Virus record (IMG/VR): IMGVR_UViG_3300027917_000092
Coordinates: 1 to 38,073 of that record
Source of the DNA: a virus
Strand: one strand, 5' to 3'
DNA: 38,073 nt
Shown here: piece by piece, positions 1-38,073 of the stretch
Numbering within the stretch: the first letter of the stretch is position 1
How the letters are laid out: each line of letters starts with the position of its first letter
The notes under the pieces: generated by a model
What the model was told of the DNA's origin: nothing
The model's input: only the letters and a program-made list of their open reading frames with translations
The model's database searches: none
Translations under genes and position numbers: made by a program

Positions 1-2303
1 CCGGCCGATCTCAAAAATGTGCCGCTACTACCGAGGGCGAGTTCATTTAGGGCACCCGCATTCCCGCTGTAAAATATTTTATCATTACCTGCATTATGAT
101 CACTTGCGCTGGTAATAGCATGAAGACGTGTATGTAAATCCGCGTGAGTATGTAATGTAGTCGCGCTACCATCCGAAAGTTCTTCTAATTCTGCCGCAGT
201 AATATCGGTTGCGCCGTCATTACCAGTAATAAATGAATAATCATGTGTCGTACCAGTGTGCGCCGTATTCGCCTCAACGGCCGAATTATTTGCAACTTCT
301 GTATCAAAGTCGGTTACATTCGATGCCGTATGAGTGTGGCCAGTATCGGATTTTCCGCCAAGTTCTGTATTTATTTTATCGGCTGACCAGAGGTCGGTAA
401 CACCAGTTCCGGCGTCGTTAATGGTACGATGTTCCCCCACGGCATAATTGGTTAACTCATTATGGTCAATATCCGTAGTAAGATTGTGTGTATTAGTTAA
501 GTTGTCATGATCGATATTCGCTTCATTAACCGTTAATTCAACATCATGAGATACGCCGTCGAGAGCAACGGAAAGTCTATTGTTTTCGCTCTTAATAGCA
601 TTAAATTGAAGATCGACTCCGCTCTTTGTGTAATAAATACTTGTGCCAGTACCTTGAGAGCTTGCGGTATTTGCTTCCCCGCCACCACCGCCGGGTAAAT
701 CCGTTACCTGCACTTTGTATAATGTTCCGCCCGCATTGGCTTCCCAAAGTATCCAGTCAGTTGATCCAGGAGTTTGTTCTGTTTCGCCAGCAATATCAAC
801 ATGCATGGTTCTAGTTGCAGTAATATTCCCGCCGCCGGACATCCCCCGCCCCGGTGATATGCTCACTCCTGAATGATCAATGTGTTCATCACCCACGAAT
901 CCATTTATAGTATCGTGGTTAATATCGGTAGTCAGATTGTGGGTATTCGCGATTGTATCATGGTCGATATTTGTAGTTAGATTATGCGTATTTAACAAAT
1001 TGTTATGGTCTATATCGGTGGTTAAATTATGAGTGTTTGTCAAATTGTCGTGGTCAAAGGTGCCTTCATTGACAGTTAGTTCAATATCGTGCGTAACGCC
1101 ATCAAGTGAAACCGTGAGTAATGCATTTTCAGATTTGATAGCGTTGAATTGTAAGTCTACTCCCGCCTTTGTATAGTAGATGCTAGTGCCGGTTCCCTGA
1201 GAGCTCGCCGTGTTTGCCTCGCCACCGCCCCCAGTCGGAAGATTGCCAATTTGTACACGTTTTTTATTCCCGGAATCATCCGCGTCTTCGAGCAGAAGAA
1301 CATCCCCTGATGCTGGAGTACCGATGTCAGAATATCCACTCCAATCGTCGGCGGATCTTTTTAGTTGTGCATCATTCGTTACGTTGCCGAGCGTTACATC
1401 TGATTTGGTTACACCATGAGGATTTCCGGTAACTGCCGCAATATGTGAATCGATTTGAGCATGTGTATTTGTTCCGATATTTGTCAAATCGGCATGAGAT
1501 CGTGTAGTGATATCTGCGATGCTGGAAGTTGTCTTATCAATCTGTGCCCAAGTATAATCATTTGTAGCAGCTACTACGGCCCCTGTTCTCCCGAAAACTG
1601 TCGAGATTGGATAGGGGAGATCTTCAACCGCGACTCGCCTAATGTTACTGCCCTCGGCATATTCCCAAACAAGAAAATCGGTTCCGTCTGGGGTCTCTTC
1701 GGCTTCGGACAAGATATTTAAATTGAATGTACGGGTCGCGTTTATATAACCGCCGCCAGTAAGTCCGCGTCCCGCTATCATCTCTATGGTATCATGGTTT
1801 ACGTGTTCGGATGAAACGAACCCAGTCAGGGCATCGTGATCTATATCTGTAGTTAAATTATGAGTATTATTAATTGTATCATGATCGATATCCGATGTGA
1901 GATTGTGTGTGTTGGTAAGAGCATCATGATTAATAAGTGAATTTCTTACTTTCAATTCGATATCATGAGTAACGGCGTCTAAATCAACTTCAAGCATCGA
2001 ATTTTCACTCTTGATCGCATTGAGTTGAAGATCGACACCAACCTTTGTGTAATAAAGGCTCGTTCCCGATCCTGCGCTCGAAATTGTATTCGCTTCACCG
2101 CCGCCAGCACCAGGGGGAGTAGCAGCCTCCCATTCGCTGGCGGTATCATTCCACATGATAGCCTGACCATCTGTCGCGCCGTCTTGTGGCAGTTGTGAAA
2201 GATCTGTGATTGTAGCCGAGCCAACAACCGGGACAGTCACCGTATAATTTGCCCCCCCGATAGTGACCAGGTATTCTTTAGAGGCAAATATTACATCACT
2301 CAT
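1..2303 (-). CDS. Tail fibre protein, N-terminal part (runs off the window start)
   Basis: Open from an ATG at 2303 to base 1, about 767 residues, with no stop. The protein is built from low-complexity modules typical of long trimeric fibres. At least six copies of a motif like NTHNLTTDIDHD occur, plus several 'G.D.LLxE...KK...LP' modules that each end in a glycine-rich stretch. The last visible residues (SSGTFLRSA) are the first half of a common fibre motif. The other half (TSAPTF) is found at the extreme right end of the window on the same strand, so this is probably the same gene as 36560-38073. Its likely role is host recognition at the tail tip. The start follows AGAGGA and lies one base after the stop of the preceding Ig-like gene, which suggests coupled translation. 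The identification as a fibre rests on repeat style, not on a recognised receptor-binding domain. Confidence 0.8.
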   Translation of the reverse strand, partial: MSDVIFASKEYLVTIGGANYTVTVPVVGSATITDLSQLPQDGATDGQAIMWNDTASEWEAATPPGAGGGEANTISSAGSGTSLYYTKVGVDLQLNAIKSENSMLEVDLDAVTHDIELKVRNSLINHDALTNTHNLTSDIDHDTINNTHNLTTDIDHDALTGFVSSEHVNHDTIEMIAGRGLTGGGYINATRTFNLNILSEAEETPDGTDFLVWEYAEGSNIRRVAVEDLPYPISTVFGRTGAVVAATNDYTWAQIDKTTSSIADITTRSHADLTNIGTNTHAQIDSHIAAVTGNPHGVTKSDVTLGNVTNDAQLKRSADDWSGYSDIGTPASGDVLLLEDADDSGNKKRVQIGNLPTGGGGEANTASSQGTGTSIYYTKAGVDLQFNAIKSENALLTVSLDGVTHDIELTVNEGTFDHDNLTNTHNLTTDIDHNNLLNTHNLTTNIDHDTIANTHNLTTDINHDTINGFVGDEHIDHSGVSISPGRGMSGGGNITATRTMHVDIAGETEQTPGSTDWILWEANAGGTLYKVQVTDLPGGGGGEANTASSQGTGTSIYYTKSGVDLQFNAIKSENNRLSVALDGVSHDVELTVNEANIDHDNLTNTHNLTTDIDHNELTNYAVGEHRTINDAGTGVTDLWSADKINTELGGKSDTGHTHTASNVTDFDTEVANNSAVEANTAHTGTTHDYSFITGNDGATDITAAELEELSDGSATTLHTHADLHTRLHAITSASDHNAGNDKIFYSGNAGALNELALGSSGTFLRSA

Positions 2304-2304
2304 T

Positions 2305-2682
2305 TTAGGTTGTCCTCTTGGTTTGATGCTCTTTGATTGTTAAAATACCGTGCATAATGGTTTGGAATTTTCCGCCGATACTGATCTTGATATCATGGCC
2401 ATATTTGCGGGCGGGAGCAGCCGTTGTATCAGCCGAAGCAATGGGAATTGAAACCGTGTTTTGCGTAGGGCTTCCACTTTTGGTTACATCGGTGGGATCA
2501 ACTTGAATTACCGCCGCCGAATCTGCATCATTCGCATTTGCTTTTACTGTGTACCAGAAATCCCACAACGAAATGTCTACATCAAGCCCGTCTGCATCAG
2601 AAAAAGAAAGGACGATCTCATCATCGTCACCTTGAGTCACTGTGCGATCCATTACGAAAAAGGGATCATGATCAGTTGCCAT
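2305..2682 (-). CDS. Small Ig-like/BppU-N-like virion protein next to the tail fibre
   Basis: 125 residues. The layout (an acidic 'GDDDEIVLSFSDADG' strand, then 'DVDISLWDFWYTVK', later strands ending in 'GILTIKEH') resembles the small all-beta N-terminal domains of baseplate upper proteins and tail-fibre attachment proteins. A second protein of the same style is at 19682-20044. GAGG lies about 8 bases upstream of the ATG, and the gene abuts the fibre start by one base, so the two are probably co-translated. A structural role linking fibre to tail is inferred. The fold assignment is by eye only; it could also be an unrelated beta-sandwich protein. Confidence 0.5.
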   Translation of the reverse strand: MATDHDPFFVMDRTVTQGDDDEIVLSFSDADGLDVDISLWDFWYTVKANANDADSAAVIQVDPTDVTKSGSPTQNTVSIPIASADTTAAPARKYGHDIKISIGGKFQTIMHGILTIKEHQTKRTT

Positions 2683-2797
2683 TATAAAACCTCGCCGCTT
2701 TAGCTTATGAGAAACAACAACCCATAAAAAGATATACTGTTCTTTAATCTGGGCAAGCTCAAGCGGACTAGCATGATTTATTCCCCATGAGTCGGCG

Positions 2798-2857
2798 CGA
2801 GAGGGGAAGCGAAACAGATTGGGGGGGGGACTGTTTCCGGAGATGCCTCCCCTCTCG
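2798..2857 (-). terminator. Long imperfect hairpin with a nine-base G/C loop tract after recT
   Basis: The outer arms CGAGAGGGG (2798-2806) and CCCCTCTCG (2849-2857) are exact inverted repeats. The inner arms GAAACAG (2811-2817) and CTGTTTC (2831-2837) are also exact. The loop holds nine consecutive G (2821-2829). It starts 12 bases after the recT stop, so it may terminate or attenuate the recombination operon, but no U tract follows on the minus strand. The 186-base gap (2683-2868) also has a weak promoter-like pair on the minus strand (TTGCCC, 16 bases, TATCTT, about 2733-2760) that could serve the fibre genes. I give that little weight. Confidence 0.45.
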
Positions 2858-2868
2858 ACATTGCCCGA

Positions 2869-3900
2869 CTATAGCAATTCGCCTTTCGATTTTTTCAATT
2901 CTCTATCGGCCGATTTTCGCTTCTGTAAACAGCGGAAACAGACCTCATCATCTCCGAATTTATACTTCTTCCGATTGCCGAACCCCTCGCCGCAATCTGG
3001 ACAAAATTGCTCTTCTGGAATTTCACCTGACATTTTCAATAATTTGGGCTCACATGTTCCACAAACTGAATGTTCTGTGAGCGCCTTTTTTTGGCCACAC
3101 ATAGGGCATACCCCGACCCGGCTATTTTCTTTCAGCTCCGTGGACGTGGGGGGCGTTTCCGTGAGCGTCTCCTCTTCTCCTTCGAAGTCAACGATGATCG
3201 CGCCTTCTGGACCATCGTATTCTGGAAGAGGCGTAGAATCAATACCTTCCGCGATTTTCTGCCCCGCGAATTTTCCGGTTGCTTCGCCAAGCTTCGCGGC
3301 GAGCCTTTTCGCCTCTTCCGATTTCTCATCAATCACTTCATATTCTACTTCATCATGGGTGATCCGATTCGCTTCATCCGGATCATAGATCCCCGAGAAT
3401 CCGAAAGCATAGCGAGCACATTGAATCAGGCTCTTGTGACGGAGCATCCGCTTCGGCCACTTGTTCCAGGGATTGTAATTGTCTTCCGAGGCACGATTAC
3501 ATTCACTCATATATTCGCGAACTGTGATCGGCTTATCGGGGAATCTCTTATCCCACATCGTTGTTTCGACGTATTCATCTTTATCTTCTACCCCCACGAT
3601 CATACACATCCCGCCATAATGGGGATGATTCTTGGCGAGATTGATCCAACCATCAACCGAGACAACCGGCAGGATTTTACCATGCTTGTTCTTGAGCAAC
3701 CAAATTTCTCGCGTCAAGGGATTGAGCTTGTACTCATTCGCTACAATCAAGAACGCAAGAATGTCCGTCGCATTCGCTTCTGCTGGCGCGACGGTTTTCA
3801 CGGTTGCCCAAAACCGCTTTGGATCAACCCGGAACCGCTCGGCAAGCTCCATGATTACGGGAAGATGTTGCTCTTCCTCGTTTTTCTGTAATGCTTCCAT
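2869..3900 (-). CDS. recT: RecT/Bet-family single-strand annealing protein with two C-terminal zinc ribbons
   Basis: 343 residues. Residues about 30-170 carry the RecT/Bet signature: 'YKLNPLTREIWLL', a basic stretch and 'VVSVDGWINLAKNHPHYGG', then 'WPKRMLRHKSLIQCARYAFGF'. Such proteins anneal complementary single strands made by a partner exonuclease, and the exonuclease gene directly upstream overlaps this start in a TAATG. The unusual part is the tail: C265-x2-C268 with C280-x2-C283, then C300-x2-C303 with C321-x2-C324, two apparent zinc ribbons joined to the core by an acidic linker (about 225-260). Typical RecT proteins are near 270 residues and end without them. The annealase call is strong; the metal-binding tail is inferred from cysteine spacing. 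Confidence 0.88.
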   Translation of the reverse strand: MEALQKNEEEQHLPVIMELAERFRVDPKRFWATVKTVAPAEANATDILAFLIVANEYKLNPLTREIWLLKNKHGKILPVVSVDGWINLAKNHPHYGGMCMIVGVEDKDEYVETTMWDKRFPDKPITVREYMSECNRASEDNYNPWNKWPKRMLRHKSLIQCARYAFGFSGIYDPDEANRITHDEVEYEVIDEKSEEAKRLAAKLGEATGKFAGQKIAEGIDSTPLPEYDGPEGAIIVDFEGEEETLTETPPTSTELKENSRVGVCPMCGQKKALTEHSVCGTCEPKLLKMSGEIPEEQFCPDCGEGFGNRKKYKFGDDEVCFRCLQKRKSADRELKKSKGELL

Positions 3901-4961
3901 TATTCCCCCTTTGGCGACAAGAAGAAGTGACGTTTATAATCCCATTCCTTCCCGACTTTGTAAAGCATATCGGCGTCAAACGTCTTGACGAAATCATCAA
4001 CAACCAAGCGCAACAATTCCGGATCCCCTTCTTTGAGCGCCTTCTCAAGATTGTTATGAATCGCCGTGAGCATGTTCACCGCCGTCTTTCCCTGGACCGT
4101 TTTGCGTCCCGGACGATTCTGCCGGAAATAATACCGGATTGTTCTCATCATGTTATCAACATAGAATCCAGCTTCCGCGACTTCTGTGTTGTTGTCCTTC
4201 ATGAGTGATTGGATCTTGTCATGGATGCCGTCTACATATGCCTTTGCATCTGCGAGAATTTGCTCCGCATCAAAGAGATGCTTCGCCGCCATAATAAACT
4301 CATCCACGTCATTCATAATGAACACATCGCCTTGTGGATCCGGCAAATCGACAGCCTTCTCCTCTCTCTCCGGGAAAGCATTCCCCAAGATGTTGATATG
4401 CCAAAATGCATCTTCAAGATCGATCAATTGATTCAAGATGTCGAATAGATCAGTGGTATCAATCACATACCGCTTGAACTGCCAGGTGTCAGCACAACCG
4501 ATAAATACTTCCGGCTTGAGATATCCCCAAACTTCGGCGTTATGAAGTGATTGAACAATTGTCGCTTCAGTCAGACCGTAGAGAAGAACTTTCGCCATCT
4601 TGCTACGCGAAAGCGTTTTGATTTCTAGCGAGGTTGTATATTGTTTCTCGTTTCTGAGAATTTGCCGGTCAACATGGCATCTCATCCAATCCCGATTGGG
4701 ATGAATCTTGCGCGGTTGTCTTCGAACTTTGTTGCCGGTTTCGCGCTCATATTCCGCCGCGAATAGGGGCTCTAGAAGCTTGCCCCTTCGCATGAGCGAA
4801 GTCTCTTCTGGCGGGGGGGAAAGACTTTTCTTTTCCAAGAAGACATCCGTGGAATCACCAAAAGCTCCATCTGCCCCAAAAAGTTTAGGGGCATCCGTGC
4901 CCGTGATCCCGCTCCGTCTCCATTCATGAAAATCTTTTCTTTGGGATTCTTCAACACTCAT
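3900..4961 (-). CDS. YqaJ-family phage recombination exonuclease
   Basis: 353 residues. The N-terminal half matches the YqaJ/lambda-exonuclease nuclease fold: 'SGITGTDAPKLFG' (17-29), 'MRRGKLLEPLFAAEYE' with E64, 'CHVDRQI' with D98, and 'LEIKT' with E113 and K115 as the D...ExK metal site, followed by 'TIVQSLHNAEVWGYLKPEVFIG'. It would resect double-stranded ends to give single strands for the RecT protein encoded next. The ATG follows AAAGGGGAA, and the TAA overlaps the recT ATG by one base. A strong promoter lies immediately upstream (4984-5012), so exonuclease and annealase form their own transcription unit within the larger operon. The C-terminal third is less recognisable and may interact with RecT. 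Confidence 0.87.
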   Translation of the reverse strand: MSVEESQRKDFHEWRRSGITGTDAPKLFGADGAFGDSTDVFLEKKSLSPPPEETSLMRRGKLLEPLFAAEYERETGNKVRRQPRKIHPNRDWMRCHVDRQILRNEKQYTTSLEIKTLSRSKMAKVLLYGLTEATIVQSLHNAEVWGYLKPEVFIGCADTWQFKRYVIDTTDLFDILNQLIDLEDAFWHINILGNAFPEREEKAVDLPDPQGDVFIMNDVDEFIMAAKHLFDAEQILADAKAYVDGIHDKIQSLMKDNNTEVAEAGFYVDNMMRTIRYYFRQNRPGRKTVQGKTAVNMLTAIHNNLEKALKEGDPELLRLVVDDFVKTFDADMLYKVGKEWDYKRHFFLSPKGE

Positions 4962-4981
4962 CGATTTCCCCTTTCACTAGT

Positions 4982-5012
4982 CGATTATAATCGCCCTTGA
5001 AAACAGATTCAA
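4982..5012 (-). promoter_or_regulatory. Sigma70-like promoter with palindromic operator for exonuclease-recT
   Basis: On the minus strand, TTGAAT (5007-5012), a 17-base spacer and TATAAT (4984-4989) give a near-consensus promoter 23 bases upstream of the exonuclease ATG. The -10 box lies inside the perfect 12-base palindrome CGATTATAATCG (4982-4993). The -35 region lies inside the inverted repeat CTTGAA-N6-TTCAAG. The upstream end overlaps the last codons of the HTH regulator gene, so control by that protein is plausible but inferred. Confidence 0.62.
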
Positions 5013-5206
5013 GTCTTTTTAGTTTCCTTATCTAATTCGATTTCGATTAATCGCGCAATCGGCTTACTGACTGAGCGGTGGCCCTGCAACCATCGCGAGA
5101 TTGCCGATTCAGATACTCCAAGCCTTCTCGCAACTTCCCTTTGTGACCCCACGAAAAAGACAAGCCAAGCGAGTTTCTCAAGCGGCCGGAACTGGTACAC
5201 CTTCAT
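5009..5206 (-). CDS. Small helix-turn-helix DNA-binding regulator (Cro/CI-like)
   Basis: 65 residues from the ATG at 5206, chosen because GAAGGGAG lies 4-10 bases upstream and the ATG overlaps the previous stop as ATGA; a longer in-frame start upstream lacks this support. Residues about 20-45 ('SQREVARRLGVSESAISRWLQGHRSVSKPIARLIE') form a clear helix-turn-helix of the Cro/C1 class. It sits between unknown early genes and the recombination genes, and the promoter of the latter begins inside its 3' end and carries a perfect palindrome. It may repress that promoter or the one at 6130-6157. No dimerisation or peptidase domain is visible, so it looks more like Cro than a full CI repressor. Confidence 0.75.
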   Translation of the reverse strand: MKVYQFRPLEKLAWLVFFVGSQREVARRLGVSESAISRWLQGHRSVSKPIARLIEIELDKETKKT

Positions 5207-5640
5207 TTTCTCCCTTCTTTGTTGATCATCTTCAGGGTTTCTTTTATCGCCCTGGTTGTTCTTCCCGACGCATTGCACATCCCCGCGTCAATCGCTTCGA
5301 GAAGCGTCTTCAAATCTTTCCACCTTCCCTGGCAATGGCTCACTTCATATGCGGAATCAATACTCATGATGTATCCGTGCGGAATATTGACAAGTTTTAA
5401 TTGTGTTGGTCTTGTGAATATGATCGCTCGAACGTATTTATAACCCGCGTTCAAGGCAATCCCATACTCCATGATTCCACCCATTCCACCTTTGGCGAAT
5501 TGAATCTTCGAACCCGGTTTCACATATTCCTTTCGATACGTGAGCGAGTACCCCCTTTCATAATTCGCCCAAATTTTTCCCGGCTTCCAGTTTTGATACA
5601 AAGCGAACTTTTTGAGCTTCTTTCTTCGTATCATGACCAT
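5203..5640 (-). CDS. Hypothetical early protein, 145 aa
   Basis: 145 residues, basic at the N-terminus (MVMIRRKKLKKF) with several aromatic residues and a central 'GGMGGIMEYGIALNAGYKYVRA'. I do not recognise a family. It starts within the end of the preceding gene (10-base overlap) and its TGA overlaps the start of the HTH gene, so it belongs to the early-type operon that begins at about 6125. The C-terminal third ('RWKDLKTLLEAIDAG...IKETLKMINKE') looks helical. Coding is supported by tight packing with its neighbours rather than by homology. Confidence 0.65.
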   Translation of the reverse strand: MVMIRRKKLKKFALYQNWKPGKIWANYERGYSLTYRKEYVKPGSKIQFAKGGMGGIMEYGIALNAGYKYVRAIIFTRPTQLKLVNIPHGYIMSIDSAYEVSHCQGRWKDLKTLLEAIDAGMCNASGRTTRAIKETLKMINKEGRK

Positions 5641-5927
5641 TCCACCTTGTTAAGAATCCATGTATCGATTGGCGTTTGATGGGGATCATATTCGGTTACT
5701 GCCGAAGGAATATCCGCCGTCTTCCCGATTCGGTTTATCCGAAGACTGAAAATATCACCATCGGACATTTCGAAAAGTAACCCGACTTGCTTGAGATCGG
5801 CATCGATCCATGAACGGATATGAAGGATTTCCTCCATGAATAGTCCAGCCGATTCTGATTTGATTTCATCTCGGTCGATCATCATCAAGAGATGTTTTAA
5901 CGCAACTGTAAAATCTGCCGCGTGCAT
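5631..5927 (-). CDS. Hypothetical early protein, 98 aa
   Basis: 98 residues, N-terminal half helical ('DFTVALKHLLMMIDRDEI...FMEEILHIRSWIDADL'), C-terminal half more beta-like, ending 'DTWILNKVEWS'. No family recognised. The ATG is preceded by an extended ribosome site CGAAAGGGGAAC, the same 12-base string found before the next gene upstream (6106). It overlaps that gene by 31 bases and the following one by 10. The shared leader suggests that the two are translated at similar high rates early in infection, which is an inference. Confidence 0.62.
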   Translation of the reverse strand: MHAADFTVALKHLLMMIDRDEIKSESAGLFMEEILHIRSWIDADLKQVGLLFEMSDGDIFSLRINRIGKTADIPSAVTEYDPHQTPIDTWILNKVEWS

Positions 5928-6106
5928 TGTGTTCCCCTTTCGTATTCACCTAGCAAACTGATCACTTCCAACATCGCCGCAATGTGTCCCTCGAAACTGG
6001 TATCAACACTCCTTTCTGTTTTACAGAATTCGTCCAACTCATCGAAACTGTGGAAATCGATCTTGATGTCTTGGGTGAACTTTTTGAGTGTGTCTGTGGT
6101 GTTCAT
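5897..6106 (-). CDS. Hypothetical first gene of the early-type operon, 69 aa
   Basis: 69 residues, acidic, mostly helical by composition ('KFTQDIKIDFHSFDELDEFCKTERS'). No family recognised. The ATG follows CGAAAGGGGAAC and lies 23 bases downstream of a promoter -10 box (6130-6135), which makes this the first gene of the leftward operon containing the HTH regulator, exonuclease and RecT. First genes of phage early operons are often small host-takeover or anti-defence factors, but nothing in the sequence shows such a role here. Confidence 0.6.
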   Translation of the reverse strand: MNTTDTLKKFTQDIKIDFHSFDELDEFCKTERSVDTSFEGHIAAMLEVISLLGEYERGTQCTRQILQLR

Positions 6107-6129
6107 TTTGTTCCCCTTTCGTTATCCCC

Positions 6130-6158
6130 AATATAGCAGATCCCTTGCCATTGGCAAG
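6130..6158 (-). promoter_or_regulatory. Early-type promoter with operator palindrome over the -35 box
   Basis: Minus-strand TTGCCA (6152-6157), 16-base spacer and TATATT (6130-6135) lie just upstream of the first early gene (ATG at 6106). The -35 box forms half of the perfect palindrome CTTGCCA-T-TGGCAAG (6144-6158). The other half, with TAAAAT at 6167-6172, could be read as a plus-strand promoter, but no gene follows on that strand. A regulator bound at the palindrome would cover the -35 box. Confidence 0.55.
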
Positions 6159-6206
6159 GACAGATATAAAATAATTTGCCGTTGAATTATAATAAGTTAC
6201 GCCGCC

Positions 6207-6244
6207 GGGACGCCTGATGTCCCAATTGGGACGCCCAATGTCCG
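6207..6244. promoter_or_regulatory. Tandem operator-like inverted repeats
   Basis: Two copies of GGGAC-N7-GTCC(C/G) lie end to end: 6207-6223 and 6228-6244. They share the text GGGACGCC..ATGTCC and are joined by AATT. The inner arms also form a perfect 14-base palindrome, GTCCCAATTGGGAC (6219-6232). The site is between the lysis-operon terminator and the early-type promoter, where regulator binding would be expected. Which protein binds is unknown; the HTH protein at 5009-5206 is a candidate. Confidence 0.5.
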
Positions 6245-6268
6245 GGCAATTTGCACGGGAATTCGGGC

Positions 6269-6306
6269 AAAAAGAAGGCGGAGACTCCATGCCTGGAATC
6301 CCCGCC
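6269..6306 (-). terminator. Intrinsic terminator ending the lysis operon
   Basis: On the minus strand a 13-base-pair stem (6306-6294 with 6289-6277, two G-U pairs allowed) closes a four-base loop and is followed by TTCTTTTT (6276-6269). It lies 74 bases after the last lysis-region gene (stop at 6380) and before the early-type promoter, so it separates the two transcription units. The rest of the 273-base gap 6107-6379 holds the operator and promoter described separately. Confidence 0.75.
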
Positions 6307-6379
6307 GGTCAGCGTTCATGCGAAAGGGGAACACCGACATCGGAATTCTAATTCAGATCAGTAATCTACGCAAGCGATT

Positions 6380-6673
6380 TTAAGTTTCATCTCCGCCAGT
6401 AAAAGAATCCACAATCGCCATCGCCGCACCCGGCAAATCATCTGCTTCATCGACCAAAATAGCCAATTCCTCTTCGGTCAGAGTTACTCCACCCGGCCCC
6501 GCCGGATCGGTCGCCGCGACTACTGCCGCTGTTAATTCCTTGAATTGGAGTGCCGCATCATCGAGTAACTTCGCCCTCTCATGAACCTCCATCGCAAGGA
6601 TCGTATTCACATCGACACCAAAGATCATTGATGCCAAAAAGATCGCCGGGCTTTGCATAGCTATCCAGTTCAT
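6380..6673 (-). CDS. Hypothetical protein of the lysis cassette, 97 aa
   Basis: 97 residues. The N-terminus is hydrophobic ('WIAMQSPAIFLASMIFGVDVNTILAM'), the middle is helical and alanine-rich ('AALQFKELTAAVVAAT'), and the C-terminus is acidic ('LTEEELAILVDEADDLPGAAMAIVDSF'). It begins inside the last codon of the holin-like gene and is the last gene before the terminator. I do not recognise a family. Its position suggests a lysis accessory or regulator, possibly membrane-associated. Confidence 0.55.
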   Translation of the reverse strand: MNWIAMQSPAIFLASMIFGVDVNTILAMEVHERAKLLDDAALQFKELTAAVVAATDPAGPGGVTLTEEELAILVDEADDLPGAAMAIVDSFTGGDET

Positions 6674-6927
6674 TTTTTACTCGCTTTCTTTGCGCCGTAA
6701 ACCACCGAGTGAAGCATCACCGCCATCGCACCATATCCCGCGCCATTTTCTACGGCGAACCTCAACCCCTCATCATCTCCCGCGATTACAGCATAAGCCG
6801 TTCCCACAACCGCCGCCGCAAGGGGAGATAGAATTTCATGTGCTCGACTCGCCCGAGCCTTGCTAACCACTTTTGTGATTTTTCCCCCGAGCAGAGAAAG
6901 AGCAACACCGACCAATCCTTCAAGCAT
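6670..6927 (-). CDS. Putative holin (small membrane protein)
   Basis: 85 residues with two or three hydrophobic segments: 'MLEGLVGVALSLLGG' (1-15), 'ILSPLAAAVVGTAYAVIAG' (about 33-51) and 'GYGAMAVMLHSVVYG' (about 64-78), and basic residues at the C-terminus (KKASKK). Small size, repeated membrane segments, charged tail and overlap with the endolysin gene (8 bases) are what a phage holin shows; it would open the inner membrane to release the amidase. No specific holin family was recognised, and the amphipathic nature of the segments leaves some doubt. Confidence 0.6.
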   Translation of the reverse strand: MLEGLVGVALSLLGGKITKVVSKARASRAHEILSPLAAAVVGTAYAVIAGDDEGLRFAVENGAGYGAMAVMLHSVVYGAKKASKK

Positions 6928-7369
6928 TGTTCCATCCCTTCAGTTCTGTCCAAACATAATCCCTCAAGGTTGCCATTGGGAATTTAACGCCCGGACAAGT
7001 TTTGGAAGACTTCGCGTTATGCGGTATTATATTATCAACCGTGATTCCAAACAATAGGCACCACGGGGCAATCACTCGCTTTGCCGCAATTTCCAACATC
7101 TCAAACTCGGGAACAATGATATCATAATTGCCGACAAAACAGAAGCCGAGTGAACCGCGATTCGATCCTCGTGCATGTGCGCCGATGATATGGATCGGTC
7201 TACCGTACATACATTCGAATTTTGTACCGACTAATTCACATCCGGCATGATAACCAATATCTAACCATCCGCGAGTCAAGATGTGATATTCCCGGATTGC
7301 CCGCCAAGAAAAAGTTTGCCCGTCTTCAGTCGCGCTATGATGAATAACTATCCTTGAAATTTCCCTCAT
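6920..7369 (-). CDS. Endolysin: N-acetylmuramoyl-L-alanine amidase (amidase_2/PGRP type)
   Basis: 149 residues, all one domain. 'RIVIHHSAT' (6-14) supplies the first zinc histidine, 'IIPHNAKSSKTCPG' supplies H117 and C125, and 'DIGYHAGCE' and 'GAHARGSNRGSLGFCFVGNYD' are conserved core motifs of the T7-lysozyme/PGRP amidase fold. It would cleave the bond between muramic acid and the stem peptide. The size and lack of a cell-wall-binding domain resemble globular endolysins of phages of Gram-negative hosts, though this is not decisive. It is placed between an XhlA-like gene and a holin-like gene in an overlapping cassette. Confidence 0.9.
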   Translation of the reverse strand: MREISRIVIHHSATEDGQTFSWRAIREYHILTRGWLDIGYHAGCELVGTKFECMYGRPIHIIGAHARGSNRGSLGFCFVGNYDIIVPEFEMLEIAAKRVIAPWCLLFGITVDNIIPHNAKSSKTCPGVKFPMATLRDYVWTELKGWNNA

Positions 7370-7650
7370 TTTGCCTTATCTCCAAAAAGCAATATCAAAG
7401 TTATTATCATAATAATTGTTGGAATAACTGAGGCGATCCCGGCCGCCCGATAGATCACTTTATTATGGATCTTTTCACCATCTTCAATAGCCTGAATCCG
7501 CCTATGATGATCTTCGCATCTTGTCACCCGCCAGGTCTTAAATTCGGCATTAATAATATGCATCTCAGAGATCGCCTTGTTCATAATTGCGTGCAATTCC
7601 AATAAATCGGCCCTCAAAGCTTTCAAGTCTTTATCGTTTAATTCTGCCAT
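7366..7650 (-). CDS. XhlA-like lysis accessory protein (coiled coil plus C-terminal membrane anchor)
   Basis: 94 residues: a helical, coiled-coil N-terminal part ('KDLKALRADLLELHAIMNKAISEMHIINAEFKTW'), a basic linker with several histidines, and one membrane helix near the C-terminus ('AAGIASVIPTIIMIITLILLF', about 69-89) followed by GDKAK. This layout is that of haemolysin XhlA-family proteins, which act with holins in phage lysis. The stop overlaps the amidase start by four bases. A spanin-like or other membrane-tethered role is possible, since the assignment rests on layout alone. Confidence 0.55.
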   Translation of the reverse strand: MAELNDKDLKALRADLLELHAIMNKAISEMHIINAEFKTWRVTRCEDHHRRIQAIEDGEKIHNKVIYRAAGIASVIPTIIMIITLILLFGDKAK

Positions 7651-7659
7651 TGTTTTATC

Positions 7660-9162
7660 CTAAGTTGGCGATGGTGCGGCAGGGACTTCCAATAATTCAG
7701 ACTCCACGGTCAAATTGTTGAAATCTATTTTTTTTGACATGCAAAAAGTTGTGACACTAGCTTCGCCGTCGCCCTTCATGTAAGAGAGTGTCACCCTATG
7801 TCCTACATCATAATCAAGACCCTGAAGATCTTGCGTAATTTTCATCCGGATTCGCGGATCGATTTGATTATATGTCTCCATTTCCCGCTTAATCGCGAAA
7901 ATGGCTCTTGTCGCCCCATCCCGCACAAACGGCAAATGTAAAACCTGGACCTCGCCGCCAAGGAGATATTCTTGTTCCGGATTATCGGATCGCTGCTCCC
8001 GGAATTGAGTTGTTAAATCAACTCGCTTCCCCTTGATCCAAACATATTGTTCAGGATGATACCGCGAGGCATCAAGCGGGGCGGAGCCGACACATTCGAC
8101 CTCATAGACTCCCTGATGTCCGCCCGAGGGGAATTCTTCCCATTGTGTTTGATGTTTCCATGCAGTTGTTGTGGGGTTGTTTAAGCGAGAAGTAGATCCC
8201 CCCCTAACAATCACATTTTGGTGATATCGGATGAGTCCGATATTGCAATGAAATGCCGGGTCATATGAATATACGATATCTCCTATTATTCCATGCAGGG
8301 TTGTGACGGTTGTGAAATAGGCGGGATCGATTGTGCTTGTAAGAGAAAGCTTGCCTTGCATATCAAATGAAAGCCAAAAATAGGGGAAATGACGAACAAC
8401 TCTCTTCATCAATTCAAGAAGGGTTTCTCCCTCTTTGCGAACTACAAAATATTCTGAACTGCCCGCAGGATACCAATCCGCCTCATCGCAATTGGCGAAT
8501 TCCGTTTTGTTGAATATAGCCGAATCATCGCCCTCCGGATAATCGAAATCTTCGGTCGAATCGTCCTCGGCCGTAATAAAATCATAAATTATTGTCGAAA
8601 GTACTTTATACATGTTTGTATCATGCCATGCCCAGGGACAATAATATTTAATCGAACACAACCCAGTGAGAATGCCACCATTGAAATAGGCGTAAATCTC
8701 GATATCATCGGCATGATCTCCGTTATCCTTTAAAAATGGTGAGCAAAGCCCCGGATATGGCCTAATAGTATCTTGAGCAGTGAGATCCAAATCGGGCAAA
8801 ATATCTAATGTGTTTGGTTGGGGGACAATCATATAGGCGGGGAACGTGCCGCTAGATCCATAACAATTGATAGCGGGCGTGCCAGAAAATTGTCCCGCCA
8901 ACCCGCTTTCAACGACGATAATATGACCGCTATCTTTTTGAGTTTCTCCTGTCGCGTCTACTTCAAGAAAAAAATATCCGCTATCATTAGTCGGAGATTC
9001 GCCCGCCCTATATCTCATATACATTTGAGAAATCTCATTAATTTCCCACATCCAAAATGGTTGAGCAGGGGTTGCCGACATGTTATAGGTAATTAATTGA
9101 GTTACCGATACTGTGCCGGGAGCGTTATATCTTACAGAACTATAATGTGTCCAGTCTGCCAT
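7660..9162 (-). CDS. Putative tail hub/baseplate-like protein
   Basis: 500 residues, beta-rich. The stretch at about 238-280 ('EYFVVRKEGETLLELMKRVVRHFPYFWLSFDMQGKLSLTS') resembles the part of phage hub proteins where a short helix is followed by a tyrosine-rich strand and 'G.L.L'. The C-terminal third ends 'GHRVTLSYMKGDGEASVTTFCMSKKIDFNNLTVESELLE', again typical of hub proteins that finish with a small beta domain. It follows another tail protein and precedes the lysis cassette, the usual place for the tail-tip complex. I could not assign a named family. Confidence 0.55.
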   Translation of the reverse strand: MADWTHYSSVRYNAPGTVSVTQLITYNMSATPAQPFWMWEINEISQMYMRYRAGESPTNDSGYFFLEVDATGETQKDSGHIIVVESGLAGQFSGTPAINCYGSSGTFPAYMIVPQPNTLDILPDLDLTAQDTIRPYPGLCSPFLKDNGDHADDIEIYAYFNGGILTGLCSIKYYCPWAWHDTNMYKVLSTIIYDFITAEDDSTEDFDYPEGDDSAIFNKTEFANCDEADWYPAGSSEYFVVRKEGETLLELMKRVVRHFPYFWLSFDMQGKLSLTSTIDPAYFTTVTTLHGIIGDIVYSYDPAFHCNIGLIRYHQNVIVRGGSTSRLNNPTTTAWKHQTQWEEFPSGGHQGVYEVECVGSAPLDASRYHPEQYVWIKGKRVDLTTQFREQRSDNPEQEYLLGGEVQVLHLPFVRDGATRAIFAIKREMETYNQIDPRIRMKITQDLQGLDYDVGHRVTLSYMKGDGEASVTTFCMSKKIDFNNLTVESELLEVPAAPSPT

Positions 9163-9170
9163 GTCGCCCT

Positions 9171-9749
9171 CTACAGAGTATGATTCGCTCCGGTATCAAA
9201 TATATCGCCGTGATTCTCATTGAATCGACGCCGATAATATACCGCATGTCTCTGATCACAAACTATCCGCGCAATCTTCAATACAATATCCTTCTCCGCC
9301 CTACTCTGATCGGTGAAGATTACATCGATTACTCGACCTATCCACGGCGAGCAGGGAAGCTCTGATTCTGTCCCATCGGGATCAAATAAAAATATCTCAT
9401 GCTTGAGAAATGATTTTTTGGGATAAATCATGTAATTCCGGTCAAAACATTGAGTGACGCCGCTTATGTCGTAGAGCGAGAAATATCCATCACTATTATC
9501 AACTTCGATCTCATATTTGGGAAATCGCAAAGTCCCGGGGACTTTCAATGAAATATTATAGGCCGATGTCTGCCGAGATCCGGCATCAATAACTCTTTGC
9601 TTGGTCGGGTCAGTGTCATCATGAAAGAGGAATGTTGTCCATGTAGTTATCCCGAAATCAGTGGGAACAATCATTGACCATTTTTGGCGCACCTTGATAT
9701 TTCCCTCTCGGATTGCCGATAATTGCGCCGCCGTAAGTAATCCCGCCAT
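9171..9749 (-). CDS. Putative minor tail protein, 192 aa
   Basis: 192 residues, with alternating strands such as 'LRFPKYEIEVDNSDGYFSLYDI' and 'HEIFLFDPDGTESELPCSPWIGRVIDVIF', which resemble the ring-forming domain of hub-type tail proteins. With the next gene it may be one hub function split over two genes. The ATG overlaps the stop of the exported glycosidase-like protein as TAATG. No family name can be given with confidence. Confidence 0.5.
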   Translation of the reverse strand: MAGLLTAAQLSAIREGNIKVRQKWSMIVPTDFGITTWTTFLFHDDTDPTKQRVIDAGSRQTSAYNISLKVPGTLRFPKYEIEVDNSDGYFSLYDISGVTQCFDRNYMIYPKKSFLKHEIFLFDPDGTESELPCSPWIGRVIDVIFTDQSRAEKDIVLKIARIVCDQRHAVYYRRRFNENHGDIFDTGANHTL

Positions 9750-12700
9750 TAGTATTCAACCTCGACATCAAGATAGGGTCTGTATCCAGTTGTGATATTG
9801 GTATGTGTATAAATATCATAATAACTACTTGAGCCGGTCTTTATGAGGACAAACCAGAAACCCGCCTCGGGATTTCCGTCGCTCCAAGAGTCTACAATAT
9901 TATCAACATCGATTTCATACACTGTATCTGCATTCAGAGTTGTGTTTGTATAAATACTATAATTACGACATACCCGACTTGGACCAGGAATCATATTGAT
10001 GCTTTCCCACCATAGATAATCGTTAGTTTCGTCGTAGTGACGGAAGGAGGCATCATCAGCAGAGACCCAATCATCCGCAAATCTGAAATCCGCGCCCATT
10101 ACATAAAGGGTATCAGTTGCCCCGAGCACAATATCCTGTGAGGGGATAAATCCCAATGTGGCATCAGTGATAACTTTGCCAGCAAGAGAGTCGGCACAAT
10201 TGAAATACAATATCGCGATGCTTTCCTCTGGCGAATTATCCGCAATCGGCCAGCCGGTAGTATTATGATAAAATCTAACATAGTTGGTATTAGTCCATAC
10301 CGTTGTGGGATTCGCAGCAGAAAGAACTGCATCTTCCATTCCCGCTGTTATGTCGCGGTCATAGGATACCCGAGAAACCGCCGTAGTTGAATTGCTGAAA
10401 ATATATGTTATTGCTATAGGTGTTTCGCTATACTGTCTTGTTATCTCGTTTCCTGAGCGATCCTTCGCCCTCACTTTAATCGAAACCGCTTCGCCGGATC
10501 CCTGACTTTCGCCAAAGGTCCGCATATATGAATATGTAAAGCTATCTGTGTAGGCCGAGAACGAGGAAAATGCAGCCCCCGCGATGCTTATTGCAAATGA
10601 CCACCGGACTGCCTCATCCGCTGTAACTGCAATATATTGCTCATCATCAGCATAGGATGAGGTAACGGAAACAGAAGTGAATTCTGGAGCATGAATATCG
10701 CTGGTTCTGATCACGGTATCGCCATCAAGTGCAACATAATAAACAACTTCATATAGAAGCTCAAGAACCGGCCTGTTGGCGGTAGTCGCATGAGTGTGGG
10801 CGCAAGGAAGCACAACAGAAGATCCGGCATCAATTCCTACCAGGGCGATCCCGTTATTTGCGCCGCCATTTGCAATCTGTTGATAGAATGGCGTGACATC
10901 TGTTCGTTCCCAAGTCGCCGCCGTGATAGTTCGCCCCGAGATAAAGTTTACAAAACCATCTCCGGGTACGCCCTCTGAAGTATAGCGGGCGGGAGTTAGT
11001 GTTATATCTCCAAGATCATCATATTCCGTGATCGAGGTTTCGGCTCCGCCGCGAGAAGGCCAATACGTAGAAGTCGCCTCAATCATATATTCGGCATCAC
11101 AAGGGGAATTCCCGCCCGCGAAAAGATTGAGATCTGTCTTGGTCATCCCAACAAAAAACATCGTATCAGAAGACGATAATCCGGCGGTAGTTGCGTTTGG
11201 ACGCCAACAATAGGTTGCTCTCAGAACATTTGATCCCACGAAATTCGGAACACTATCGGTTCCGAAATATACGACCGCCCCTTCTACGTTACTACCATTT
11301 CCGAATAATTCATCTCTGATAAAAGTCCTGTCCACACTAATATTGTATAAGTTCAAATCAGTATCAACTTCGCTCCAATATCCGCGATAGGTTTGATCTG
11401 CCGCAGTGACGATTTTATGGAATCTGCCCCCATACCACGCCATCGAATCTGCAACATCATAATTTGTTGCATCCGCCGTGATAGCAACTTGGATTGTGTC
11501 TCGCATTTCTATAAATCGCGGGGTTGATCCCGCAGTGGCACAATAGGAAAATGGCCCCCTTCCCGTTTCCTCTATGAACCAATCTTGATGTTCCATCCCG
11601 AGCCGATGATCTACATTGAGCTTGAGATCAATCCCGCCGCTTGTATATTCGCGAATAAAGTGTGTCCCCATTCTTTCTCGGCGTATCGTATCCGTGGGTG
11701 CCCCCATAAGAGCCGGATCCGCCAACGGCGGATGGATTAAATTGTTAGCAGCATCTTCGCTCCAGGTGAACCACCGATAAGAAGCGTTAACATCTTTAGA
11801 TATGAAATCAGGATAGTACCGCCAATCACGCATATAGTAGGGAGCAATATAGCCTCCTGGTCCCGAACCACGCGGATCTACAACCATCGCGAGAGCCTCA
11901 ACAACTTGAGGAATAGAATCCGATTCAATCATGATTATCGGCAAGATCGGAGAACTTGACATATTTGTTAAATATGTCCAAATAAATTGATCCTGATCTT
12001 CGATACTTGGCGATTCTGAATTGTCTCCACCGCGCCAAGTATTATCAACCGGCTTGCAGGAATCGCGAAACGCATAATTGAAAAAATTATAATATGGATT
12101 ATGCGAATAATAGCATTGATAATTATCTGTGGTAAAGATCCCATCATAGCGATGAAAGCTTTCTATTTGTAAAACGTTCACATTTTCTAGCATAGAAGAA
12201 ACGCGATAGGGCGAAGTTCCATTAACTCCGATGATGAAATTCGGCCAGTAAGTCCGCATTGTATCCGCGAGTTCAGCAAGAAAGAGGTTGCGGGCGGCGA
12301 CGAGAGCTTTTTGTTCGCCCTCATCCGCCCCAATTGATACACCATCGTCATCAAGATCTACATCATTGACCGCGTGACAAGTATTCCCATTCCAGACATC
12401 GAATATCACGCCGAATCCCGCGAGATCGCAATCAGTACAGAAGGCACCATTCCAAACATCGCGCATATATTTGACATAATGAGTCCGTGCTCCCGCGATA
12501 AGCGGATTTAAAAAATACCCATCGCCGCCACCATATTTGATCGCCGCCGTATCGTCATCGGCTTCAAGTGCTATCCAAGATTTATCCGCCTTCTTGTAAA
12601 CTTCAGCATATCTATCCTGAACGAATGGACGCCATGTATAATCATATTGAGTTGTGCCATAAGCAACAAACGCAAGATCATGAGCGAGAACAATGATATC

Positions 12701-13072
12701 GCCGTTTCGATTCGATGTGCGTAGCGAATCAACGAAGTTTGTAACACTATGGGATGTATCAAACAAAATGATCATATCTATTTCGAGGATATCATGTTCT
12801 GCCCATTCGGAATACGTCGCATGATATTGTCCCGTACCATCATAAGTGCCCGTGCATTCAATTTGATTATTATATTGTCTCGCCGCCGTATAGTGGCCGT
12901 CGTGACTTTGGGCAAACGGAGAGCCTCCCGGTTCGCCACTAACACCAATCTCAAGTGCAGAATCACCCTGAACGCCAATGTGGTCGGTGATAATCGATTG
13001 CCCATTTACGATAGCCCCGATTGCAAGTATAATTGCCAATAGGACTACCCAAAGCAAAACAAAACTTCTCAT
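9749..13072 (-). CDS. Large exported protein: glycosidase-like domain, Ig-like domain and DNRLRE-like modules
   Basis: 1107 residues. The first 24 residues are a signal sequence or anchor: basic start, then 'VLLWVVLLAIILAIGAIV'. Residues about 95-470 look like an (alpha/beta)8 domain of the hypothetical glycoside hydrolase (GHL15) kind: 'GFGVIFDVWNG' (D225), an acidic 'DVDLDDDG' (237-244), 'LADTMRTYWPNFIIGVNG' (268-285) and 'VLQIESF' (E304). A DNRLRE-like beta-sandwich follows (about 540-790), then an Ig/fibronectin-like segment (about 800-890) and a second DNRLRE-like module (about 920-1107). It is encoded between tail genes with one-base overlaps on both sides. It may be a tail-borne depolymerase or an enzyme exported by the infected cell. 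Domain calls are by eye; catalysis is unproven. Confidence 0.6.
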   Translation of the reverse strand: MRSFVLLWVVLLAIILAIGAIVNGQSIITDHIGVQGDSALEIGVSGEPGGSPFAQSHDGHYTAARQYNNQIECTGTYDGTGQYHATYSEWAEHDILEIDMIILFDTSHSVTNFVDSLRTSNRNGDIIVLAHDLAFVAYGTTQYDYTWRPFVQDRYAEVYKKADKSWIALEADDDTAAIKYGGGDGYFLNPLIAGARTHYVKYMRDVWNGAFCTDCDLAGFGVIFDVWNGNTCHAVNDVDLDDDGVSIGADEGEQKALVAARNLFLAELADTMRTYWPNFIIGVNGTSPYRVSSMLENVNVLQIESFHRYDGIFTTDNYQCYYSHNPYYNFFNYAFRDSCKPVDNTWRGGDNSESPSIEDQDQFIWTYLTNMSSSPILPIIMIESDSIPQVVEALAMVVDPRGSGPGGYIAPYYMRDWRYYPDFISKDVNASYRWFTWSEDAANNLIHPPLADPALMGAPTDTIRRERMGTHFIREYTSGGIDLKLNVDHRLGMEHQDWFIEETGRGPFSYCATAGSTPRFIEMRDTIQVAITADATNYDVADSMAWYGGRFHKIVTAADQTYRGYWSEVDTDLNLYNISVDRTFIRDELFGNGSNVEGAVVYFGTDSVPNFVGSNVLRATYCWRPNATTAGLSSSDTMFFVGMTKTDLNLFAGGNSPCDAEYMIEATSTYWPSRGGAETSITEYDDLGDITLTPARYTSEGVPGDGFVNFISGRTITAATWERTDVTPFYQQIANGGANNGIALVGIDAGSSVVLPCAHTHATTANRPVLELLYEVVYYVALDGDTVIRTSDIHAPEFTSVSVTSSYADDEQYIAVTADEAVRWSFAISIAGAAFSSFSAYTDSFTYSYMRTFGESQGSGEAVSIKVRAKDRSGNEITRQYSETPIAITYIFSNSTTAVSRVSYDRDITAGMEDAVLSAANPTTVWTNTNYVRFYHNTTGWPIADNSPEESIAILYFNCADSLAGKVITDATLGFIPSQDIVLGATDTLYVMGADFRFADDWVSADDASFRHYDETNDYLWWESINMIPGPSRVCRNYSIYTNTTLNADTVYEIDVDNIVDSWSDGNPEAGFWFVLIKTGSSSYYDIYTHTNITTGYRPYLDVEVEY

Positions 13073-13416
13073 TACAGCCCCCAGTACAAATAACCGGAAG
13101 TCGAGCCACCATGTGTTCTAGTAACATAGATCGCGTCAAAAGTCGGTACATCGAACCCAACTGATTTCGCCGCCGGTATCCATATCGCCGTGTCGGCATC
13201 GCCCGTTGCCAATGATGGACAAACCCTGACCCCATCTCGCCAGAAAGAAATCTCTGCCGCATTGTCGGGGAAATAACACGAAAACTTGCCGTGGAATCCC
13301 CCAGTCGCGATGTGATAATTCGTCCCTGCACTCGCTTCATAGTGATTGCCAGTCACCGTCCAGCCAACACATAAGAGAGAAAGACCAATTGCCAAAACGA
13401 ACATCAACCATTTCAT
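13072..13416 (-). CDS. Small exported protein paired with the glycosidase-like protein
   Basis: 114 residues. 'MKWLMFVLAIGLSLLCVGWTVTG' is a likely signal peptide. The mature part is beta-rich and lysine-poor ('GKFSCYFPDNAAEISFWRDGVRVCP...GYLYWGL') with two cysteines that could pair outside the cytoplasm. The stop overlaps the start of the large exported protein as TAATG, so the two are probably made together. No family recognised. Its content suggests a small secreted or periplasmic partner. Confidence 0.6.
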   Translation of the reverse strand: MKWLMFVLAIGLSLLCVGWTVTGNHYEASAGTNYHIATGGFHGKFSCYFPDNAAEISFWRDGVRVCPSLATGDADTAIWIPAAKSVGFDVPTFDAIYVTRTHGGSTSGYLYWGL

Positions 13417-13418
13417 TT

Positions 13419-15212
13419 TTACAACTCCCTGCTAGTGACATCCGCCAAATCCGGATTATAGGCTACTTGTTCAAGAACTAAATTACCAGTCCAATGAGTA
13501 GACCCGCCCGCTGCTCGGGGCACGCTCGGAATTGCCTTGATAAGATATGATCGCCCGCGTGCCGCAATGATTGGTTGGATTGATCCGGGATCTCTCAATT
13601 GTCTATCTATGTGTGCAACCTTGTGTTCGCTCCACGCCTCGCGATCGAGCCGTGTTGTTAGAAATGGACAACCACAATTCCCATAAGCATTTTCTCCAAT
13701 CCTGAAAGAAAAGCTTGTACCATCGTCGATTTGAACTTCTTGATCCGAGATATCTGATTCACGGACCTTTTCTTGTCCATTTAGATACAATGCGATATAA
13801 CTATTCGCTCGAACCACACATGCCGTGTTGATCTCCCCCACCCTTAATTCTCCCGGAATATTGGCATTAATATAGGTCGCGGCATCGCGCCAGAAGGATA
13901 ATTGAGTTGCATTAGTTCCAAATGTGTAATTTGAAATTAAGAAAAGTCCGGCACTTGATACCGGAGAGCTCAATCTTCCGAATCCGATATGTCCCAGAAA
14001 TATTTCCTCACTAAAATCTTTCGGTACGAAAAATGAACATATCCAAGAGAACCGCGTAGGCTGATAATCGGCAATTGGGACATGTACAGATTGAGCCCCG
14101 TCAACTGATGCATTATACGGCTTCCAATGAGTATGATACATCCGCGCCGACCATGTATCGTCCCAAAAGATTGCGATAGGACCAACCTCGAAATCTATTG
14201 TATGAGTCCCCGATGATCCACCGGCTACAATCTGAATTCTAATAGCGGTCGTTGTTGACCAATCTTCACGAGTCGCTAAATAAATAGGAGTCCATTCAGA
14301 TAAATCATATGGATGAGAATCTTGATATGGATATATCGATGCCACATCCCCCGTAACCGTTCCAAAGGTTGATGCCTTACCTAGTGAGATTTGTCCGGAT
14401 GGACCGAAATATCCACGTACAAAAACAACGGCCGAGGCGAATTTCGTCCCGGATGTCGCCGAAGTGCAATCAACATCATAATAGATCCAGCGAAGGCCCG
14501 ATCTGGAATCCATGTTTACCTGCAAAGATCCGGGGCAATCGGTATGGCCGAATCCAGTTGCATTATATCCAAAAGTGATCCCGGTTCCCTGCCCCGTCCA
14601 ACCATGAACAGTAGAGCTTGTTGGATGATCAGGATCGGCGTTATTATGCTCGCCACAATTAAAAAGTTGCCCCGCCCCGCCAGGAGTTTCGCAGATCCTA
14701 GCAAAACGAGAAACATGTCCCTCTTTCATGATACCATTATGAATATGATTGTCCCAATAGTGCAATCGTGTCGATGAGCCCTGATTTGTGCAAGTGAATT
14801 TCCCGGTCAAATCGAAATAATTGAAAAGATCTAGCGCCCTCCAGCCCACAACTGTTTTTTCTCCAAAACCAGGGGTAAAGAGAACCTTTGTCCGGGCATT
14901 CATCCATTGATGAAGTTTCCGCCTTTTTTCAGATGAGATATAATCAATTGCTAATGTAATTTTATCGCGAAACATCCGGATAACCCGATCTTGTTGTCCG
15001 GAGGAATAATTTAAAACCGAATCCATGTCTATATGTGTTTGGGGCAACGGAATAGCAGCGGGTTCTCCATATGGATCAGAGAGCTCGATTTCATCATGAT
15101 CATTCAGGTATTTCGTTGATCCATAATCCACGAGATCGCTATCCTCATAAACATCATAACGATCATCTTCGCGGACTATAGAAAAAAGCGGAGCGGGATT
15201 CGCTGCACTCAT
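13419..15212 (-). CDS. Distal-tail-like protein with LamG/concanavalin-like insertion
   Basis: 597 residues. The N-terminal part (about 1-120) has features of a tail-tip ring protein: 'DRVIRMFRDKITLAIDYISSEKRRKLHQWMNARTKVLFTPGFGEKTV'. The centre holds beta-sandwich segments, and about 430-540 reads like a LamG/concanavalin domain ('TACVVRANSYIALYLNGQEKVRE', 'FSFRIGENAYG', 'DREAWSEHKVAHIDRQL'). The last 45 residues return to tail-protein style ('YLIKAIPSVPRA...TGNLVLEQVAYNPDLADV'). This fits a distal tail protein interrupted by a sugar-binding module, an arrangement known from evolved distal tail proteins. It follows the tape-measure gene directly (TAATG overlap), the usual place for that protein. 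Confidence 0.55.
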   Translation of the reverse strand: MSAANPAPLFSIVREDDRYDVYEDSDLVDYGSTKYLNDHDEIELSDPYGEPAAIPLPQTHIDMDSVLNYSSGQQDRVIRMFRDKITLAIDYISSEKRRKLHQWMNARTKVLFTPGFGEKTVVGWRALDLFNYFDLTGKFTCTNQGSSTRLHYWDNHIHNGIMKEGHVSRFARICETPGGAGQLFNCGEHNNADPDHPTSSTVHGWTGQGTGITFGYNATGFGHTDCPGSLQVNMDSRSGLRWIYYDVDCTSATSGTKFASAVVFVRGYFGPSGQISLGKASTFGTVTGDVASIYPYQDSHPYDLSEWTPIYLATREDWSTTTAIRIQIVAGGSSGTHTIDFEVGPIAIFWDDTWSARMYHTHWKPYNASVDGAQSVHVPIADYQPTRFSWICSFFVPKDFSEEIFLGHIGFGRLSSPVSSAGLFLISNYTFGTNATQLSFWRDAATYINANIPGELRVGEINTACVVRANSYIALYLNGQEKVRESDISDQEVQIDDGTSFSFRIGENAYGNCGCPFLTTRLDREAWSEHKVAHIDRQLRDPGSIQPIIAARGRSYLIKAIPSVPRAAGGSTHWTGNLVLEQVAYNPDLADVTSREL

Positions 15213-17476
15213 TAATAACTCTCCTCCACCAAGCGGGAAGCCTCAACCGTAGCATCCGCCATTGATAACACGTCTCCGCGAGTAACGGGTCTTGCGACAT
15301 TGAAATGAACGTGCATATCTCCGCCGCCGCCGCCACCACCTCCTGATATACCCATCGCGGAAGCCTGCTCACTTATGGTTAAAAATCTTTCAAGCCGTTG
15401 CATTGTATGACGCCTTATAACTCCTTCGCCAGCCTGTGCAAGAACCGGGACACTATCGACCCCACGGATTCCTATGTCAGGAACGACATATCCGGCCTGT
15501 GCGCGGGGGATTTCGCCGCCTTGTTCAAAGCCTAAAAATCCGATCGGATTAAACATGCCGACCGATGATTGTAACGCCTTGATATATATCAATTTGCGGA
15601 TCAATTCGGATAGAGTTGTCGCGATGAGCTGTTGAATGATCTGGGAGAATTTGATTGTTGCCTGTTGCCCCATCACAAATGCTGCAACTATATTGCCACC
15701 GATGTTGGAGAAAGAATTTCTGAATGATTCCGCGACCCCTGCCGTTGCGGCCGCCATCTCCTCTGCTTCTTCCGCTGCTCTCCGGATATGTTCAGGAAGC
15801 TCTTCAACGGTAGGTTCCATATCGATCAAAGCTTCATCAACTTCACGAATCGCTTCGGCCTGTTTTGCATATTGTTCCGACATATATGTCAGCATTTCTT
15901 CGGATGAGAACGGAACGAAATCGTCCGCAGGCATAGGTTTCCAAACCCATTCGATTCCTATTGGTGCAGCCTCGAATTCCTTCGGTACTGCGGCGAACAT
16001 TTCTTCGCGCAATCGCCTCTCTTCTCCCGCTCTTTCCGCCGCAGATATCACCGCACCGCGTTCTCCAAGTGCTGCCCTCTGTGCTTGTGCCCGCATAAGA
16101 TCAACACTGGAAATTCCGAATTCCGGGAATTCAATCGTACCCGGCCCGATAGCGGTTGCAGCTTCTTCTTTATATCGCGCAAGAGCCTCCTCAGCATCTT
16201 TGATAGAAGTCGTCAAACTGCGGAATCCATCAACAACTTCTTGGAATCCCGTAAATTTAAGAGATTTATCAAAGAATTCTTTGAACTTCGGGAGAGCCAA
16301 GACAAGATTCTCTCCCGCCTTTATCGCCGAAGTGACAATCGAGGCAAGGGAATTTGCGAAATCCACTAACGGTTGTTTGTTATTTTCGATAACTTTTGCA
16401 AGTGAAACGACCGCATCGGCGAAAGCATTCAAAATATCGCGTTTTGCCTCTACTCCTATAGACCCAATGACAGTTTGAATAGCTCTCCCCGCCGACTCGA
16501 AACGATTCTGAGCGAGGACAAGCGATTCTGCCATGATCTCGAAGGCTTTATCAGTTTGTCCGGCTTCCTTGCGTGTCGCTGCAAGTTGCTCCGCATAAGC
16601 TTTGCCGCCCTCTCTTCCGGCCGACGCCGCCGCCGTAACAGCCCGGACATTGGGAATCATTTCTTTTAGGGCGGAGATTCCATATTCTCCTGCTTCGGCA
16701 AGAGCGACAAGCGCCGGTTGCAACCCCTGATCGAGCGAAATCCCGAGCTCATCGAGTTTTGTCTTGGATTCCCCGCTTGCCGCGCCAACTGCGACAATCA
16801 GGCTCTTTAGAGCGGTAGATGCTTCAGCAGTGTTTAAACCGCCCTGTGTCAATACCGCAAGCGCCGCCGCGACCTCTTCAAATTCCAATCCGGCTTGAGC
16901 GGCGATAGCGTTAACCGCGCCCATATTTTGAGCGAGTTCGTCGAAAGTTGTGACACCTCCCTTGACGGTCGCAAAGAGAATATCTGATATCCGGCCCGCG
17001 TCCTTAGCGGTTTTCCCATAAGCATTGATAGTTTGAGTGATAGCTTTCGCGGCCGTATTAACATCAGTCACGCCTGCGATTGCAGCCCTAGAGGCGGTTT
17101 TCAAAATACCCATCTGATCGCTTATATCGGCGAATCCGGCAGAGACAACATTATATGATGCCGTCGCCATTGTCTTATCAAGTTGCCCATATTGAACAGA
17201 AAGATCGCGGATCTGTGAAGATAGACCTTGGAAATCGGCATCGGATGCCTGAAGCAGCGTATTGACTTCAAGCATCTTGTGTTGAAATTGTCCGGCTGCA
17301 TTTACGGCCCGATTGAAATCGTTGATAATCTTGCCGACCGCAAGAGCCGATGCAGCAATCAGGGCACCATAGGCAAGCTTGACCTTGTTGATACCACCGA
17401 GTAATCCCTCGACTGGACCCTTAGTCTGGTCAACTGCTTTTAAAACGACTTCAACGTATCGTCGAACCGTTGCCAT
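15212..17476 (-). CDS. Tail tape measure protein, TP901 type
   Basis: 754 residues. About 50-290 match the TP901 tape-measure core: 'MATASYNVVSAGFADISDQMGILKTASRAAIAGVTD', 'AITQTINAYGKTAKDAGRISDILFATVKGGVTTFDELAQNMGAV' and 'AALAVLTQGGLNTAEASTALKSLI'. Hydrophobic stretches occur near 33-50 and 600-660, as usual for proteins that help DNA cross the membrane. It sets tail length; with the common rule of about 1.5 A per residue the tail would be near 110 nm, typical of a siphovirus. The start overlaps the end of the chaperone frameshift product, as in lambda-like tails, and AAAGGAAGC precedes the ATG. Confidence 0.93.
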   Translation of the reverse strand: MATVRRYVEVVLKAVDQTKGPVEGLLGGINKVKLAYGALIAASALAVGKIINDFNRAVNAAGQFQHKMLEVNTLLQASDADFQGLSSQIRDLSVQYGQLDKTMATASYNVVSAGFADISDQMGILKTASRAAIAGVTDVNTAAKAITQTINAYGKTAKDAGRISDILFATVKGGVTTFDELAQNMGAVNAIAAQAGLEFEEVAAALAVLTQGGLNTAEASTALKSLIVAVGAASGESKTKLDELGISLDQGLQPALVALAEAGEYGISALKEMIPNVRAVTAAASAGREGGKAYAEQLAATRKEAGQTDKAFEIMAESLVLAQNRFESAGRAIQTVIGSIGVEAKRDILNAFADAVVSLAKVIENNKQPLVDFANSLASIVTSAIKAGENLVLALPKFKEFFDKSLKFTGFQEVVDGFRSLTTSIKDAEEALARYKEEAATAIGPGTIEFPEFGISSVDLMRAQAQRAALGERGAVISAAERAGEERRLREEMFAAVPKEFEAAPIGIEWVWKPMPADDFVPFSSEEMLTYMSEQYAKQAEAIREVDEALIDMEPTVEELPEHIRRAAEEAEEMAAATAGVAESFRNSFSNIGGNIVAAFVMGQQATIKFSQIIQQLIATTLSELIRKLIYIKALQSSVGMFNPIGFLGFEQGGEIPRAQAGYVVPDIGIRGVDSVPVLAQAGEGVIRRHTMQRLERFLTISEQASAMGISGGGGGGGGDMHVHFNVARPVTRGDVLSMADATVEASRLVEESY

Positions 17477-17655
17477 TCTTTTTGCTTCCTTTGTTGGCCC
17501 TCATAAGCCGATGCCCTCGCGGCGACTTCGAGATTGAATGAAGCCTCAAATGGTGAGAGTTTTATTATCTCACTCGGCAAAGCGTGATATCTCTGACAGA
17601 GACCATCTAGAATGCGGATTACCTGAATCCCGTCGGTCCCTGTCAAGATCTTGTA
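17440..17655 (-). CDS. Tail assembly chaperone extension (gpT-like), expressed by -1 frameshift
   Basis: About 71 residues in the -1 frame relative to the upstream chaperone ('...LTGTDGIQVIRILDGLCQRYHALPSEIIKLSPFEASFNLEVAARAS'). The only possible independent start near the upstream stop is TTG (17646). The frame stays open back through the slippery heptamer at 17655-17661, so it is best read as the C-terminal part of a fusion of about 190 residues made by slippage. It ends 37 bases inside the tape-measure gene, the same arrangement as gpG/gpGT of lambda. The role would be to coat the tape measure during tail assembly. Confidence 0.72.
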   Translation of the reverse strand, partial: YKILTGTDGIQVIRILDGLCQRYHALPSEIIKLSPFEASFNLEVAARASAYEGQQRKQKEWQRFDDTLKSF

Positions 17656-18011
17656 AAATTTGCGCCCTCCCCCTCCCCGCTTGCGATGAATGCATTGAAA
17701 ACCGGAACGGCATATTTCCCGAGATCCATGAACGAGATAACATTATCTTCCGGCTTCGTGATTGTCCCCAATCGCGGAGAAACCATTGCCACTTTAAGAT
17801 ATCGCTCGATCAATCCCATATTCTCTGCGGGATCGGGATCTTCAACAGCCTTATCCGCCATCTCCTGTCCCTTAATTAAGCCAAAGGCTTTTGGGCCAAT
17901 TGCCTCAATTGCGATCTGTGCCGTTAACTTGCGTAGAACAAATTCTGTACCGTCATCCGATGTGAAGGTAAAGCGAGTTTGTTCCAGAATTTTGTTGATT
18001 GAATCTTCCAT
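17643..18011 (-). CDS. Tail assembly chaperone (gpG-like)
   Basis: 122 residues, acidic, with 'FTSDDGTEFVLRKLTAQIAIEAIG' and 'ENMGLIERYLKVAMVSPRLG', the usual layout of tail assembly chaperones found just upstream of tape-measure genes. The stop TGA is at 17643-17645. Ten bases before it the reading frame contains A AAT TTT, a canonical slippery site, and the -1 frame continues for about 71 codons. The short form would be the more abundant product. The family call rests on position, size and frameshift rather than on strong sequence motifs. Confidence 0.75.
   Translation of the reverse strand: MEDSINKILEQTRFTFTSDDGTEFVLRKLTAQIAIEAIGPKAFGLIKGQEMADKAVEDPDPAENMGLIERYLKVAMVSPRLGTITKPEDNVISFMDLGKYAVPVFNAFIASGEGEGANFTRS
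17655..17661 (-). promoter_or_regulatory. Candidate -1 ribosomal frameshift site (A AAT TTT)
   Basis: The minus strand reads GCA AAT TTT ACA in the chaperone frame. The heptamer A AAT TTT fits X XXY YYZ exactly, with X = A and Y = T. The zero-frame stop is 9 bases downstream. A purine-rich GGGGAGGGGGAGGG tract just upstream (about 17665-17679) may pair with the 16S anti-Shine-Dalgarno region and stimulate slippage. Confidence 0.72.
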
Positions 18012-18019
18012 GATTCCCC

Positions 18020-18487
18020 CTAAAATTTACCGTTGTAAATTTTGTATTGAAGCGTGAGAGGTTGAGAAAACATCGCGAGGTTGTTTTCAGTCAATTCGCT
18101 ATCATCTGAGGTCGCGGTTCCGAGAGTATAGGCGGTCGGAATTCCCGCCTTGCTGAGATCCTTGACAAACTCTGACAGACAATTTCGCACATCTTGAAGC
18201 AGCATGTTCCGCTCTCGATGTGGTTTTTTACCTTTGACCAAGACATTGCCAACGATATTTATTGTAAAGTTCATCGACATCCCTAAACTTGTATCGATAT
18301 CGAAAACGTCTTCGTCGGTCTCTTCTATCCATAACGCCGCAGATGCATCTGATTTTTGGATTTCTCGGTAATCAGTTGTTACAAGCGGTTGCGTATTGTA
18401 TCCATTCGCTCTCGAAATCTTCGAAAGTGCATCAATCAGTTGTTCAACTATCCGATATCTTCTGTTCTCTTCGATCTTACCGTGCAT
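18020..18487 (-). CDS. Putative tail terminator/tail completion protein
   Basis: 155 residues. It begins with a helical segment ('ENRRYRIVEQLIDALSKI') and continues with strands typical of lambda gpU or HK97 tail-terminator-like proteins, such as 'AALWIEETDEDVFD', 'MSMNFTINIVGNVLVKG' and 'ERNMLLQDVRNCLSEF', ending with a final strand 'QPLTLQYKIYNGKF'. It would cap the tail tube and join it to the head. It lies between a virion morphogenesis protein and the chaperone, the expected order, and overlaps its upstream neighbour by 11 bases. The family is inferred from pattern and place. Confidence 0.6.
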   Translation of the reverse strand: MHGKIEENRRYRIVEQLIDALSKISRANGYNTQPLVTTDYREIQKSDASAALWIEETDEDVFDIDTSLGMSMNFTINIVGNVLVKGKKPHRERNMLLQDVRNCLSEFVKDLSKAGIPTAYTLGTATSDDSELTENNLAMFSQPLTLQYKIYNGKF

Positions 18488-19082
18488 ATCGTTGTCCCCC
18501 TATCATTGCATCGGCGATCATGTCGTCAATCCGTCTAATTACCCGAGCAAGCGATTTCTTGAGCGTCGGTCTCGCCGGGATTTTTACATAGGGTCGAAGA
18601 ATGAACATCGGGATAATCTTATCTCCTTGCGCCTTTGCCAAGTATCGCTTTCCTGCCGGACGGAATAAAACACCTGGCGGATAATCTCGCGGCCATAATG
18701 ATGAACCATGATGCATCCGCTTCCCCTGTCTCGCATATTTCGTGGGTATCGCAAGATTCTTCTTCTTCGCCTTGATTACGCCGCCGAATTCATGGATCTT
18801 CGATCTCCGGAGATCGGATCCATAGGCACCCGAGAGAGCACCTTTTCTGTATTCGATTTTGTAGGATCGAGCCAATTGTCCAGTTCTCCAAGTTAGTTTG
18901 CCTGCGACAGGCTTCGCGCCATATCCCCCGCGTTTGAACTTCTTCGTTTTGTGATGCTTTTCCAATATGGCAAGACCATCCCTGATCGCAAGCGATACCC
19001 GCATTTGCCGAGGACCAGGAGCGAGGAGCTTTTCCAAGACTTTGATTTTCGCGCCGCCGAATTCCCTACTAACGAGTTTCAC
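18477..19082 (-). CDS. Virion morphogenesis / HK97 gp10-like tail completion protein
   Basis: 201 residues, very basic. Key motifs are 'LTWRTGQLARSYKIEY' (TG.L..S), 'GSDLRRSKIHEFGGVIKAKKKNLAIP' (IH..GG) and 'ILRPYVKIPARPTLKKSL' (IPARP.L). These are hallmarks of the phage virion morphogenesis and HK97 gp10-like groups that help connect tail and head. The gene is four bases overlapped with its upstream neighbour, the connector, and 11 bases with the tail terminator gene. Confidence 0.72.
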   Translation of the reverse strand: MKLVSREFGGAKIKVLEKLLAPGPRQMRVSLAIRDGLAILEKHHKTKKFKRGGYGAKPVAGKLTWRTGQLARSYKIEYRKGALSGAYGSDLRRSKIHEFGGVIKAKKKNLAIPTKYARQGKRMHHGSSLWPRDYPPGVLFRPAGKRYLAKAQGDKIIPMFILRPYVKIPARPTLKKSLARVIRRIDDMIADAMIGGQRYAR

Positions 19083-19672
19083 GTCATCACCTTATATGGA
19101 TACCATAGATCACGAACTGCCTTGATTATATCACCCGAATCATATGAAACTGACTCGCCCTCACGAGAGATATTATCAATCCCGACTAATCCCTCGATCC
19201 GTTGTTTCTCTACGTTCATTTGCATGATCGCTCCCTGAAGGACATTTCCGGGAATTGTTTGCCAACCGCCGTTGTAAGTGACCTTGACGTTTTTCTCGCC
19301 CTCAGATGGTGGAGTCACCGCGCTATGGAGATAAATGAAATTATCGTCGGCATAGCCTGTGCAGTCTCCATTGGTGTCGGCAGTGTTCGTATATGTGCTA
19401 GTAACTGCACCATTTGTGAGAATTTCTACCGTGATCTCACCATCGGATACATCTATCGGCAAAGCATGAACATAAATACGTGAGGTTCCATTGCCGAAAG
19501 AATACTCCTCAATATCGGCAGTCCTGTTGATATACAACCGCCCCGTGTATTCCCGGAATTTCTGGGAGACCGAATTAATCAAGAGCTTGAGCTTTTCAGG
19601 ATTGTTCATCTCAAGAAATACCTGTGCGGTTTCCTCTAAGATTATGGGATCTGTCGTTAATGTTATCGACAT
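19079..19672 (-). CDS. Head-tail connector (HK97 gp6-like adaptor)
   Basis: 197 residues. The N-terminus is helical ('ILEETAQVFLEMNNPEKLKLLINSVSQKFREYTGRLYIN'), then beta-rich with a variable insert ('TSTYTNTADTNGDCTGYADDNFIYL'), then 'VKVTYNGGWQTIPGNVLQGAIMQMNVEKQRIEG', the pattern of phage gp6-like head-tail connector proteins: a GG(W/Y)..IP motif before a long helix. It would form the ring under the portal. Its place between the head genes and tail completion genes supports this. Confidence 0.75.
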   Translation of the reverse strand: MSITLTTDPIILEETAQVFLEMNNPEKLKLLINSVSQKFREYTGRLYINRTADIEEYSFGNGTSRIYVHALPIDVSDGEITVEILTNGAVTSTYTNTADTNGDCTGYADDNFIYLHSAVTPPSEGEKNVKVTYNGGWQTIPGNVLQGAIMQMNVEKQRIEGLVGIDNISREGESVSYDSGDIIKAVRDLWYPYKVMT

Positions 19673-19681
19673 GATTCAACC

Positions 19682-20044
19682 TCATAAGTCTTCAACTGGC
19701 AGATTCACTCGCAGAACGATCTCTTCCAAGTAATCTTCGTCTCCTGAATCATCGATTTTGACTTGAGCCCTATATCTACCATCTGCATTAATTTCATCCG
19801 CCGTGGGCGTATAATCAAACCAACCATCAACGGCATCGATCACCGTGCAAGCCTGATCATCTATCTTTTTGGTCCCCGATAAATCAGCCGAAATCGTGAC
19901 TGTCTTATCCGTAAGATTCAGCGGATTTCCTTCCTCATCTTTCGCGGCAAACTTCAAAGTTCGTTTATTTGCTCCCACATATGTATCAATAACCTTTTTC
20001 GCGTCATCAGGAGCGATTACAGTTGATAAAGAGACCCTTTTCAT
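19682..20044 (-). CDS. Ig-like/BppU-N-like small structural protein in the connector region
   Basis: 120 residues, beta-rich: 'KRTLKFAAKDEEGNPLNLTDKTVTISADLSG' followed by 'GWFDYTPTADEINADGRYRAQVKIDDSGDEDYLEEIVLRVNLPVEDL'. This is the layout of small Ig-like domains found in baseplate upper proteins and in many phage adaptor regions, and it resembles the protein at 2305-2682. Its start overlaps the previous stop by four bases. It may decorate the head or neck; the function is unknown. Confidence 0.5.
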   Translation of the reverse strand: MKRVSLSTVIAPDDAKKVIDTYVGANKRTLKFAAKDEEGNPLNLTDKTVTISADLSGTKKIDDQACTVIDAVDGWFDYTPTADEINADGRYRAQVKIDDSGDEDYLEEIVLRVNLPVEDL

Positions 20045-20217
20045 TTTTCAACCCCTGGAACTTGTTCTTTAGTTCTCTTCTCCGGTTGTGGTTCGCCAAC
20101 CGCGAGACCGCGTTTGAGCAATTTTTCGCGAAGTTCATCATCCTCAATATCAACAGTCGAGCCCCTCGGAACCATCTTGCCATCTTTAATCATTGGAGCT
20201 AAAAGTGTCACTTTCAT
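20041..20217 (-). CDS. Small hypothetical head-tail region protein, 58 aa
   Basis: The start at 20217 was chosen over a longer in-frame start because GGAG lies about 10 bases upstream and the protein then begins 'MKVTLLAPMIKDGKMVPRGSTVDIEDDELREKLLKRGLA', a compact fold of strand, strand and helix. The C-terminal 20 residues are charged and likely flexible. Its layout parallels the gene before it (20186-20416), so the two look like tandem relatives. Role unknown; proteins of this size and style are common near connector genes in siphoviruses. Confidence 0.6.
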   Translation of the reverse strand: MKVTLLAPMIKDGKMVPRGSTVDIEDDELREKLLKRGLAVGEPQPEKRTKEQVPGVEK

Positions 20218-20416
20218 GGTCTTTTTTCTCCTTCTTCTTGGGTTCCTTTGAAACAATTTCCTCCACATATCCGCATTGAATGAACTTCTCCAATCTCTCG
20301 GGAGTGATGTCATTCTCTGTAAATTCATCCCCAGTTCGGGCGATCATCCCGATATATTGACCATCGCCTAACGCGATCTCTCCGGGTGCGCGGATAATTA
20401 CCTTGTATTTCTTCAT
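20186..20416 (-). CDS. Small hypothetical head-tail region protein, 76 aa
   Basis: 76 residues: strands 'YKVIIRAPG' and 'YIGMIARTGDEFTENDITPERLEKFIQCGYVEEI', then a highly charged tail ('KEPKKKEKKDHESD'). The same order (MK.YKV, AP, a glycine turn, then 'D...LEK.I..G..E') is seen in the next gene, which it overlaps by 32 bases. The ATG follows AAAGGG after the hairpin at 20431-20462. No family recognised; the structured part would be only about 50 residues. Confidence 0.6.
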   Translation of the reverse strand: MKKYKVIIRAPGEIALGDGQYIGMIARTGDEFTENDITPERLEKFIQCGYVEEIVSKEPKKKEKKDHESDTFSSND

Positions 20417-20430
20417 ATTAACCCTTTACT

Positions 20431-20462
20431 CAGGGGAGTGAGTAAATTTACCCACTCCCCTG
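20431..20462. other. Strong symmetric hairpin after the major tail protein gene
   Basis: CAGGGGAGTG (20431-20440) and CACTCCCCTG (20453-20462) are perfect inverted repeats, and the centre GTAAATTTAC (20442-20451) is itself palindromic, so almost all 32 bases can pair. It begins five bases after the major tail protein stop. No U tract follows on the minus strand, so it may protect or process the highly expressed capsid and tail mRNA, or only partly terminate it. Confidence 0.6.
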
Positions 20463-20466
20463 TGGT

Positions 20467-21378
20467 TTAAGTCACATTGACAATCACAAGATCCGAAGCC
20501 TCGAAATTGATTGGGAATTCAGTAATGCCCGGTCCCAAGGTCGGGGCGTCTCCTGTCATCAAACAATTTGAAGCCGTGATGCTCGATGATCCAAACTCGA
20601 TATCGCCCAATGCGGTCCCCGAAAGGAAATCATCGAGGATATCAACTGAGTCGAATCCCGTTTCATCATCAAGATCCACTAAGAGAGAGCCAGTAATCAA
20701 ACATGGTCCGTTCCGGACCGGCTGTTTGATAAAAGCCTGTCCTATTGTGTGTCTTTCGGAGCTTGAGGTAGGGAGCTCTACCGTGATCGATGCACTCTTC
20801 ACTCCTATCGCAGTAGCGCCGACAGTAAAAGAGCTCACATCGCTAGGCATTACAATCTCAGCATCGCTAGGACGTGTGATTGTACTAGTACCCTTCACGG
20901 GGAGAACCCCCCCAACAACACCAATTGTTAATGATGCATTTTGATCGGCAGCAAAATCCCAACGGTAGGATGTCGGCTTTACTCCCGTAAACAAGTAAGA
21001 CAGGGGAGTATCCTCATCCATTACGACATCAAGCGCCATTGAAATATCATTCGGAGCCTCATCGCCGCCGAAGGTATATGTCAGGGTTGCTTTTGATGCC
21101 CCACAACCGTAAAGGTGGCCGATTATTGCATCGCTCATCATCAAAGGAACTACAATCTCCCCATCACACCATGCGGACATGTATTCGTGAACGGCAGATC
21201 CTAGTCCATGACCCGGAGCCCCACGGGAGAGGCGGACGGGTCTCGCGAGCGTGCGCCGAAGGCCCATCGTTGCCGTAGCCAAATGAACATCAACATAAGA
21301 ACCACTTGGAGTTCCGAATGTCGCGTTTTCTGGCGCGACCTTGAGCCCACCGCTAACTGATCCCGATCCGACCGCCAT
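20467..21378 (-). CDS. Major tail (tube) protein
   Basis: 303 residues, beta-rich. It has the tube-protein pattern of an N-terminal 'GLKVAPENATFGTPSGSYVDVHLA...', a central 'YMSAWCDGEIVVPLM', and a C-terminal 'DAPTLGPGITEFPINFEASDLVIVNVT'. It would polymerise into the tail tube around the tape measure. It sits directly after the capsid gene and before the connectors, which is less usual than the order capsid-connectors-tube. A strong hairpin follows the stop. A head-decoration protein is the main alternative, but length and strand pattern favour the tube. Confidence 0.7.
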   Translation of the reverse strand: MAVGSGSVSGGLKVAPENATFGTPSGSYVDVHLATATMGLRRTLARPVRLSRGAPGHGLGSAVHEYMSAWCDGEIVVPLMMSDAIIGHLYGCGASKATLTYTFGGDEAPNDISMALDVVMDEDTPLSYLFTGVKPTSYRWDFAADQNASLTIGVVGGVLPVKGTSTITRPSDAEIVMPSDVSSFTVGATAIGVKSASITVELPTSSSERHTIGQAFIKQPVRNGPCLITGSLLVDLDDETGFDSVDILDDFLSGTALGDIEFGSSSITASNCLMTGDAPTLGPGITEFPINFEASDLVIVNVT

Positions 21379-21396
21379 TTTCTCACCTCCCCGTGT

Positions 21397-22617
21397 TTAC
21401 GTGTACGCATTCCAATGATGGTACGCCGCGATTCCAAGACTCCAATCAGCATGTGTGAACACACGCAACCAAGATTCATTATCAGTCCAGCCTGTTCCGA
21501 GTGAATTAATATCCACCGAAAACCGGCCAGTTTCAGCAAGCGTGATCATCGAAGTCATGACTAATGCGGCATAGGGAGCGGCGGAATAGGTCATAGCAGG
21601 ATGAGCAATAAACTCATACCCGAATAACCGATCTGGAGCTCCCGCTCTCGCATCGCCCCATGCCAGGGCACCCGGCAAGTTTGTCGCAGAGATGGATTGT
21701 GCCATCAAATTGACTTTTTTGCCAGGAGTGACAAAGAGCTGATATTGAGAGGTGTCATAAACAATATCATGACCCGCAACAGCAGCCTCAATCCAGGTTG
21801 CATAGCCAGCCAAAGTATTCGCCGCAATCGTAGTCCCACTATCATCCGTTGTGTTGCCATCGACCAAGATCCCGTCACTTGGCTCAGTTGTATCAACACC
21901 TTGGAGTACTCCGATTTCGATCGCCTTCACAACCGCCGCGATCATTCGCGATGCAGCAACGGCGGCGAAATTCACGCCAGGCTGATCGAGCAACTCGTTC
22001 GCGATCTTGATATAAGTACCGATCAACTCAGTACTCAAACTATCTTGACCGAAACTCATTGGTGTCGCTTCATGAACGATGGTCTCGCCCTGTGCCGCTC
22101 GCCAGCTCGCAGCGGGGAGTGCAGCATCTTGGTTGATCTTGATTGTTCTTCCTGGCGGGACAGTGATCTTCGTTAGCCTTGGATATAATTGCCCATAAAG
22201 ATCCTGCATCGCGATGATGCCAGGGAGCAATTCTTCTGGCACAAGATATCCCGCCGTCGCGGCCGTAGTTGAATCGAACGGATCGACTGCGGCCTTGGAT
22301 TGAATATCCTCCGGGAGCTTCCCATATCGCCTCGTATGGTAAACGCCACGGATGAAATCATTGAACGACATCAACCAATCTTTCGCGCCGCTTTCTCCGT
22401 GTTGCGCCCGAAGAAAGTCGCGTAGTTTTTTGGTCTCTTCGGCGACCTCAGTATGATTGGCATCAAGCCGAGTATCGAGCTCTTGGAATTTAGTTTCAAA
22501 TTCCGCGATCTTCTCGGTTGTACCATCAAACGCACCAACCGCCTTTTCGACCTTGGCAATCAAATCACCGAGTTCATCGGGAGTGATTGCTTTCTTCTCT
22601 TCAGCCATTAGGAACAT
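21397..22617 (-). CDS. Major capsid protein, HK97 fold
   Basis: 406 residues. Residues about 10-75 are a helical, charged delta-like region ('LIAKVEKAVGAFDGTTEKIAEFETKFQELDTRL') expected to be removed by the prohead protease. The rest matches HK97-type capsid proteins: 'TAGYLVPEELLPGIIAMQDLYGQLYPRLTKITVPPGRTIKI', 'IGTYIKIANELLDQPGVNFAAVAASRMIAAVVKAIEIGVLQG' and 'DRLFGYEFIAHPAM'. The start at 22617 follows AAGGGGG at a rather long spacing; an ATG three codons later (22608) is possible. It is preceded by the protease gene with an 81-base gap. Confidence 0.9.
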   Translation of the reverse strand: MFLMAEEKKAITPDELGDLIAKVEKAVGAFDGTTEKIAEFETKFQELDTRLDANHTEVAEETKKLRDFLRAQHGESGAKDWLMSFNDFIRGVYHTRRYGKLPEDIQSKAAVDPFDSTTAATAGYLVPEELLPGIIAMQDLYGQLYPRLTKITVPPGRTIKINQDAALPAASWRAAQGETIVHEATPMSFGQDSLSTELIGTYIKIANELLDQPGVNFAAVAASRMIAAVVKAIEIGVLQGVDTTEPSDGILVDGNTTDDSGTTIAANTLAGYATWIEAAVAGHDIVYDTSQYQLFVTPGKKVNLMAQSISATNLPGALAWGDARAGAPDRLFGYEFIAHPAMTYSAAPYAALVMTSMITLAETGRFSVDINSLGTGWTDNESWLRVFTHADWSLGIAAYHHWNAYT

Positions 22618-22698
22618 GCTCTTTCTGTTCCCCCTTAACTATGAATTTTTTACTTCTCTATTCATCAAGCCTCTTGTACGCCCTCGGGCGACACTGGC

Positions 22699-23445
22699 CT
22701 AATGATCCTTAAACCGCTCCAGCCTCCTCGAAAGCTCGCGGATCAAGTCATCGCGTTCTAGGTTTCCGGGTAATTCCTTATAATCCTGCCATGCGTGAAT
22801 AATTACCCGTTCGATTTCCCTCATTCTCTCATTCATTTCATTGGTCAAGTCAGTGATCGCATTCTTGAGCTCTTCAATCTCATTGTCATCATTTGTCGGG
22901 ATCAATCTTGCAAGATCGTCCCGAGTATCGAAGATCGATTTCACGAATGTCGCTGTATCGGGATTCGCCCCGCGATTCACCCATGAGATTTCAAGAAGTT
23001 CTTGTTCGAAAAATTCATATCCGCCATCGGACATTTTCTCATCAATCAATGACACGAAACCGACCGATGTCTCTGAGATCACATTGCGCCTAACTTTACC
23101 TTCGATAACTTCGGCGATTGGATCCTCTTGATCAAAATCTGGCCGGAATAAAAGCACATCACCGAGATCTTTGTGTTCCCCGAGCGTTGCCGCACCCCCG
23201 CCAAGCGACGGCCTCATGATATCGTGTGCCCATAGCATCACGGGAGATTTATTGAATCGTTTAAGTTGCCAACCACCACCCTTATCGCTTGGTTTCTGGC
23301 GGATAATGTCGCCATAACTATCTACCGATTCCGAGGATACAATCGCAATGATCGCGTTATCGCCATCATCTTCTTTGTAGATCGGGAAATTCCTATTGAT
23401 CTTCTGGACAAGCTTTCGCCCATCTTTTAATTCAATGAAGCTCAT
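22699..23445 (-). CDS. HK97-type prohead protease with C-terminal scaffold-like coiled coil
   Basis: 248 residues. The serine protease core is in residues about 25-170: 'PVMLWAHD' with catalytic H74, 'ISETSVGF' with S127, and 'ELLEISWVNRGANPDT', the usual closing motif. It would cleave the capsid delta domain during maturation. The last 60 residues ('IEELKNAITDLTNEMNERMREIERVI...LIRELSRRLERF') form a predicted coiled coil, which suggests a fused scaffolding part. Order portal-protease-capsid is standard. The 81-base gap after it (22618-22698) holds the capsid leader and no gene. Confidence 0.88.
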   Translation of the reverse strand: MSFIELKDGRKLVQKINRNFPIYKEDDGDNAIIAIVSSESVDSYGDIIRQKPSDKGGGWQLKRFNKSPVMLWAHDIMRPSLGGGAATLGEHKDLGDVLLFRPDFDQEDPIAEVIEGKVRRNVISETSVGFVSLIDEKMSDGGYEFFEQELLEISWVNRGANPDTATFVKSIFDTRDDLARLIPTNDDNEIEELKNAITDLTNEMNERMREIERVIIHAWQDYKELPGNLERDDLIRELSRRLERFKDH

Positions 23446-23457
23446 GGTCTTTTCTCC

Positions 23458-25551
23458 TTATCGCACATATGGTATCGTGAGGCATCTACAATTGATCACA
23501 TTGCCAGCCTCGCCGCCCTCTGCCATCGGATAGGCTAATCCACTCGGGAACAGTTCCCCATGAACCCTAACCTGATCATTTGAGCTCACATGATTAAACG
23601 GATCATTAGGATCGTTGCCACGAACCATCTCATCTGCCGCTGTTAACCATTGATGCTCAGTAAAACCCTGTTGTTTCATTTCGCTGAACCGCGCAACATT
23701 GAATGCCGATCCGACCTCTGTCCTGCCGATGGTAATTGCGCGGTTTGCGTTAGCAGTGAATTTATGTGCAACTAATCGAGCAATATCTTCGGCACTATAC
23801 GCGAGCTCTTCTTCAAAAGCTAACCGAACCGCCGCCATTATCGTCTGGAAAAGTTTTGTCGGCATCCCCCTGATGAGATTCTCACGTCGTTTCACGGCCC
23901 CTAATGCCTCGGGTGAAATTGTCGGGCCACGTCTAAACATATCCGCGTGTTCTTTCGGCACATCCTCGATGAGCTCGATCACAGATAAAGTCCCTTCTGT
24001 CATCGCCTCAAGCCAAAATGGGCTTATCGCCTCAAGCATGTCATCAATCATCGGCTCATTCAGCGTATAGAGCTTCTTTTCAAATTCAGACGGAGATGTT
24101 GATGTCTTCGCCATATTGATTGCTTCATGTCGATATTTTAGCAAAATTCCCCTATATTTCGAGGTCAACCCCTTTTCTAATGTCACCAATTTTTTATTCC
24201 GTCTTATCGAAGTACGGGGATCGAGAGCTCTCTGTTTGATTTCTTCGTTGGTGGGGGAGCGTCCGGACAACGGGGGGGAACCTTCCGTTGTTGGTTCCGG
24301 CAACATCGCCCCCCCTTCATCGAGCACGGCCGATATCGGGACAAGAGTCATGGGGACCAAAGCATTATCATTGCCAGGGATCAAATTCATATCAAGACCA
24401 AGATCGAGCCTTTCGTTTATTGCGTTTACTGGAATGTGCATATCGAACATCTGTTTCGCGACTTCCATTTGTGCCGCGAGTTCATCTTGAAGTGCTTCGA
24501 TCTGGGAGCGATCGAATCGGAGATAGCTCCCCCACTTTAAATGATCGACGAAATAGGCATCAAACGCCGACTCAATCCCGGAGACCAGGGGCAATAGTGT
24601 CTGTGTCCAGTAGATTTTAAGACGTTCCTTGAACGTCGCGTAATTGGGAGATTCATCTTTGAAAATGAGAGCGGGAGACATGCCATAAACACCACAAATC
24701 TTTTCGGCTGAAGGTCCCTGAATTGCCAAGATGTCTAAATCGCTCTTAGTGAATTTCGGATCGACCAGTTCAACCCCTGCGAGGAGCATGTCCCGGCTTG
24801 GAGATCCTTTGCCAGTCCTTCGCGATCGTAGATGATTCAAGAGCTCTTCTTGTTGCTTGAAATTCAGCGGTTGCTTCGTGGTGTAGACATGTCCCCGCTC
24901 ACCGCCTTGAACAATTGTCTCCGCGTTTAGCTTATCGCCATAGATATCTATCATGAGATTATTTGCCGCTGCCATGAGCGGGGATTGACCGCGAAATGGA
25001 TTTGATAATGATATCAATCTATGATGGAGAACTTCATCATCGAACCACTTGAAATAGGTCTGCCCCTTGCGGTATTCCCAACCCTGGAGTCGGTTGTCAA
25101 CGGTGAGTTCCTTCCAATAAAGCGGATCGAAATATGGATACATCTCCTTCGGATTACCCGGATTATCAAAGACAATAAATATCTCGCCGCGATGTAATAA
25201 CATAGAAACAAGATATTGAATGAATTGGTCCCTCGAATACCAGGGATTCGGATCATAAAGAAGCATACCAAGCCGATCTGTCATCGGGTCTTCGATCGCA
25301 GTTGATATATCTTCTGGATCCCTGAGTAAAAGCATCGGGGCGTTAGAAATGTCGAGAGCCTGTCTCCGAATACACGAGAAGGCGATAGCACTCGATTCGT
25401 AGGCTTTTGAAGTCCATAGGCCCCCGGATCCGCTACCTTGGAAATGAGGCGATTCTTGTCCTGTCAGGAAGAGAGTATCGAGATTAAATGTAGTTGCCGA
25501 TTTCCCCCGTATAGCATCGACAACCGCAGAGAACCTATCAAACATCTTCAT
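23458..25551 (-). CDS. Portal protein fused to a MuF-like minor head protein
   Basis: 697 residues. The first 400 or so match HK97-type portals: 'SSAIAFSCIRRQALDISNAPMLLL', 'QFIQYLVSMLLHRGEIFIVFDN', 'GQSPLMAAANNLMIDIYGDKLNAETI', 'AEKICGVYGMSPALIF'. A proline-rich linker (about 415-440) leads to a helical part and then a Mu gpF-like domain: 'NRAITIGRTEVGSAFNVARFSEMKQQGFTEHQWLTAADEMVR' and, at the end, 'GNVINCRCLTIPYV'. The portal forms the DNA gate; MuF domains are found in minor head proteins and are thought to be packaged or to aid ejection. Its start overlaps the end of the TerL gene by four bases. Confidence 0.9.
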   Translation of the reverse strand: MKMFDRFSAVVDAIRGKSATTFNLDTLFLTGQESPHFQGSGSGGLWTSKAYESSAIAFSCIRRQALDISNAPMLLLRDPEDISTAIEDPMTDRLGMLLYDPNPWYSRDQFIQYLVSMLLHRGEIFIVFDNPGNPKEMYPYFDPLYWKELTVDNRLQGWEYRKGQTYFKWFDDEVLHHRLISLSNPFRGQSPLMAAANNLMIDIYGDKLNAETIVQGGERGHVYTTKQPLNFKQQEELLNHLRSRRTGKGSPSRDMLLAGVELVDPKFTKSDLDILAIQGPSAEKICGVYGMSPALIFKDESPNYATFKERLKIYWTQTLLPLVSGIESAFDAYFVDHLKWGSYLRFDRSQIEALQDELAAQMEVAKQMFDMHIPVNAINERLDLGLDMNLIPGNDNALVPMTLVPISAVLDEGGAMLPEPTTEGSPPLSGRSPTNEEIKQRALDPRTSIRRNKKLVTLEKGLTSKYRGILLKYRHEAINMAKTSTSPSEFEKKLYTLNEPMIDDMLEAISPFWLEAMTEGTLSVIELIEDVPKEHADMFRRGPTISPEALGAVKRRENLIRGMPTKLFQTIMAAVRLAFEEELAYSAEDIARLVAHKFTANANRAITIGRTEVGSAFNVARFSEMKQQGFTEHQWLTAADEMVRGNDPNDPFNHVSSNDQVRVHGELFPSGLAYPMAEGGEAGNVINCRCLTIPYVR

Positions 25552-27071
25552 ATTGCAACCGCCTGTGGAAGATCATCCCGAATCCCTTCGCGAGCTATCC
25601 ACAGGCTCATGAGCCGATCCCCTGTGTGGTATCCTTCGCTTGGCGTCCAGGTCTCCATTTCGTCTTGTAAAGCGTCTATCTCGGGATGATCCGGAAACTT
25701 CCAGCGGTTCATTTCGAGATCGGCCGCTATACCGGGAATCCCGTATTCTATATCTCGTTTACTGGAGGTAGTTGTCCTTCCCTTCACAACGATTCTCATG
25801 ATCTCTTCGTAGGTTGCTCCGAGTGCTTCGAGGATCGCGGCATCTTTCAACATTTGCTCTATATACACTTGGGCGGCGTTATCCTCTACGACAAACTGAG
25901 CATATCCTCCTGCATTGATCGAATCGGCGTGAAACCTCCGATAAATATCGAGTGCTCTCCGTATAATCTCGCCAGCCTCGGCACGTTCGGCAACAATATT
26001 GATTATCTGATAAAAGTACTCTTCTCGTTTTACCGTTGTAAAAACTGTGAGATCATACTCCTGTCCCTTGCGTGTAGCAAGATCGACACCCGTACAGATG
26101 AATGGCAGTTCATCTTCCTCGGGAGTAAAATGCTCATACCAGGGAACGCCGCATCTCGCCCGCCGTATGCTGGCCGTCTTGAAATACTGCATGGAATCTG
26201 ATAAAGGTTTGTTCCTCATCATCCGATCGTATGCTGTTTGTCCTACCTCGCCCCGCTTCGCCTCAAGCCGCTCCCATGACCAGGCTTCGGGCCACAATGG
26301 TCTACCATTTTCCCCGTCATGTGCATCAAATTTCATCTCGTGCCATTGATCACGAGAAGCTATGATATGGGGAGCATCTTTTTTATGCCAAGCGGTATCA
26401 ACGATATGGGCAAATCCGCCCTCAAGAACACGGGATAGAATATCTGAGTCGATTAATTCTAAGACTCCCTCTCTTTGGATTTCACTCGCCGTGTTGGTTC
26501 TATCACAAACATTATCGATGAAGACCCCGTGTAACCGAGCACCCGATATTTGTCCATCAACACCATAGGCACCAAGACTAGGATCTTTTGATCCTGGTCG
26601 GGCACCTTGTATTCGAATAGCTTCATTTCCCCACATTTCGGGAGCAGCCGAGAGAGTCCCCGTTTCAGGCTTGAGTTTCGGAAATACCCGCTTAACCTTT
26701 TCATTGCTTTCGATCTCCCGCTTTACCGCTCCGACAACTTTCCTCGCTTGTGTCAATTTCGAGGATACATATGCATAATTTCGTTCAGGATATTTCCCCA
26801 ACAGCCAAACAAGAGCGATCTTGATCTGTGTTGTCTTGCCGTGCTCGATTGGGAACCATGTCACCGAGCGATCTAGTGTCATAATTCTATTTTGCAAGAC
26901 GCAATGAAGGGGAGCTTGGATTAACGGCTTCCCCTGTTCATCTGTGAATGCGTATTCCGCGAAGGCGTTCACATCCTCGCGGGATTGCCTAATCTGCTTT
27001 TGTTCCCTTGAAATCTCGGTACGTAGCTTTGATTTTTCAAGCTCCTCAGCGAATAAAGAAGCAATGTTCAT
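25548..27071 (-). CDS. terL: Terminase large subunit
   Basis: 507 residues from the ATG at 27071, six bases after AAGGA; an in-frame ATG two codons upstream is less well spaced. The ATPase half shows a variant Walker A 'FPIEHGKTT' (about 73-81) and Walker B 'LHGVFIDNV' (about 181-188). The nuclease half shows 'TGVDLA' (D near 330), 'FVVEDN' (acid pair near 396-397) and 'HTGDRLMSLWIA' (D near 490). It pumps and cuts DNA during packaging. It is preceded by the small subunit and a zinc-ribbon gene. The 95-base gap before it has a striking inverted repeat. Confidence 0.93.
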   Translation of the reverse strand: MNIASLFAEELEKSKLRTEISREQKQIRQSREDVNAFAEYAFTDEQGKPLIQAPLHCVLQNRIMTLDRSVTWFPIEHGKTTQIKIALVWLLGKYPERNYAYVSSKLTQARKVVGAVKREIESNEKVKRVFPKLKPETGTLSAAPEMWGNEAIRIQGARPGSKDPSLGAYGVDGQISGARLHGVFIDNVCDRTNTASEIQREGVLELIDSDILSRVLEGGFAHIVDTAWHKKDAPHIIASRDQWHEMKFDAHDGENGRPLWPEAWSWERLEAKRGEVGQTAYDRMMRNKPLSDSMQYFKTASIRRARCGVPWYEHFTPEEDELPFICTGVDLATRKGQEYDLTVFTTVKREEYFYQIINIVAERAEAGEIIRRALDIYRRFHADSINAGGYAQFVVEDNAAQVYIEQMLKDAAILEALGATYEEIMRIVVKGRTTTSSKRDIEYGIPGIAADLEMNRWKFPDHPEIDALQDEMETWTPSEGYHTGDRLMSLWIAREGIRDDLPQAVAI

Positions 27072-27080
27072 GATCATTCC

Positions 27081-27146
27081 TTATGCGGTAGCATCGACGC
27101 CAAACATCGCCTTTTCTCCATAGGTGGTATATGTTCCCCCTCTCAT
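27081..27146 (-). CDS. Possible 21-residue ORF in the terL leader
   Basis: An ATG at 27146 opens a 21-codon frame (MRGGTYTTYGEKAMFGVDAT...) whose TAA (27081-27083) overlaps the terL ribosome site. It has no good Shine-Dalgarno of its own, but a GGAG lies before an internal ATG (8 codons from the end). It may couple ribosomes to terL. Coding is uncertain. Confidence 0.25.
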   Translation of the reverse strand: MRGGTYTTYGEKAMFGVDATA

Positions 27147-27182
27147 TAACGGTTCTTGATCGATTCTAGTCGATGCTACCGC
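27085..27182. repeat. 14-bp perfect inverted repeat bracketing the terL leader
   Basis: GCGGTAGCATCGAC (27085-27098) is the exact reverse complement of GTCGATGCTACCGC (27169-27182). One arm overlaps the stop of the zinc-ribbon gene; the other ends just before the terL ribosome site. It could fold the mRNA leader or be a protein-binding site near the terminase genes, where packaging sites often lie. Confidence 0.6.
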
Positions 27183-27361
27183 CGCGAACGCCGCTCTAAG
27201 TCTGTCCCGATTTTATCAATCAATGCTTCAAGTTGTCTAGCATACTTGAGAGCACAATCTTCGCATATAGTCGCATCCAATTCGATTATGCACGTACCAC
27301 AATTCAGGCATACACGCCCCGTGAATTCGTTGGTCGCCGTGCCAATTTTAATTACACGCAT
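27176..27361 (-). CDS. Zinc-ribbon protein between the terminase subunits
   Basis: 61 residues. Cysteines in 'VCLNCGTCIIELDATICEDCALKYARQLEALI' give CxxC...CxxC, a likely zinc ribbon, followed by a helix and a basic tail (LERRSRR). The ATG overlaps the TerS stop as TGATG. Small zinc proteins beside terminase genes are often HNH-like packaging cofactors, but no HNH motif is present here. It may bind DNA near the packaging site; this is an inference from place and cysteines. Confidence 0.6.
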   Translation of the reverse strand: MRVIKIGTATNEFTGRVCLNCGTCIIELDATICEDCALKYARQLEALIDKIGTDLERRSRR

Positions 27362-27885
27362 CACTCGACCTCTTGTTGTGCCATGACCCGAAGCTCTTCG
27401 ATGAGTCTATCAACGGTTTCTGTGTCCTCAACGTGCCTCGTTATCATGTCGCAGATATCCCCCACGAAATTCTTCGCGAGCGTGAGTGTCATCGTGACTT
27501 CTTGCCTTTCAATGAACAATCTCAAATGCTTCCCCAATAATTCGAGAGCTCGGTTTGCCCCCGAGGCATCGAAAAAATATTCTCCCGTGGGGTTGCCATC
27601 CCTATCATAAACCTCCACGGCCTGAAGACATCGATCAGCAACTTCATTCAATCTCTTGAGCACAGATTCGGCTGAGATCTCGGATTTGATAGAGAGCCGA
27701 TTGATTCTTTTTGTCAATTCTTTTTGAATCTGGGGTTTTCTTAGGTTCTCCCATCCCTGAACGGCCGCCGATTTCTCTGAGTACCCTGCACGTATAGCAG
27801 CCTGAGTTGCGTTGAGATCTATCATATACTCAAGCACAAATTTCATTTGCTTCGCAGTAAGCTTCTTCTTTTTCGCCGAACTCAT
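27361..27885 (-). CDS. terS: Terminase small subunit
   Basis: 174 residues from the ATG at 27885 (AAGG ten bases upstream); the frame stays open further upstream with only weakly supported starts. 'KLTAKQMKFVLEYMIDLNATQAAIRAGYSEKSAAVQGWENLRKPQIQKEL' is the N-terminal DNA-binding helix-turn-helix of the terminase_2 family. The C-terminal half is helical and would form the oligomer and contact TerL. It recognises phage DNA to start packaging. It lies upstream of the zinc-ribbon gene and TerL. Confidence 0.9.
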   Translation of the reverse strand: MSSAKKKKLTAKQMKFVLEYMIDLNATQAAIRAGYSEKSAAVQGWENLRKPQIQKELTKRINRLSIKSEISAESVLKRLNEVADRCLQAVEVYDRDGNPTGEYFFDASGANRALELLGKHLRLFIERQEVTMTLTLAKNFVGDICDMITRHVEDTETVDRLIEELRVMAQQEVE

Positions 27886-27945
27886 AACAACTTCGCCTTT
27901 TTCTGCCATCTTGCACATGTAAGCATATATTGAACCATTTTGCAA

Positions 27946-28281
27946 CTACCAACGTTTACGTTGAAGGAATTTAACAAGTTCCCTTCGATTTTTAAGAAGG
28001 TCGAAAACTAAAAATTCGATAGTCGCGGCGAATTCTTCTGTCACTTGGTGGCCGAGTTCATTTTGCCAGTGATGGGCAATTTCGTGGATAAGGGTTTTTT
28101 GCACTTTTTCGATCGGCCCATCGGCGATAACAATCGCGCCCTGATTGGGATCATAGACTCCGAATTTATCCTTTAATACATCGACTTCGGGAACGAGGAT
28201 CAGATCAACACCGACGCCGATCGGATCAATTCTCTTAAATGGAAGCTTATGTTTAACTACTTTGGATTTTTTCCTTGGCAT
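27946..28281 (-). CDS. Small HExxH metallopeptidase-like protein
   Basis: 111 residues. 'KTLIHEIAHHWQNELGHQVTEEFAATIEFLVFDLLKN' contains HEIAH (66-70) and a downstream glutamate pair (E82-E83) that could complete a zinc site, as in gluzincins and ImmA-like proteins. The N-terminus is basic (MPRKKSKVVKHK). It may cleave a repressor or host factor, or be a packaging-region zincin of the type often seen in siphoviruses. It overlaps the SANT-like gene by 25 bases and abuts the terS reading frame. Confidence 0.7.
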   Translation of the reverse strand: MPRKKSKVVKHKLPFKRIDPIGVGVDLILVPEVDVLKDKFGVYDPNQGAIVIADGPIEKVQKTLIHEIAHHWQNELGHQVTEEFAATIEFLVFDLLKNRRELVKFLQRKRW

Positions 28282-28556
28282 GATTCCCTGGCCCTGATTT
28301 CTTGTTTAAGTTCTTCAAGATATTTCTCATCGCCTTCTATTGACATCCAGCGCATTCTGATCGCGGATCGTTTTCCGGCCCATCCTTTCATGGCCCACCA
28401 TTTAGCGATTCTTTCCCAAGAAACTATTGGTTCATATGCTCTTGAGGCGACGAGGAGAATATCTTGTTCGCGAGTAAAATGTAATCTACCACAATGGTTA
28501 TAATTTCTAAGATCTTCTATTTCTCTGAGCCAATCTTCATATGGGAGTTTAGACAT
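28257..28556 (-). CDS. SANT/Myb-like DNA-binding protein
   Basis: 99 residues. 'HFTREQDILLVASRAYEPIVSWERIAKWWAMKGWAGKRSAIRMRWMSI' has the tryptophan spacing and three-helix pattern of SANT/Myb-like or terminase-associated HTH domains. The N-terminus is short and the C-terminal tail is charged. GGGAAG precedes the ATG. A role in packaging-site recognition or late control is possible from its place two genes before TerS, but unproven. Confidence 0.6.
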   Translation of the reverse strand: MSKLPYEDWLREIEDLRNYNHCGRLHFTREQDILLVASRAYEPIVSWERIAKWWAMKGWAGKRSAIRMRWMSIEGDEKYLEELKQEIRARESCQGKNPK

Positions 28557-28568
28557 AATTCTTCCCGC

Positions 28569-29405
28569 TCATGATGGTATTTCCATTTTCGGTCTTTGAA
28601 CGCTCCATGTACGATGTCTCGAATAAAATTCTTCGTCGCCTTGTCTGATAAGAGATCCGCCGAACTGAGGAAGCGATAGCCTTCCTCCTGGTATCTTGTA
28701 GGTGAATGGGGTTTTGAGTTGCCATCCTGGCAGTGTAAAACATTCTCCGTTTCCCCGAGATGTAGGAACCTGAATTGATGCTCTTCGATGCCTATGTGCT
28801 CGAACTACAAAATCCGGCGGTCCCTGTCCCCATCGTGCTGCCTCTGCACATGCTTCGGCATATTCTTTCATTAGCGCGGTAGTCTCATATGCCATTGATC
28901 CAGTTGTGCCGATATGATGCATGACATGAACGATCGCATCTCCGATTCTCAACCACAATTCATGTCTTGATGCCCGGCCATTCTCATCGAGTTTTACTCC
29001 CAATTTTGCAAACAGTTGTTCTTCTCGCTCTCCTGCCTCGCCGACATGTGCAGAGGTTCCTCTAATGGCATAGGTTTGTTTTGCTTTATCTACTTGGGGA
29101 GCGAGTATTTCGTAGGCAATACGTTCTTGGTCTGAGAAATTTTGGGTAATTTGCGAGGTTGTGCCGTGGTGCCTGCCCTCAAGCGTATCCCCGTTTATAA
29201 CAAGGATATATGGCTCTTCTCTTGTGACAATCGGAACCCAAACATCGAAGAAATGATTCCACCATCCCCAGACAACTTTTTGCGCCTTCGATGGATAGTA
29301 ATTTCCACCTTCATCATAAACTATTTTCATCCCCGTGGGGAATAGGCCGAGCTGACATCCGGCATGGATATCCGCAATGAAAATGGCATTTTTTATGGGG
29401 GACAT
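28569..29405 (-). CDS. Calcineurin-like metallophosphoesterase
   Basis: 278 residues with the full motif set: 'IFIADIHAG' (D12, H14), 'LVINGDTLEGRHHG' (G72-D73), 'RGTSAHVG' (a variant of GNHE; H120), 'VHVMHHIG' (H163-H164) and 'VRAHRHR' (H204, H206). Such enzymes cut phosphodiester or phosphomonoester bonds with two metals. The substrate is unknown: DNA ends, RNA or a signalling nucleotide are all possible. Similar enzymes occur near packaging genes in phages and may act on DNA. AAGGAG precedes the ATG. Confidence 0.8.
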   Translation of the reverse strand: MSPIKNAIFIADIHAGCQLGLFPTGMKIVYDEGGNYYPSKAQKVVWGWWNHFFDVWVPIVTREEPYILVINGDTLEGRHHGTTSQITQNFSDQERIAYEILAPQVDKAKQTYAIRGTSAHVGEAGEREEQLFAKLGVKLDENGRASRHELWLRIGDAIVHVMHHIGTTGSMAYETTALMKEYAEACAEAARWGQGPPDFVVRAHRHRRASIQVPTSRGNGECFTLPGWQLKTPFTYKIPGGRLSLPQFGGSLIRQGDEEFYSRHRTWSVQRPKMEIPS

Positions 29406-29408
29406 GAT

Positions 29409-29630
29409 TCAAGATCTCCTTTTGCCCCCTTCTATATCATTTAGATCTCTTAGCATTGTTTCCATACATGACTCACAAGCGAAAAAGAGAAAAAAGATCA
29501 TTCCGACTGGGAACCTGAATTCAATCCGATATCCCTTCCTTCCTTTTGGTTTTATTCCGCATACCCCGCAATAATCAGCCTTTGCTTTCTCTCCCTTAAT
29601 GAGCGGAGATCTTATTATTTTCGAAACCAT
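29409..29630 (-). CDS. Small two-CxxC zinc-ribbon protein
   Basis: 73 residues from the ATG at 29630. 'YCGVCGIKPKGRKGYRIEFRFPVGMIFFLFFACESCMETMLRDL' has two CxxC pairs separated by a basic and then a hydrophobic strand, a simple zinc ribbon. The start overlaps the preceding membrane protein by 16 bases; its ribosome site is weak, so translational coupling is likely. No family recognised. Confidence 0.55.
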   Translation of the reverse strand: MVSKIIRSPLIKGEKAKADYCGVCGIKPKGRKGYRIEFRFPVGMIFFLFFACESCMETMLRDLNDIEGGKRRS

Positions 29631-30025
29631 CCCAAGAATGCCCCAACGATTAAGAGTGTGATGCTTATTCCTGCGATTGCGCCGAGGATGATTGAAATGA
29701 TCGTTGGGATTCCGGGTTGCCCTGGTGGCCCGAGATCCGGCTCGCTGGCATCTGATCTCGGCCCCTCTCGATCCCAAGCATCTACGCCGCTAACTGATAC
29801 TTGGTATGGGTAATCTTGTGGTTGAAATACCCACGTATTCGTGTGGGTTGTATCTTGCAATACCCAATTGGTTCCGTCCGGAGAATAAAACACATTGTAA
29901 AACATTACTGGAGAGCCGGTTGTCGGTTCTGACCATGTCCATCTTGTCTCGGCCGCTTCTGCCGCATTGGCGAATACTGCTACTGCAAAAACCAACAGTA
30001 CCAGTGTGTTAAGTTTCCTGGCCAT
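29615..30025 (-). CDS. Exported, membrane-anchored fibronectin-type-III-like protein
   Basis: 136 residues. The start at 30025 was chosen for its excellent GGAGGTGGAACAAA leader. Residues 1-25 are a signal peptide ending AEA-AET; residues about 27-95 look like one fibronectin-III-like domain ('FYNVFYSPDGTNWVLQDTT...YPYQVSVSGVDAWDREGP'); then a proline/glycine linker and a membrane helix (108-131) with a basic end (WFRK). The predicted product is a type I membrane protein facing the periplasm or outside. It could change the host surface, for example to exclude other phages. That role is inferred only from topology. Confidence 0.65.
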   Translation of the reverse strand: MARKLNTLVLLVFAVAVFANAAEAAETRWTWSEPTTGSPVMFYNVFYSPDGTNWVLQDTTHTNTWVFQPQDYPYQVSVSGVDAWDREGPRSDASEPDLGPPGQPGIPTIISIILGAIAGISITLLIVGAFLGWFRK

Positions 30026-30278
30026 TTTGTTCCACCTCCTCAATGAGTGAATTGAGTTCATTCCTTGTAAAGTCAATTTCCAATTCGTCCGCCTCTTTGT
30101 CAACCGGATACATCGTTCCCAAGCCGACAAAACGGCATCTCTGATTGCCCCTTATCAGGTCAATTTCGACCATTTTATCGAAATCACTACATCTTGGACA
30201 ATCCGTCCTAGATTGATATGCTCGCCCCATCATCCAGGCAAAGAACATCAAGAACGCTCCGATAATGATTCCCACCAT
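30009..30278 (-). CDS. Small membrane-anchored protein, 89 aa
   Basis: 89 residues: an N-terminal membrane helix ('VGIIIGAFLMFFAWMMGRAY'), then a cytoplasmic-type part with a CPRC pair and an acidic helical end ('ADELEIDFTRNELNSLIEEVEQNGQET'). It overlaps the next gene by 17 bases; the strong ribosome site of that gene is inside its last codons. It starts within the tail of the micro-gene frame described at 30248-30446. No family recognised. Confidence 0.55.
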   Translation of the reverse strand: MVGIIIGAFLMFFAWMMGRAYQSRTDCPRCSDFDKMVEIDLIRGNQRCRFVGLGTMYPVDKEADELEIDFTRNELNSLIEEVEQNGQET

Positions 30279-30314
30279 AACTCACCATCCTTTGCCACTA
30301 CTCTCTCTGGTATT

Positions 30315-30446
30315 TTATTGATATCGTAAACAATCAATTGTGTTCCATCCCATTGACCATCTCGGTAGTGGCGGTTCCCCGATAACTTTTAACCCGGTTT
30401 TCGTGGGGTTAAAATATTCATTCCCCAATATTAGATTGTTCCCCAT
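30315..30446 (-). CDS. Micro-gene, 43 aa as read, possibly frameshifted
   Basis: The ATG at 30446 follows AAAGGAGGCGAA, one of the best ribosome sites in the window. The protein begins 'MGNNLILGNEYFNPTKTGLKVIG' and the frame ends at 30315. In the +1 frame a protein-like stretch ('RDGQWDGTQLIVYDINKI', later 'KDGELWWESLSERS') runs on to a stop at 30248 and overlaps the next gene. Skipping one base in the G4 run (about 30372-30376) joins them into about 65 residues, so the gene may carry a frameshift or base error. No family recognised. Confidence 0.5.
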   Translation of the reverse strand: MGNNLILGNEYFNPTKTGLKVIGEPPLPRWSMGWNTIDCLRYQ

Positions 30447-30461
30447 TTCGCCTCCTTTGTT

Positions 30462-30484
30462 GGGGAGGGAATTGCTCCCTCCCC
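30462..30484. other. Purine-rich hairpin before a micro-gene
   Basis: GGGGAGGGA (30462-30470) and TCCCTCCCC (30476-30484) are exact inverted repeats with a five-base loop. On the minus strand the stem is followed by AACAAAGGAGG, the ribosome site of the next micro-gene, and not by a U tract. It may slow ribosomes or be an mRNA processing or partial termination site. Confidence 0.5.
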
Positions 30485-30491
30485 TTCCCTG

Positions 30492-30557
30492 TCATTTTCT
30501 CAGCCACCAAAATAGATCGATAATGGCAATCGAGAAAATTCCGACTAACTCAATCAA
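30492..30557 (-). CDS. 21-residue membrane micropeptide (TTG start)
   Basis: A TTG at 30557 lies five bases after AAAGGAG and opens a 21-codon frame reading LIELVGIFSIAIIDLFWWLRK (first residue would be Met). It is almost entirely one hydrophobic helix with a basic end. The stop is TGA at 30492. It lies in a row of similar micro-genes. The strong ribosome site is the main evidence for expression. Confidence 0.45.
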   Translation of the reverse strand: MIELVGIFSIAIIDLFWWLRK

Positions 30558-30592
30558 GTCTTCTCCTTTCTGTTACGTGCCGAACACCTAAC

Positions 30593-30670
30593 CTAGCACA
30601 CGTAAAACCAGAAGATAATCCCGACGGCCCCGATTATGAACAAACTGAACCATAGAAGTCGCCTATCCAT
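30593..30670 (-). CDS. 25-residue single-helix membrane micropeptide
   Basis: The ATG at 30670 overlaps the stop of the upstream gene as TAATG and follows GGAGGTCGAATA. The peptide (MDRRLLWFSLFIIGAVGII, then FWFYVC) has a basic N-terminus and one membrane helix, which would put its N-terminus inside. Size, overlap and ribosome site support a real gene. The function is unknown; small membrane peptides of phages may act as antiholins, exclusion factors or ion-channel modulators. Confidence 0.6.
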   Translation of the reverse strand: MDRRLLWFSLFIIGAVGIIFWFYVC

Positions 30671-31044
30671 TATTCGACCTCCGGATTGAGTACTCCGAGT
30701 TGGTTCTTGCATGTCGCATCGAGCACGGCTTCGAATCCTCCGGAATTAATAATGTAATCCTCAATGCGGTTGATATAGATCGTTTTCACCGCAGCGGGAA
30801 AGCCTGCATCATTAAAGATCGAGCTCGCGGTTGGAATTGTCTTATCCGCCGCTAGATGAGTACCGAGAATTCCGAGAATCGTATCTGCCGCGTTTGCGGC
30901 CGCAGTCGAAAGCTCGGGAATAATCACAGTATAGTGATTGATGTAGTGCTCGATTGCATCGATCAGAACATTTAAATCTTCCTTTGCCTTGAGTTCTGCA
31001 AGCGCATCAATCAGGGCATCAAGTGTTGCGTTTCCTATGCTCAT
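30670..31044 (-). CDS. Hypothetical protein, 124 aa
   Basis: 124 residues, acidic and helical ('LDALIDALAELKAKEDLNVLIDAIEHYINHYTVIIPELSTAAANAADTILGILG'). No family recognised. The ATG follows AGGAAGGATGAGAA, and the stop overlaps the start of a membrane micropeptide. Its composition suggests a soluble helical bundle. It is the largest product in the stretch 29615-31854 of mostly tiny genes apart from the fibronectin-like protein. Confidence 0.6.
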   Translation of the reverse strand: MSIGNATLDALIDALAELKAKEDLNVLIDAIEHYINHYTVIIPELSTAAANAADTILGILGTHLAADKTIPTASSIFNDAGFPAAVKTIYINRIEDYIINSGGFEAVLDATCKNQLGVLNPEVE

Positions 31045-31105
31045 TTCTCATCCTTCCTATTCGTTCTTTGATCGCTACAGCAAGAATCCCAATTGGAACA
31101 ATCAA
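31019..31105 (-). CDS. Possible 28-residue micro-gene (TTG start)
   Basis: A TTG at 31105 follows GAGGTGATAAAA and opens a 28-codon frame (LIVPIGILAVAIKERIGRMR, then NEHRKRNT): a short hydrophobic part and a strongly basic tail. It overlaps the next gene start by 26 bases. Expression rests only on the ribosome site and packing with neighbours. Confidence 0.35.
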   Translation of the reverse strand: MIVPIGILAVAIKERIGRMRNEHRKRNT

Positions 31106-31115
31106 TTTTATCACC

Positions 31116-31217
31116 TCATTTCCAGCGCCATACCAATGCCACAACACAGACAGCCAAATAAATAACCCAAATTAGAAACGCCCATTTAGCGTATGCCCTG
31201 TTGATACGATCAGTCAT
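31116..31217 (-). CDS. 33-residue single-helix membrane micropeptide
   Basis: The ATG at 31217 follows AGGTGATTCTATC. The peptide begins MTDRINRAYAKWAF and has one membrane helix (LIWVIYLAVCVVALVW) with RWK at the end. It starts just after the stop of an MTDAEK micro-gene (31225) and its first two residues after Met (TD) match that family, although the rest does not. No function known. Confidence 0.55.
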   Translation of the reverse strand: MTDRINRAYAKWAFLIWVIYLAVCVVALVWRWK

Positions 31218-31224
31218 GATAGAA

Positions 31225-31311
31225 TCACCTACACTTGTGCATAAGTGTCAACAGTTTGCCACGTGTCCAATTAACGATAAATTTCTTATTAGCTTTCTCC
31301 GCGTCAGTCAT
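31225..31311 (-). CDS. MTDAEK-family micro-gene, 28 aa (copy g)
   Basis: The ATG at 31311 begins MTDAEKANKKFIVNWTRGKL, sharing the MTDAEK header and its DNA text (19 bases, 31293-31311) with five other small genes upstream. It then departs from them and is basic. It seems to be a shortened or recombined member of the family. A weak ribosome site precedes it. Confidence 0.5.
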   Translation of the reverse strand: MTDAEKANKKFIVNWTRGKLLTLMHKCR

Positions 31312-31343
31312 CGCACACCACTTTGTCTGGGCCGCTAAAATCA

Positions 31344-31520
31344 TCACCTACAACTTGGCCAATTCTTCAATGCGTGGCTAGATTTCCGTAATCGCTTAAT
31401 CTCCTCCCTCAGCCGCTCCAGTTCGGCCAGGATGGTGCGGGCTGTACGTCCACTGATGCGCCCTTTAGCCTCATCGCCGCGCCAAGCAATCTCATCCAAC
31501 CTTTTCTCCGCGTCAGTCAT
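31344..31520 (-). CDS. MTDAEKRL-family small protein, 58 aa (copy f)
   Basis: The ATG at 31520 overlaps the previous stop as ATGA. The protein has both family motifs: the MTDAEKRL header, then a short variable part with W ('DEIAWRGDEAKGRISGRTAR'), then 'TILAELERLREEIKRLRK', a coiled coil, and a short tail. The DNA repeats for header (31500-31520) and coil (31410-31432) match those of its neighbours. At 58 residues it is easily missed by a 60-residue cutoff. Function unknown. Confidence 0.65.
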   Translation of the reverse strand: MTDAEKRLDEIAWRGDEAKGRISGRTARTILAELERLREEIKRLRKSSHALKNWPSCR

Positions 31521-31774
31521 GGCAATACACCCCCGGGCGTCTTGTAAAAAACATGGTCGTCGCCGCTCTTATACTTTGCCAATTCCTCCCGCAGCCGCTC
31601 CAGTTCGGCTAGGACTGTTTCCACGTCTCTGCCAACGGTGCCACCGCACCAGTATGGCGATTCACTGACTATCGACGGCTCTTCGCACTTGAGCCACTTT
31701 CGCCACATGGCTAGCCTTTTCTCCGCATCAGTCAGATTAGTGATAGATTTCTTATCAGTTTTCTCGCCGCTCAT
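31517..31774 (-). CDS. MTDAEKRL-family small protein with a second header, 85 aa (copy e)
   Basis: 85 residues that look like a mosaic. It begins 'MSGEKTDKKSITNLT', a header shared with copy a (33188-33391) through a 40-base identical DNA stretch, and runs straight into 'TDAEKRLAMWRKWLKCEE', the header of the other copies. The coil motif 'TVLAELERLREELAKYK' follows. The ATG is preceded by AAGGTG. The structure suggests that recombination between repeats fused two members. Function unknown. Confidence 0.68.
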   Translation of the reverse strand: MSGEKTDKKSITNLTDAEKRLAMWRKWLKCEEPSIVSESPYWCGGTVGRDVETVLAELERLREELAKYKSGDDHVFYKTPGGVLP

Positions 31775-31854
31775 GACAACACCTTGTAGACACTTGTTGA
31801 CAACTGTGTACGTTTAGCCACTGACAGCTTCTCAGGCTCGCTATTTGTACTCAT
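31771..31854 (-). CDS. 27-residue micro-gene after the methyltransferase
   Basis: The ATG at 31854 follows GGGGGGAGAAAAG, a strong ribosome site, and the TGA overlaps the ATG of copy e as ATGA. The peptide (MSTNSEPEKLSVAKRTQLST, then SVYKVLS) is polar. It may serve mainly to deliver ribosomes to copy e. No family recognised. Confidence 0.5.
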   Translation of the reverse strand: MSTNSEPEKLSVAKRTQLSTSVYKVLS

Positions 31855-31872
31855 CTTTTCTCCCCCCGCATT

Positions 31873-32661
31873 TCACTTACAAAAGTCGCCATTTTCTATT
31901 CCTTGTTGCAAGCGCACTGTTACTCGGCCCATTTGTACAGGATCTTCAGGACTCCTTGTGCTTTGGCTTTCGACATTCCCCAGGGCATTGGCTTCCACCT
32001 CCATTATCATTTTCCCCAGCATTTCCACTATCTGCGGCACTACGGCGTTTCCGAGGGCTCTAAGTCGGTCCACCCTATGGGGAACCCCATTAGAAACTCG
32101 AATTGCGCGGGCGTAATTTTCTGCCCCCCAAACGCCTTTGCATAATTTCGGCAGCTCGGCCAACGCCTCATTGATGGCGCTAGGAAGTTCGCTTTGGTTG
32201 TCGGTGTGTGCAATAAGCCACCAACGATGTCTCTGATGGTCCGCCCCCGCGTCAACAGCTCCAATACGCCGGCTGCAACAACATTCATATCCCGCCCCCC
32301 GCAAGTCTTGTCTTGCCCGTTTTATGGGCCCTTTGGCGACATTTTCCACTATCACCCAGTGTGGTCGGCACTCATCTAGTATTCGAAACATCTCGGGCCA
32401 TAAATCACGCACCACGCGCACGCCGTGACTCGCGGTGCTGAACGGCTGGCAGGGGAACCCCCCGCAAATAAGGTCAACTGGTTCAAGCGTCTCTTTGCCA
32501 ACGTCTTTCACATCCTCGTATCGCGGCACATCAGGCCAGTGCTTGGCGAGGACCTTCAGGCAGTAGGGATCCTTCTCTACCTGCCACCTGCATGTCATTC
32601 CTGCTCGCTCAAGTCCAAGGTCGAACCCTCCGATACCGGCGAATAGGCTCCCGAAAGTCAT
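31873..32661 (-). CDS. Cytosine-C5 DNA methyltransferase (orphan)
   Basis: 262 residues from the ATG at 32661, which has GGAGGT nine bases upstream; an in-frame ATG at 32700 lies within a direct repeat and lacks such a site. Motif I 'FAGIGGFDLGLERAG' (7-21), IV 'GGFPCQPFS' with catalytic C71, VI 'VIVENVAKG', VIII 'QRHRWWLIA' and X 'RLRALGNAVVPQ' are all present, so it should be active. The target-recognition part is short (about 150-195), as in phage Dcm-like enzymes. No restriction endonuclease is adjacent. It may protect phage DNA from host restriction. The last 35 residues look like added sequence ending in ENGDFCK, encoded by the repeat. Confidence 0.9.
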   Translation of the reverse strand: MTFGSLFAGIGGFDLGLERAGMTCRWQVEKDPYCLKVLAKHWPDVPRYEDVKDVGKETLEPVDLICGGFPCQPFSTASHGVRVVRDLWPEMFRILDECRPHWVIVENVAKGPIKRARQDLRGAGYECCCSRRIGAVDAGADHQRHRWWLIAHTDNQSELPSAINEALAELPKLCKGVWGAENYARAIRVSNGVPHRVDRLRALGNAVVPQIVEMLGKMIMEVEANALGNVESQSTRSPEDPVQMGRVTVRLQQGIENGDFCK

Positions 32662-32707
32662 GTGTCTGGGCACCTCCGCTTCATATAGGAAAGTCGCCAT
32701 TTTCTAT
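31882..32707. repeat. 18-bp direct repeat flanking the methyltransferase (31882-31899 and 32690-32707)
   Basis: AAAGTCGCCATTTTCTAT is identical at both places. On the minus strand both are read in the same frame as IENGDF: once in a tiny MTDAEKRL gene before the methyltransferase, once as the end of the methyltransferase itself. Confidence 0.8.
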
Positions 32708-32752
32708 CCACTTTTGCGAGTGGCTTCTCAGCCTTTTCTCCGCGTCAGTCAC
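32681..32752 (-). CDS. Truncated MTDAEKRL-family micro-gene (copy d), GTG start
   Basis: A GTG at 32752 opens a 23-codon frame reading VTDAEKRLRSHSQKWIENGD, then FPI. The header DNA (32732-32752) matches the other family members except that the start codon is GTG. The frame ends within the leader of the methyltransferase and contains one copy of the 18-base repeat that bounds that gene. It looks like a family member cut short when the methyltransferase arrived. Confidence 0.45.
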   Translation of the reverse strand: MTDAEKRLRSHSQKWIENGDFPI

Positions 32753-32993
32753 GTTCACGTTCCGCCTCCTCTCTGATTAGATCACAAACATGCCGCGCCC
32801 ACTTGGCAGAGTTGGCATCCATGGTTGTACTGTCGGGCGGGAACATGGTATCAGGATACCAGCCACGCACTGTCTCACATGCTCCCGGCCATCGTTTCAG
32901 CCGCTCCAGTTCGGCCAGGACAATTTCCAAGTCCTCCCATCCAGCATATTTACTTGCAGCGAAATTTCGCAACCTTTTCTCCGCGTCAGTCAT
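32745..32993 (-). CDS. MTDAEKRL-family small protein, 82 aa (copy c)
   Basis: 82 residues: header MTDAEKRLRNFAASKYAGWE, coil motif 'IVLAELERLKRW', then a unique C-terminal part ('ETVRGWYPDTMFPPDSTTMDANSAKWARHVCDLIREEAERERD'). The ATG follows GGTGGTAGGCC; it overlaps copies b and d at its two ends by 8 bases each. The extra domain makes it the longest member apart from the mosaic copy e. Function unknown. Confidence 0.65.
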   Translation of the reverse strand: MTDAEKRLRNFAASKYAGWEDLEIVLAELERLKRWPGACETVRGWYPDTMFPPDSTTMDANSAKWARHVCDLIREEAERERD

Positions 32994-33195
32994 GGCCTAC
33001 CACCCTGTTGAAGCAACAGCCGCCAGGATCGCCGCAGTATTTTTTATGTTCTTCTTCCAACATCCGCAGCCGATCCAGTTCGGCTTTAATGACGTGCCAG
33101 GCAGCGTGCGGTGTATCAGATATGCGATCCCCAGTCCGCCTTATTGGCATTTCTTTCTGGAAGAATTCATCCAGCCTTTTCTCCGCGTCAGTCAT
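32986..33195 (-). CDS. MTDAEKRL-family small protein, 69 aa (copy b)
   Basis: 69 residues: header MTDAEKRLDEFFQKEMPIRR, then 'AWHVIKAELDRLRMLEEEHKK', the coil in a more diverged form, then a cysteine-containing tail ('YCGDPGGCCFNRVVGHD'). The start follows GGAGGGATATAAGG. It overlaps copy a by 8 bases and copy c by 8 bases. The tail cysteines could bind metal, which other copies lack. Confidence 0.65.
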   Translation of the reverse strand: MTDAEKRLDEFFQKEMPIRRTGDRISDTPHAAWHVIKAELDRLRMLEEEHKKYCGDPGGCCFNRVVGHD

Positions 33196-33391
33196 CCTTA
33201 TATCCCTCCCATCGAGCCCAGTTTTTCCGATGTCTTATTTCGTCGCCTGCTTTTTTCGCGATTTTGCCTTCCATATCCGACTGATCAGTGTACCCCATTA
33301 GGCGCACCAACCAACGTTGCCACCACTGCCCTTTCTTTGCTCTAGTCAGATTAGTGATAGATTTCTTATCAGTTTTCTCGCCGTCCGTCAT
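33188..33391 (-). CDS. MTDGEK-family small protein, 67 aa (copy a)
   Basis: 67 residues from the ATG at 33391, five bases after the upstream stop and with GGGAGATGAGG before it; a longer in-frame start overlaps the upstream gene. It begins MTDGEKTDKKSITNLTRAKK, the header shared with copy e by a 40-base DNA repeat, and continues with a tryptophan-rich basic part ('WWQRWLVRLMGY', 'RKNWARWEGYKDD'). It lacks the LAELERL coil. Function unknown. Confidence 0.6.
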   Translation of the reverse strand: MTDGEKTDKKSITNLTRAKKGQWWQRWLVRLMGYTDQSDMEGKIAKKAGDEIRHRKNWARWEGYKDD

Positions 33392-33396
33392 AATCC

Positions 33397-33804
33397 TCAT
33401 CTCCCGCCTTGTGGTATCTTCCACGGATGCCGTCCCGCTAACCGAGCAATAGGATCGGCACTTTCTTTAGCACGCTTCCTCAAGCGCCTTTCTTCTGATG
33501 TGCCATAATTGACCCGGATAACATCTCCTTTCGCTCTTTGCTTGAGGAATATGATCTCGGTCCTGAGCTCTTCAATTTTTTTCTCTGCTTTTTGCAGTTT
33601 TTCAAATAATACAAGGTTTGCGTTGACTGTTTGTTCAAAATCTCTCGCACAGTCCGTTGAGAGAATGACTTGATGTTGGTTAACGATTTTATCAACCAAC
33701 CATTGAAGGTCTTCATCGCTTATGCAAATGGGTTCTGTGCTTGAGGCATTATGTTTCAGAATCCCCTTCGCCTTGTCCAGCGGCGTCTTCGGTGGTTTCA
33801 TCAT
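33397..33804 (-). CDS. Hypothetical coiled-coil protein, 135 aa
   Basis: 135 residues. 'LQWLVDKIVNQHQVIL' and 'QTVNANLVLFEKLQKAEKKIEELRTEIIFLKQRAKGD' give a clear coiled coil in the centre, and the C-terminus is basic ('YGTSEERRLRKRAKESADPIARLAG'). The start has GGAAGGGGAAC upstream. It overlaps the preceding gene by 56 bases, an unusually long overlap, so one of the two ends could differ from that given. No family recognised. Confidence 0.6.
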   Translation of the reverse strand: MMKPPKTPLDKAKGILKHNASSTEPICISDEDLQWLVDKIVNQHQVILSTDCARDFEQTVNANLVLFEKLQKAEKKIEELRTEIIFLKQRAKGDVIRVNYGTSEERRLRKRAKESADPIARLAGRHPWKIPQGGR

Positions 33805-34033
33805 CGTTCCCCTTCCCGAAGATTGGCTCAGAGAAATCGATGTATTGCTTATTCATCAAATTCTCAAGCACTTGTATTATTGCATTCATGTGGGCACATA
33901 TCCCAAGCGAGCAATAAATCATTGTTCTTTCAAGATTGTGAATTGTATTCGCCTCACTTGTCACTGGAAAAACATATCCCTTCAGTGACTCAAGCCTATT
34001 CAGCATTGCTTCGATCGGTCGATCACCCGGCAT
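33749..34033 (-). CDS. Hypothetical protein, 94 aa
   Basis: 94 residues from the ATG at 34033, chosen for its GGAGAGGAG leader. The core is helical ('PIEAMLNRLESLKGYVFPV', 'NTIHNLERTMIYCSLGICAHMNAIIQVLENLM') and the end is acidic and disordered ('NDDETTEDAAGQGEGDSET'). It overlaps its neighbours on both sides. No family recognised; the acidic tail could mimic DNA or bind a partner protein. Confidence 0.58.
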   Translation of the reverse strand: MPGDRPIEAMLNRLESLKGYVFPVTSEANTIHNLERTMIYCSLGICAHMNAIIQVLENLMNKQYIDFSEPIFGKGNDDETTEDAAGQGEGDSET

Positions 34034-34289
34034 TTTTTTTCTCCTCTCCGTAGAGCATTTGAGCAACTTTCACGTACAATTCCGATTCTTTAAGTCTTCG
34101 ATTTTCTTCCCGTAACCGCATCAGTTCTGCCGCACACAAGGAAAAAATATCACTGAAGCCCTCTTCATTGGGTACATCATCCACGAACCTACCTAATGCT
34201 TTCCATAACTTGTCTAACCCCACGTGAAATTGTTCTGGCGTTAAGCCATATAACTGATAACAAGCCTGCCTTTTCTCGACCTCATTCAT
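34023..34289 (-). CDS. Hypothetical protein with C-terminal coiled coil, 88 aa
   Basis: 88 residues: 'MNEVEKRQACYQLYGLTPEQFHVGLDKLWKALGRFVDD' then 'CAAELMRLREENRRLKESELYVKVAQML'. The header (M.xxEKR) and the later 'EL.RLREE' resemble the order of motifs in the MTDAEKRL proteins at 31225-33195, so it may be a distant relative. AAAGGGGAACAG precedes the ATG, and it overlaps the replication-type gene by 8 bases. Function unknown. Confidence 0.6.
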   Translation of the reverse strand: MNEVEKRQACYQLYGLTPEQFHVGLDKLWKALGRFVDDVPNEEGFSDIFSLCAAELMRLREENRRLKESELYVKVAQMLYGEEKKNAG

Positions 34290-34809
34290 CTGTTCCCCTT
34301 TCTTTAAAGAAAATCTCCTTGACCACTTCTCTGCCGATCATGATCCGCTCTCCGATGATTGCCTCTTCTTCGTTGAATATCGGATCTGTTATGGCTCTAG
34401 GTTTCGAATCTGCGAAATTGATTTGTGGATAACTTTTTCCTCTTTTCTCTCTTACTCTGTCTTCAGAGTTACAGAGTAACAGAGGGGAATTTTTGCAAGT
34501 TGCTTGCAAGTTGCTTGCATGTTGCAAGCATTCTGGCGTATCTTCAATGAATTCAACTTTCTTCAATAATTCTAAATCTGGTAACTCTTTCGCGTGAATC
34601 TCCGCCGCGAGGAATTCCGGATCCCACGGTAAACAGTTTTGATTCCTACTAGCAAGAACGCATAATAAGATTGCATGAGCTTTTGTGGCATCTGGGAGTT
34701 TGGCAAACGTTACCGACTTCAGAATCCGAGAATGGAGCTTGATCCAGGGTGGATTGCGATGTCGATAGTTTTGGTACTGATCGAAGTTCTTGATCTTGAA
34801 ATATCGCAT
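34282..34809 (-). CDS. Putative phage replication initiator/replisome organiser
   Basis: 175 residues. The N-terminal half ('FKIKNFDQYQNYRHRNPPWIKLHSRILKSVTFAKLPDATKAHAILLCVLASRNQN', then 'DLELLKKVEFIEDT') has the layout of winged-helix replication proteins of phages: a tyrosine-rich start, WIKLH, and a helix-turn-helix-like region. The DNA for residues near the centre contains a run of 11-base repeats and a strong inverted repeat, as expected if the origin lies inside the initiator gene. No helicase or polymerase gene is visible, so it would recruit host enzymes. GAGGGGAACAT precedes the ATG. Confidence 0.6.
   Translation of the reverse strand: MRYFKIKNFDQYQNYRHRNPPWIKLHSRILKSVTFAKLPDATKAHAILLCVLASRNQNCLPWDPEFLAAEIHAKELPDLELLKKVEFIEDTPECLQHASNLQATCKNSPLLLCNSEDRVREKRGKSYPQINFADSKPRAITDPIFNEEEAIIGERIMIGREVVKEIFFKERGTDE
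34452..34530. other. Candidate replication origin (inverted repeat plus iterons)
   Basis: TTACTCTGT (34452-34460) and ACAGAGTAA (34471-34479) form a perfect 9-bp inverted repeat. After a short T run come two exact 11-base repeats GCAAGTTGCTT (34495-34505, 34506-34516) and a variant GCATGTTGCAA (34517-34527). They lie inside the putative initiator gene, as lambda ori lies in gene O. Confidence 0.5.
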
Positions 34810-34835
34810 ATGTTCCCCTCTCGGCTTGTCTCAAA

Positions 34836-35114
34836 TCAAACGTCTTGCCTCACTGTCTCCGCCGCAGTAACTACTGCCCAAACCTTTCCCATGACTGCAT
34901 TGAGTTGTGTTGATTCATCAACCATGTCGGCTACTGCATTGTCCCTGGCCCATTCAAGCCAAGCGATATATGCCTCAAGTACCGCAATGATTTTATCATA
35001 ATTTCCATCGGTGGAAACGTTCCATCTCGTGATCGAGCCGAGATTATATCCGTTCCCTTTGCGGCCAACCCAATCGGCGCAAAAATTCGAGAATTCTGAA
35101 ACTGGAATTGCCAT
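34836..35114 (-). CDS. Hypothetical protein, 92 aa
   Basis: 92 residues, mainly helical, with several tryptophans ('FCADWVGRKGNGYNLGSITRWNV', 'AVLEAYIAWLEWARDNAVADMVDESTQLNAVMGKVWAVV'). AAAGGAG precedes the ATG. It lies between the C1q-like appendage gene and the replication-type gene. No family recognised; either a fibre-related structural part or an early gene is possible. Confidence 0.55.
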   Translation of the reverse strand: MAIPVSEFSNFCADWVGRKGNGYNLGSITRWNVSTDGNYDKIIAVLEAYIAWLEWARDNAVADMVDESTQLNAVMGKVWAVVTAAETVRQDV

Positions 35115-35130
35115 TGTATCACGCTCCTTT

Positions 35131-36558
35131 TCAGGTTATTGCAAAAATCCGCCGTTCTGGCGGAGGTGCGCCCCCAAACAATTGGTCCAAATTTACTGCT
35201 TGCATTCCTGTCCGATTTGCCTGATGTGGACATGTTTGACTTGTACCCCAAACATCATTTTGTATTTCCACATAATTTGTTTGCGATAAATCTAAGAGAC
35301 TCATTATCACGCCGCCGCCTTGATACGATTCTTCGGTCTCCGTATAAGTATTACGTACTTGAATTGAACCGCCACCTACTTGTTGTATAACATCGCCGAT
35401 ATTCCATTGTAGACCTAGCCTATTAGAAGCCGTATATGATAAACTCCCTTCAGCATATGACATGCCCATAAACAGGCAAAATGCGTCTTGTTGGAGCGTC
35501 ACTCTTTCATTGGATGATACTGTGCTATGAACGAAAGTACCAGTGTCCACTTCATTATTTACATTGAAGCTCAGATCGCGAGATGAATTGCCGTCTTGGT
35601 TTGCGTTGTGTTCGATTCGCAGGAAATCGACGCCAGAATCAGGGAGCTTAACAATCGAAATCGCAGAATCATCGATTTGGCAATATGGATTACTCGTGTT
35701 GTTTTTGTGACAAATTTGCGCCCTGAGTACTTGATTTGTAGAGGTAGTCTGTATGATGGTAGCAATAACTAGGGCATTAAGATGTGCGTAGCCTGTATGA
35801 TATCCCCTTGTATATTTATGTGTGCGTGTTGCATTGATTTCTGTGCCGTCTAATGTGAGCCTTGCCTCCATGCTAGTACGCTTCCGACTAGTGCCAGAGG
35901 TATTTGAATAAAGGCCAGTGTAGATAACAAGATAATGTCCGGCTGCATCAAGTGTAATCTGGTCCGGGTTCACGGTTGTCGAGTGTGTAAAGCCCGAATC
36001 TTTTTCGTCATCCGTATCAAATTCCACGCTGGTAAATGTACCGCTTGTTGTCGATGGTGTGCGTGCCGAGGTCTCACGGCCGCGATAATACGCCCAAGAA
36101 TCATCTAATCTAAGCATTTGGAATCCGCAAAAGTTCGCCATGCGAAAAGCATCTACGGTAGCATAATCATCATCATCGCGGCGAGTTTGGACTATGAGAG
36201 TGTCATTGGCCGTCAAGGACAGAATACCGCAACCCGTAAACCTCGGTCCCGCGTCATCATAGCCCGAAGAAGAGTTACAAAAATCCCCGCTCTTACAATA
36301 GTTTGATGGTGATCCTTCGACAAGAAGGCGAGATTCAAAATTTATGTAATAATTAGCTACCTCGCGATCAAAGCCAAGATTATACATTGCGAGATAGTGG
36401 CCAGTTTCAAGAACTGTTATTTGGCCAGTAGAATTTGAGAATGTTGCAGAATCTATATGGACTTCTGTATCAAAAGGATGATCTTCGAATGCGGAATAGT
36501 TATCATAATCCTCGCCGCCCGTAGCTTCGCGCACAATAATATAATCGCCTGCTGGCAA
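35131..36558 (-). CDS. Tail appendage protein with three C1q-like jelly-roll domains
   Basis: 475 residues from a TTG start at 36558, one base after the fibre stop and seven bases after GGAGG. Three repeats of about 150 residues each (about 15-155, 165-310, 320-465) share 'F..TD.E.D...H...V....IT....GHYL..Y..' and a final strand with 'L'. This is the C1q/TNF-like jelly roll used by many receptor-binding and appendage proteins. The third copy is the most diverged. It probably assembles as a trimer at the end of or beside the fibre encoded before it. The domain name is from pattern recognition. Confidence 0.65.
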   Translation of the reverse strand: MPAGDYIIVREATGGEDYDNYSAFEDHPFDTEVHIDSATFSNSTGQITVLETGHYLAMYNLGFDREVANYYINFESRLLVEGSPSNYCKSGDFCNSSSGYDDAGPRFTGCGILSLTANDTLIVQTRRDDDDYATVDAFRMANFCGFQMLRLDDSWAYYRGRETSARTPSTTSGTFTSVEFDTDDEKDSGFTHSTTVNPDQITLDAAGHYLVIYTGLYSNTSGTSRKRTSMEARLTLDGTEINATRTHKYTRGYHTGYAHLNALVIATIIQTTSTNQVLRAQICHKNNTSNPYCQIDDSAISIVKLPDSGVDFLRIEHNANQDGNSSRDLSFNVNNEVDTGTFVHSTVSSNERVTLQQDAFCLFMGMSYAEGSLSYTASNRLGLQWNIGDVIQQVGGGSIQVRNTYTETEESYQGGGVIMSLLDLSQTNYVEIQNDVWGTSQTCPHQANRTGMQAVNLDQLFGGAPPPERRIFAIT

Positions 36559-36559
36559 T

Positions 36560-38073
36560 TTAGTCCTCCGTAAAGTGAACAGTGATGGAAAGTTCTGTCA
36601 CCGTGCCCGTTACTGTGCCGATGTCTAGGTTTATGCATTGATCCGCCGGTACTGTGGCGTCACCGGACATCGATGTATCAGATACGGGAGTCGAAGAACT
36701 AGCAGTTCCGCTTTCAATTAGGGTTGTGATCGAGTTGATCGCCGCACCTTGATAAAGAGCCCAGGCAACAGATGTACCGCCGACGATAGCGATCTGAATT
36801 TCTGTAATGGTAATGGCCTTATTAGTGATCCACATATTGAAAATGTCTGCGTCTGCCGGGTTCTCGAAAGTAAAACTCTTGCTATCTTCTGGTCTGTACC
36901 ATTCAGGAGCGGTTGCTCCGCTATTCATTCGGAGAAACTGATGTGCTGTTCCCTTGGTTAATCTCACTAGGGTATCTGTCGCCGATGCATATAAAAGATC
37001 ACCTTGATTCCATGTTGCCTGTGCCGTGCCTCCTCTGGTCGCGGTGAGTGTGCCAGTAGTCGCCGCAGTAATTGAAAGTTGTCCGCCGCTAGAGGCGATA
37101 GTATGGCCGTGGGTTGCGTTAGTGAAGTTGCTAATTGTCGGGCTTGATAAAGTTTTGTTTGTGAGCGTTTGGATATTAGTCGTACCAACTACAGCGCCAG
37201 TAGCGCCGTGCGCCTCTGTCAAGCCAGCATGGGTTGAATCAGCCGAAGCCAAAGTATCCAAAGCATTAGAAACATAAGTCCCCGAAACACCAGAGTCGTT
37301 ATCAATTTGACTTGCGTCATAATCACTTGCGGCCGCTGTTACCGCATCGGTGCGGCCGAAAACACTATCAACAGTATTGGCTTGAGAACCGTCTTCAACA
37401 TTTAATGCTGCACGTACAGCGGTTGGATTGGCTTGTTCAAAGTTTCCGGCACCGGCCGTTATTCTTGCCAAAAAATTATATTGCGCGGTAGCCTGGACAA
37501 ATTTAGGGAGCGTGACAGCATTATTAGAAATATCATCTGTAACTATTGCACTATAGCTTGGGTCTGTTGCACTTCCATGTAAGACAGTATTGGCCGAGCC
37601 CAAAGGAAGGCTAGTCCATTGATTCGAGCCATTGCGGACTAATAGATCGCCCTGGCTCTCTGAGCCCCCCCCAGTTGTATCGGTATGAGTCGCCGACAAA
37701 ATGTTGTGTGAACCACCGCCGGGCAGGCTTGTAAGAGTTATTCTCTTTTTTGCCCATGATGCCGCACTATCCTCTATCACCAATTCATCGGCACCAACAG
37801 GAGTTCCCTTCAATGTTATCTGATGAATTTCATCTGCTACATTATCATGAATAGCATCGGCATCCGCGCCGCCAGGAAGGTTTGTAATTTGAACCATCTT
37901 CTTCGCGTTTGATGCCGCAGAATCCTCAATTAAAATCATGTCCGCGCCGACTGGACTGCCCTTTTCTGCAATAGCAGAAATTTCGCCATTCACGTTATCA
38001 TGAATAGCCGATCCATCGGCACCATCGGGTACATCACCAGTTCCGATTGATGAAAATGTCGGAGCCGATGTAG
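36560..38073 (-). CDS. Tail fibre protein, C-terminal part (enters from the window end)
   Basis: 503 codons are open from the last full codon (38071) to TAA at 36560, with no upstream stop in the window; an internal ATG at 37993 is not a convincing start. It shows two tandem copies of 'IHDNV..EI..I..KG.PVGAD.L.IEDSAAS.AKK...', the 'VFGRTDAV' motif also seen in the other part, and 'NKTLSSPTISNFTNATHGH', a typical fibre repeat. A non-repetitive C-terminal domain ('FTFENPADADIFNMWITNKAITITEIQIAIVGG...ELSITVHFTED') would be the tip or attachment domain. It begins TSAPTF, which completes the motif at base 1. Confidence 0.78.
   Translation of the reverse strand, partial: TSAPTFSSIGTGDVPDGADGSAIHDNVNGEISAIAEKGSPVGADMILIEDSAASNAKKMVQITNLPGGADADAIHDNVADEIHQITLKGTPVGADELVIEDSAASWAKKRITLTSLPGGGSHNILSATHTDTTGGGSESQGDLLVRNGSNQWTSLPLGSANTVLHGSATDPSYSAIVTDDISNNAVTLPKFVQATAQYNFLARITAGAGNFEQANPTAVRAALNVEDGSQANTVDSVFGRTDAVTAAASDYDASQIDNDSGVSGTYVSNALDTLASADSTHAGLTEAHGATGAVVGTTNIQTLTNKTLSSPTISNFTNATHGHTIASSGGQLSITAATTGTLTATRGGTAQATWNQGDLLYASATDTLVRLTKGTAHQFLRMNSGATAPEWYRPEDSKSFTFENPADADIFNMWITNKAITITEIQIAIVGGTSVAWALYQGAAINSITTLIESGTASSSTPVSDTSMSGDATVPADQCINLDIGTVTGTVTELSITVHFTED

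Follow-up and report, generated by a model that had tools for sequence, protein, structure and literature searches.

Small phage genes in a tandem array, possibly reshuffled at short shared joints

An array of small minus-strand genes in the genome of a tailed phage suggests that small genes have been reshuffled at short shared joints. The window analysed here comprises the full 38,073 bases of an IMG/VR record, and its array is built around two short DNA blocks, a header found at gene starts and an internal coil block, both of which are nearly unchanged from copy to copy. We read the array as a translationally coupled set of small two-helix accessory genes, which were tandemly duplicated and then shuffled at the header and coil homologies, and give this reading an even chance; the exchange mechanism, the translation of every member, oligomerisation of the products and an accessory function are parts of it that we infer.

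Coding in the window is mostly on the minus strand. Profile matches identify a terminase, a tape measure protein, a RecT-like annealing protein and a RecE-like exonuclease, and the portal and capsid genes were recognised via similarity to relatives of the terminase. Beside the small terminase, a small protein (27946-28281, minus strand) gives a near-threshold match to the DUF6782 putative metallopeptidase family (26.6 bits versus a cut-off of 27). The array is placed between a replication-like gene and the terminase region. Its core, together with the methyltransferase gene that it contains (31344-33195), has a GC content of 53.5% versus 46.7% for the whole window, ranking second among 363 overlapping windows, which suggests imported DNA. 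The unit bodies are patchy in GC (54-57% for e, b, c and the methyltransferase gene, 43% for h and 36% for a), and such a patchwork base composition fits segments joined from different sources.

The original prediction, made from the sequence without database searches, had listed seven small frames (copies a to g), all of which are present on the minus strand (Table 1), and had them follow one another with ATGA-type overlaps. Overlaps of 8 nt (ATGACTGA) do link g to f, f to e and e to d, and one of 4 nt links b to c, but there is no overlap between c and a when the MTD codon is taken as the start of a; likewise, the frames are present as described, but d and b are not adjacent, as a C5-cytosine methyltransferase gene, missed by the prediction, intervenes. 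Successive headers are spaced by 196, 202, 241, 209, 215 and 209 nt, the first 209 being the value after removal of 808 nt. After copy a lies a further frame of 33 residues with a hydrophobic stretch (31116-31217, minus strand), which begins with ATGACTGA (MTDRINRAYAKW...).

Table 1. Coordinates of the array members and of associated features
Feature	Position	Strand	Description
Replication-like gene	34282-34809		phrog_26426, E=6.5e-8
h	34023-34289	-	Older diverged member, 88 aa; MNEVEKRQ header, AELMRLREE coil; outside the originally predicted array
g	33188-33391	-	Long-header copy MTDGEKTDKKSITNLTRAKKG, 67 aa from its ATG; stop codon inside f header
f	32986-33195	-	Header and coil, 69 aa; stop codon inside e header
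e	32745-32993	-	Header, coil and extra C-terminal module, 82 aa
d	32681-32752	-	Short header copy, GTG start, 23 aa; ends within direct repeat flanking the methyltransferase gene
Direct repeat (41 nt), upstream copy	32680-32720	-	78% identical to downstream copy, 18-nt exact core
C5-cytosine DNA methyltransferase, alpha chain	31873-32661	-	ORF also readable from 32700; PHROG 363 E=1.5e-64; Pfam PF00145 E=1.2e-34
Beta-type frame	32040-32288	-	82 aa; nested in methyltransferase gene at +1; motif IX (EFLMGFPIGWTDL)
Direct repeat (41 nt), downstream copy	31872-31912	-	Repeat copies 808 nt apart
k	31771-31854	-	Possible tiny frame, 27 aa; 4-nt overlap with b; coding uncertain
b	31517-31774	-	Long header continuing in frame into short header (CTG in place of start codon, 31735), and coil; 85 aa
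c	31344-31520	-	Header and coil, 58 aa
a	31225-31311	-	Header joined to second half of long header, 28 aa (40 aa from GTG at 31347)

The header is a 21-nt element (ATGACTGACGCGGAGAAAAGG) on the minus strand, which begins, or sits within, six small frames (a-f), with copies at 33195, 32993, 32752 (GTG), 31735 (CTG, inside b), 31520 and 31311. At up to three mismatches it occurs six times, always in the array, where none is expected from 100 shuffles, and this bears out the predicted constant start, MTD(A/G)EK in most frames. Among f, e, d and c the identity is 0.98 over nucleotides 0-20, compared with 0.33 in the 20 nt upstream and 0.38 in the 20 nt downstream, and conservation sets in at the start codon itself, none of it lying upstream of the start. 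The silent positions of these four headers are identical, with a probability of about 3e-8 under the codon usage of the phage. Besides the ATG start, the header has a stop codon in each of the other two frames (aTGA and atgacTGA), and it provides the stop codon of the neighbouring gene, a feature that the prediction had missed: g, f and e terminate at the second TGA in the header of the next unit, and b terminates at the first. In b itself the upstream frame is in phase with the header, and the two are fused, leaving the header internal and its start codon as CTG.

A second block of 18-24 nt, encoding LAELERL, is common to b, c, e and f, in agreement with the (V/I)LAELERL-type coil predicted for these four copies. 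Its sequence is GCCGAACTGGAGCGGCTG in b, c and e, with a single change in f, and the identical silent positions of the three coils have a probability of about 4e-7 under phage codon usage; the coil leucine is encoded by CTG, which makes up just 6% of the leucine codons in the rest of the phage. In addition, g and b have in common, at the DNA level, a longer header (GEKTDKKSITNLT), of which a carries a diverged form; g matches both b and a (shuffle p=0.002). Copies a and d are without a coil. Beyond the coil and these short blocks, the unit bodies are without significant similarity, as had been predicted for the middle and end parts. A resemblance of the c tail to the methyltransferase gene at the protein level was followed up and discarded, the DNA match not being significant (p about 0.6-0.7).

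A diverged copy, h, lies upstream of the array as originally drawn and had been overlooked. Its header is identical to the array header at 20 of 25 positions (the best background match outside the array reaches 17 of 25), its coil resembles that of c (shuffle p=0.002) with 21 of 27 nt identical when counted by eye, and it overlaps its upstream gene by 8 nt (ATGAATGA), as array members do. Judged by these sequence features, h is an older member of the array family.

The methyltransferase gene between d and b has a structure of its own. Motif IX (NPxWVEWLMGFPxGWTDL) is read in the +1 frame, never in frame 0 or +2, in all 81 sequences compared, namely that of the window and 80 relatives, whereas motif X is in the main frame, and the conserved W lies over a main-frame valine codon that is GTG in 36 of the 36 cases counted. 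Two-chain C5 methyltransferases of the M.EcoHK31I type need both chains for methylation. In M.EcoHK31I, one polypeptide carries motifs I-VIII and X and a second one motif IX (PMC3404938), and the window gene and its 80 relatives have the same motif split as this type of two-chain C5 methyltransferase. The apparent dual coding is conserved and matches the M.EcoHK31I layout, and this layout seems to be widespread in phages. The beta frame of the window differs from the M.EcoHK31I type in being short (82 aa): an in-frame stop near 32376 separates an apparent beta-type N-terminal part (32376-32501, minus strand; QLTLFAGGSPAS...) from the portion with motif IX, whereas one relative (L019) has an uninterrupted beta frame of 153 aa.

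Relatives of the array were sought widely. Degenerate header patterns and protein and profile searches of IMG/VR gave single unrelated genes at most or no match, the exact header is absent from 84,980 genomes, and tblastn of b, c, e, f and g against 50,697 phage records returned only the C-terminal module of e and chance matches; such searches, with exact patterns or short proteins as queries, may overlook relatives that have diverged. In e, residues 40-76 align in the same frame with the C-terminus of Pseudomonas phage SS2019XI gp40 (43%, E=5e-3), while tblastn of e against plasmids yielded no relative and chance matches at most. A phage protein of PHROG 722 in another locus (L069:8041-8553) has the coil and a YP..FP-like stretch in common with e (38% over 37 residues) and is a possible distant source of the e module. 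The prediction had proposed looking for homologues among phage and metagenome proteins and for the same array with other copy numbers in related phages, and neither was found. The nearest terminases are only 43-49% identical, their phages are without such an array, start-anchored repeats turned up in the window alone, simple repeats aside, when 170 loci (1.78 Mb) were scanned, and a terminase profile search of genome contigs gave nothing. A repeat in one locus (L012) was considered as a comparable array and rejected, as it is not at gene starts. The prediction had held that a lack of homologues in related phages would speak against it; this lack is a formal one, since no close relative was found at all.

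The family searches bear on the proposed anti-defence or host-takeover role, which they leave without direct support. PADLOC gave no match for array members, no member scored above the cut-off in Pfam or NCBIfam, the PDB gave no meaningful match, and PHROGs returned weak coil matches only, the best for an array member being c versus phrog_13697 (function unknown, E=0.0027). The phrog_1816 profile, considered as a family of c and h, gives matches at the same threshold in 11 of 14 control genomes and was set aside as uninformative. An anti-defence function is a possible and reasonable guess for a variable small-gene locus.

Header and coil share a frame in b, c, e and f although their separation varies by 15-48 nt. 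Each of b, c, e, f, g and h is open, whereas the probability of an open frame in resampled bodies is 0.008-0.10, and there are 3-7 stops in the +1 and +2 frames. Shine-Dalgarno-like pairing (-7 to -12 kcal/mol) is found ahead of g, f, e, d and c, is lacking before the internal header of b, whose start codon is lost, and is almost absent for copy a. The argument from openness is weakened because some antisense frames are nearly stop-free too, and codon-usage scores are weak for f, b, c, d and a (z -0.5 to 1.4), the methyltransferase gene, a certain gene, scoring only 0.9. Given these nearly open antisense frames and the weak codon usage, translation of the array members is likely rather than proven. 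Their products are probably small two-helix proteins, which may pair through the coil; a structure model of b has two helices (16-28 and 51-69) and a disordered linker, at a mean pLDDT of 58, a low confidence that is too weak for a fold search. Two longer plus-strand antisense frames, 32803-33345 (180 aa) and 32825-33301 (158 aa), span copies e and f and are probably a by-product of scarce stop codons, not genes.

The same observations bear on the alternative that the array is debris, that is, the decaying by-product of illegitimate recombination, in which the pieces of one former gene lie around an imported methyltransferase gene under little or no selection on their products. The coil-less stubs a and d, which may be remnants, speak for such decay, as do the weak codon-usage scores, the 41-nt repeat at the methyltransferase borders and the failure to find homologues; frames b, c, e, f, g and h have nevertheless all remained open, four copies have kept header and coil in frame, and Shine-Dalgarno-like sites still stand ahead of g, f, e, d and c. 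We regard this explanation as unlikely, yet deserving of serious consideration.

The predicted recent duplication holds in part. The header and coil blocks have been copied recently as DNA, because their synonymous sites are identical, but an even divergence of the variable parts afterwards is too simple: nearly unchanged blocks stand beside dissimilar stretches, and therefore segment exchange or replacement fits better than drift. The exchange reading rests on one genome, no second genome with the array having been found. In the proposed model, a founder gene of the same type as h, composed of a header helix, a variable linker and a LAELERL helix, would have been copied repeatedly as units of about 0.2 kb, header and coil would then have served as short homologous anchors for segment exchange, and a methyltransferase cassette would have been gained within unit d. 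The header would act as a gene joint, at which the ATG opens a new frame, the stops end an upstream gene arriving in either other frame, and termination would be coupled to re-initiation. The exchange would plausibly be carried out by the RecT-like annealing protein and the RecE-like exonuclease that the phage encodes. Phage Rad52-like recombinases are of relaxed fidelity (PMC3945230), amplification of a locus at short homologies is described for T4 (PMC9391042), and phage mosaicism has long been proposed to arise by recombination at short boundary sequences (PMC3029335).

The constant N-terminus on otherwise unrelated bodies could also be a targeting tag, MTDAEKRL sending different small proteins to one place, be it the capsid, a phage protein or a host partner. 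The internal proteins of T4 are a working example of such a tag (PMC9391042), and the older copy h retains M-x-x-x-EKR, but a tag leaves the second shared block and the identical silent sites unexplained and is at odds with the internal header of b; we consider it improbable. Slightly less probable again is that header DNA or RNA regulates the translation or transcription of several genes, the shared peptide being a by-product, for although its silent sites are identical at gene starts in a non-structural region, as has precedent in cluster K mycobacteriophages (PMC3203893), the element starts exactly at the start codon and within the coding part rather than upstream, no RNA structure was found around it, identity is just as high in the coil block within the genes, and the header of b is internal and without a start. 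A bolder version of shuffling at the shared blocks, for which we see only a slim chance, treats the header as a portable joint dedicated to gene capture by the phage, at which two frames would be stopped and the third restarted while the phage's annealing recombinase pastes foreign coding fragments into a growing array; such a system would be functionally like an integron array, the difference being that no site-specific integrase is involved here.

If exchange at the header and coil is indeed how the array arose, the locus would be a visible intermediate in the creation of small phage genes, with two short anchors that agree even at silent positions, foreign-looking bodies between them and a phage that has its own annealing recombinase, and the boundary-sequence idea would become directly testable in one locus. 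A start codon together with stops in both other frames is a simple design for turning an inserted fragment into an expressed gene.

Several known systems resemble parts of the array. The internal proteins of T4 are packaged into the head and cleaved by the prohead protease. They are variable small proteins with a constant N-terminal capsid-targeting segment (PMC9391042). The array is alike in its constant N-terminal segment and differs in its overlapping frames and shared second helix. The start-associated sequences (SAS) of cluster K mycobacteriophages lie 3-7 bp upstream of the start, contain a Shine-Dalgarno core (AGGAG) and mostly precede genes with wide intergenic gaps (PMC3203893); the array likewise has a short repeat fixed at the starts of small non-structural genes (six copies), but its header begins at the start codon instead of 3-7 bp upstream, and its genes overlap. 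In mosaic phage genomes, boundary (or linker) sequences are short stretches of identical DNA at gene borders with unrelated flanks and have been proposed as homologous recombination sites (PMC3029335). The array shares with them a near-identical junction DNA (0.98 over 21 nt from the ATG) and non-homologous flanking genes, whereas its header is tandemly repeated in one genome and is itself coding, with start and stop codons, and the array adds a second, internal anchor.
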